Position numbers and translations under genes: made by a program
Notes under the pieces: generated by a model
Databases searched by the model: none
Seen by the model: only the letters and a program-made list of their open reading frames with translations
Told to the model about the DNA's origin: nothing
Shown here: positions 1 to 48,850 of the stretch, one piece after another
Position numbering within the stretch: position 1 is the stretch's first letter
Layout of the letters: every line of letters starts with the position of its first letter
Assembly: GCA_946541955.1 (NCBI GenBank)
Contig: CAMNJZ010000007.1
Span: 1 to 48,850 of the forward strand
Direction of reading: 5' to 3'
Length of the DNA: 48,850 nt
Origin: an uncultured Lachnospiraceae bacterium
GTDB taxonomy: Bacteria; Bacillota; Clostridia; Lachnospirales; Lachnospiraceae

Positions 1-23
1 TGCTGGAAGTCTTAGAGAGGTAG

Positions 24-94
24 CAGGGGAAGAGGGATTCGAACCCCCATGGACGGTTTTGGAGACCGGAATACTGCCATTGTATGATTCCCCT
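24..94 (-). tRNA. tRNA-Trp (anticodon CCA)
   Basis: Reverse complement AGGGGAATCATACAATGGCAGTATTCCGGTCTCCAAAACCGTCCATGGGGGTTCGAATCCCTCTTCCCCTG: 7-bp acceptor AGGGGAA/TTCCCCT, anticodon arm CGGT-CTCCAAA-ACCG, T-loop GGTTCGAATCC. CCA end not encoded. Confidence 0.93.
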
Positions 95-285
95 ATTTTT
101 GCGCGGTTTCTTCACCGACCATGCAAGTATAGCATAAAGATTTTGGGGATTCAATCTTATTTTTTTAATTTTGCATTTTTGTGACGGCTTTTTAGTTTTT
201 GCACAAAAAATCTGAAATCTGAGCCCAAAATTGTACAGAGGACTTGACACTCTTGTCATAATTTTACTGTACTTTTCAAATCTTT

Positions 286-948
286 ATGCTATTATGTAAG
301 CGTCTGACGGCTTTGGACCGCCAGGCCATGCAGCAGTCACTTACTTATGGGACAGTAATTTTGGGAAACAAATCTGACCGCAAGAAAAAACTGATACAGG
401 ATACAGCCAGAGCCGTGTTCATGGAACGGGGCTTTAAGGATGTGACCATGAAGGATATCGCCGAGGCCTGTCAGATCAGCCGGGGCGGTCTTTACCTGTA
501 TTATCCCAGTACCAAGGAGCTGCTGCGGGACGTGCTCCGCATGGAGTCGGCCGATTCGGACGATACCTTCCAGGCGGCCCTGAGCGACAACCTGACGCCT
601 TCCCGGATCCTCCTTCTTTTCCTGCGGGAACAGAAGAAGGAGCTGATGCACCCGGAGCAGACCCTCAATCTTGCCCTCTATGAGTATGCCTTTACCGGCC
701 AGGAGGAGGACAAGGCCTTTATCAAAAAGAGGTTCCAGCAGGCGGTGCAGATCATTGAGCATCTGATCAGGATGGGCAATGAAACCGGGGAATTCGACTG
801 CCCCAATCCCCACGATGCGGCCACAGACATCATGCTGGTCATCGAAGGGATGAAGATCTCGGCCCATACCATGGGCATTTCAGAAAGAAAAGTAGACAGG
901 GAGATCCGTTATCTGATTGGCGGTCTGCTTCCTGTTGAAGCAGAATAG
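286..948 (+). CDS. TetR/AcrR family transcriptional regulator (start codon uncertain, may lie downstream of 286)
   Basis: N-terminal HTH: KKLIQDTARAVFMERGFKDVTMKDIAEACQISRGGLYLYYPSTKELL. No clear SD before 286. Confidence 0.9.
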   Translation: MLLCKRLTALDRQAMQQSLTYGTVILGNKSDRKKKLIQDTARAVFMERGFKDVTMKDIAEACQISRGGLYLYYPSTKELLRDVLRMESADSDDTFQAALSDNLTPSRILLLFLREQKKELMHPEQTLNLALYEYAFTGQEEDKAFIKKRFQQAVQIIEHLIRMGNETGEFDCPNPHDAATDIMLVIEGMKISAHTMGISERKVDREIRYLIGGLLPVEAE

Positions 949-1093
949 TGCTGCGGGGGAAGAGCCCGAAGCACTTATTTCCATGTGTTAAATTAAACGT
1001 GTTTTATGAAAGCATGTTTTTCAGACATGTTTTATTTCAAAAAATTGTTCATTATGGACCAGCTCAAGAACAGGAGGATGCAGAGTTAAGAAC

Positions 1094-4000
1094 ATGAGCG
1101 CTGTAAAACGTATCTATGTGGAGAAGAAAAGGCCCTATGCTGTAGAAGCAAGTCATCTGAAGGAAGATATCCTGGACTTTCTGGGCGTTGCAGGGATCGA
1201 GGATGTCCGTATCCTGATCCGCTACGATGTCGAGAACATTTCAGAGGATGTTTTCGAGAAGGCATGCCGGACAGTCTTCTCCGAGCCCCCCGTAGACAAT
1301 CTCTATCTGGAGACCATTGAGATCCCCGCCGGGGCCAGAGTCTTTTCCGTAGAGCCCCTGCCCGGTCAGTTCGATCAGAGGGCGGATTCCGCAGTCCAGT
1401 GTGTCCAGTTCCTGAACGAGAACGAAAAGCCCATCGTCAGGACGGCCAAGACCTATATCCTGACAGGCTCCATTTCCGACGAAGAGTTCGAAAGGATCAA
1501 GGGCAACTGCATCAACCCTGTAGACTCCCGTGAGACCGGCCTTGAAAAGCCCGAGACCCTGGAAGCCGTTTATCCCGAGGCTCCCGATGTAGCTGTCTTC
1601 GACGGCTTCATTTCCATGGACCAGGAGGCCCTGGCTGCCCTGTACAGGTCCCTTGGCCTTGCCATGACCTTTGAAGATTTCAAGTTCATCCAGACCTACT
1701 TTGCCGGGGAAGAGAAGAGAGATCCTTCCATGACCGAGATCCGGGTCCTGGATACCTACTGGTCCGATCACTGCCGTCATACCACCTTTGCTACAGAACT
1801 GAAGAACATTGAGTTCGAGGACGGATATTATACGACCCCCATCCAGACGACCTACCAGAGCTACCGCGACACCATGTCCGAGCTCTACAAGGACAGGGAC
1901 GACAAGTTCGTCTGTCTGATGGATCTGGCCACCATGGGTATGCGCAAGCTCCGGGCCGACGGCAAGCTGACCGACATGGAAGAGTCCGATGAAAACAACG
2001 CCTGCTCCGTCGTCGTGCCCATCGAAGTGGACTACGGCAATGGCCCGGAAACCGAGGAGTGGCTGGTCTTCTTCAAGAACGAGACCCACAACCACCCTAC
2101 TGAGATCGAACCCTTCGGCGGTGCCGCCACCTGTCTTGGCGGCGCGATCCGCGATCCCCTTTCCGGCAGAGGCTATGTCTACCAGGCCATGCGTGTGACC
2201 GGCGCCGCCGATCCCACTGTACCGGTGTCCGATACCTTAAAGGGCAAGCTTCCCCAGAAGAAGCTGGTCAACGACGCAGCCCAGGGCTATTCTTCCTACG
2301 GCAACCAGATCGGTCTGGCCACCGGCGAGGTCAAGGAGATCTATCATCCCGGCTATGTGGCCAAGCGTATGGAGATCGGCGCCGTTATGGGTGCGGCAGC
2401 CCGCAAGAACGTACAGCGTCTGAACTCCGATCCCGGAGATATCATTGTGCTCCTGGGCGGCCGGACCGGCCGTGACGGCATGGGCGGCGCCACCGGCTCC
2501 TCCAAGGCCCACACAGAGGAGTCTTTGACCACCTGCGGCGCAGAGGTCCAGAAGGGCAACGCTCCCACCGAGCGTAAGCTCCAGCGTCTCTTCCGCAGAC
2601 CGGAGGTTTCCTATCTTATTAAGAAGTGCAACGACTTTGGTGCAGGCGGCGTATCCGTAGCCATCGGCGAGCTGGCCGACGGTCTGGATATCAATCTGGA
2701 CCTGGTCCCCAAGAAATATGAAGGCCTGGACGGCACAGAGCTGGCCATTGCAGAATCCCAGGAGCGTATGGCTGTGGTCATCGATCCCAAGGATCTGGAC
2801 CAGTTCATGCAGTATGCCGGCGAGGAAAACCTGGAGGCAACGGTGGTTGCCACAGTGACCGAGGAGCCCAGACTGGTCATGAAATGGCGCGGCAAGGCCA
2901 TCGTGGACATTTCCCGTGCCTTCCTCAATACCAACGGCGCCCACCAGGAGACCGACGTTAAGGTCCTGGTGCCTTCCCAGGAAGACAACTACTTCCGTAA
3001 GACAGCCTCCCAGGGCGTTGCCAGGGAGCTGGAGAAGCTGGCCCAGGGCGTCAGCCAGGACGTGGTCTTTGAAAACGCTCTCCTGGCCAGTGTCAGCGAT
3101 CTCAATTCCTGCTCTCAGAAGGGGCTGGTGGAGCGCTTCGACGCCAGCATCGGCGCGGCGACCGTGACCATGCCCTACGGCGGCAAGTATCAGCTGACCG
3201 AGACCCAGACCATGGTGGCAGGCCTCCCTGTTCTGGGCGGCAGGACCGATACCGTGACCATGATGAGCTATGGCTTTGATCCCTATCTGTCCTCCTGGAG
3301 CCCCTATCACGGAGCGGTCTACGCTGTGACAGATTCCATTGCCAAGATCGTGGCAGCCGGCGGCGACTACCGTGATCTTCACTTTACCTTCCAGGAATAC
3401 TTCGGCAGGATGTCCGCCGAGCCTTCCCGCTGGAGCCAGCCCTTCTCGGCCCTGCTTGGCGCCTATGACGCACAGATCGGCTACGGCATCGCCTCCATCG
3501 GCGGCAAGGACTCCATGTCCGGTACCTTCAACGACATCGACGTACCGCCTACCCTGGTCTCCTTTGCAGTGGATACCGCCAAGGTCGGGAACGTTGTGAC
3601 GCCGGAGCTCAAAAAGGCAGGAGACAGGCTCTACTGCATCCGCATTGAAAGAGATGAGTATGACATGCCCATCTACGAGGATGTCATGGCTGTTTACAGG
3701 GCTGTGACCGATCTGATGCGGGACAAGGCCATCTGCGCGGCCTATGCCGTGGATTCCTACGGCATCATGCCTGCAGCAGCCAAGATGGCCTTCGGCAACA
3801 AGCTGGGCATCGCCTTCAATGAAAAGCGCAGATTAAAGAGCTACTTCAAGAACGGCCTGGGCAATCTCCTGGTGGAAATGAGCCCCGAGGGCGAAGCCCT
3901 GCTGGAGGAGATGGAGCTGGATTATGTCCTGGTCGGCACCATTACCGAGGACCAGGAATTTACCTACGGCGGCGCCGCAGTCTCCATGGACCGGGTGATC

Positions 4001-4918
4001 GCAGCCTGGAAGAAGCCTCTGGAGAAGGTATTTCCTTCCATCGCCGTCAAGGACAAGACTCCTGTGGAGACCCCCATCTTCAAGGCGGACTCCATTGCCG
4101 TCTGCAGCCACAAGCTGGCCCAGCCCACGGTCTTTATCCCGGTCTTCCCGGGCACCAACTGCGAGTATGATTCCGCCAGAGCCTTCGAGGCTGCCGGTGC
4201 AAAGACCCTTACCAGAGTCTTTACCAACCTGACGGCAGAGGGCATCCGCGAATCCGTAGACGCCTTTGCAAAGGCCATCGATCAGTCCCAGATTATCATG
4301 TTCCCCGGCGGCTTCTCTGCCGGCGACGAACCCGACGGATCCGCCAAGTTCTTTGCAACGGCCTTCCGCAACGGTCCCATCGAGGAAGCGGTCATGAAGA
4401 TGCTGAATGAGCGTGACGGTCTGATCCTGGGTATCTGCAACGGCTTCCAGGCCCTGATCAAGCTGGGTCTGGTCCCCAACGGCTCCTTCACAGGCCAGAA
4501 CGAAGAATCCCCGACCCTGACCTACAATACCATCGGCAGGCATATCTCCAAGATGGCCTATACCAAGGTGGTCAGCAACAAGTCCCCCTGGCTGGCAGGG
4601 GCAGACCTGGGCGGCGTCTATGTCAATCCCGCTTCCCACGGCGAGGGACGTTTCGTAGCACCCAGGGCCTGGATCGACAGGCTCTTTGCAAACGGACAGG
4701 TCGCGACCCAGTACTGCGATCCGGACGGAAATATTTCCATGGATGAGGAATGGAACATCAACGGTTCCTTCTGCTCCATTGAAGGCATCACCTCTCCCGA
4801 CGGCAGGATCTTCGGCAAGATGGTCCACTGCGAACGCCGCGGCCAGGGCGTGAATCTGAATATTGTCGGCGACCAGGATATGAAGCTGTTCGAATCCGGC
4901 GTCAGATATTTTAGCTGA
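1094..4918 (+). CDS. purL: Phosphoribosylformylglycinamidine synthase, long single-chain form with C-terminal glutamine amidotransferase
   Basis: 1274 aa; DTYWSDHCRHTTF, FKNETHNHPTEIEPFGGAATCLGGAIRDPLSGRG; C-terminal amidotransferase FPGGFSAGDEPDGSAKF, LGICNGFQALIKLGLVP. Confidence 0.97.
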   Translation: MSAVKRIYVEKKRPYAVEASHLKEDILDFLGVAGIEDVRILIRYDVENISEDVFEKACRTVFSEPPVDNLYLETIEIPAGARVFSVEPLPGQFDQRADSAVQCVQFLNENEKPIVRTAKTYILTGSISDEEFERIKGNCINPVDSRETGLEKPETLEAVYPEAPDVAVFDGFISMDQEALAALYRSLGLAMTFEDFKFIQTYFAGEEKRDPSMTEIRVLDTYWSDHCRHTTFATELKNIEFEDGYYTTPIQTTYQSYRDTMSELYKDRDDKFVCLMDLATMGMRKLRADGKLTDMEESDENNACSVVVPIEVDYGNGPETEEWLVFFKNETHNHPTEIEPFGGAATCLGGAIRDPLSGRGYVYQAMRVTGAADPTVPVSDTLKGKLPQKKLVNDAAQGYSSYGNQIGLATGEVKEIYHPGYVAKRMEIGAVMGAAARKNVQRLNSDPGDIIVLLGGRTGRDGMGGATGSSKAHTEESLTTCGAEVQKGNAPTERKLQRLFRRPEVSYLIKKCNDFGAGGVSVAIGELADGLDINLDLVPKKYEGLDGTELAIAESQERMAVVIDPKDLDQFMQYAGEENLEATVVATVTEEPRLVMKWRGKAIVDISRAFLNTNGAHQETDVKVLVPSQEDNYFRKTASQGVARELEKLAQGVSQDVVFENALLASVSDLNSCSQKGLVERFDASIGAATVTMPYGGKYQLTETQTMVAGLPVLGGRTDTVTMMSYGFDPYLSSWSPYHGAVYAVTDSIAKIVAAGGDYRDLHFTFQEYFGRMSAEPSRWSQPFSALLGAYDAQIGYGIASIGGKDSMSGTFNDIDVPPTLVSFAVDTAKVGNVVTPELKKAGDRLYCIRIERDEYDMPIYEDVMAVYRAVTDLMRDKAICAAYAVDSYGIMPAAAKMAFGNKLGIAFNEKRRLKSYFKNGLGNLLVEMSPEGEALLEEMELDYVLVGTITEDQEFTYGGAAVSMDRVIAAWKKPLEKVFPSIAVKDKTPVETPIFKADSIAVCSHKLAQPTVFIPVFPGTNCEYDSARAFEAAGAKTLTRVFTNLTAEGIRESVDAFAKAIDQSQIIMFPGGFSAGDEPDGSAKFFATAFRNGPIEEAVMKMLNERDGLILGICNGFQALIKLGLVPNGSFTGQNEESPTLTYNTIGRHISKMAYTKVVSNKSPWLAGADLGGVYVNPASHGEGRFVAPRAWIDRLFANGQVATQYCDPDGNISMDEEWNINGSFCSIEGITSPDGRIFGKMVHCERRGQGVNLNIVGDQDMKLFESGVRYFS

Positions 4919-4931
4919 TACAAATCTCCCG

Positions 4932-5630
4932 ATGAACAAGATCAATTACAGTAAGGAAACTGAAAAAATCATTGACGGGGTGCGCGCTGGCGGCAGGGCA
5001 CCCCGCCTTCTTTTACACAGCTGCTGCGCCCCCTGCTCCAGCCACTGCATGGAGTATCTGCGGGAATATTTCGATCTGACGGTCTATTATTACAATCCCA
5101 ATATCACGGAGGATGCGGAGTACCGTTATCGTCTGTCGGAGGAGAAGCGTCTGATCGCAGAATACAACCGCCAGGTGGAGGAAGGGGACTTTGCCGGCAT
5201 GCATTCGGGGCCGGGGGCCAGGAAGATCCAGATTCTGGAAGCCCCCTACGATCCCGGGAACTGGGCCCTGGCAGTCCGGGGCCTGGAAGACTGCCCCGAA
5301 GGGGGCGACCGCTGCAGGGCCTGCTTTGAAATGCGGCTTCGCATGGCGGCCAGGGCTGCGGCAGAGGGGAAGTTCGACTATTTTACGACGACCCTGACCA
5401 TCTCCCCCATGAAGAATGCGGCCCTTTTGAATGAGATCGGCATGGCCCTGTCCAGGGAATACGGCGTTTCCTGGCTGCCTTCGGATTTCAAGAAAAGGGA
5501 CGGCTACAAGCGGTCGATCGAGCTCTCCAGGCAGTTCGGTCTCTACAGACAGGACTACTGCGGCTGCGGCTATTCCAAGGCGGAAAGGGAGAGGGCCGCA
5601 AAGGGCGCAGAGGGCAGCAAAGGCACCTAA
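4932..5630 (+). CDS. queH: Epoxyqueuosine reductase QueH (former DUF208)
   Basis: LLLHSCCAPCSSHCMEYL, CPEGGDRCRACFEMRL, SDFKKRDGYKRSIELSRQFGLYRQDYCGCGYS. Confidence 0.92.
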   Translation: MNKINYSKETEKIIDGVRAGGRAPRLLLHSCCAPCSSHCMEYLREYFDLTVYYYNPNITEDAEYRYRLSEEKRLIAEYNRQVEEGDFAGMHSGPGARKIQILEAPYDPGNWALAVRGLEDCPEGGDRCRACFEMRLRMAARAAAEGKFDYFTTTLTISPMKNAALLNEIGMALSREYGVSWLPSDFKKRDGYKRSIELSRQFGLYRQDYCGCGYSKAERERAAKGAEGSKGT

Positions 5631-5676
5631 GCGTCTTTGTATGTATCAGAAAATCAATAGAAAAGAGGACAGGCAA

Positions 5677-7449
5677 GTGCAGAAATTTTTAGACGTAATT
5701 TCAAAGGACATGATGCAGGCCTTCGAGGAGGCGGGGTACGATCCGTCTCTTGGCAGGGTCACAGTATCCAATCGTCCGGATCTGGCTGAATACCAGTGCA
5801 ACGGCGCCATGGCCGGTGCCAAAAAATATCATAAGGCTCCCTTTATGATCGCGGACGAGGTGGCCGCGGTCCTGAGGGAAAAGAGCTCTGTTTTTTCCCA
5901 GGTGGAGGTGGTCAAGCCCGGCTTCCTGAACCTGAAGATCTCTGAGAGCTTTCTGAAGGACTACCTGCAGCAGATGAGCGGAGAGGACCGCTTTGGCATG
6001 GAGCAGCCAGAGAACCCCTCCACCATCGTTCTGGACTACGGCGGACCCAACGTTGCCAAGCCCCTTCATGTGGGACACCTTCGGAGCGCGGTCATCGGCG
6101 AAGCCATCAAGCGGATCTGCCGCTATCATGGTGAGAAGGTCATCGGCGACATTCACCTGGGCGACTGGGGCCTGCAGATGGGCCTTGTCATCACCGAGGT
6201 GAAAAAGAGAAACCCCGATCTTCCCTATTTTGATCCGGATTTCCAGGGAGACTATCCTGCCCAGGCTCCCTTCACCGTCAGCGAGCTGGAGGAGATCTAT
6301 CCCTTTGCCTCCGCAAAGTCCAAGCAGGACCCTGCCTACTATGCAGAGGCCATGGAGGCCACCCACAGGCTCCAGTCCGGCGACCGGGGCATGCGGGCCC
6401 TCTGGGAGAAGATCATTGAAGTATCCGTCACGGATATGAAGAAGAACTACGAGAAGCTGGACGTATCCTTCGACCTCTGGTGGGGCGAATCCACCGTCAA
6501 CGATGTCATCTCCCCCATGGTGGAAAAGATGAAGGCAGAGGGCTACGCCTATGAAAGCGACGGCGCCCTGGTGGTGGACGTGGCAGAGGAGACCGATTCC
6601 AAGGAGCTTCCTCCCTGCATGATCCTCAAATCCGACGGGGCCGCCCTCTATACCACCACGGACCTGGCCACCATCTGGGAGCGTGAGAAGCAGTTTTCTC
6701 CCGACCAGATCATTTATATTACGGACAAGCGGCAGGAGCTCCACTTTACCCAGGTCTTCCGCTGCGCCAGAAAGACCGGTCTGATCAGGCCCGAAACAGG
6801 CCTTCGTCATATCGGCTTTGGCACCATGAACGGGAAGGACGGCAAGCCCTTCAAGACCAGGGAGGGCGGCGTCATGCGCCTGCAGACCCTGATCGAGGAT
6901 ATCAACGCCGAGATGCTGGGCAAGATCAAGTCCAACGAGGAGATCCCGGAGGCCGAAGCGGTGGACACCGCCGCCAGAGTGGCCCTGGCCGCCCTCAAGT
7001 ACGGCGATCTTTCCAACCAGGCTTCCAAGGACTATGTCTTCGACCTGGAGCGCTTTACCTCCTTTGAGGGAGATACCGGCCCCTACATCCTCTATACCAT
7101 CGTCCGCATCAAGTCCATCCTGGCCAAGTACAGGGACCAGGGCGGGGAAGCGGTCAGCGTGAACGACCTGCTGGAAGCGGGGAGCCGCCTGGAAAAGAGC
7201 CTCATGTTCGACCTGGCAGGCTTTTCTGCCATGATGGACGGGGCTTATCAGGACCTGGCCCCTCACAGGATCTGCGCCTATATTTATCAGCTGTCCAATG
7301 ATTTCAACAGCTTCTACCACGCCACCAGGATCCTGACCGAGGAGGATCCGGCCAGAAAGAAGAGCTGGATCGCCCTTCTTAAGCTGACGGAAGACATCCT
7401 TGTGACATGTATCCATGTCCTGGGATTTGATACCCCGGAGCGTATGTAA
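5677..7449 (+). CDS. argS: Arginyl-tRNA synthetase (likely GTG start at 5677)
   Basis: DYGGPNVAKPLHVGHLRSAVIGEAIKRI (HIGH-like), GDWGLQMGLVI, DKRQELHFTQVF, GTMNGKDGKPFKTREGG. AGAGGA SD upstream of in-frame GTG 5677; the ORF-track start 5431 overlaps queH. Confidence 0.96.
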   Translation: MQKFLDVISKDMMQAFEEAGYDPSLGRVTVSNRPDLAEYQCNGAMAGAKKYHKAPFMIADEVAAVLREKSSVFSQVEVVKPGFLNLKISESFLKDYLQQMSGEDRFGMEQPENPSTIVLDYGGPNVAKPLHVGHLRSAVIGEAIKRICRYHGEKVIGDIHLGDWGLQMGLVITEVKKRNPDLPYFDPDFQGDYPAQAPFTVSELEEIYPFASAKSKQDPAYYAEAMEATHRLQSGDRGMRALWEKIIEVSVTDMKKNYEKLDVSFDLWWGESTVNDVISPMVEKMKAEGYAYESDGALVVDVAEETDSKELPPCMILKSDGAALYTTTDLATIWEREKQFSPDQIIYITDKRQELHFTQVFRCARKTGLIRPETGLRHIGFGTMNGKDGKPFKTREGGVMRLQTLIEDINAEMLGKIKSNEEIPEAEAVDTAARVALAALKYGDLSNQASKDYVFDLERFTSFEGDTGPYILYTIVRIKSILAKYRDQGGEAVSVNDLLEAGSRLEKSLMFDLAGFSAMMDGAYQDLAPHRICAYIYQLSNDFNSFYHATRILTEEDPARKKSWIALLKLTEDILVTCIHVLGFDTPERM

Positions 7450-7461
7450 GAAACGGTCAAC

Positions 7462-7490
7462 TTTACAGTCTCGTTCAAACGTGATATTGT
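7462..7490 (+). promoter_or_regulatory. Predicted sigma-A promoter of the cobO-like/dapA/dapB/hisA cluster
   Basis: TTTACA - 17 nt - TATTGT with extended -10 TGA. Confidence 0.6.
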
Positions 7491-7540
7491 AATTTTATTC
7501 ACTGATTCATCCCCGGACCGGCTGTGGAGGGTAGATTCCT

Positions 7541-8038
7541 ATGGGAACAGGCAGAATCATTATTTATAACGGTGACAGCGAAGATACCGTAGCGGCTGCC
7601 CTTGGCAAGGCCATCGCCCTGTCCAACCGGGGCGAAAAGGTCGGCGTGATCCAGTTCCTGCGGGACAAGAGCGTCCTGGACGCCCCCCTGACCAGAAGGC
7701 TGGAGCCGGAGATCAAGATGTTCCGCTTCGAGAAATCCATCAGGGACTTCGAGGGGCTCAGCCAGGAGGAGAAGGAGGACGAGATCGCCAACATCCGGAA
7801 CGGTCTCAACTATGCCCGCAAGGTCCTGGCCACCGGCCAGTTCGACGCCCTTTTCCTGGACGAGGTCATGGAGCTGATCTCCCTGAAGGTCATTACGGCC
7901 GGGGAGCTGGAGCAGATCCTTTCTGCCCGGGGCTTTACGGACGTCTTTCTGACAGGCCACAGCGTCTGTGAGGAAGCCTTCACCTTCGTGGATGAGATCA
8001 TAGAGCTGAAAAGCGTCCAGTTCAAAAACTACAGTTGA
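7541..8038 (+). CDS. BtuR/CobO (corrinoid adenosyltransferase)-like protein with degenerate P-loop
   Basis: Colinear with BtuR/CobO: GRIIIYNGDSEDTVAAALGKAIALSNRGEKVGVIQFLRDK...FDALFLDEVMELISLKVITAGELEQIL...DVFLTGHSVCEEAFTFVDEIIELK. Confidence 0.75.
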   Translation: MGTGRIIIYNGDSEDTVAAALGKAIALSNRGEKVGVIQFLRDKSVLDAPLTRRLEPEIKMFRFEKSIRDFEGLSQEEKEDEIANIRNGLNYARKVLATGQFDALFLDEVMELISLKVITAGELEQILSARGFTDVFLTGHSVCEEAFTFVDEIIELKSVQFKNYS

Positions 8039-8072
8039 TCATACAGATGCCAGAGATACAATGGAGGATAAA

Positions 8073-8957
8073 ATGTCAGTATTCAAGGGCTCGGGAGTAG
8101 CGATCATCACTCCCTTCAACGAAGATCTTTCTATTAATTATGACGTCTTTGCGGACTTCATAGATTTCCAGATCGATAACGGCACCGACGCCATCATCGT
8201 CTGCGGAACCACAGGCGAATCGGCCACCCTGTCCGAGGCCGAGCATGTGGAAGCCTGCAAATGGTGCATCGAATATGTGAAGGGCCGGGTCCCTGTCATT
8301 GCAGGCACCGGTTCCAACTCCACCCAGACGGCCATCGAGCTGTCCACAGCCATCGGCGAAGCCGGTGCAGACGGACTCCTGGTGGTTTCCCCCTATTACA
8401 ACAAGGCGACCCAGAAGGGTCTCTATGCCCACTACAAGGCCATCGCCGATGCGGTGAAGACCCCCATCATCATGTACAACGTTCCCAGCCGTACCGGCTG
8501 CAACATCCAGCCTGAGACAGCGGCCAGACTGGTCAAGGAGGTGCCGGGGATCGTGGGCATCAAGGAAGCCAGCGGAGATATCAGCCAGATCGTTAAGCTC
8601 ATGGCTCTGACAGACGGCAACATCGAGCTCTATTCCGGCAATGACGATCAGGTCGTGCCCCTTCTTTCCATGGGCGGCCTGGGCGTGATCTCTGTGGTGG
8701 CCAACGTCGCTCCCAGAGCCATGCATGACATGTGCTATAAGTTCTTCGAAGGAGACGTGGCAGGCGCTGCCAAGCTCCAGAGAGATACCTTTGCCCTGTG
8801 CAAAAACCTCTTCACCGAGGTCAATCCCATCCCGGTCAAGAAGGCCGTCAGCTTCATGGGCGTACAGACAGGCCCTCTGCGCATGCCTCTGACAGAAATG
8901 GAGCCCGAGCATGCGGCGGCCCTGAAGAAGGCAATGGAAGACTTCGGAATTATCTAA
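8073..8957 (+). CDS. dapA: 4-hydroxy-tetrahydrodipicolinate synthase
   Basis: GSGVAIITPFNEDLSINYDVFADFIDFQIDNGTDAIIVCGTTGESATLSEAEH, VSPYYNKATQKGLYAHYKAIA, YNVPSRTGCNI. GGAGGA SD precedes ATG 8073 (ORF track starts at 8061). Confidence 0.97.
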   Translation: MSVFKGSGVAIITPFNEDLSINYDVFADFIDFQIDNGTDAIIVCGTTGESATLSEAEHVEACKWCIEYVKGRVPVIAGTGSNSTQTAIELSTAIGEAGADGLLVVSPYYNKATQKGLYAHYKAIADAVKTPIIMYNVPSRTGCNIQPETAARLVKEVPGIVGIKEASGDISQIVKLMALTDGNIELYSGNDDQVVPLLSMGGLGVISVVANVAPRAMHDMCYKFFEGDVAGAAKLQRDTFALCKNLFTEVNPIPVKKAVSFMGVQTGPLRMPLTEMEPEHAAALKKAMEDFGII

Positions 8958-8971
8958 AGAAGGATTAAAAG

Positions 8972-9736
8972 ATGGTACGAGTACTTTTACATGGAAGCAA
9001 CGGACGGATGGGACACATGGTGTCCGACATTGCAAAGAAGGATGAACGGATCGAGATCGTGGCAGGCGTGGACGCCTTCGGCACCCCCTGCGGCGGCTAT
9101 CCCGTCTATGAGAGCCTGGAGCAGGTGCAGGAGGAGGCGGACGTAGTCATTGACTTTTCCACCGCCGCGGCCGTAGACGGCCTTCTGGACTACTGCGCAG
9201 AAAAGAATCTCCCCGTGGTCCTTTGCACCACCGGTCTGTCCGAGGCCCAGACGGCCCATATGCAGGAGACGGCAGGGAAGGTGGCGGTCCTTAAATCCGC
9301 CAACATGTCCCTGGGCGTCAACATGCTCATGGCCCTTTTAAAGCAGGCCGCGGCTCCTCTGGCCGCCGCCGGCTTTGACATCGAGATCGTGGAGAAGCAC
9401 CACAGAATGAAGCTGGATGCCCCCAGCGGCACGGCTCTTGCCCTGGCGGACGCTGCCAACAGCGCCCTGAACGGGGAATATGACTATGTATACGACCGGT
9501 CTGAGAGGCGTATGCAGCGCCCCGTCAGGGAGATCGGTATTTCCGCAGTCCGCGGCGGCACCATCGTGGGCGACCACGACGTGATCTTTGCAGGCGAGGA
9601 TGAGGTCATTACCTTCTCCCACAGAGCCTACAGCCGGGCCGTCTTTGCCAAGGGCGCTGCAGAGGCAGCCGCCTTCCTGGCAGGAAAGGCAGCGGGCATG
9701 TATTCCATGGGCGACGTCCTGGGACTGGACGCCTGA
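8972..9736 (+). CDS. dapB: 4-hydroxy-tetrahydrodipicolinate reductase
   Basis: VRVLLHGSNGRMGHMVSDIAKK, VVLCTTGLSEAQ, EIVEKHHRMKLDAPSGTALALADA. Confidence 0.97.
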   Translation: MVRVLLHGSNGRMGHMVSDIAKKDERIEIVAGVDAFGTPCGGYPVYESLEQVQEEADVVIDFSTAAAVDGLLDYCAEKNLPVVLCTTGLSEAQTAHMQETAGKVAVLKSANMSLGVNMLMALLKQAAAPLAAAGFDIEIVEKHHRMKLDAPSGTALALADAANSALNGEYDYVYDRSERRMQRPVREIGISAVRGGTIVGDHDVIFAGEDEVITFSHRAYSRAVFAKGAAEAAAFLAGKAAGMYSMGDVLGLDA

Positions 9737-9745
9737 GGACAGTTT

Positions 9746-10540
9746 ATGAGAATCAGACCCTGCATTGATATTCATAACGGAAGCGTCAAGCAGATCGTAG
9801 GCAGCACCTTGAAGGATCAGGGTGCTGCTGTGTCTGTAAACTTTGTGGCAGACAGAGACGCTTCCTATTTTGCTTCCCTCTACAAAGAGAAGGGGCTTGG
9901 GGGAGGCCATATCATCCTCCTCAACAGCCGGCAGGAAAAGGAGGCCTATGCGGCGGACGTAAGGCAGGCCAGAGGGGCCCTTGCGGCCTTCCCCGGCGGC
10001 ATGCAGGTGGGCGGCGGCATCTCGCCCGAAACGGCAGAAGCCTGGCTCCTCTCCGGTGCCTCCCACGTGATCGTGACCTCCTACGTATTCCGGGAGGGAC
10101 AGCTCCATATGGGGCGCCTGGACGAGATGGTGCGGGCAGCGGGAAAAGACCGCCTGGTCCTGGACCTGTCCTGCAGAAGGTGCCCTGACGGGACCTACCG
10201 GGTTGTCACAGACCGCTGGCAGAAGTTCACGGACTTTGTCATCAGTCCGGAGAATCTCTCTGCCCTGTCCTCCTCCTGCGCGGAGTTTCTGATCCATGCG
10301 GCGGATGTGGAAGGGAAGCGGGGCGGCGTGGAAGGCCCCCTGATCGGGCTCCTGGGAAGCTGGCAGAAGGAGAGCGGCTTTCCAGTCACCTACGCAGGCG
10401 GCGTCCATGATCTGGAAGACCTGAGAGCCATCCGAAAGGCCTCGGACGGGTATCTGGACGTTACCGTGGGGAGCGCTTTGGACCTCTTTGGAGGAAGCCT
10501 TTCCCTGGACCAGCTGACAGCGGCCTGCGATCCTGACTAA
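9746..10540 (+). CDS. hisA: Phosphoribosylformimino-5-aminoimidazole carboxamide ribotide isomerase, eukaryotic (HIS6) type
   Basis: CIDIHNGSVKQIVGSTL, MQVGGGISPETAEAWLLSGASHVIVTSYVF, KDRLVLDLSCRRCPDGTYRVVTDRWQKFTD, EFLIHAADVEGKRGGVEGPLI, VTVGSALDLFGG. Confidence 0.88.
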   Translation: MRIRPCIDIHNGSVKQIVGSTLKDQGAAVSVNFVADRDASYFASLYKEKGLGGGHIILLNSRQEKEAYAADVRQARGALAAFPGGMQVGGGISPETAEAWLLSGASHVIVTSYVFREGQLHMGRLDEMVRAAGKDRLVLDLSCRRCPDGTYRVVTDRWQKFTDFVISPENLSALSSSCAEFLIHAADVEGKRGGVEGPLIGLLGSWQKESGFPVTYAGGVHDLEDLRAIRKASDGYLDVTVGSALDLFGGSLSLDQLTAACDPD

Positions 10541-10556
10541 GGATAGAAATAAGACA

Positions 10557-10602
10557 TTAAAAAAGCATCAGACGCCTGTGCAGCGCTGATGCTTTTTTTA
10601 CC
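10557..10602. terminator. Bidirectional Rho-independent terminator (hisA / csp convergent)
   Basis: AAAAAAGCATCAG-(acgcctgtgcagcg)-CTGATGCTTTTTT with A- and T-tracts on either side. Confidence 0.85.
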
Positions 10603-10663
10603 CTTTTTTGAAATTGTCGTTTGAAGCAGGCTCATCCCTGCAGTCTGCCAGTCTGGTCTTCGA

Positions 10664-10864
10664 TCAGAGCTTGGTCACGTTGACTGCCTGCGGTCCCTTT
10701 TCGCCCTGAATGACATCATATTCCACTTCCTGGCCTTCATCGAGGGTCTTGAAGCCCTCCATGTTCAGTCCGCTGTAGTGCACGAATACATCGCCGCCCT
10801 GATCATCGGAAATGAAACCATAGCCCTTCTGGTTGTTGAACCATTTGACTTTGCCCTTGTTCAT
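10664..10864 (-). CDS. Cold-shock protein (CspA family)
   Basis: 66 aa [73 protein letters not shown] upstream of the ATG at 10864. The longer ORF-track start is not supported. Confidence 0.96.
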
Positions 10865-11132
10865 AGTTACTACCTCCATAATACATGTAATGCACATTTT
10901 TGTGTTGACAAAATGACAAACACAGCATGAGTAAAATAACATAAATTTGACAGAAAGTAAAGTATTTGCCCATGAAATCGTTCTCAAAATCCTGGAATTA
11001 GTTGTTTTCGAACATAACATATCCACTATCTCCGGAAGGGAAGTAACATATCGCTTGCGACACAGACTTTACAGTGTTAAACTATTATATAGTAAAGCGG
11101 TAAATTGAGACCGTCATACAGGGAGGGTATCC

Positions 11133-11459
11133 ATGAACAAAAAAATCAGGACCGACGCAGTCAGGCATCTATTTGAGGCGATTCTTACATTGGAAACAGA
11201 GGAGGAATGCTTTTCCTTTTTTGAAGATCTCTGTACCGTCAATGAGCTGCTTTCCATTTCTCAGAGGTTCGAGGTGGCGACCATGCTCAGAAACCGCGAT
11301 ACCTATCTGAAGATCGCCGAAAAGACCGGAGCGTCCACTGCAACGATCAGCCGGGTCAACAGGTCCCTCAATTACGGGGACGACGGCTATGAGCTGGTCT
11401 TTGCCAGGATGAAATCCATGCAGGAGACGCTGGAAAAGGACCAGGAGGAAGACCAGTAA
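11133..11459 (+). CDS. YerC/YecD family TrpR-related protein
   Basis: FFEDLCTVNELLSISQRFEVATMLRNRDTYLKIAEKTGASTATISRVNRSLNYGDDGY, the TrpR-like HTH of this family. Confidence 0.9.
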   Translation: MNKKIRTDAVRHLFEAILTLETEEECFSFFEDLCTVNELLSISQRFEVATMLRNRDTYLKIAEKTGASTATISRVNRSLNYGDDGYELVFARMKSMQETLEKDQEEDQ

Positions 11460-11493
11460 GGCACGCCTTCCGGGTCCCAATACGCTGCAGCCC

Positions 11494-11528
11494 ATGGGAA
11501 GAACTGCGCAGGCAGTTCTTCCTTTTTT
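11494..11528 (+). terminator. Rho-independent terminator
   Basis: GGAAGAACTGC-GCA-GGCAGTTCTTCC followed by TTTTTT. Confidence 0.85.
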
Positions 11529-11653
11529 CTGCTTTTTTCTTTTTTCTGCCAGGTGCCTCTTATGTTTCTTCTGCTGCCTTTCTGCCCTGAGACCGGCCGC
11601 CATGGGGCCCCAAGCAGTCCCCGATCTGTCTGTACTAAAAAGCAGAAAAAAAC

Positions 11654-11682
11654 TTGCAATGCACCGTCTGCGGTGTTAATAT
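11654..11682 (+). promoter_or_regulatory. Predicted sigma-A promoter for ACT protein-hom-lysC, with palindrome in the spacer
   Basis: TTGCAA - 17 nt - TAATAT; spacer holds CACCG-tctg-CGGTG. Confidence 0.65.
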
Positions 11683-11722
11683 ATCTTTCGTCAACGCACA
11701 AATGTCCGCAAGGTAAAGACAA

Positions 11723-12169
11723 ATGACAGACAGCTCGAATGAATTTTACATAGTCCGGAAGAAGGCCGTGCCTGAGATCCTCCGGAAGGTGGTAGAAGTG
11801 AATAAGATCCTTGCTTCGGGCAGGGCCAGAACGGTCAATGAAGCGGTGGACCAGGTCGGGATCAGCAGGAGTTCCTACTATAAGTTCAAGGACGATATCG
11901 TGGAATTCCATGATTCTCTGGCAGGCACGACGGTCACGCTCTTTTGCGAGATCAATGATGAAACGGGTCTGCTCTCCGAGGTGCTCAAGGTGTTTGCAGA
12001 CTGCAGGGCCAATATCCTGACCATTCATCAGAGTATCCCCCTCAACGGAGTCGCCGGCATTACGGTCTCCATCCAGATCTCCCAGTCTACAGACCGGGTG
12101 GAAGTGATCATTGAGAGGCTCTCTGAGATCGAGGGCGTGAAGAAGGTAAGAATAACAGGCCGCGCCTAG
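11723..12169 (+). CDS. ACT domain-containing protein (UPF0735/PheB-like)
   Basis: HTH-like ARTVNEAVDQVGISRSSYYKFKDDI followed by ACT domain LFCEINDETGLLSEVLKVFADCRANILTIHQSIPLNGVAGITVSIQI. Confidence 0.88.
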   Translation: MTDSSNEFYIVRKKAVPEILRKVVEVNKILASGRARTVNEAVDQVGISRSSYYKFKDDIVEFHDSLAGTTVTLFCEINDETGLLSEVLKVFADCRANILTIHQSIPLNGVAGITVSIQISQSTDRVEVIIERLSEIEGVKKVRITGRA

Positions 12170-12201
12170 GCGCAGCCTGATGACAGAAAGGAAGTAAAAC
12201 T

Positions 12202-13422
12202 ATGATACAGATCGCAGTGCTCGGATTCGGTACCGTCGGCAGCGGCGTTGTAGAGCTGATCGACAAAAACCAGGACGTGATCCGGTCCAGATTTCCCGAA
12301 GGCATTCATGTGAAGTATATCCTTGATATCCGTGAATTCCCGGACAGTCCCTATGCGGACAGGATCGTACACGACATGAAGGTCATCCTGGAGGATCCCG
12401 AGATCGCCATCGTCTGCGAGACCATGGGCGGCAAGGAACCGGCCTACAGCTTCAGCAGGGCGGCCCTGGAGAAGGGCAAGAGCGTCTGTACCTCCAACAA
12501 GGAGCTGGTGGCGGCCTATGGCCCCGCTCTGATCCAGACGGCGGCAGACCACAACTGCTCCTATATGTTTGAAGCCAGCGTGGGCGGCGGCATCCCCGTG
12601 ATCCGGCCCCTGCTTTCCGCCCTGACCCAGGAAAAGATCACATCCATTCTGGGCATCCTGAACGGCACCACCAACTATATCATGACCCGGATGGAAAACG
12701 AGGGCATGAGCTTTGAGGACGTGCTGAAGATCGCCCAGGAGAAGGGCTATGCGGAGCGCAATCCCGAAGCCGATGTGGAAGGCCACGACGCCTGCCGCAA
12801 GATCGCCATTTTGTCCTCCCTGGTCACCGGCAAAACGGTCCGCTATGAGGACATTCCCTGCGAGGGCATCAGCAAAATCACCACCGAGGATATGAAGTAC
12901 GCCCGCGCCATGCATATGGCGGTCAGGCTCCTTGGCATGAGCAGGCAGACCGAGAACGGCGCCGTCTATGTCCGGACCGCTCCCTTCCTGGTCCCCGAGG
13001 AGCACCCCCTTCACAATGTATCCGGCGTTTTCAACGCGGTCTTCGTCCATGGCAACATGGTCGACAATCTGATGTTCTACGGCCGGGGCGCCGGAAAGCT
13101 GCCCACAGCCAGCGCCGTAACGGCAGACGTGCTGGAATGCGCAAGAAATATCGGAAGGCACGTACCGGTCAAGTGGAGCGATGAGGTCCTGCAGCTCTCC
13201 GATCCTAAGAGCGAGAGCAGGCAGTTCTTTGTCCGTGTCGACGCCGCCGAGAAGGACCTGGCCCTTTCCCTCTTTAAGGCAGCCCAGGAGGTCCGGGCCG
13301 AAGGCCTCGAGGGCGAGTTCGCCTTTGTTACCGAGGAACAGACAGAAGCGGAATTCGAAAGAAAGGCCGCCAGCCTTTCCACTCTTAAAAACAGGATCCG
13401 TCTGCTGGATCTTGAAAAATAA
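12202..13422 (+). CDS. hom: Homoserine dehydrogenase
   Basis: IQIAVLGFGTVGSGVVELI, SNKELVAAYG, EASVGGGIPVIRPLL, GILNGTTNYIMTRM, C-terminal ACT-like region. Confidence 0.96.
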   Translation: MIQIAVLGFGTVGSGVVELIDKNQDVIRSRFPEGIHVKYILDIREFPDSPYADRIVHDMKVILEDPEIAIVCETMGGKEPAYSFSRAALEKGKSVCTSNKELVAAYGPALIQTAADHNCSYMFEASVGGGIPVIRPLLSALTQEKITSILGILNGTTNYIMTRMENEGMSFEDVLKIAQEKGYAERNPEADVEGHDACRKIAILSSLVTGKTVRYEDIPCEGISKITTEDMKYARAMHMAVRLLGMSRQTENGAVYVRTAPFLVPEEHPLHNVSGVFNAVFVHGNMVDNLMFYGRGAGKLPTASAVTADVLECARNIGRHVPVKWSDEVLQLSDPKSESRQFFVRVDAAEKDLALSLFKAAQEVRAEGLEGEFAFVTEEQTEAEFERKAASLSTLKNRIRLLDLEK

Positions 13423-13447
13423 TCAGTCATTACGAGGTTAGGAAATT

Positions 13448-14770
13448 TTGAAAAAGGTAGTTAAATTCGGCGGCAGCTCTCTGGCTGACGCCGTGCAGTT
13501 CAAAAAAGTAGGAGACATCATCAGAGCCGACGCATCCCGCGTCTACGTCGTTCCCTCAGCCCCCGGCAAGCGCTTTAAAAAGGACATCAAGGTCACAGAC
13601 CTCCTTTACAGGATGTTCCACCAGGCCGAGGAGGGAAGCGACTTTTCCCAGACCCTGGACGAGATCAAGGGCAGATACAACGAAATCATTGCCGGTCTGG
13701 AGCTGGAGGACTTCTCTCTGGATGCGGAATTCGATCTGATCGAAAAGACCATGCAGGAAGCCCCCACCGCAGACTATGCGGCTTCCAGGGGCGAGTACCT
13801 GAACGGCAGGATCATGGCCAGATACCTGGGCTATGAGTTCATCGACGCAGCAGAGGTCATCTTCTTTGACGAGCAGGGGGCCCTCCTTGCGGAAAAGACC
13901 AAGCAGGTCATGCGCGAGCGCCTGGAGCATACCCCCAAGGCGGTCATTCCCGGCTTCTACGGCCAGGGCGCAGACGGCAGGGTCAAGACCTTCTCCCGGG
14001 GCGGATCCGATATCACAGGCTCCATCGTGGCAGGCGCCTGCAAGGCCGACGTCTATGAAAACTGGACCGACGTTTCCGGCTTTATGGTGGCCGATCCCCG
14101 CATCATCAACAATCCTGTCCGGATCGAGACCATTACCTACAGAGAGCTGAGGGAGCTGTCCTATATGGGTGCCTCCGTTCTCCACGAGGACGCCATCTTC
14201 CCGGTCCGGAGCGAGGGCATTCCCATCAACATCCGCAATACCAACGAGCCCGAGGCGGACGGCACCTGGATCGTGGAAAGCACCTGCCAGAAATCCGGCT
14301 ATGTCATCACCGGCATCGCAGGCAAGAAGGGCTTCTGCACCGTTCTGATCAACAAGGCCATGATGAACTCCGAGGTGGGCTTTGGCCGCAAGGTCCTCCA
14401 GGCCTTCGAGGACAGCGGGATCTCCTTCGAGCACATGCCCTCCGGCATCGATACCATGACCATAGTGGTCCATGAGGATGAGTTCATCCACAAGGAGCAG
14501 CGGGTCGTTTCCGCCATCCACAGATATGCAAGTCCCGATTCCATCGAGATCGAATCCGATCTGGCCCTGATCGCCGTCGTGGGCAGGGGGATGAAATCCA
14601 TGCGGGGCACAGCCGGCCGGATCTTCTCCGCCCTGGCCCACGCCCATGTCAACGTCCGTATGATCGACCAGGGGTCTTCCGAGCTCAACATCATCATCGG
14701 CGTGGAAAACCATGATTTCGAGGCTGCCGTCAAGGCCATCTACGATATGTTCGTCCTGACCCAGCTCTAA
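13448..14770 (+). CDS. lysC: Aspartate kinase (TTG start)
   Basis: MKKVVKFGGSSLADAVQFKKV, TFSRGGSDITGSIVAGACKADVYENWTDVSGFMVADPRI, two C-terminal ACT repeats (GRGMKSMRGTAGRIFSALAHAHVNVRMIDQGSSELNIIIGV). Confidence 0.95.
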   Translation: MKKVVKFGGSSLADAVQFKKVGDIIRADASRVYVVPSAPGKRFKKDIKVTDLLYRMFHQAEEGSDFSQTLDEIKGRYNEIIAGLELEDFSLDAEFDLIEKTMQEAPTADYAASRGEYLNGRIMARYLGYEFIDAAEVIFFDEQGALLAEKTKQVMRERLEHTPKAVIPGFYGQGADGRVKTFSRGGSDITGSIVAGACKADVYENWTDVSGFMVADPRIINNPVRIETITYRELRELSYMGASVLHEDAIFPVRSEGIPINIRNTNEPEADGTWIVESTCQKSGYVITGIAGKKGFCTVLINKAMMNSEVGFGRKVLQAFEDSGISFEHMPSGIDTMTIVVHEDEFIHKEQRVVSAIHRYASPDSIEIESDLALIAVVGRGMKSMRGTAGRIFSALAHAHVNVRMIDQGSSELNIIIGVENHDFEAAVKAIYDMFVLTQL

Positions 14771-14823
14771 AAATCTTTTGGCATTTTTTACAAAAATAAG
14801 CCCCTTTTGCAGGGAAATTTCTG

Positions 14824-14862
14824 ATGCAGGCGTCGAAAACGGCGCTTGCATTTGTTTTTGTT
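14824..14862 (+). terminator. Rho-independent terminator after lysC
   Basis: ATGCAGGCG-(tcgaaaacgg)-CGCTTGCAT (one G-U) followed by TTGTTTTTGTT. Confidence 0.7.
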
Positions 14863-14971
14863 CTGAGATACTATATTAAAAATATTCAGACAACAGCCGG
14901 GCGGGTCCCCAAAAAAAGCGAAGGGCTTTTTGCCTGTCTGGAAAACATGTACTTTACCGGAGGATAGAACA

Positions 14972-15484
14972 TTGGACACTGGTGTACTGGAAATTGTTGT
15001 AAATAAGAAGACTGACACGCTGCTGAAGATTATGAGGGTTCTCACGATCGTTCTTGCAGTGTGTTTTGTTATAGGCGGCTTTTTGATCGGCGCCATGATC
15101 GTGGGACTGATCCTGGGCGTGGCCTGCGGCATCGCCGCCTACTTTGTATGGCTGAACAACGTCGTGGATTATGAATATGTCTATGTGGAGAAGGAGCTGC
15201 GGATCGCCAAGATCCTGCAGAAGGAAAAGCGCAAGGAGCTGGTTTCCTATCCCCTGGACAAGATCGAGATCCTGGTACCCTCCAAATCCTGGCGTCTGGA
15301 TCCCTATAAGGGACGCCAGATGGAGACGGCCGATTATTCCTCCGGCTATGAAGACAGGATGGAATATCAGTACACCCTGATTACGGACAACAAGAAGATC
15401 CTTCTGGAGCTGGAGGGAGAGGATGCAGACAGGCTTCTGACCACCATCCGTACCTTTGCGCCCCGCAGCGTCTACAGAGACTGA
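14972..15484 (+). CDS. Hypothetical membrane protein (possibly DUF6106-type); likely TTG start
   Basis: Two N-terminal hydrophobic segments (LTIVLAVCFVIGGFLIGAMIVGLILGVACGIAAYFVW) then a soluble domain; GGAGGATAGAACA precedes TTG 14972, in frame with the 14930 ORF. Confidence 0.7.
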   Translation: MDTGVLEIVVNKKTDTLLKIMRVLTIVLAVCFVIGGFLIGAMIVGLILGVACGIAAYFVWLNNVVDYEYVYVEKELRIAKILQKEKRKELVSYPLDKIEILVPSKSWRLDPYKGRQMETADYSSGYEDRMEYQYTLITDNKKILLELEGEDADRLLTTIRTFAPRSVYRD

Positions 15485-15505
15485 TCAGGACAGGCAGCAG
15501 AAAAT

Positions 15506-15533
15506 GCCAGGTTTTACAGGCCGGGCTTTTTTA
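15506..15533 (+). terminator. Probable Rho-independent terminator
   Basis: GCCAGG-(ttttacagg)-CCGGGC (one mismatch) followed by TTTTTT. Confidence 0.5.
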
Positions 15534-15548
15534 TACAGATATAGGTAA

Positions 15549-17045
<1,497 letters not shown>

Positions 17046-17213
17046 TGCGGACTCCAAAAATATAAGAGTGACAACAGATGGGTTTGATGATAGAATGATT
17101 TGGACCATCTGAAGAAATCTGCCCGAAACAGCTTCAGGTCATCTGGGGCATTTCGGGCAGTTTTCAGATTATAAAAATAATGTCGGAAAAGACACCATAA
17201 GTGAGGAACTGAT

Positions 17214-18917
17214 ATGAGCGAGGAAATCAGAAGCGGCGCACCTGTGTCCGCAGAAGAAACAGCAAAGGAAAGCAGAAATTTCATTGAGAACGCCATCGAC
17301 AAGGATCTGGCGGAGGGCGTATACGACACGGTGCATACCCGTTTTCCTCCCGAGCCCAACGGATATCTGCACATCGGCCACGCCAAGAGCATTCTGCTCA
17401 ACTATGGTCTGGCAAAGCAGTACGGCGGCAAGTTCAATCTGCGTTTCGATGATACCAACCCCACCAAGGAAAAATCTGAGTTCGTCGAATCCATCAAGAA
17501 GGATGTCCAGTGGCTGGGCGCCGACTACGAAGACCGTCTTTTCTTTGCCTCCGACTACTTTGAGGAAATGTACGAGGTGGCCGTCAGGCTGATCAGGAAG
17601 GGCAAGGCCTATGTGTCCGCCTTAAAGGCAGAGCAGATGCGCGAATACCGGGGCACCCTGACCGAGCCCGGCATCAACGATCCCGACAGGGACAGAAGCA
17701 TCGAGGAGAACCTGGATCTTTTTGAGCGCATGAGAAAGGGCGAATTCGCAGACGGCGAGCTGACCCTGCGCGCCAAGATCGACATGGCTTCCTCCAACAT
17801 CAATATGCGGGATCCCATTCTCTACCGCGTGGCCCATATGACCCACCAGAATACCGGCGACAAGTGGTGCATCTATCCCATGTATGACTTCGCCCATCCC
17901 ATCGAGGACGCCATCGAGGGCATTACCCACTCCATCTGCACCCTGGAATTCGAGGACCACAGACCCCTCTATGACTGGGTCGTAAGAGAGGCCGAGTATC
18001 CCCATCCGCCCAGACAGATCGAGTTTGCCAAGATGTATGTGACCAACCAGGTGACCGGCAAGCGCTATATCAAGAAGCTGGTGGAGGAAGGCATCGTGGA
18101 CGGCTGGGATGATCCCCGTCTGGTCTCCATTTCCGGTCTCAGAAGGAGAGGCTTCACGCCGGAATCCATCCGCAAGTTCGTGGATCTGTGCGGCGTTTCC
18201 AAGGCCAACTCCTCTGTGGATTACGCCATGCTGGAGTACTGCATCCGGGACGATCTGAAGATCGGCTGCAAGCGTATGCTGGCCGTGCTCGATCCGGTCA
18301 AGGTCGTGATCGACAACTATCCCGAGAACCAGGTGGAATATCTGGACGCAGAAAACAACCTGGAAAACGAGGCCCTGGGCAGACGCAAGATCCCCTTCGG
18401 CAGAGAGCTCTATATTGAGCGCAGCGACTTCATGGAGAATCCTCCCAAGAAGTATTACAGACTCTTCCCCGGTAATGAGGTCCGCCTCATGTACGGCTAT
18501 TTTGTAAAATGCGTCTCCTATGAGAAGGATGAGAACGGCAATGTGACCCTGATCCATGTGACCTATGATCCGGAGACCAGAAGCGGCAGCGGCTTCAGCG
18601 GCCGTAAGGTCAAGGGGACCATCCACTGGGTCTACGCCGGCGAAGCCGTGCCCGTTACCGTCCGTCTGTATGAGAACATCATTGATGAGGAAAAGGGCGT
18701 TTACAATGAAGACGGCTCTTTGAATCTCAATCCCCATTCTCTCCAGGTCTGCGACGCCCTGGCTGAGCCCGCCCTCAAGAATGCGGAGGTCTTCGAGCGC
18801 TTCCAGTTCGTCCGGAACGGATATTTCTGCGTGGACAGCAAGGATTCCAGACCCGGCGCCCCTGTCTTCAACAGGATCGTCGGACTCAAGAGCTCCTTCA
18901 AGCTTCCCAAGGCATAA
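17214..18917 (+). CDS. glnS: Glutaminyl-tRNA synthetase
   Basis: [75 protein letters not shown]. Confidence 0.97.
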
Positions 18918-18929
18918 AAAGTCAAAAGC

Positions 18930-18972
18930 AAAGACCGGCCCATGTGCAAAGCATGACGCCGGTCTTTTTTTA
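18930..18972. terminator. Terminator between convergent glnS and TetR gene
   Basis: AAAGACCGGC...GCCGGTCTTTTTTT inverted repeat with T-tract. Confidence 0.8.
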
Positions 18973-18994
18973 AAAAGCTTTTTTTAAAGGCCTT

Positions 18995-19588
18995 TTAGTT
19001 CCTTTTTTCCAGTGTATCAATAAAAGAGAGCAGGGTCTCCAGGTACTGTTCCTTAGAGGAACCGGATTTGAGAGCCCTCTGCATGATCCCGCTTTTGCTG
19101 TAGGCCAGCATCCGGCAAAGCCGGGCGGCGTCCTCTGCCAGAAGGCCCGCCGGGACGGCGGCCTGGTCATAGAGCTCCTGGTAAGCCTGGGCGACCTGGC
19201 CCCGGAGGGGCTTTAAAGCCTCCAGGACGGCCGGATCGCTCTCCAGCTCGGCCAGGGAGGCAAAGAGCAGCATGCAGGGGTAGGTCCTCAGGATCATGGC
19301 TTCCGCCTGGGCAAGGCGCCTCTGGAGTCTGTAGAAGTCCTTCTCCCGTCCTTTGAATTCATTTTTTAGGACCAGCAGGATATAACGGGTGCTGTAATCA
19401 TAGAGAAAGGTATAGGTGCCCAGCTTGCTCCCGAAATAGTGGAAGAGCAGGCCCTTGCTGATGCCGGCCCTGCCTGTGATCTCGTCGGTGCTGGCATGGC
19501 TGTATCCGTTTTCCGCAAAGACGGAAAGCGCCCCGTTGATGATGCGGTCCTGTTTGCTTTTGGTCAGATCAAAAAAACGTTCATTCAT
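18995..19588 (-). CDS. TetR/AcrR family transcriptional regulator
   Basis: KQDRIINGALSVFAENGYSHASTDEITGRAGISKGLLFHYFGSKLGTYTFLYDY. Confidence 0.93.
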   Translation of the reverse strand: MNERFFDLTKSKQDRIINGALSVFAENGYSHASTDEITGRAGISKGLLFHYFGSKLGTYTFLYDYSTRYILLVLKNEFKGREKDFYRLQRRLAQAEAMILRTYPCMLLFASLAELESDPAVLEALKPLRGQVAQAYQELYDQAAVPAGLLAEDAARLCRMLAYSKSGIMQRALKSGSSKEQYLETLLSFIDTLEKRN

Positions 19589-19596
19589 AATTCATA

Positions 19597-19625
19597 ACTA
19601 TAACACTGTCAAAAATACAATTCAA
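19597..19625 (-). promoter_or_regulatory. Predicted promoter of the minus-strand TetR gene
   Basis: On minus: TTGAAT - 17 nt - TATAGT, with -10 ending about 8 nt upstream of the ATG. Confidence 0.6.
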
Positions 19626-19814
19626 CTCGGGCGGATCAGACTTTCAGCAGACTATCAGGCTCTGGGGCAGGGAAAATTTAGCATGCTGTAAGGGACAGGT
19701 GGACTCTTTTTGGAAAATATAACTTTCAATTTCTGTCAAAGTAGAGTATTATTTTCTCTGAATAATCATTCGAATATTCGAGAACAGCCACTATAAAAAC
19801 CAGGAGGATAGAAT

Positions 19815-20381
19815 ATGGGCAAATTAGCAAAGATCTTATTCGGTGCCACGGTCGCAGGAATCGCTGCAGCCACTGCTTACTATGTCATGGAGGAAAAAGC
19901 CAAGGGCGAAGCAGCGGAGCCGGATGCGGAAGGCATGGCAGCGGAAGAGAAAAAGGAGACCATTAAGGAAGCGGCCACCAGGACCTATACCACGATCGTT
20001 TCCAGCACCAGCGAGGCTGTAAGCAAGGCCAAAGATGTTCTGGCTGATTCTGCTGAAAAGGTAAAGGATATCCTCAAGGATGCGGAAGAGGAGATCTCCG
20101 AAGCAGTCGAAGGCGTGGAAGATAAGATCCAGGAAACTGTCGAAGCAGCCGATGCTGCCCAGGCAGACCAGAAGCTGGAGGAAGCCGTGAATACCGCTGC
20201 TGACAAGGCAGAGGAAGCTGCTGCAGAGGTAAAGGAAGCCGTCTGCGACGCAGCAGAGAGTGTCTGTGATGCAGCCGAGAAGGCAGATCCCGCCGCCAGG
20301 GTCGAGGAAGCGGTAGCCGCCGCTGCCGACAAGGCCGACGCTGTTGCCGAAGAAGTGAAAGAAGCTGTTTCCGAAGAATAA
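19815..20381 (+). CDS. Membrane-anchored Ala/Glu/Lys-rich amphipathic helical protein (apolipoprotein/LEA-like composition), unknown function
   Basis: GGAGGATAGA SD; hydrophobic N-terminus then about 160 aa of A/E/K/D-rich repeats (EEAVNTAADKAEEAAAEVKEAVCDAAE / EEAVAAAADKADAVAEEVKEAVSEE). Confidence 0.8.
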   Translation: MGKLAKILFGATVAGIAAATAYYVMEEKAKGEAAEPDAEGMAAEEKKETIKEAATRTYTTIVSSTSEAVSKAKDVLADSAEKVKDILKDAEEEISEAVEGVEDKIQETVEAADAAQADQKLEEAVNTAADKAEEAAAEVKEAVCDAAESVCDAAEKADPAARVEEAVAAAADKADAVAEEVKEAVSEE

Positions 20382-20390
20382 AATTAGTTC

Positions 20391-20419
20391 TTGACGAGTG
20401 GGAACTCCCTTTATATTAT
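20391..20419 (+). promoter_or_regulatory. Predicted sigma-A promoter of the uracil permease gene
   Basis: TTGACG - 17 nt - TATTAT. Confidence 0.7.
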
Positions 20420-20611
20420 ATATGGGAACTGAAATAGAAAATCTGAAATGGAACTGCTTCTATGTCTATTATATCAGCTGACACAACTGTATAGACCGAT
20501 TTACCAGGCACGCCAGGGGAATTATTCCCTGTGCGTGCCTTATCTATGGAATCGGAAAGGAAGCACTTGCCGGATTCAGAAAAAATGGTTCTAGTATGAG
20601 GAGGTAGCTAA

Positions 20612-22000
20612 ATGAACAAAGAAAAAATCCAGATCGGTGAGCAGGGCATATACAATGCTTCTGAGCTCGGCGCAGGCAGAGTCCTGGTCCTGGGCTTCCA
20701 GCATATGTTCGCCATGTTCGGATCCACAGTCCTGGTCCCTGTTCTGACCGGGCTGAGCGTTGCCAACACTCTGCTGTTCGCAGGTCTCGGCACCCTTCTG
20801 TTCCATCTGATCACCAAGAAGAAGGTTCCTGCTTTCCTGGGTTCTTCCTTCGCTTTCCTGGCAGGATATTTTGCCATCGCACCCAACGGTGAAAAGGAGC
20901 TTCTGCCCTATGCCTGCTTCGGCGTGGCCATTGCCGGCCTTGTCTATCTGCTTCTGGCTGCTGCCTTTAAGGTCTTCGGCGCCAGAAAGGTCATGAAGTT
21001 CTTCCCCCCTGTTGTGACAGGCCCCATCATCATTGCCATCGGTCTGAACCTGTCCGCAACAGCCATCTCCAGCTGCCAGTCCAACTGGCCTGTAGCCCTG
21101 GTGGCCATCGCCATCGTCATCATCTGCAACATCTGGGGCAAGGGCATGATCAAGATCGTTCCCATCCTGCTGGGCGTGGTAGGCTCCTACCTCTTTGCAG
21201 CCGTGACCGGCGCCATCGACTTTTCAGCCGTTGGCCAGGCCCCCATTTTCGGCCTGCCCATCGAGTATGACCGCACCGTATTCTCCATCTTCACAGGCGG
21301 AAATACCAATACCGGCCTTCTGATCACTGCCGTGATGACCATCGTTCCCATTTCCCTGGCTACCATGATGGAGCACGTTGGCGATATCTCCGCCATCTCC
21401 TCCACCGTAGACAGGAACTTCATCAAGGATCCCGGCCTGCACCGCACCCTGACCGGCGACGGTCTTGCCACCACCCTGGCTTCCCTGTTCGGCGCACCCG
21501 CCAACACCACCTATGGTGAGAACACCGGCGTTCTGACCCTGACCAAGGTCTATGACCCCATGGTCATCCGTCTGGCAGCGGTCCTGGCCATCCTGTTCTC
21601 CTTCTTCCCCAAGTTTGCAGCCATCATCGAGGTCATGCCCTCCGCAACGGTCGGCGGCATCTCCCTGATCCTCTACGGTATGATCTCCGCAGTCGGTGTC
21701 AGAAACGTAGTCGAGACCAAGGTCGATTTCTCCAAGAGCCGCAACGTTCTGATCGCAGCCCTGATCCTGGTCCTGTCCATCGGTATCAACTACAACGGTG
21801 CCATCGCCTTCAACGTAGGCTCCATCAACATCAGCCTGTCCGGCCTGGCAGTCGGCTCCCTGGTAGGTATCCTGATGAACGCCATTCTGCCCGGCAAGGA
21901 CTTTGAGTTCGACGAAGAAGAGCCCAGCAAGACAGGCGTCAACTTCGAAATGATCAACGGCGAGACCCTGGCGGAACAGATGCAGAAGATGAAAAAGTGA
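20612..22000 (+). CDS. Uracil/uracil-xanthine permease (NCS2 family)
   Basis: VLVLGFQHMFAMFGSTVLVPVLTGL, ATMMEHVGDISAISSTVDRNF, LFGAPANTTYGENTGVL. Confidence 0.94.
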   Translation: MNKEKIQIGEQGIYNASELGAGRVLVLGFQHMFAMFGSTVLVPVLTGLSVANTLLFAGLGTLLFHLITKKKVPAFLGSSFAFLAGYFAIAPNGEKELLPYACFGVAIAGLVYLLLAAAFKVFGARKVMKFFPPVVTGPIIIAIGLNLSATAISSCQSNWPVALVAIAIVIICNIWGKGMIKIVPILLGVVGSYLFAAVTGAIDFSAVGQAPIFGLPIEYDRTVFSIFTGGNTNTGLLITAVMTIVPISLATMMEHVGDISAISSTVDRNFIKDPGLHRTLTGDGLATTLASLFGAPANTTYGENTGVLTLTKVYDPMVIRLAAVLAILFSFFPKFAAIIEVMPSATVGGISLILYGMISAVGVRNVVETKVDFSKSRNVLIAALILVLSIGINYNGAIAFNVGSINISLSGLAVGSLVGILMNAILPGKDFEFDEEEPSKTGVNFEMINGETLAEQMQKMKK

Positions 22001-22021
22001 TTAGCCGCCCCTGGCGGAAGC

Positions 22022-22060
22022 AAGGTCCCCTTTCCCGGATCCGGGAGAGGGGACCTTTTC
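22022..22060 (+). terminator. Rho-independent terminator
   Basis: AAGGTCCCCTTTCCCGGATCCGGGAGAGGGGACCTTTTCC. Confidence 0.85.
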
Positions 22061-22135
22061 CATTTCCGGCGAGGGATGCTATACTTAGGAAGGCAAGGCG
22101 TAAGCCTTCAGTTTTTTTAAGGATGGAGACAAGGC

Positions 22136-25100
22136 ATGGGTTACAGATTTGTATTCGGCCCTTCCGGTTCCGGAAAGAGCACGGCCATTCATAAAGAGAT
22201 CCTCCAGGAGAGCCAAAGGACCATGCAGGACCTTCGGGGGAAGGAACGCTACATTGTTCTGGTCCCCGAGCAGTACAGCATGCGGACCCAGATGGAGCTG
22301 GTCACGGAAAGTCCGGACCGGGGGATCATGGACATTGATATCCTCAGCTTTGGCCGCCTGTCCTATCGGATCTTTGAGGAGACCGGGACCAGCCAGGGCA
22401 GGGTCCTGGGCGAGATCGGCAAGAGCCTTCTGATCAAGCGGGCCGCCTCCCGCTGCAAAAAGGACCTTCGGGTCCTGGGCAGGAACATAGGCCGCCTTGG
22501 CATGATCTCGGAGGTCAAGTCGGTCCTGTCCGAATTCATGCAGTACGGGATCGGCGAGGCGGAAATAGAGGATCTCATCGCATTTGCTTCCTCCAAGGGC
22601 CAGAAGGCCCTGCAGCTGCGGCTGGAGGATCTGCGGACCCTCTATCAGGGCTTCCAGGCGGAAAAAAAGAACGTCTTCTATACGGCGGAGGAGTCCATGG
22701 AGCTGCTGGCCATCGTCATTCCACAGGCCCAGTCTTTGAAAAACTGCACCCTGGTCTTTGACGGCTTTACCGGCTTTACTCCCATCCAGTATCAGGTCAT
22801 CGAAGCTTTGATGAAGCAGGCAAAGGACCTGGTCTTTGTGCTGACCATCGGCCAGGACGGCGGCCCCCATCCCTCCCAGCTGGCTCTCGGCGGCCCTGCC
22901 TTCTCGGATCAGGACCTCTTTTATCTGTCCCGCAGGACCATCATGGAGATCACAAGGCGGGCTGCAGCGGCAGGGGTTCCCAGGGGAGAGGACCTCTATC
23001 TGTCCGGGGATACCGGCCGTTTTGCGGATAACCCTGTCCTTGCCCATCTGGAAAGGACCCTTTCCAGGCATCCCAGAAGGGCCTATGCAGGAGAAAGCCA
23101 GGGGAAGATCCGCCTGATCGAGGCGGCCTCTCCCGAGGAGGAGGTCCGCCAGGCCTGTATCATGATCCGGAAGATGATCCGGTCCCATGGCTATGCCTAC
23201 CGGGACATCGCCATCATCTGCGGCGACCTGGAGACCTACGGGAGTCTGATCAGCCGGACGGCCCAGACCTATGACATTCCTGTCTATGTGGACCAGACCA
23301 GGCGGGTCATCCACAATCCCCTGACCGAAGCGGTCCGGTCCCTTCTTCAGATCGGGATCCAGGGCTTTGATTATGAGCCTGTCTTCCGCTATCTTCGCAG
23401 CGGGATCTCGGGCCTGACCCGGGAGGAGACGGATATCCTGGAAAACTACTGCCTGGAGCACGGCATCCGGGGCCGCAGGAAATGGCGTATGCCCTTTGAT
23501 GCGGAAACAGAGCCCCTGCGCCTTCGCTTTCTGGAGGAGATCGCGCCCATGGACCTGATCCCTGCAGGAGAAGAGGAGGAGAAGAAAGCGGGCCATGTCC
23601 TTACAGTGGGAGAGCGGACCGAGCGCCTCTACGCCTTCCTGGTGGGGATCGGGGCCCAGGCTGCCATGGAGGCCATGGCGGCATCCTTTGAAGAGGCCGG
23701 GGACGTTGTCAGGCAGAAGGAATACAGCCAGATCTACGGGAGCCTCATCGAGCTCCTGGACCAGCTCCATGCCCTTTTGGGGAAGGAGCCCATTTCCGCC
23801 CCCGATTACCTGGAGCTTCTGGAAGCCGGGATCGACGAGATCCGCCTGGGGACCCTGCCCCAGAGGGTGGACCGGGTCCTTTGCGGCGACATGGAAAGGA
23901 CAAGGCCCGGGAGCATCCGCATGCTCCTCTTCCTTGGCGTCAACGACGGCAATATCCCCCGGTCTGCCTCCAGAGGGGGCATCCTTTCAGATCTGGACCG
24001 GGAGCTTCTGACCGGTCAGGAACACGCCCTGGCTCCGGCTCCCAGAGAGCAGATCAATATACAGAGATTTTATTTATACCTGAATCTGACAAAGCCCGCC
24101 GATATGCTGGCCCTGTCCTGGTCCCGGATCTCCCGGGACGGCAGGTCCCTGCGGCCCTCCTATCTGATCGGGGAGATCCGGAGCCTTTTCCCGGACCTTT
24201 GTCTGGAGGATCCCGAAAGGGAGCCGGCCTTGGACCAGCTGACGGGCCAGGGCGACGGCCTGACCCTTCTGGCCGAGATGCTCCGCCTCTACGCAGAGGG
24301 GAGCCTGGAGGAAAAGGACCGGGAGGATTTCCTGGATCTCTACCGGATCTTCCATGCCCTCCCCCAGACAGGAGAGCGGCTCTCGGCCCTGAAGGCCTCG
24401 GCCTTCCGGCGCTATGATCCCCTTCAGCTGACCAGGGAGACGGCCAGGGCCCTTTATTCCGATACCATCCGGGGCAGCATCAGCCGGCTGGAGAAGAGCG
24501 CCCAGTGCTACATGTACCAGTTCCTCCGCTACGGCCTCCGCCTGGAAAAGCGCAGGGAATATACCTATGAACCGGCCGATTCGGGGACCATTCTCCACGG
24601 CTCCCTCAATCTTTTCAGCCAGAAGCTGAAAAAGGCCGGGCTTTCCTGGACGGACTTTGACAAAGAGGAGGGCCAGGCCCTGGCTTCCCAGGCCCTGGCG
24701 GAGACGGCGGCGGCCTACCATGACCAGCTGCTCTATTCCTCCGAGCGGTCCATGGCGGAGCTTGCAAGGCTCTGGAAGATTCTGGACAAAACGGTGGAGA
24801 CCCTTCAGTTCCAGCTCAGGCAGGGGAATTTTACCCCCTGGGATTATGAAAAGGCCTTCGGCATGGGCGGGGATTCCGAGCCCATCCGCTTTGCCCTGGA
24901 GGGCGGCAGGTCCCTGGAAATGGTGGGTGTCATAGACCGGGTGGACCTTTGCCGGGAGGGGGACAGGATCTATGTCAAGATCCTGGACTATAAATCCGGC
25001 AGAAAGGACCTGGACCCCGAGCAGATCCAGAAGGGCTACCAGCTCCAGCTCCTGGTCTATATGAATGCAGTCCTGGACCAGCTGCGCAGGGAAAGCCCGG

Positions 25101-25567
25101 ACAGGGAGGTCCTGCCCTCGGCCATGCTCTACTACAGGCTGGACAATCCCATGACAGAGGGGAACTTTACCAGAGAGGATTTCGAAGGCGAAGCCCCGGA
25201 GGACCTGCACGACAAGGAAGCAAAGGAGATCCGCAAAAAGCTCCGGCCCACCGGCATGCTCCTCTACGACGAGGACAGCCTCCGAAACCTGGACAGAGAG
25301 CTTTCGGGGAGCTCGGAGGTGATTCCCATCCGGCTTACCAAAAACGGACCCGACGCCTACTCCAAGACCTACACGGAGGAGGAATTCGGGGAGCTGACAG
25401 ACAGGGTCACCAAGACCCTCTGCTCCATTGCGGAGAACATTTTAGACGGAAATACGGCGGCCTCCCCGGCCCGCCTGGATGCAAAGCGGACCGCCTGCGA
25501 CTACTGTGAATTCAAGAATGTATGCGGCTTCGATACCCGGATCCCGGGCTACGCCTTCAGGAGCTGA
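22136..25567 (+). CDS. addB: ATP-dependent helicase/nuclease subunit B
   Basis: MGYRFVFGPSGSGKSTAIHKEI; C-terminal nuclease VKILDYKSGRKDLDPEQIQKGYQLQLLVYM; Fe-S cysteines SAQCYMYQFL and CDYCEFKNVCGFD. Confidence 0.94.
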   Translation: MGYRFVFGPSGSGKSTAIHKEILQESQRTMQDLRGKERYIVLVPEQYSMRTQMELVTESPDRGIMDIDILSFGRLSYRIFEETGTSQGRVLGEIGKSLLIKRAASRCKKDLRVLGRNIGRLGMISEVKSVLSEFMQYGIGEAEIEDLIAFASSKGQKALQLRLEDLRTLYQGFQAEKKNVFYTAEESMELLAIVIPQAQSLKNCTLVFDGFTGFTPIQYQVIEALMKQAKDLVFVLTIGQDGGPHPSQLALGGPAFSDQDLFYLSRRTIMEITRRAAAAGVPRGEDLYLSGDTGRFADNPVLAHLERTLSRHPRRAYAGESQGKIRLIEAASPEEEVRQACIMIRKMIRSHGYAYRDIAIICGDLETYGSLISRTAQTYDIPVYVDQTRRVIHNPLTEAVRSLLQIGIQGFDYEPVFRYLRSGISGLTREETDILENYCLEHGIRGRRKWRMPFDAETEPLRLRFLEEIAPMDLIPAGEEEEKKAGHVLTVGERTERLYAFLVGIGAQAAMEAMAASFEEAGDVVRQKEYSQIYGSLIELLDQLHALLGKEPISAPDYLELLEAGIDEIRLGTLPQRVDRVLCGDMERTRPGSIRMLLFLGVNDGNIPRSASRGGILSDLDRELLTGQEHALAPAPREQINIQRFYLYLNLTKPADMLALSWSRISRDGRSLRPSYLIGEIRSLFPDLCLEDPEREPALDQLTGQGDGLTLLAEMLRLYAEGSLEEKDREDFLDLYRIFHALPQTGERLSALKASAFRRYDPLQLTRETARALYSDTIRGSISRLEKSAQCYMYQFLRYGLRLEKRREYTYEPADSGTILHGSLNLFSQKLKKAGLSWTDFDKEEGQALASQALAETAAAYHDQLLYSSERSMAELARLWKILDKTVETLQFQLRQGNFTPWDYEKAFGMGGDSEPIRFALEGGRSLEMVGVIDRVDLCREGDRIYVKILDYKSGRKDLDPEQIQKGYQLQLLVYMNAVLDQLRRESPDREVLPSAMLYYRLDNPMTEGNFTREDFEGEAPEDLHDKEAKEIRKKLRPTGMLLYDEDSLRNLDRELSGSSEVIPIRLTKNGPDAYSKTYTEEEFGELTDRVTKTLCSIAENILDGNTAASPARLDAKRTACDYCEFKNVCGFDTRIPGYAFRS

Positions 25568-25593
25568 GGGAAGCGATAATCAGGAGATTTCAG

Positions 25594-28500
25594 ATGGCAA
25601 TCAATTTTACGGACAGGCAAAGGGAAGTCCTGGACGCCAGAAACCACAATGTACTTGTATCGGCAGCGGCAGGCAGCGGCAAGACCGCCGTCCTGGTGGA
25701 ACGGATCGTGCGGATGATCAGCGAAGGGGACAGGCCCCTGGACATCGACCGTCTCCTGGTGGTGACCTTTACCAGGGCGGCGGCGGCCCAGATGCGGGAG
25801 CGGATCGGAAAGGCCATTTCCGACAGGCTGGCCCTGGATCCCTCCAACGCCCATCTGCAGAGGCAGGAGCTGCTCCTCCACAACGCCCAGATCACCACCA
25901 TTGACAGCTTCTGTACCTTCCTTCTGCGCAACAATTTCTCGGAGATCGATCTGGATCCGGGCTTTCGGCAGATGGATGAAACGGAGCGGGCCCTGCTGCA
26001 GGGCGAGGTCCTGCAGGCCTATCTGGAGAAAAAGTACGGGGAAAAGGATCCGGCCTTTCTGGCCTGCGCCGACTATTTCTGTCCCCGGGGCTCTGACAAG
26101 GGCCTGGAGGACCTGATCCTGAACCTTTACAACCGGTCCACGGCCCATCCCCAGCCGGAGAGATGGCTGCGGGAGAGGGGAGAGGACTATGTGATGGAGG
26201 ATACCGCCTCCCTCTTTGGCCAGATCTGGATGCAGGCCGGGATCCTGCAGACCCTGCAGCGGCTGGGGGAATCCAGAAGGCACTACGACGCCATGGTCTC
26301 ACTCTGCCTTGCTCCCGGCGGTCCCTATCCCTATGCGGACTTCCTGGAGCTGGAAAGAGACCAGATCTTTGACCCCATGCAAAAGGGCAGGGCCGGGGCC
26401 CTGCTGGATCATATGGAGGACGGGACCGGGTCCCTCATGGGCTATGCCGGGACCCTGGACCCTGGGGATGCCGAGGTCCTCTGGGACTGCATCTGCAGGA
26501 CCTGCGCCCACGGCTTTGCCAGGATCCCTGCCTGCAGCAAAAAGCGCTATCCCGACGTGGATGAGGGCCTCCAGGACAAGGTCAAGACCATGCGGGAAGC
26601 CCAGAAAAAACTGCTGGCCGGCTTCCAGACCAAGTATTCCCACAATGCCCCGGACCTGATCCTGGCCATGATGCAGCATGCGGAGCCGGCCCTTCGTACC
26701 CTGACAGAGGTGACTTTGGAATTTACCCAGGCCTTTGCCGAGGCCAAGAAGGAAAAGAACGCCATTGACTTTGCGGATCTGGAGCACTACGCCCTGCAGA
26801 TCCTGGTGGAAGCCAGGGAGGACGGCAGCTACCAGGCAAGGCCCTGCGCCCTGGAATACCGGGAGCATTTCGATGAGATCCTGATCGACGAATACCAGGA
26901 CAGCAACGATGTCCAGGAGCTCCTTTTGTCCGTCATTTCCAGAGAGGCCCAGGGAAGCTACAACCGCTTCATGGTGGGCGATGTCAAGCAGAGCATTTAT
27001 AAGTTCCGCCTGGCAAGGCCGGAGATCTTCATGGAGAAGTTCGCTTCCTACAAGCAGGGAGACCCCCTGACAGAGCGGATCGATCTGGACCAGAACTTCA
27101 GAAGCCGGTCCCAGGTCCTGGAAAGCGTCAATGAGATCTTCTACAGGATCATGCGGCGGGAGATCGGCGGCGTCGAATATGACGAGACGGTATCCCTCAA
27201 GCCCGGCATGCCCTATCCGGAGGCGGAGGGGAATCCCTATCAGACAGAGCTTCTTTTAGTGGATGACGCGGCGGAGGCCGGGGAAGAGGAGGATCCCGGG
27301 GAAGCGGTCACAGAGGAAGAGGAGGAGCTGACGGGCCACCGGAGAGAGGCCCTGGCCGTTGCCGGCAGGATCAAAGAGCTTGTGGGGGCCTTCCCCTTAA
27401 AGGATGAGGAAACAGGGGGCCTTCGGCCGGCCAGTTTTGGAGATATCGTGATCCTGCTTCGGACCAGTACGGGCTGGAATGAGGAATTCCGGGAGGTGTT
27501 CGAGAGGGAGGGGATCCCTGCCTATGTGGATTCCCGGACCGGGTACTTCCTGGCGGACGAGATCCGTATGATCCTGCAGCTGCTCCGGGTCCTGGACAAT
27601 CCCAGGCAGGACATTCCCCTGTACGGCGTCATGCACGGCTATTTTGGCGGCTTTTCCGAGGAAGACCTGGCCAGGATCCGCCAGGGCCGGCAGGAAGGGA
27701 CCCTCTATGAGAGCGTAAAGGCCTGCCTGGACCAGGGAGAGCCGGAAGACCTTACGGGGAGACTTGGCCTCTTTCTGGCCTTTCTGGAGGACTGGCGGAA
27801 AAAGAGCCTTTATATGCCGGTCCATGAGCTCCTCTCATCCCTTCTGGACCAGACGGGCTATACGGACTACTGCAGGGCCCTGCCCGGGGGAAGACAGCGG
27901 ATCGCCAATCTCCGTATGCTGGAGACCCAGGCCCAGGTCTTTGAACAGACCGCCTATACAGGCCTGTTCCAGTTCATCCGCTATATCGACCAGATGCACC
28001 GGTATGAGGTGGACTACGGGGAAGCCAATACCCTGGACGAGCATGCGGACGTGGTCCGGATCATGAGCATCCATAAGAGCAAGGGCCTGGAATTTCCCAT
28101 CTGCTTTGTGGCAGGTCTGGCAGGGGGCTTCAGCTTCAAGCGCCACGACGCCTCCGGGAGCCTGATCTGCGATACGGACTGGGGCATCGGCGTTGACTAC
28201 GTGGATCCCTCCCTGCGGCTGAAGGCCCCGACCCTGCGCAAGGAGATGATCGCGGACAAGATCCGCAGGGACAGCCTGGGCGAGGAGCTCCGGGTCCTCT
28301 ATGTGGCCATGACCAGGGCCAAGGAAAAGCTGATCCTGACAGGCTACAGCAAGGACATGGGAGATACCCTCCAAAAATGCCAGGGAAGGCTGGCGGGCCT
28401 GGAGACGTCCTTCCACCTGCCGGATTCCCTGATTGCCGACGCTGGCTGCTACCTGGATCTGATTCTGGAAGCTTTGCTTTCCATGGAAGGAAAGGGAGCG

Positions 28501-29403
28501 GACCTTCTGGAGAAGGGGAGCAGACTTGTGAAAATCCGGCGGATTCCCACGGCCCAGATGAAGCTGGCAGGCCTTGGAGAGCAGCTTGCCCTGGCCAGAC
28601 TGGAAAGAGACCTGGAGGAGGCAGGCCGGGAGGAGGTCCCCGGGGAGGAAAGGAAGGCCAGGATCCTGGACCAGATCCTTGCAGACTATCCCCATAAGGA
28701 CCTGGAGGGCCTATACGCCAAGGTCAGCGTTTCCGAGCTGAAGATGGCGGCCATCCACGGGACCCACCCGGGGGCCGGAGAGGAGCCGGCCGGCGAGGGA
28801 GAGATCTCCCTCTTTCCGGAGCCTGCAAGGCCCTGCATCCCCGCCTTTGCCAGGGAGGACAGGGAGGAGACCCGGTCCGGCACCGGCTATGGCACGGCGG
28901 TCCACAGGCTCATGGAGCTTCTGGACTATGAACGCTTTGCGGATCCCGATGGAACAGGGCAGGAGGAGATCCTTGCCTGGAAGGAGGAAATGATTGAGAG
29001 CGGGAAAATTTCCGGGGAGGATGCATCCCTGGTCCATCCCGGCCTGATCCTGGACTTTATCAGGAGCAGCCTGGGAAGACGGATGGGAAGGGCCCAGAGG
29101 GCAGGCCTTCTTCGGAGAGAACAGCCCTTTGTCCTGGGGCTTCCGGCCTCTGCCATGGACAGGGCCTATCCGGACTCTGAGACAGTGATGATTCAGGGAA
29201 TCATTGACGCCTTCTTTGAGGAGGAGGGAAAAATCATCCTTGTGGATTACAAAACAGACCGGGTGGAGACCGGGGCAGAGCTGGCAGGCCGCTACAAGGT
29301 CCAGATGGACTATTATGCGGCGGCCATCGAGCGGCTGACCCATAAGAAGGTGGCCCAGAGAATCCTTTACTCCTTCCGGCTCCGGGAGGAGGTCATGGTA
29401 TAG
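25594..29403 (+). CDS. addA: ATP-dependent helicase/nuclease subunit A
   Basis: MAINFTDRQREVLDARNHNVLVSAAAGSGKTAVLVERI, EILIDEYQDSNDVQE, VMSIHKSKGLEFP-type motif (IMSIHKSKGLEFPICFVAGL), C-terminal IILVDYKTDRVE nuclease. AGGAGA SD upstream of ATG 25594. Confidence 0.96.
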   Translation: MAINFTDRQREVLDARNHNVLVSAAAGSGKTAVLVERIVRMISEGDRPLDIDRLLVVTFTRAAAAQMRERIGKAISDRLALDPSNAHLQRQELLLHNAQITTIDSFCTFLLRNNFSEIDLDPGFRQMDETERALLQGEVLQAYLEKKYGEKDPAFLACADYFCPRGSDKGLEDLILNLYNRSTAHPQPERWLRERGEDYVMEDTASLFGQIWMQAGILQTLQRLGESRRHYDAMVSLCLAPGGPYPYADFLELERDQIFDPMQKGRAGALLDHMEDGTGSLMGYAGTLDPGDAEVLWDCICRTCAHGFARIPACSKKRYPDVDEGLQDKVKTMREAQKKLLAGFQTKYSHNAPDLILAMMQHAEPALRTLTEVTLEFTQAFAEAKKEKNAIDFADLEHYALQILVEAREDGSYQARPCALEYREHFDEILIDEYQDSNDVQELLLSVISREAQGSYNRFMVGDVKQSIYKFRLARPEIFMEKFASYKQGDPLTERIDLDQNFRSRSQVLESVNEIFYRIMRREIGGVEYDETVSLKPGMPYPEAEGNPYQTELLLVDDAAEAGEEEDPGEAVTEEEEELTGHRREALAVAGRIKELVGAFPLKDEETGGLRPASFGDIVILLRTSTGWNEEFREVFEREGIPAYVDSRTGYFLADEIRMILQLLRVLDNPRQDIPLYGVMHGYFGGFSEEDLARIRQGRQEGTLYESVKACLDQGEPEDLTGRLGLFLAFLEDWRKKSLYMPVHELLSSLLDQTGYTDYCRALPGGRQRIANLRMLETQAQVFEQTAYTGLFQFIRYIDQMHRYEVDYGEANTLDEHADVVRIMSIHKSKGLEFPICFVAGLAGGFSFKRHDASGSLICDTDWGIGVDYVDPSLRLKAPTLRKEMIADKIRRDSLGEELRVLYVAMTRAKEKLILTGYSKDMGDTLQKCQGRLAGLETSFHLPDSLIADAGCYLDLILEALLSMEGKGADLLEKGSRLVKIRRIPTAQMKLAGLGEQLALARLERDLEEAGREEVPGEERKARILDQILADYPHKDLEGLYAKVSVSELKMAAIHGTHPGAGEEPAGEGEISLFPEPARPCIPAFAREDREETRSGTGYGTAVHRLMELLDYERFADPDGTGQEEILAWKEEMIESGKISGEDASLVHPGLILDFIRSSLGRRMGRAQRAGLLRREQPFVLGLPASAMDRAYPDSETVMIQGIIDAFFEEEGKIILVDYKTDRVETGAELAGRYKVQMDYYAAAIERLTHKKVAQRILYSFRLREEVMV

Positions 29404-29445
29404 TCAATTTTTTGTACGACTTTTAATGCAATAATGGAAAAGGGT

Positions 29446-29474
29446 TTTGCAGGATGGGAGGAAAGGGGTATAAT
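29446..29474 (+). promoter_or_regulatory. Predicted sigma-A promoter of the DUF4886 gene
   Basis: TTTGCA - 17 nt - TATAAT; lies inside the ORF-track extension, supporting the downstream start. Confidence 0.7.
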
Positions 29475-29508
29475 AGGAAGCAAATTTGATAAGGAGTATG
29501 AAACAGCC

Positions 29509-30792
29509 ATGAAACATTATGCAGGGAAGCTTTACAGGACCCTGGCGCTGGTACTGGTTCTGATCTTTGTCTTTTCCACGCCGGTATCGGCAGCCGGGAC
29601 GCCGTCCACTGCCAGGGACATGCCAGGGATCAACAAGACCTGGGACGTTCTATTCCTGGGCAACAGCTTCAGCGTCGATACCAGCCGCTATCTCTACCAG
29701 ATCGCAGAGGATGCGGGCTATAAAATGCGGATCGGCGACGTATGGATCGGGGGACTCCATCTGAGCGAGATGTACAGCTACGCCTCCCAGAACCAGCGGA
29801 AATTCACCTATCTGGAGAATACCAGCGGATCCTGGAAGACCCTCAAGTCCGGCTCCTCCTATCAGTGGAGGCTTTCGGATGTCCTGAAAAAGCGCAAATG
29901 GGATGCAGTCATCATCAACCAGTACAGCGCCGACACCGGAAACATGGGGTCCTTTTATAAGAACGGCAACGTCAAGGGAGACAATTACCTGGCCAGGGTG
30001 GCCTCCTATGTACATAAGAAATGTCCGGACGCCCTGATCGGCTACAACATGACCTGGGCCTTCCCCAAGAAGTCCACGGCCTCGGAGTTTTCCTCCATCT
30101 ATGATTCCAGCCAGAAGCAGATGTACAAGATGATCTGCGATACCACCAAGGTCCTTTTGAACGGTTATAAGACCAATGAGGATTCTGCCTCGGCCTACGG
30201 GTCCCAGAAGGCCTCGGTCAAGGCTGCCAGCAAGGGAACAGAGCTGATCGACTTTGTGGTCCCCACAGGAACGGCCATTCAGAACGCCAGGAGCTCCTAC
30301 ATGGGAGACAGTCTGAACCGGGATCAGAAGCATCTGACGCTGACCTACGGCCGCTTTATTGCAGGGCTGTGCGCCGCGGCCAGTCTGGGAATCAATATCG
30401 ACAACGTGGACAAGCTCCACATGGACGCCAAGGGATCCTCCCTGACTTTGAAGGTCATGAAGCAGAGCGCCAAGGACGCCGTCGACCATCCCTATAAGGT
30501 GACGGACCAGAAGAAAAAGGCGCCCTCTCTTTCGGACCCGGAGCTGAAGCTGACCCTGACCAAGGGCGGCTATGTCAAGGCAGTCTGGGGCCTGGTCAAG
30601 GGAGCGACGGCCTACAAGGTTGTTTATAAGAAGGGCGGCAGCAGCACCCTTTATACCAAGACCCTGAAGGCCAGCGACCGGTCCTTCCTCTTCAAGGGCG
30701 TGGACGGAAAGAACCAGGTGACGGTCTACGCGGTGGGAGATACCTACATCTCCAGGTCTGACAAGACCACCAAGACCCTGAAGATCAAGTAA
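29509..30792 (+). CDS. Secreted DUF4886 (SGNH-hydrolase-like) protein with C-terminal beta-type domain
   Basis: Signal peptide KHYAGKLYRTLALVLVLIFVFSTPVSAAG; WDVLFLGNSFSVDTSRYLYQIAEDAGY; C-terminal VKAVWGLVKGATAYKVVYKKGG fibronectin-III-like segment. AAGGAG SD before ATG 29509. Confidence 0.85.
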   Translation: MKHYAGKLYRTLALVLVLIFVFSTPVSAAGTPSTARDMPGINKTWDVLFLGNSFSVDTSRYLYQIAEDAGYKMRIGDVWIGGLHLSEMYSYASQNQRKFTYLENTSGSWKTLKSGSSYQWRLSDVLKKRKWDAVIINQYSADTGNMGSFYKNGNVKGDNYLARVASYVHKKCPDALIGYNMTWAFPKKSTASEFSSIYDSSQKQMYKMICDTTKVLLNGYKTNEDSASAYGSQKASVKAASKGTELIDFVVPTGTAIQNARSSYMGDSLNRDQKHLTLTYGRFIAGLCAAASLGINIDNVDKLHMDAKGSSLTLKVMKQSAKDAVDHPYKVTDQKKKAPSLSDPELKLTLTKGGYVKAVWGLVKGATAYKVVYKKGGSSTLYTKTLKASDRSFLFKGVDGKNQVTVYAVGDTYISRSDKTTKTLKIK

Positions 30793-30808
30793 TAATACAG
30801 GAAACAGA

Positions 30809-30862
30809 AAAAAGGCTTTCCGGCGGTGTGTAATAATAAACCGCGGCGGAAAGCCTTTTCTA
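30809..30862. terminator. Bidirectional terminator (DUF4886 / lactate permease)
   Basis: AAAAAAGGCTTTCCGGCGG...CCGCGGCGGAAAGCCTTTTC. Confidence 0.8.
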
Positions 30863-30935
30863 TAATCTGATTGAAATTATGCGAAGCGATCGCAAAAGCG
30901 ACTGCAACCCAATTGCTATGGCAATTGTTGTTGTT

Positions 30936-32477
30936 TTATACCAGGCCCAGGATGGGGAAGAAGAAGCAGATCAGGCCGCCCAGGACGGCGTAGAAGAGGC
31001 AGTAGAGGAAGGTTCTGCCAAGGATCTTGCTTTCGCTTCCGACAATGTTCACAGCAGCGCAGCCGATGGCAATGCTCTGGGGGCAGAGCATCTTTCCGAC
31101 GCCGCCGCCCATTTCATTGGCGGCACAGAGCCATGCGGGATCGGCTCCGATCTGCTGGGCCGTCTGGGCCTGGAGGGAACCGAAAAGGACGGCGGTGGAG
31201 GTGCCGGACCCCGTGACAAAGCCGCCGATGACGCCGATGAGGGGCGAGAAGAGCGGGAAAAAGCTGCCGGTGACCTGGACCAGGACGGCCGCGATGGCGC
31301 TGATCATGCCGCTGTAGCCCATGATCTTGGCCACGGCCAGGACGCTGCAGACGGTCAGGATGGTCTTGACATTGGTCTTCACAGTCCTGCACAGGACCTT
31401 CCACATGGTCTGCAGGGAGGCCCTCTGGATCAGGCTCCCGCAGAAGGAGGCAATGAAAATGATGATGCCGGGGGTATTGACCCAGTAGAAGTTCAAAGTA
31501 CCCGGATTCTGGCCGGTGTATACCTGGACGGAGGACTTGATCGAAGCCAGGGGATCATGGATCACAGGGACCAGGTTGGAGGTCAGAAGGAGGAAGAGGA
31601 AGGTGAAGATAAAGGGCGCCCAGGCACGAAGGCCTGCTTCGATGCTGAGGGGCTTTTCCTTCTTCCCGGGGGATGCAATGAGGAATTCCGGCTCCACGGA
31701 GTGGGGCAGGAGCCTGGCCGCGGCCACCATGCAGACCATGCTGATGATGGAGCCCAGGATATTGGGGAGCTCCGCGCCGATAAAGGAGGCGGTCAGGAGC
31801 TGGGGGATCACAAAGGACAGGGAGGCAATCATGGTGAAGGGGACCAGGCCCTTCAGGGCCTTTAAGCCGCCTCCGATGATGACCACCGCCAGGAAGGGAG
31901 ACAGGAAGGTCAGGATGATCTGAATAAAGGCTGCATAACGGGTAAAGGTCAGAGCGTCCAGATTTGCGATCCCGATCAGGGTCGTTGCGGGTACGCCGAC
32001 GCTGCCAAAGACGGTAGGCGTCGAATTGATGACCAGGCAGGCGACCACCGCCAGGACGGGATCAAAGCCCACGCCCACCAGCATGCCTGCGGGAATGGCC
32101 ACGGCCGTACCGAAACCGGCCATGCCTTCCATGAAGTTGCCAAAGCCCCAGGCGATGATCAGCATGAGGATCCGCTTGTCGTTGGAAAGGGATCCCAGCA
32201 TCCGCTTGATATCCTCCATAGCGCCGGTCTCCAGGGTCATGTTGTAGGTGAAAAGGGCTGCGATGATGACCAGAATGATGGGCCAGAGGGCGTTGAGGAT
32301 TCCCTCCAGGGCAGCTGTGATGGTCTCCACAGGGCCAAGACCAAAGAGAAAGGTGCCTTCGAGAGCTGCGATGGCCAGGGCGATCAGACAGGCCTTATAG
32401 CCGGGCATCTTGATGACGCTCATGGCCGTGATCAGCCAGATGATGGGGACCAGGGCAAGAATGAAATTCAGAAGCAT
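30936..32477 (-). CDS. L-lactate permease (LctP family)
   Basis: 513 aa, many TM segments; AWGFGNFMEGMAGFGTAVAIPAGMLVGVGFDPVLAVVACLVINSTPTVFGSVGVP; GFVTGSGTSTAVLFGSLQ; NEMGGGVGKMLCPQSIAIGCA. Confidence 0.95.
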   Translation of the reverse strand: MLLNFILALVPIIWLITAMSVIKMPGYKACLIALAIAALEGTFLFGLGPVETITAALEGILNALWPIILVIIAALFTYNMTLETGAMEDIKRMLGSLSNDKRILMLIIAWGFGNFMEGMAGFGTAVAIPAGMLVGVGFDPVLAVVACLVINSTPTVFGSVGVPATTLIGIANLDALTFTRYAAFIQIILTFLSPFLAVVIIGGGLKALKGLVPFTMIASLSFVIPQLLTASFIGAELPNILGSIISMVCMVAAARLLPHSVEPEFLIASPGKKEKPLSIEAGLRAWAPFIFTFLFLLLTSNLVPVIHDPLASIKSSVQVYTGQNPGTLNFYWVNTPGIIIFIASFCGSLIQRASLQTMWKVLCRTVKTNVKTILTVCSVLAVAKIMGYSGMISAIAAVLVQVTGSFFPLFSPLIGVIGGFVTGSGTSTAVLFGSLQAQTAQQIGADPAWLCAANEMGGGVGKMLCPQSIAIGCAAVNIVGSESKILGRTFLYCLFYAVLGGLICFFFPILGLV

Positions 32478-32730
32478 GATAACCTCCTTAATATGTATTC
32501 CGGATCTGAGAAAGGCTTCCCCCAGAGGAGATAAGCCTGTAATCAGCCTCCATTATATCATTTACCGGTCCCAAGAAGTAGCCTATTTCGCGTTTTTCCT
32601 GTCAATATTGTTGAAAACAAGGGGCAAATATTCCGAAAATTGTGCAAATTAACAAACTATCAGGTCGGGTAAAGCAGGGAAAGAGGCCTGCCAGGTGCCG
32701 GGGGCTGCAGGGAGAGATGCAGGTCCTGTA

Positions 32731-32759
32731 TTGACAGAAAGAAATGATTGTAATATTGT
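32731..32759 (+). promoter_or_regulatory. Predicted promoter of the thiT leader
   Basis: TTGACA - 17 nt - TATTGT. Confidence 0.7.
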
Positions 32760-32780
32760 ATTACTTGTTAATATTACTGC

Positions 32781-32862
32781 TGGGGGAGCGCATGCTGAGA
32801 AACCGGACCAGAGCCGGTGACCCTTATTACCTGATCCGGATAATGCCGGCGCAGGGAAGCCT
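32781..32862 (+). ncRNA. TPP riboswitch (THI element)
   Basis: GGGGGAGC...GCTGAGAAACCGGACCAGAGCCGGTGACCCTTATTACCTGATCCGGATAATGCCGGCGCAGGGAAGC carries the conserved CUGAGA and ACCUGAUCCGGAUAAUGCCGGCGUAGGGA-type cores. Confidence 0.95.
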
Positions 32863-32920
32863 GACAGAGAACTGCAGACAAGGCCCGCAGGGCCCTCTGG
32901 AGACTTTGTCTGCGATGCCC

Positions 32921-32949
32921 CCTCCTTTTTAAGACAAGGAGGTTTTTTT
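32921..32949 (+). terminator. Riboswitch expression platform: terminator overlapping the thiT Shine-Dalgarno
   Basis: CCTCCTT-ttaagac-type loop-AAGGAGG-TTTTTTT immediately before ATG 32950. Confidence 0.8.
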
Positions 32950-33609
32950 ATGTCTTTATTTGTCAACGCGGAAGGCGGTCTGACGACTGCCGGCTATGCC
33001 CTGTTCATCATTCTGGCCCTGATCGCCCTGGTCGCAGCGGGTGCCATCGCATCCAAGGTCTCCGGAAAGAAGCTTTCCGCCAGAGTCCTGGCCTTCTGCG
33101 CCATGGGCATTGCCCTGGCCCAGGTGACCAGCTACATCAAGCTCTTTCATCTTCCCTACGGCGGCTCTGTGACCCTGCTCTCCATGTTTTTTATCTGCCT
33201 GGTGGCAAACTGGTATGGTGCAGGGACCGGTATTCTGGTAGGATTTGTCTATGGCATCCTGCAGTTCATCCAGGAGCCCTATTTCCTGACCATTCTCCAG
33301 GTACTTTGCGATTATCTGCTGGCCTTTGCGGCCCTGGGCCTGGCCGGCTTCTTCAACAAGCAGAAGAACGGTCTGACCATCGGCTATCTGGTGGGAATTC
33401 TGGGACGCGGCGTTTTCAACGCCCTGGCCGGCTATCTCTACTGGATGGAATATATGCCCGACAATTTCCCCAGGTCTCTGACGGCCGTGTATCCTATTGT
33501 TTATAATTTCTCCTTCATTCTGGCAGAGGGTCTGATCACCCTGATCATCATCAACATCCCTGCCGTGAAGAAGGCCCTGGGAAGGATCCGGACCATGGCA
33601 CTGTCCTGA
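32950..33609 (+). CDS. thiT: Energy-coupled thiamine transporter ThiT
   Basis: YGGSVTLLSMFFICLVANWYGAGTGILVGFVYGILQFIQEPYFLTILQVLCDYLLAF, NALAGYLYWMEYMP; directly downstream of the TPP riboswitch. Confidence 0.93.
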   Translation: MSLFVNAEGGLTTAGYALFIILALIALVAAGAIASKVSGKKLSARVLAFCAMGIALAQVTSYIKLFHLPYGGSVTLLSMFFICLVANWYGAGTGILVGFVYGILQFIQEPYFLTILQVLCDYLLAFAALGLAGFFNKQKNGLTIGYLVGILGRGVFNALAGYLYWMEYMPDNFPRSLTAVYPIVYNFSFILAEGLITLIIINIPAVKKALGRIRTMALS

Positions 33610-33640
33610 TCCCACCCGGGAACTGCAGCGGGAGGTATGT

Positions 33641-34477
33641 ATGCTGCAAAAAAGGACTTTCTCCGGGATCTGGCAGGCTCTGAGGCCGGCCCTCCTTTTT
33701 ATCGCGCTTTACCTGCTCCTTCTGAGCATCGGCGATGTGATCTACCCCGGGCTGGCGGGGATATCGGGCCTTGGGCCCTTCCTCCTGCAGCATCCGGGCC
33801 TGTACCGCTTTTTTCTGATCGTCTTTTCCATGGCGGGGGCTCTCATCCCTGTCCTTCGGGAGGGAAGGCTCCGGATCATTTATTTCAGGCAGAAGGAGAG
33901 GGAAAACAGGGTCCTGGGGAGACAGATCGAAGCAAAGAGGGGCCTGATCCTGGCCTGTCTTGTCCTTGCAGCCGCATCCGCCTGTCTCTATGGGAACTTT
34001 CTGGTGGAGGCCATGAGCTGGAACTCCGCTTCCGTCCCTGCCATGGAGGCCATTTATCAGGAAATCAGTCCCCTGGCCATCCTGGCCGCCTTCGGTATCT
34101 TTACGCCCTTTGTGGAGGAATTCGTATTCCGGGGCATCCTTTATACAGGACTCAGAGAGGTCCTTCCGGCGCCTGCCGCGGTCTTCCTTACGTCCCTCTT
34201 ATTCGGGCTTTACCATGGCGATCTGGTGCAGGGCGTCTACGCCTTTGGCGTCAGCCTCCTCTTTTGTCTGTCCATGGAGCTGCTGCGACAGTTCGAGGCG
34301 CCCTGGATCCTGCACGGGGTGGCAAATTTCCTGCCTCTGGTCCTTTCCTTTCTGGGTGTCTGGAACCTTTTGTCCGGCGCCCTCTGGCGGTACTGCTTCC
34401 TGATCTGTCTGCTCTTGTCCATCGCCGTACTCTGCGCAGTGCTGGGACCTAGCAGGGAGGAGAGGCCCAGGACCTGA
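33641..34477 (+). CDS. CPBP family intramembrane metalloprotease
   Basis: TPFVEEFVFRGILYTGLREVLP (EExxxR) and LLFGLYHGDLVQGVYAF; multiple TM segments; GGAGG SD. Confidence 0.88.
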   Translation: MLQKRTFSGIWQALRPALLFIALYLLLLSIGDVIYPGLAGISGLGPFLLQHPGLYRFFLIVFSMAGALIPVLREGRLRIIYFRQKERENRVLGRQIEAKRGLILACLVLAAASACLYGNFLVEAMSWNSASVPAMEAIYQEISPLAILAAFGIFTPFVEEFVFRGILYTGLREVLPAPAAVFLTSLLFGLYHGDLVQGVYAFGVSLLFCLSMELLRQFEAPWILHGVANFLPLVLSFLGVWNLLSGALWRYCFLICLLLSIAVLCAVLGPSREERPRT

Positions 34478-34544
34478 GGCGGGGACAGCTTTTTCCCTTG
34501 CAGAACCTTTGCATGCAGAACCGGAAAAATAGTTGGAAATATGC

Positions 34545-34574
34545 TTGCTTTTTACTTCGTGCCCATGATATAAT
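34545..34574 (+). promoter_or_regulatory. Predicted rpmE promoter
   Basis: TTGCTT - 18 nt - TATAAT with extended -10 TGA. Confidence 0.6.
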
Positions 34575-34705
34575 ACATCCGCTGTCTGTTTAGGGACAGT
34601 GTGTTTTATCAGATCGAGTGAATTATGCAGAGCGTAAACCAATGTGATGATATACAGACCCACGTCACAGCTGTAATGTAACGAAACGCTCAATAAGGAG
34701 GAAAC

Positions 34706-34915
34706 ATGAAGCAGAATATTCATCCTAAGTATTATCAGGCAACCGTAACATGTAACTGTGGCAATACATTCGTGACCGGTTCTACCAAGCCCGAAATCCA
34801 CGTTGAAGTATGTTCCAAGTGCCACTCTTTCTATACCGGCTCTCAGAAGACCATCGCAGCCAAGGGCCGTATCGACAGATTCAACAGAAAGTATGGTCTG
34901 GGCGCCAACAACTAA
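34706..34915 (+). CDS. rpmE: 50S ribosomal protein bL31 (zinc-binding form)
   Basis: [48 protein letters not shown]; CxC and CxxC present. Confidence 0.98.
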
Positions 34916-34937
34916 GATTCATATTGAAATCAGGAAA

Positions 34938-34975
34938 GACAAGGCAGGGTCATACTCTTGCCTTGTTTTTTTTCG
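34938..34975 (+). terminator. Rho-independent terminator after rpmE
   Basis: CAAGGCAGGGTCATACTCTTGCCTTGTTTTTTTT. Confidence 0.85.
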
Positions 34976-35070
34976 TTTGCTGCAGCTGCCGGGCGGCCGC
35001 GTGCCGGCCAGGACGGCGTCTTCATCGGGGCGCCGCAGGCAGCGCTTTACTTGAAAGGATTTACGTATAT

Positions 35071-36057
35071 ATGTCAGACTGCAAACCCAAATGCTCCCAG
35101 CATTATTCCGGCATCGGCGGCCAGGCGGTCCTCGAGGGCGTGATGATGCGGAACGGGATCCACTATGCGACAGCGGTCAGAAGGCCGGATGGGTCTGTCA
35201 TTGCCGAGCCCAGGGAATATCATGGAATCCTGGAGGATTCCAAACTCAAGACAACCCCCTTCGTCAGGGGCATTTTTGTTTTTATCGATTCCCTGATCCT
35301 GGGCATGAAATGCATCAACTATTCCGCAGAAATCTATGCGGAGGAGGAAGAGGACGCAGACAAGACCGCAGAGCAGAAGGAGAAGGAGACCGGGCTGGAT
35401 TCGGTCCTGTCGGTCCTTGTCACCGTGATCGCCTTCCTTCTTGCCATCGGCCTTTTCTTTGTGCTGCCCTATTTTATTTCCTCCCTTCTGGGCCGCTTTG
35501 TCCACAGCCATTTTCTCCTGGCCGTGGCGGAGGGTCTGATCCGGATCGGTATCTTTATCGCCTATATCTCCGGCATCAGCCTGATGGAGGATATCAAGCG
35601 TCTTTACAGATATCACGGGGCCGAGCACAAATGCATCAACTGCATTGAAAACGGCCTGCCGCTGACGGTGGAGAACGCCAGAAAGAGCACCCGCTTCCAC
35701 AAGCGCTGCGGAAGCAGCTTCCTCATTTTTGTCATGATGGTGTCTATCGTGCTCTTTTTCTTCATCCGGGTGGAATCGCCCCTGATGAAGGTCCTGCTGC
35801 GGATCCTCCTGATCCCGGTGATCTCCGGAATCTCCTTTGAGCTGATCCGCCTGGCCGGGTCCTCCGACAACCCTGTCATCAACCTTCTCTCCAAACCTGG
35901 CATCTGGCTCCAGCATCTGACCACCAGCGAGCCGGACGATTCCATGCTGGAGGTGGCCATTGCCTCTGTGGAGGCGGTCTTTGACTGGAAAGAGTATCTG
36001 AAGGAAGAATTCGGGACAGAAATCCCGGAAGGGAGCGCTCCCGCAGGACAGGCATAA
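35071..36057 (+). CDS. DUF1385 domain-containing membrane protein (YqhQ-like)
   Basis: GIGGQAVLEGVMMRNGIHYATAVRRPDG, YHGAEHKCINCIENGLPLTVENARKSTRFHKRCGSSFL. Start 35071 preferred over the ORF-track extension through rpmE. Confidence 0.93.
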   Translation: MSDCKPKCSQHYSGIGGQAVLEGVMMRNGIHYATAVRRPDGSVIAEPREYHGILEDSKLKTTPFVRGIFVFIDSLILGMKCINYSAEIYAEEEEDADKTAEQKEKETGLDSVLSVLVTVIAFLLAIGLFFVLPYFISSLLGRFVHSHFLLAVAEGLIRIGIFIAYISGISLMEDIKRLYRYHGAEHKCINCIENGLPLTVENARKSTRFHKRCGSSFLIFVMMVSIVLFFFIRVESPLMKVLLRILLIPVISGISFELIRLAGSSDNPVINLLSKPGIWLQHLTTSEPDDSMLEVAIASVEAVFDWKEYLKEEFGTEIPEGSAPAGQA

Positions 36058-36923
36058 TGGATTATCGCACTATATATATAGAAGGAACGCAGCTGCTTTC
36101 GCCCCTCCCGGATGCAAAGCTGGACGCAAGGCTCCTTCTGGAGGCCGTCTGTCATACCGATCTCCAGACCCTCCTGGTCCATCCTGACAGGGAGGTGACG
36201 GGGGAGGAGGAAGCCCTCTACTGGTCCTATCTCAGGCGGCGCTCTGCCAGAGAGCCCCTGGCCTATATCCTTGGCAGCCAGGAATTTATGGGACTCCCCT
36301 TCAAGGTGGACCCTGCGGTCCTCATTCCCAACCAGGATACAGAGACCCTGGTGGAGACGGCCCTGGAGAGCCTGCAGGAGGGAGACAGGGTCCTGGACCT
36401 CTGCACCGGCAGCGGCTGCATTTTATTAAGCCTTCTTCATTACAAAAAATCCTGCTCCGGGACCGGCACAGATTTGTCCCATGAGGCCCTCAGGGTGGCC
36501 CGGGCAAACGGAGAGGGCCTTGGCCTTTCGAGCAGGGCCATTTGGAAGCAGGGCGACCTGTTCCTGGCCCTGGAGGAAGAGGAGGCCTTTGACCTCATCG
36601 TGTCCAATCCCCCCTATATCCGGTCGGATGTCATCGAGAGTCTGGAGCCGGAGGTGAAAAACGGGGAGCCCCGGATGGCCCTGGACGGCGGAGAGGACGG
36701 CCTGTATTTTTACAGAGAGATCATTGCAAGGGCCCCTGCCTTTTTGAAGGAGGGCGGACGCCTTATGATGGAGATCGGCTTTGACCAGGGAGAGGCCGTC
36801 CGCGCCCTGCTTGCCGAAAACGAATACCGGGAGATCCGGATCATCCGGGACTACGGAGGCCTGGACAGGGTCGCGGCAGCGGCCGCGCCTTTCAGGCACC
36901 AGGCAGGAACAAAGAACCCCTGA
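36057..36923 (+). CDS. prmC: Peptide chain release factor N5-glutamine methyltransferase
   Basis: [56 protein letters not shown]; start overlaps the previous stop (TAATG). Confidence 0.96.
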
Positions 36924-36943
36924 CCCCTTTTTTGGAGGAATCA

Positions 36944-38020
36944 ATGTACGAAAAACTGGATACAGTGCTCCTGCGGTATGAAGACATATCCAGAGAGCTG
37001 GCAAGTCCCGAGGCGGTGTCGGATCAGGCCAGATTCAGAAGCCTGATGAAGGAACAGAGCGATCTGACCCCCCTGGTGGAGACTTACAGGGAATATAAAG
37101 CGGTATTGGAGAACGTCGAGGAATCCAGGCAAATCCTGGAGGAGGAGAGCGACGAGGAAATGCGGGAGCTGGCCCGGGAGGAGCTTTCCGACGGGAAAAA
37201 GCGCCTGGAAGATCTGGAGAACCAGATCAGGATCCTCCTGATCCCCAAGGACCCCAATGATGAAAAGAACGTGATCTTTGAGATCCGGGCCGGGGCCGGC
37301 GGAGACGAGGCCGCCCTCTTTGCGGCCGAGGTCTACCGGATGTACGTCCACTACGCGGAGGGCCGGGGCTGGAAGGTCGAGACCCTGGATTTTGAAGAAA
37401 TCGGCATCGGCGGCATGAAGTATGTCAACTTCATGATCACAGGCCGGGGAGCCTGGTCCAGGCTCAAATATGAATCCGGCGTCCACAGGGTGCAGCGGGT
37501 GCCTGCCACGGAATCCGGCGGCAGGATCCATACCTCCACCATCACCGTGGCGGTCATGGCCGAGGTGGACGAGGATATTCAGATCGATATCCCCGACAAG
37601 GACGTCCGGATCGATGTCATGCGGGCTTCTGGCAACGGCGGTCAGTGCGTCAATACCACGGACTCTGCCGTCCGCCTGACCCATTATCCCACCGGGATCG
37701 TGATCTATTCCCAGACGGAGAAATCCCAGCTGCAGAACAAGGCCAAGGCCTGGGCCCTGCTCCGGTCCAAGCTCTATGATCTGGAAATGCAGAGGCGCCA
37801 CGACGAGGAGGCGGACCTGCGCAGAAGCCAGATCGGAACCGGCGACCGGTCCGAAAAGATCCGGACCTACAACTTCCCCCAGGGAAGATGCACGGACCAC
37901 CGGATCAAGCTGACCCTCTACCGCCTGGACGATATCATGAACGGAGACCTGGACGAGATCATTGACTCTCTGACGGCGGCTGACCAGGCGGCCAAGCTGC
38001 TGAAGATGGAGACCTATTAA
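36944..38020 (+). CDS. prfA: Peptide chain release factor 1
   Basis: [49 protein letters not shown] (GGQ); TTGGAGGAATCAATG SD. Confidence 0.97.
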
Positions 38021-38104
38021 ATTAACCTCCCTTTTACTGGAAGCGGGAGCGGAAATAGGATATGCTGTTAACAGATTGATATTGATAGAGGAGACAGTTT
38101 TTAG

Positions 38105-39427
38105 ATGAAGTACCGAGAGCTGATTCTATACCGCAGCACCGAGTATGGGAGCCTTCTGATGCAGGCGGCCGGCCTGATCGAAAGCTATGAAAGGGGCGAA
38201 TATGCAGGGGACCGTAAGGAAGCCGGCAGGGAAGCCCTCTGCAGTCTGATTCATGATCTGCTGGATCTGTCTTGTGCCAACGGCTTTTACGGAAATCTCT
38301 GGCACTGCATGCTGGCCAATCTGCTGGTCAACCATGAGAACGCCTACAGCAGGGCCTGCGAGATCCGGGGGAAGGTCCAGGGGTCCATCAACCAGGCGGC
38401 TCTCCATGATTTTGAGATCTTCCGGGCCTACTTTGACTATGATTTCGGTCCCATGGAGAAGGACTTGGAGGTCCCTGTTCTTTCTCTGCTCAGGGATTAC
38501 ACCCCCAGCTCCCAGGAAAGCAAGGTCTATAATTCCAGGATCCGGGACAGGATCTGCCAGCTGGCCAAGCAGCTGGAGGGGACGGTGGACGCCGAGGGCA
38601 TGAAGGACGCCGTCACGGATTTCTACGGGGAATACGGCGTAGGGCGCTTTGGCCTTCACAAGGCCTTCCGGATCGTATCCGGGGAGGGCGGCATGGCCAG
38701 GATCGTTCCCATCAAGAACATCCTCCATGTTCATATGGATGACCTGGTGGGCTATGAGAGCGCCAAGCAGAAGCTCCTGGAGAATACCGAGGCCTTTCTG
38801 GCAGGGAGACCCGCCAACAACGTCCTCCTTTACGGAGAAGCCGGCACCGGCAAATCCTCCAGCATCAAGGCCATCGCCAACCAGTATTATGAAAAGGGCC
38901 TTCGAATCATTGAGATCTACCGGCACCAGTTCCGGGATCTGAACGATGTGATCAGCCAGATCAAGGGACGCAATTACCGGTTCATCATCTATATGGACGA
39001 TCTGAGCTTTGAGGAATTCGAAACGGAGTACAAGTATCTCAAGGCAGTCATCGAGGGCTCTCTGGAGAAAAAGCCCTCCAACGTACTGATCTACGCCACC
39101 AGCAACCGCCGCCACCTGGTCCGGGAAAGCTTCAAGGACAGGGAGGGCGACGCCCTTTACGACAAGCACGGCGGCGATACGGTCAACGAGAAGCTCTCTC
39201 TGGCAGGGCGGTTCGGCCTGTCGATTTATTTCGGATCACCGGAATTCGGCGAGTTCCAGCATATCGTGGCGGAGCTGGCAAAAAGAAACGGCATTACTAT
39301 GGATGAAAAAACCCTGGCTTCAGAAGCGACAAGATGGCAGATGCGGCACGGCGGCCTTTCCGGCCGGACGGCCCAGCAGTTCATCGATTCCCTTCTGGGC
39401 AGGGAAATCAATAAACAGGAAGCATAA
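38105..39427 (+). CDS. DUF815 family AAA+ ATP-binding protein
   Basis: NVLLYGEAGTGKSSSIKAIANQYYEKGLRIIEIYRHQFRDLNDV, FIIYMDDLSFEEFETEYKYLKAVIEGSLEKKPSNVLIYATSNRRHLV. Confidence 0.92.
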   Translation: MKYRELILYRSTEYGSLLMQAAGLIESYERGEYAGDRKEAGREALCSLIHDLLDLSCANGFYGNLWHCMLANLLVNHENAYSRACEIRGKVQGSINQAALHDFEIFRAYFDYDFGPMEKDLEVPVLSLLRDYTPSSQESKVYNSRIRDRICQLAKQLEGTVDAEGMKDAVTDFYGEYGVGRFGLHKAFRIVSGEGGMARIVPIKNILHVHMDDLVGYESAKQKLLENTEAFLAGRPANNVLLYGEAGTGKSSSIKAIANQYYEKGLRIIEIYRHQFRDLNDVISQIKGRNYRFIIYMDDLSFEEFETEYKYLKAVIEGSLEKKPSNVLIYATSNRRHLVRESFKDREGDALYDKHGGDTVNEKLSLAGRFGLSIYFGSPEFGEFQHIVAELAKRNGITMDEKTLASEATRWQMRHGGLSGRTAQQFIDSLLGREINKQEA

Positions 39428-39439
39428 ATTGGAGGGGTT

Positions 39440-41011
39440 ATGGCAGCACGATTATTTGGGGCGATCGATGTTGGAAGCTATGAGCTGGAGCTCAAGATCT
39501 TTGAGATCTCCAGAAAGAACGGGATCCGTGTGATCGATAACATCGTTCGCAGACTGGACCTGGGAACAGACACTTATCATTACGGGAAGCTGAGCCTTCG
39601 GCGCTCGGAGGAGCTCAAGAGGGTCCTCTCGGAGTTCCGGCGGGTCATGGACAACTATGGGGTGGAGGCCTACAAGGCCTATGGCACCAGCGCCATCCGG
39701 GAGCTGACCGGCGCGTCCATCATTCTGGACCAGATCGAAAACGAGACAGGGATCCATATCGACATTCTCGGCAACGCCGAGCAGCGTTTCCTGGATTACA
39801 AGTCCATTGCCTCCAAGGCGGACACCTTTGAGAAGATGATCGAAACGGGGACCGCCATTCTGGATATCGGCAGCGGCAGCATCCAGGTCTCCCTCTTTGA
39901 CAACAAAAAGCTGGTCACCACCCAGAACATCAATATCGGCGTCCTGCGTCTGCACGAGCAGGTGAGCCGGATCAACGCCCCCACTGCCAAGTTCGAGAGC
40001 CTGGTGGAGGAAATCTGCAATTCCAGACTGAAGATCTTCAAGCATCTGTATCTGGAAAAGAGAAAGATCGACAACATCATCGTGGTGGACGACTATATCT
40101 CCGACATCATCCATAAGCCCAATGTGGAGGGCCATCTGCAGGAGCTGGCCGAGCGGGAGAATGAAGCGGGCGGAGACCGGAGCCTTCTGACCATGCAGAA
40201 ATTCAACCGGCTCTATGACCAGATCAAGTCCGTCAACCGGGCGGAGGCCGCAAGGCTCCTGGAGATCGCGGAGGAGAACGTGCCCCTGGCCCACATCTCG
40301 GCCATCATCATGCGCTGCGTCTGCGACCTCATGAAGGTGGAAAATATCTGGCTTCCCGGCGTGGTGCTCTGCGACGGCATGATGTACGAATACGCCGAAA
40401 AGCAGAAGATCCTGTCTTCGCCCCATGATTTCGAGCAGGATATCATTGCCAGCGCCCAGGAGATCAGCCGCCGTTACAACGGATCTCAGGAACGAAGCCG
40501 GACCCTGGAGAAGATCACCCTGAAGATCTTTGATTCCACCAGACGGATCCACGGCCTGGGCGACCGGGAAAGACTCCTTCTGCAGATTTCGGCCATCTTG
40601 CATGACTGCGGCAAGTTCATCAGCATGAACAATCTGTCCGACTGCGCCTACCAGATCATCATGAATACGGAGATCATCGGCATCTCCCGCCTGGAGCGTG
40701 AGATCATCGCCAATGTGGTCCGCTTCAACCATGCTGACTTTGTCTACTTCGAAAAGCAGTCAGGCATCGACAGAAATTCCTACATGACCATCACCAAGCT
40801 GACGGCCATCCTGCGGGTGGCCAACGGACTGGACCGGTCCCACAAGCACAAATTCGGGGATTTCAAGATCCGGGTCAAGGACGACCAGCTGATCATCACA
40901 GTAGATTCCAAGAGAGACATTACCCTGGAGAAGGGCCTGTTCTACAACCGGGCTGATTTCTTTGAAGAGGTATACGGCATCCGGCCTGTCATCAAGCAGA
41001 AAAAGGATTAA
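39440..41011 (+). CDS. Ppx/GppA phosphatase-family protein with C-terminal HD-type domain
   Basis: GAIDVGSYELELKIFEI, YGTSAIRELTGA, AILDIGSGSIQVSLFD, LLLQISAILHDCGKFI. Confidence 0.87.
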   Translation: MAARLFGAIDVGSYELELKIFEISRKNGIRVIDNIVRRLDLGTDTYHYGKLSLRRSEELKRVLSEFRRVMDNYGVEAYKAYGTSAIRELTGASIILDQIENETGIHIDILGNAEQRFLDYKSIASKADTFEKMIETGTAILDIGSGSIQVSLFDNKKLVTTQNINIGVLRLHEQVSRINAPTAKFESLVEEICNSRLKIFKHLYLEKRKIDNIIVVDDYISDIIHKPNVEGHLQELAERENEAGGDRSLLTMQKFNRLYDQIKSVNRAEAARLLEIAEENVPLAHISAIIMRCVCDLMKVENIWLPGVVLCDGMMYEYAEKQKILSSPHDFEQDIIASAQEISRRYNGSQERSRTLEKITLKIFDSTRRIHGLGDRERLLLQISAILHDCGKFISMNNLSDCAYQIIMNTEIIGISRLEREIIANVVRFNHADFVYFEKQSGIDRNSYMTITKLTAILRVANGLDRSHKHKFGDFKIRVKDDQLIITVDSKRDITLEKGLFYNRADFFEEVYGIRPVIKQKKD

Positions 41012-41028
41012 GAAGGGGGGACAGATCC

Positions 41029-43227
41029 ATGGCACCAATGAATGAGAAAATCGATTTCAGGAATCCTGAATACTATATCAACCGAGAGCTGAGCTGGCTG
41101 CAGTTCAACAGAAGATGCCTGTCCGAGGCCAGAAGCAAGGACAATCCGCTCCTGGAGCGGCTGAAATTCCTGAGCATCACCGCCTCCAACCTGGATGAGT
41201 TCTTCATGGTCCGGGTGGCATCCCTCCAGGACCAGGAGCATACCGGCTACAAGAAGAAGGACATTGCCGGCATGACGGCGGGCGAGCAGCTGACGGCCAT
41301 CTTGAAGGACGCCCATCTTTTCATGCAGCAGCAGTACTGGACCCTCAACCACCAGCTCCTGCCGGGCCTTCGGGAAAACAACATTTTTGTCCTGGGCAGC
41401 TTTGAGGAGCTGACGGAAAAGGAAAGACAGTTCACAGACGCCTATTTCATGAACGACGTCTATCCGGTCCTGACTCCCATGGCTATCGACTCCACCAGGC
41501 CCTTCCCGCTGATCCGCAACAAGAGCCTGAACATCGGCGCCCTGCTGACAAGAAAGGTCAATGCGGGCCCCGGCATCCTGAACAGGGAGAAGAAGAAAAA
41601 GAAGGAGGAAAAGGCCCAGAAGCACCTTCTGGAATACGCCACCGTCCAGGTTCCCTCCGTTCTGCCCAGAGTCATCCTCCTGCCCGAGACCGAGGAGGGC
41701 CAGATCCGGGCCATCCTTCTCGAGGAGGTGATCCGGGCCAACATGGCAAGGCTCTTCCTCAACTATGACGTGGTCTGCGCCTATCCCTATAGGATCATGC
41801 GCAATGCAGACCTGGGCGTGGACGAGGACGAGGCGGAAGACCTGCTCAAGGAGATCGAGTCCAAGCTCAGAAAGCGCCAGAGAGGCCAGGCCATCCGTCT
41901 GGAGATCGAGGAGGGCGCGGACGTCAGGCTCCTTCAGTTCCTGACCCAGGAAATGGATATCCCGGAGCCCTATATCTTCCCTATCGACGGCCCCATCGAC
42001 CTGACCTTCCTGATGAAGCTCTATGGCATGGTGGGCCACGACGAGCTCAGAGAGCATGGCTATCCGAAGCCCCAGATGGTGCCGGAATTCCCGGAGGGGT
42101 GCGACCTCTTTGAAGAGATCAGCCGGCATGACGTCTTCATGCACCATCCCTATCAGAGCTTCCAGCCCGTGGTAGACCTGGTCAGACAGGCCGCTGTGGA
42201 TCCTCAGGTCCTGGCCATCAAGCAGACCCTCTACCGTGTCAGCGGCAACTCCCCCATCGTGGCGGCCCTGGCCAAGGCGGCTGAGAACGACAAGCAGGTC
42301 ACCGTCCTGGTGGAGCTGAAAGCCAGGTTCGATGAGGAGCACAACATTGAATGGGCCAAGATGCTTGAAAAAGCCGGCTGCCATGTCATCTACGGCCTGG
42401 TGGGCCTCAAGACCCATTCCAAGATCACCCTGATCGTCCGGAAGGAGGAGGACGGCATCCGCCGCTATGTCCATCTGGGGACCGGCAACTACAATGACTC
42501 CACAGCCAAGCTCTATACCGACGTGGGCCTGATGACCTGCAATGAGCAGATCGGCGAAGACGCCACCGCTGTCTTCAACATGCTGTCCGGTTATTCCGAG
42601 CCCAGAAGCTGGAACAAGCTGGTCTGCGCCCCTCTGTGGCTCAAGAACCGCTTCCTCTACATGATCGAACGGGAAAAGCGCCACGCAGAGCATGGCGAGA
42701 CGGCCCATATCAAGGCCAAGATGAACGCCCTGTGCGATCCTGATATTATCGCAGCCCTCTACAGCGCCAGCGCGGCCGGCGTGGAGATCGATCTGATCGT
42801 CCGCGGCATCTGCTGCCTCAAGGTCGGCATTCCCGGCGTTTCCGAGAACATTCATGTCCGGTCCATCGTAGGCAACTACCTGGAGCACAGCCGGATCTAC
42901 TGCTTTGAGAACGGCGGAAGACCGGAGGTCTATGCGGCCAGCGCCGACTGGATGCCCAGGAACCTGGACAGACGTGTGGAGATCATGTTCCCCCTGGAGG
43001 ATGAGGCCATCCGGGAGAGAGCCATTGCCATTCTGGATACAGAGCTGGAGGATACCCTCAAGGCCCATATCATGAAGCCTGACGGAACCTATGAAAAGGT
43101 CGACAAGCGGGGCAAGGATCTGATCAATTCCCAGAAGGTATTCGGCGAGGAGGCCGTACAGGCGGCCAAGGTCCTGGCCAAGGCCAGGGACAGCCGTGTG
43201 TTTGTTCCCAGGACCTCCGAGGAATAA
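41029..43227 (+). CDS. ppk1: Polyphosphate kinase 1
   Basis: YINRELSWLQFNRRCLSEA, ITASNLDEFFMVRVASLQDQ, YVHLGTGNYNDSTAKLYTDVGLMT, ADWMPRNLDRRVEIMFPL. Confidence 0.97.
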   Translation: MAPMNEKIDFRNPEYYINRELSWLQFNRRCLSEARSKDNPLLERLKFLSITASNLDEFFMVRVASLQDQEHTGYKKKDIAGMTAGEQLTAILKDAHLFMQQQYWTLNHQLLPGLRENNIFVLGSFEELTEKERQFTDAYFMNDVYPVLTPMAIDSTRPFPLIRNKSLNIGALLTRKVNAGPGILNREKKKKKEEKAQKHLLEYATVQVPSVLPRVILLPETEEGQIRAILLEEVIRANMARLFLNYDVVCAYPYRIMRNADLGVDEDEAEDLLKEIESKLRKRQRGQAIRLEIEEGADVRLLQFLTQEMDIPEPYIFPIDGPIDLTFLMKLYGMVGHDELREHGYPKPQMVPEFPEGCDLFEEISRHDVFMHHPYQSFQPVVDLVRQAAVDPQVLAIKQTLYRVSGNSPIVAALAKAAENDKQVTVLVELKARFDEEHNIEWAKMLEKAGCHVIYGLVGLKTHSKITLIVRKEEDGIRRYVHLGTGNYNDSTAKLYTDVGLMTCNEQIGEDATAVFNMLSGYSEPRSWNKLVCAPLWLKNRFLYMIEREKRHAEHGETAHIKAKMNALCDPDIIAALYSASAAGVEIDLIVRGICCLKVGIPGVSENIHVRSIVGNYLEHSRIYCFENGGRPEVYAASADWMPRNLDRRVEIMFPLEDEAIRERAIAILDTELEDTLKAHIMKPDGTYEKVDKRGKDLINSQKVFGEEAVQAAKVLAKARDSRVFVPRTSEE

Positions 43228-43276
43228 GCGCTCTGACAAAAATTTGTCAGATTTACCTGTCAGGACAGGGATTTCT

Positions 43277-43309
43277 GTATTTATTTGGGAATAAATACGG
43301 GTATTTTTT
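43277..43309 (+). terminator. Possible AT-rich terminator after ppk1
   Basis: Perfect 9-bp stem GTATTTATT-tggg-AATAAATAC, then GGGTATTTTTTG. Confidence 0.5.
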
Positions 43310-43371
43310 GCCGGACTTATCGTTATAATGTAGGGGATTGTAACTGAGGCACCACAACGAAAGGAGCATGA

Positions 43372-44790
43372 ATGGGCGGATTTTTTGCAGCAGCGTCCAG
43401 AGAGGCCTGTATCTTTGACCTGTTCTTTGGAACAGACTATCATTCCCACCTGGGTACCAGGAGGGCCGGTATGGTCACCTATGACCCGGAGGAGGGCTTC
43501 AACAGAGCCATTCACAATATTGAAAACTCACCTTTCCGCACAAAGTTTGACAAAGAAGTCAATGAAATGAAGGGAAATATCGGCATCGGCTGTATTTCCG
43601 ACTATGATCCCCAGCCCCTGCTGGTCCGTTCCCGGCACGGTTCCTACGCCATCATGACGGTGGGTAAGATCAATAACATCCAGGAGCTGACTGAGGAGAT
43701 CATGCAGGAGGGCAGCACCCACTTCTTTGTCCAGTCCCACGACGTGATCAATTCCACAGAGCTGACGGCAGCCCTGATCAACCACAAGGAGAATTTCATA
43801 GAAGGCATCAAATATGCCCAGGACAGGATCGACGGTTCCATGACCATCCTGATCCTGACCCCCAAGGGCATCTATGCAGCCAGAGACAAGATGGGCAGGA
43901 CCCCCGTGGTCCTGGGCCAGAAGGACACGGGCTTCTGCGCGTCCTTTGAATCCTTCGCCTACCTGAATCTGGGCTACAGGGACCTTAGGGAGCTGGGGCC
44001 CGGCGAGATCGTGGTCTTTGATGACAAGGGCGTTCGGACCCTGGTAAAGCCCGGCGCCAGGATGCGGATCTGTACCTTCCTCTGGGTCTACTACGGCTAT
44101 CCTTCCTCCAAGTACGAAGGCGTGTCCGTGGAAAAGATGCGCTATGACTGCGGCAAGGCCCTGGCCAAACGGGACAAGGAGCAGAAGATCCACATCGATA
44201 TCGTGGCCGGCGTTCCCGATTCCGGTACGGCCCATGCCATCGGCTATGCCAATGAATCCGGCAAGCCCTTCTCCAGACCCTTTATCAAGTACACCCCTAC
44301 CTGGCCCAGGTCCTTTATGCCGACCATCCAGGAAAAGAGGAACCTGATCGCCAAGATGAAGATGATCCCGGTCCACGAGCTGATCGAGGGCAAGAACATC
44401 CTTCTGATCGACGATTCCATCGTCCGCGGCACCCAGCTGCGGGAGACCACCGAGTATCTTTTTGACAGCGGTGCCAAGGAGGTCCACGTCAGACCTGCCT
44501 GCCCGCCCATCCTCTACGGCTGCAAATATATCAACTTCTCCAGATCCAACTCCGATATGGAGCTGATCGCCAGAAGGGTCATCTGTGACCTGGAGGGCGG
44601 CGATGTGTCAGACGAAGTCCTGGCCGAGTACGCTGATCCGGATACAGAACGCTACCAGAGGATGCAGGAGGAGATCGGTAGACGCATGAAGTTCACCTCC
44701 ATCCGCTACCAGAGACTGGACGATATGATCGATGCCATCGGCAAGGACAGAGAATGCCTCTGCACCTACTGCTGGGACGGCAGAGAATAA
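43372..44790 (+). CDS. Amidophosphoribosyltransferase (PurF)-like protein with degenerate glutaminase domain
   Basis: C-terminal PRTase ILLIDDSIVRGTQLRETTEYLF; N-terminal MGGFFAAASREACIFDLFFGTDYHSHLGTRRAGM lacks the MCG catalytic Cys. Confidence 0.88.
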   Translation: MGGFFAAASREACIFDLFFGTDYHSHLGTRRAGMVTYDPEEGFNRAIHNIENSPFRTKFDKEVNEMKGNIGIGCISDYDPQPLLVRSRHGSYAIMTVGKINNIQELTEEIMQEGSTHFFVQSHDVINSTELTAALINHKENFIEGIKYAQDRIDGSMTILILTPKGIYAARDKMGRTPVVLGQKDTGFCASFESFAYLNLGYRDLRELGPGEIVVFDDKGVRTLVKPGARMRICTFLWVYYGYPSSKYEGVSVEKMRYDCGKALAKRDKEQKIHIDIVAGVPDSGTAHAIGYANESGKPFSRPFIKYTPTWPRSFMPTIQEKRNLIAKMKMIPVHELIEGKNILLIDDSIVRGTQLRETTEYLFDSGAKEVHVRPACPPILYGCKYINFSRSNSDMELIARRVICDLEGGDVSDEVLAEYADPDTERYQRMQEEIGRRMKFTSIRYQRLDDMIDAIGKDRECLCTYCWDGRE

Positions 44791-44816
44791 GTCAGAAATA
44801 TAACTGCTAAACATAT

Positions 44817-44928
44817 GAAAAGACCAGAGGCCATGCCCCTGGTCGAAAAGACCAGAGGCCATGCCCCTGGTCGAAAAGACCAGAGGCCATGCCCCTGGTC
44901 GAAAAGACCAGAGGCCATGCCTCTGGTC
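44817..44928. repeat. Four tandem 28-bp units, each a hairpin
   Basis: 4 x GAAAAGACCAGAGGCCATGCCCCTGGTC (last unit GCCTCTGGTC, perfect stem GACCAGAGGC/GCCTCTGGTC). Confidence 0.97.
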
Positions 44929-44940
44929 TTATTTTTATTC
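44822..44940. terminator. Tandem bidirectional terminator array between convergent genes
   Basis: On minus each stem is followed by TCTTTTC; on plus only the last stem is followed by TTATTTTTATT. Confidence 0.75.
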
Positions 44941-44970
44941 TTATAAGTTTTTTCAGTCCGGTATGCCGGA

Positions 44971-46602
44971 TCAGTTGTCCTCTTCGACGGAGACGTAAAC
45001 GGTACGCTTTCTGGCGTCGGCGTTGCTTGCCAGGTATTCGTCATAGGTGGTGACCTTATCGATGATGGAGCCGTCGGGCAGGATCTCGATAATGCGGTTG
45101 GCGGTGGTCTCCACGACCTGGTGGTCACGGCAGGCAAAGAGCTCGACCCCGGGGAACTTGATCATGCCTTCGTTGAGGGCGGAGATGGATTCCATATCCA
45201 GGTGGTTGGTGGGCTCGTCGAAGATCAGGCAGTTGGCGCCGCTGATCATCATCTTGGACAGCTGGCAGCGGACTCTTTCGCCGCCGGACAGGACGTTGAG
45301 GCGCTTGACGCCGTCGTCGCCCGCAAAGAGCATTCTGCCCAGGAAGCCTCGGACATAGGTCACGTCCTTGATGGGAGAGTAGCCTGTCAGCCATTCGGTG
45401 ATGGTATATTCGCTGGCGAATTCCCTGGAATTGTCCTTTTCGAAATAGGCCTGGGAGGTGGTGATGCCCCACTTGTAGGAGCCTTCATCGGGCTCCATCC
45501 TGCCGGTCAGGATCTCGAAAAGAGTGGTCTTGGCCAGCTCCTGGCTGCCTACGAAGGCGATCTTGTCGTCATGACCCATGATAAAGGAAACATTGTCCAG
45601 GACCTTGACCCCGTTGATGGTCTTGGAGATCCCGTTGACAGTCAGGACCTCGTTGCCGATCTCACGGTCGGGACGGAAGTCGATGTAGGGATACTTGCGG
45701 CTGGAAGGACGGATCTCCTCCAGCTGGATCTTCTCCAGGGCTCTCTTTCTGGAGGTAGCCTGCTTGGACTTGGAAGCGTTGGCGGAGAAGCGGGAGATGA
45801 ACTCCTTGAGCTCCTTGATCTTTTCTTCCTTCTTCTTATTGGCTTCCTTCATCTGACGGATCATCAGCTGTGAGGACTGGTACCAGAAATCATAGTTGCC
45901 GGCGTAGAGCTGAATCTTGCCATAGTCGATGTCGGCGATATAGGTACAGACCTTGTTGAGGAAGTAACGGTCGTGGGAGACCACGATCACGGTGTTTTCA
46001 AAGTTGATCAGGAATTCCTCGAGCCATGCGATGGCGTCCAGGTCCAGATGGTTGGTGGGCTCGTCCAGGAGCAGGACGTCGGGATTGCCGAACAGGGCTC
46101 TGGCCAGAAGGACCTTGACCTTCTGGGCACCGGTCAGCTCCCGCATCAGATAGGTATGGAGATCGGTTTCGATTCCCAGACCGTTCAGCAGAGTCTCGGC
46201 GTCGGATTCGGCTTCCCAGCCGTTCATCTCGGCGAATTCCCCTTCCAGCTCGCTGGCCCGGATGCCGTCCTCGTCGGAAAAATCCTCCTTGGCGTAGAGG
46301 GCGTCCTTTTCCTTCATGATCTGGTAGAGCCTGGCGTTGCCCTGGATGACGGTATCCAGGACCACCTGGCCGTCATACTTGTTCTGGTCCTGCTCCAGGA
46401 AGGAGAGGCGCTGGCCGGGGGTCATGGAGATATTACCGCTGGAGGTATCCAGCTGTCCGGACAGGATCTTGAGGAAGGTGGACTTGCCTGCGCCGTTGGC
46501 ACCGATGATGCCGTAGCAGTTGCCTTCCGTAAATTTGATATTGACATCTTCAAAAAGTGCTTTCTTTCCGAGACGGAGTGTAACACCATTTGCCTGAATC
46601 AT
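44971..46602 (-). CDS. ABC-F family ATPase (YkpA/YbiT-like)
   Basis: Two NBDs: GIIGANGAGKSTFLKIL, VLLLDEPTNHLD; LSGGERVRCQL, CLIFDEPTNHLD; interdomain linker with charged helices. Confidence 0.95.
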   Translation of the reverse strand: MIQANGVTLRLGKKALFEDVNIKFTEGNCYGIIGANGAGKSTFLKILSGQLDTSSGNISMTPGQRLSFLEQDQNKYDGQVVLDTVIQGNARLYQIMKEKDALYAKEDFSDEDGIRASELEGEFAEMNGWEAESDAETLLNGLGIETDLHTYLMRELTGAQKVKVLLARALFGNPDVLLLDEPTNHLDLDAIAWLEEFLINFENTVIVVSHDRYFLNKVCTYIADIDYGKIQLYAGNYDFWYQSSQLMIRQMKEANKKKEEKIKELKEFISRFSANASKSKQATSRKRALEKIQLEEIRPSSRKYPYIDFRPDREIGNEVLTVNGISKTINGVKVLDNVSFIMGHDDKIAFVGSQELAKTTLFEILTGRMEPDEGSYKWGITTSQAYFEKDNSREFASEYTITEWLTGYSPIKDVTYVRGFLGRMLFAGDDGVKRLNVLSGGERVRCQLSKMMISGANCLIFDEPTNHLDMESISALNEGMIKFPGVELFACRDHQVVETTANRIIEILPDGSIIDKVTTYDEYLASNADARKRTVYVSVEEDN

Positions 46603-46695
46603 GCAGTTCCTCCTGTGTTTTATAGATCTGCTTTCTATTTAATTTACAAGCGATGCCAAAAAGCGGCGAAAATCCGCCGCTGGGCATACGTATAT

Positions 46696-46724
46696 ATAAT
46701 AGCTGACTTGCACATTGCCTGCAA
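46696..46724 (-). promoter_or_regulatory. Predicted promoter of the ABC-F gene
   Basis: On minus: TTGCAG - 17 nt - TATTAT. Confidence 0.65.
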
Positions 46725-46982
46725 GTGCTTAATTTTTTCCTTCCTATATTCCCTCCTATATTCCTTACTATGCTCCCTTCTTATATTCCTTCCTGATATT
46801 GATCTGTGCATTGATCTATGCTTTCTGTCATCGCCCCTGAGTCCTGGCGCCTTTCGCCCCTGCTTTGCCGGCTCTGTAAGAGAGGAAAAACTGCTGTTAA
46901 AAACCATGGATTTTTATGAAAAATCCAAAAAATTTCTAGAGGCATCAAAGAATTCTCTATATTCAATTGTGCAAGTCGGTGC

Positions 46983-46988
46983 TATAAT
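46983..46988 (+). promoter_or_regulatory. Candidate -10 element for mglB
   Basis: TATAAT 55 nt upstream of the mglB ATG; -35 weak. Confidence 0.4.
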
Positions 46989-47043
46989 CATACCCAGAAA
47001 CAAGCAGTTCCGCAAAACTGCACAAAAACAAGGAGGTAAATTT

Positions 47044-48147
47044 ATGAAAAAGAAACTTGTAAGCCTTGTACTTGCATCCGTTATGGGCCTTGGCCTTCTG
47101 GCTGGCTGCGGCGGCGGATCTTCCGCTCCTGCTGCTGAAGAGAAGACTGAAGAGACCACCGAAGCTCCCGCTGAGGAAGCTGCTGAAGCTACCGCTGAAG
47201 CTGCAGGCGATGCTGATCTGGCCACCAAGAAGGTCGGCGTATGCATCTATCAGTTCTCCGACAACTTCATGACTCTGTTCAGAACCGAGCTTGAGAACTA
47301 TCTGATCGCTCAGGGCTTCGCAAAAGAGAACATCACCATCGTTGATGGTGCCAATGACCAGGCTACACAGTCCGGCCAGATCGACAGCTTCATCTCCGAT
47401 AAGGTAGACGTCCTGATCATCAACCCCGTTAACTCTTCTTCCGCTTCCACCATTACCGATAAGGTCGTGGCAGCCGGCATCCCGCTGGTTTACATCAACC
47501 GTGAGCCCAGCCCTGAAGAGCAGCAGAGATGGATCGACAACAACTGGGACGTTTGCTACGTTGGCTGCGATGCACGTCAGTCCGGCACATTCCAGGGCGA
47601 GATCATCGCCGACCTTGGCCTTGACGCTGTTGACTTCAACAAGAACGGCAAGATCGACTACATCATGATCGAAGGCGACCCCGAGAACGTTGATGCTCAG
47701 TATCGTACCGAGTTCTCCATCAAGGCTCTGACAGACGCTGGCTTCGAAGTAAACTGCCTGGATGATCAGGTTGGTATGTGGGATCAGGTTAAGGGCAACG
47801 AGCTTGTCAACAACGCACTGACCAAGTATGGCAATGACGTAGAAGTAGTATTCTGCAACAACGACGCTATGGCTCTTGGCGCTCTGCAGGCAATCCAGAC
47901 CGCAGGCCGCAAGGTCGGCACAGACATCTATCTGGTCGGCGTTGATGCTCTGACTGAAGTTGTTGAGTATGTTATCTCCGGCGACATCACCGGTACCGTC
48001 TTCAACAACCACTTCGCACAGGCTGACGGCGCAGCAGATGCTGCCATCAGATATCTGAAGGGCGAAGACAACGAGCACAACATCCAGTGCGACTACACCA
48101 AGGTTACCACTGAGAACGCTCAGGAGATCCTTGATTCTCTGAAATAA
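47044..48147 (+). CDS. mglB: Galactose/methylgalactoside ABC transporter substrate-binding lipoprotein (MglB-like)
   Basis: Lipobox LGLLAGCGGG; VGVCIYQFSDNFMTLFRTELENY, PLVYINREPSPEE, EVVFCNNDAMALGALQAIQTAGRKVGTDIYLVGVDAL. AAGGAGG SD before ATG 47044. Confidence 0.92.
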   Translation: MKKKLVSLVLASVMGLGLLAGCGGGSSAPAAEEKTEETTEAPAEEAAEATAEAAGDADLATKKVGVCIYQFSDNFMTLFRTELENYLIAQGFAKENITIVDGANDQATQSGQIDSFISDKVDVLIINPVNSSSASTITDKVVAAGIPLVYINREPSPEEQQRWIDNNWDVCYVGCDARQSGTFQGEIIADLGLDAVDFNKNGKIDYIMIEGDPENVDAQYRTEFSIKALTDAGFEVNCLDDQVGMWDQVKGNELVNNALTKYGNDVEVVFCNNDAMALGALQAIQTAGRKVGTDIYLVGVDALTEVVEYVISGDITGTVFNNHFAQADGAADAAIRYLKGEDNEHNIQCDYTKVTTENAQEILDSLK

Positions 48148-48183
48148 GTCTGACGAATCCGATCGATTCTGATTACTGATTTC

Positions 48184-48218
48184 CGGCAGGTGCGGCAGGC
48201 CGCCGCACCTGCTTTTTA
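48184..48218 (+). terminator. Intra-operon terminator between mglB and mglA
   Basis: GCAGGTGCGGC-(aggcc)-GCCGCACCTGC-TTTTT. Confidence 0.85.
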
Positions 48219-48284
48219 TAGCGAATCCAAACCATCCTGCAGATTCATTTATGAGGTGACAGGAGCAAAGAGAAGGAGATAAGC

Positions 48285-48850
48285 ATGGCAGAATATTATC
48301 TTGAGTTAAAAGGCGTATCCAAGTCTTTCCCCGGCGTTAAGGCTTTGGATAATGTTTCCCTTTCGGTCCGCCCCGGAACTGTCCATGCACTGATGGGGGA
48401 AAACGGCGCAGGCAAGTCGACACTGATGAAGTGTCTCTTCGGCATTTATAAAATGGATGCAGGCGAGGTCTATATCAACGGAGAGAAGGTAATTATCAAC
48501 AATCCTGATGAAGCTATGAAAATGGGTATAGCCATGGTTCACCAGGAGCTCCAGCCTGTACTGCCCAGAAGTGTTGCTGAGAACATGTATCTTGGCAGAT
48601 TCCCTACCCATAACTATGGTCCTCTGAAGGTCATCGACCACAAGAAGATGTATGAAGATACTGCTTACTGGCTCAAAGAGGTCGGCATGGACTTTGATCC
48701 CAAGGCTCCCCTTTCCAATCTTTCCATCGGCCAGATGCAGTCCATTGAAATTGCGAAGGCAGTTTCCCACGAGGCGAAGGTCATCATCTTTGACGAACCT
48801 ACGTCCTCCCTTTCTGACAAAGAAGTTGAAGTACTGTTCCGTATCATGAA
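48285..48850 (+). CDS. mglA: Sugar ABC transporter ATP-binding protein (MglA-like), truncated by window end
   Basis: MAEYYLELKGVSKSFPGVKALDNVSLSVRPGTVHALMGENGAGKSTLMKCLFGIY...LSIGQMQSIEIAKAVSHEAKVIIFDEPTSSLSDKEVE, open to window end; AGGAG SD. Confidence 0.93.
   Translation, partial: MAEYYLELKGVSKSFPGVKALDNVSLSVRPGTVHALMGENGAGKSTLMKCLFGIYKMDAGEVYINGEKVIINNPDEAMKMGIAMVHQELQPVLPRSVAENMYLGRFPTHNYGPLKVIDHKKMYEDTAYWLKEVGMDFDPKAPLSNLSIGQMQSIEIAKAVSHEAKVIIFDEPTSSLSDKEVEVLFRIM

Follow-up and report, generated by a model that had tools for sequence, protein, structure and literature searches.

Four tandem copies of a 28-bp hairpin unit between convergent genes of a Lachnospiraceae bacterium: a probable local expansion of a bidirectional terminator

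Introduction

Why does the gap between two convergent genes of a Lachnospiraceae bacterium hold four abutting copies of the same hairpin-forming unit, and what would these copies do to the transcripts that enter the gap from either side? The window analyzed here (48,850 nucleotides) is one complete contig of a draft Lachnospiraceae metagenome-assembled genome (164 contigs, 2.24 Mb, 85% complete). The convergent setting proposed for the array in a first-pass annotation is borne out by the gene models: the 180-base gap that holds the array is bounded by the stop of the plus-strand gene at 44790 and the stop of the minus-strand gene at 44971. The two flanking genes are:

43372..44790, plus strand: purF-like gene of the amidophosphoribosyltransferase family, GATase_7 above the Pfam cut-off
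44971..46602, minus strand: ABC-F family ATPase gene, best NCBIfam model PRK15064 (631 bits vs a cut-off of 762)

The match of the purF-like gene to purF TIGR01134 is below the cut-off of that model (350 bits, compared with 198 bits for the protein), and the Pribosyltran match is likewise below cut-off; the gene may represent a paralogue whose function lies outside de novo purine synthesis. Judged by this gene, the closest named relatives of the genome are the Lachnospiraceae metagenome-assembled genomes UBA3287 and CAMOGQ01 (93-94% protein identity). The same-strand run at 39440-44790 of the window includes a ppx/gppA-like gene, a polyphosphate kinase gene and this divergent purF-like gene, and ppk is retained beside the purF-like gene in the relative G019. 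Other elements of the same contig are a TPP riboswitch (RF00059, 63 bits) at 32772-32874 on the plus strand and an imperfect 12/24-bp tandem repeat (TTCCTTCCTATA) at 46737-46800, upstream of the ABC-F gene and before a gene for a sugar-binding protein. Two minus-strand open reading frames of 84 and 123 amino acids that run across the array were judged spurious because they overlap real genes.

Sequence and structure of the array

The array (44817-44928) consists of four abutting copies of GAAAAGACCAGAGGCCATGCCCCTGGTC in head-to-tail orientation, without spacers. The first three copies are identical, and the fourth departs from them at a single site, with T in place of C, exactly as the first-pass annotation had described the four contiguous 28-nt units. 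Each unit forms a 10-bp hairpin, and the array as a whole is an inverted repeat. The features of the array are:

44817..44844, no strand: copy 1, hairpin at 44822-44844, the last hairpin reached by minus-strand transcripts; on the minus strand 10 bp including one G.U pair, tail TTTTCATATGTTTAG; on the plus strand an A.C mismatch and no U-tract
44845..44872, no strand: copy 2, hairpin at 44850-44872, sequence as in copy 1, minus-strand tail TTTTCGACC
44873..44900, no strand: copy 3, hairpin at 44878-44900, sequence as in copy 1, minus-strand tail TTTTCGACC
44901..44928, no strand: copy 4, the sole copy with T, perfect hairpin at 44906-44928, with the stem reaching 12 bp at 44904-44930
44904..44941, plus strand: canonical intrinsic terminator predicted for the purF-like transcript, in which a 12-bp stem with a loop of 3 nt precedes the tail ATTTTTATTCT

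The Tandem Repeats Finder (TRF) score of the array is 217, compared with a maximum of 73 when the entire window was shuffled 100 times with dinucleotides preserved, and the folding z-scores of the region relative to shuffles are -11.3 for the minus-strand RNA and -10.7 for the plus-strand RNA. An assembly artefact, with a different real copy number, possibly one, is conceivable in a draft of this kind (164 contigs, 85% complete), but an array of 112 bp fits within common short reads, and copy 4 is distinct from the others. Moreover, assemblers collapse such repeats more often than they invent them, which also counts against an artefact, and we regard this explanation as extremely unlikely.

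Predicted termination of plus-strand transcripts

The four copies are not equivalent for transcripts of the purF-like gene. In the plus-strand RNA, copy 4 forms a perfect stem (-17.9 kcal/mol) followed by T at seven of the next eight positions, and the flanking AA/TT extends this stem to 12 bp (-20.4 kcal/mol) with the tail ATTTTTATTC. Thus, on this strand, copy 4 has the anatomy of an intrinsic (Rho-independent) terminator, namely a GC-rich hairpin directly followed by a U-rich tract. Such a tract is lacking on the plus strand of copies 1-3, where the tail is GAAAAGACC, with no T in the next eight nucleotides, and the stem, which contains an A.C mismatch, is weaker (-13.1 kcal/mol). Copies 1-3 are therefore not predicted to act as terminators for plus-strand transcripts. 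The first-pass annotation had correctly recognized that copies 1-3 share an A-C mismatch on one strand; the variable site yields an A.C mismatch in the plus-strand RNA and a G.U pair in the minus-strand RNA of these copies, whereas copy 4 is perfectly paired.

The only copy with a plus-strand U-tract is also the only one without a mismatch in its plus-strand stem, a coincidence that depends on one variable site. Copy 4, with its A-rich and T-rich flanks, is the probable ancestral bidirectional terminator, and the state of the variable site would fit this scenario, with copies 1-3 having been freed from the plus-strand constraint; this pattern is suggestive only because one site and one probable mutation are behind it. 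In terminator stems, the change from A-U to G-U is the most commonly tolerated one (PMC5381666). In Staphylococcus aureus, a single A.C mispair in the stem of the sbrB/lexA terminator lets transcription read through in antisense to the convergent gene (PMC8745188). The array shares with that terminator an A.C mispair within the stem but differs in that the mispair is confined to copies without a plus-strand U-tract, so that the plus-strand terminator should not be weakened.

Possible termination of minus-strand transcripts

In the minus-strand RNA, all four units form the full 10-bp stem with the loop AUG, including one G.U pair in copies 1-3, and these hairpins (-17.0 to -17.9 kcal/mol) are each followed by UUUUC, that is, four U and then C. 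The proposal that every stem in this orientation is followed by TCTTTTC holds inasmuch as there is a U-run after every minus-strand stem, but two of these bases belong to the stem, and the actual run is TTTTC. In three of the four copies, TTTTC abuts the next stem directly (TTTTCGACC), which is why a consensus terminator scan (at least five T in eight) accepts only one copy on each strand, copy 4 on the plus strand and copy 1 on the minus strand.

When compared with 397 strong hairpins followed by at least four T from 1.85 Mb of the same genome, the proximal-weighted scores of the minus-strand tails, calculated with the 10-bp stem (-4.08, -4.08, -4.08 and -4.46), are near the second-decile cut-off of -4.19 (deciles -4.64 and -4.19); the score for copy 4 falls to -2.92 if the AA/TT pairs are counted as part of the stem. 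Equilibrium folding of the growing minus-strand RNA indicates that the arm preceding each U-run is paired at every length, either locally or in a longer rod. In Bacillus subtilis, U-tracts with distal interruptions terminate transcription with the help of NusA/NusG (PMC8060035). Given the tail scores, the paired arms and this precedent, serial moderate termination of the ABC-F transcripts appears plausible.

Hairpin clusters are common terminators according to PMC8355165, where two tandem hairpins are reported to outperform single ones, and where two-hairpin clusters are the most common whereas larger clusters become exponentially rarer. The structural criterion given there, at least two hairpins less than 15 bases apart and close past the stop codon, applies to the array, in which the four hairpins are spaced by 5 nt and the first minus-strand hairpin is located approximately 41 nt past the ABC-F stop. 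Tandem hairpin terminators as such are thus already known from this source. The array resembles these clusters in that several hairpins separated by a few bases occur just past a stop codon; unlike in the array, clusters of exact unit copies are not described in the available part of that work, and the fact that the hairpins of the array are repeats implies their recent common origin.

Altogether, full pairing and UUUUC in all minus-strand copies and a plus-strand U-tract in copy 4 alone make it plausible that ABC-F transcripts meet up to four modest terminators and the purF-like transcript a single one. The interpretation of the locus as a terminator array thus fits the minus-strand anatomy, with four full hairpins each followed by UUUU, but needs to be amended with respect to symmetry, given that only copy 4 would serve plus-strand transcripts. 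Likewise, the suggestion that ABC-F transcripts would meet up to four terminators in a row stands as far as the number of hairpins with a U-run is concerned, but because the minus-strand U-tracts are short and interrupted, these would be four modest terminators.

In the minimum free energy fold of either strand, the units merge into a single long rod, in keeping with the inverted-repeat character of the array. This structure is compatible with an RNA-level element, in which rods in read-through RNA would shield a 3' end or provide a cleavage site for RNase III, with no involvement in termination. We consider such a function quite unlikely inasmuch as local hairpins are expected to be the first to fold as transcription proceeds, and the U-run that directly follows each minus-strand hairpin would be needless in a pure RNA element. 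A search of the window against Rfam detected no RNA family at the array; the matches were the TPP riboswitch and a tRNA elsewhere.

Distribution of the unit and similar terminators

With up to three mismatches allowed, the unit was found neither elsewhere in the entire assembly nor in the 61 other genomes of the genus that were searched. The exact pattern of the array has no match among the GTDB representatives, the unit has none in plasmid or phage collections, and the exact pattern has none in IMG/VR. The 1.85 Mb (~82%) of the genome that was covered contained no further tandem array of identical intergenic hairpins. Within the first 1.68 Mb, 84 of the 94 other tandem repeats with a period of at least 15 and a score of 60 or more have a period that is a multiple of three, as is the case for coding repeats. 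A 169-bp tandem repeat (2.3 copies, 97% identity) is located at G000:C6:32987-33368. Samples of the relatives contained no arrays of identical hairpins, apart from a CRISPR-like array in G051; this long array (G051:C1, about 273600-281200) has a repeat of ~33 bases (GCTTAAATCCACCCGCTCTTACGAGCGGGATC) and a period of ~66 bases, with unique stretches in between.

Several other origins of the array were considered and rejected. The occurrence at one locus only is incompatible with the unit belonging to a dispersed family, and REP/BIME dispersed palindromes, which are present in many copies per genome, do not correspond to a unit found at a single locus (up to three mismatches). The lack of matches in the respective collections speaks against an origin from a mobile element, plasmid or phage, and a CRISPR array was discarded because the repeats abut, without spacers. 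Tandem palindromes do look like protein-binding arrays, so that an array of DNA-level sites, such as operators, iterons, partition sites or REP/BIME-type repeats, comes to mind. However, the neighbors of this single, non-dispersed locus are housekeeping metabolic genes, spacers are absent, and there is neither a match in the plasmid and phage collections nor an exact one in IMG/VR, which makes a DNA-level function most improbable.

The form of copy 4 is not unusual in itself. The closest look-alike (G000:C15:31223-31254, AAGACCTGCGGCCATGCCGCAGGTCTTATTTT) is a single hairpin, likewise located between convergent genes, which is the same as copy 4 except for two stem pairs, both with compensatory changes. 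From this look-alike it is evident that copy 4 is built like a normal bidirectional terminator of this organism, by shared origin or by convergence. Similar terminators of the form AAGACC...GGTCTT in three other genomes are weaker matches. A survey of convergent junctions indicates that many of those in the genome possess one hairpin with A-rich and T-rich flanks; the gene caller used in this survey was crude and missed some true junctions, including that of the array itself, so the survey serves only as a guide to the usual terminator style. Terminators common to two convergent genes are more conserved (PMC5381666). As in the bidirectional intrinsic terminators of convergent genes (PMC5381666; Ju et al. 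2019, via PMC8060035), the GC-rich hairpin of copy 4, located between convergent genes, is flanked by A-rich sequence on its 5' side and by T-rich sequence on its 3' side, and would be usable on both strands. In contrast to the single hairpin that is usual in these terminators, the array comprises four tandem copies, three of them one-directional. The array is slightly unusual in two respects: its hairpins are exact copies, and the strands are asymmetric.

Gene order in relatives and the origin of the array

In the two closest relatives (G019 and G020), the purF-like and ABC-F genes are ~3.9 kb apart. The intervening genes in G019 encode a PRiA4_ORF3/SEC-C protein and a DUF2812 protein; in this relative, one ordinary-looking terminator closes the purF-like gene and another one the ABC-F gene. 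In four more distant relatives (G076, G071, G064 and G046), the gene order is kept, with 1.7-4.6 kb between the two genes. Hence, the intervening genes were either lost in the lineage of the window or acquired in the relatives; loss seems likelier because all six relatives carry something between the two genes. The array is limited to the lineage in which the purF-like/ABC-F pair is directly adjacent.

The proposal of an expanded terminator agrees with these observations, and the near-identity of the copies together with the absence of the unit from all other genomes searched indicates that the expansion was recent and local. It is possible, although rather unlikely, that a palindromic terminator was duplicated by chance in replication, leaving one working copy and three passengers that are later lost. 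Hairpin-forming DNA is prone to slippage, the array is present in one genome only, the near-identity of its copies implies that the expansion is recent, and single terminators suffice in the relatives. The retention of full minus-strand pairing in all three variant copies argues against such neutral slippage, but these copies probably descend from one another, so this retention counts as one event. The further proposal of the first-pass annotation, that copy number tunes termination, is not supported: neutral slippage accounts for the copy number equally well and predicts the same sequence.

The idea of a hypervariable terminator goes further: slippage would shift the number of units between strains and thereby step the level of ABC-F read-through, which is antisense over the purF-like gene. 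We find this scenario very improbable, in which the array would be a contingency locus that operates at the ends of transcripts and not, as others do, through promoters or reading frames. The array is not conserved, so that selection for four copies is only hypothetical; its existence can be accounted for by a recent tandem duplication of neutral or mildly beneficial effect.

A model for the array

The explanation that we favor, and consider probable, is that one bidirectional intrinsic terminator expanded locally to four copies, with serial moderate termination on the minus strand and termination at copy 4 only on the plus strand. Under this model, a single bidirectional terminator between the convergent genes would have multiplied through tandem duplication at the locus into four copies arranged head to tail. 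On the minus strand, each copy would form a complete hairpin of 10-12 bp with UUUUC directly after it, so that RNA polymerase would have up to four moderate opportunities in succession to halt ahead of the purF-like gene. On the plus strand, copy 4 alone, with its U-rich tail, would act as a terminator. Copies 1-3 would be free to carry C because the price for the minus-strand hairpin is no more than a G.U wobble. Termination in vivo, the order of the duplications and any additive benefit of the copies are what we infer from this anatomy.

As it stands, the array is a small, lineage-specific curiosity of one genome. If the minus-strand copies are additive, it would represent a natural series of four terminator copies and demonstrate that simple tandem duplication is one route by which the strength of terminators between convergent genes can evolve.
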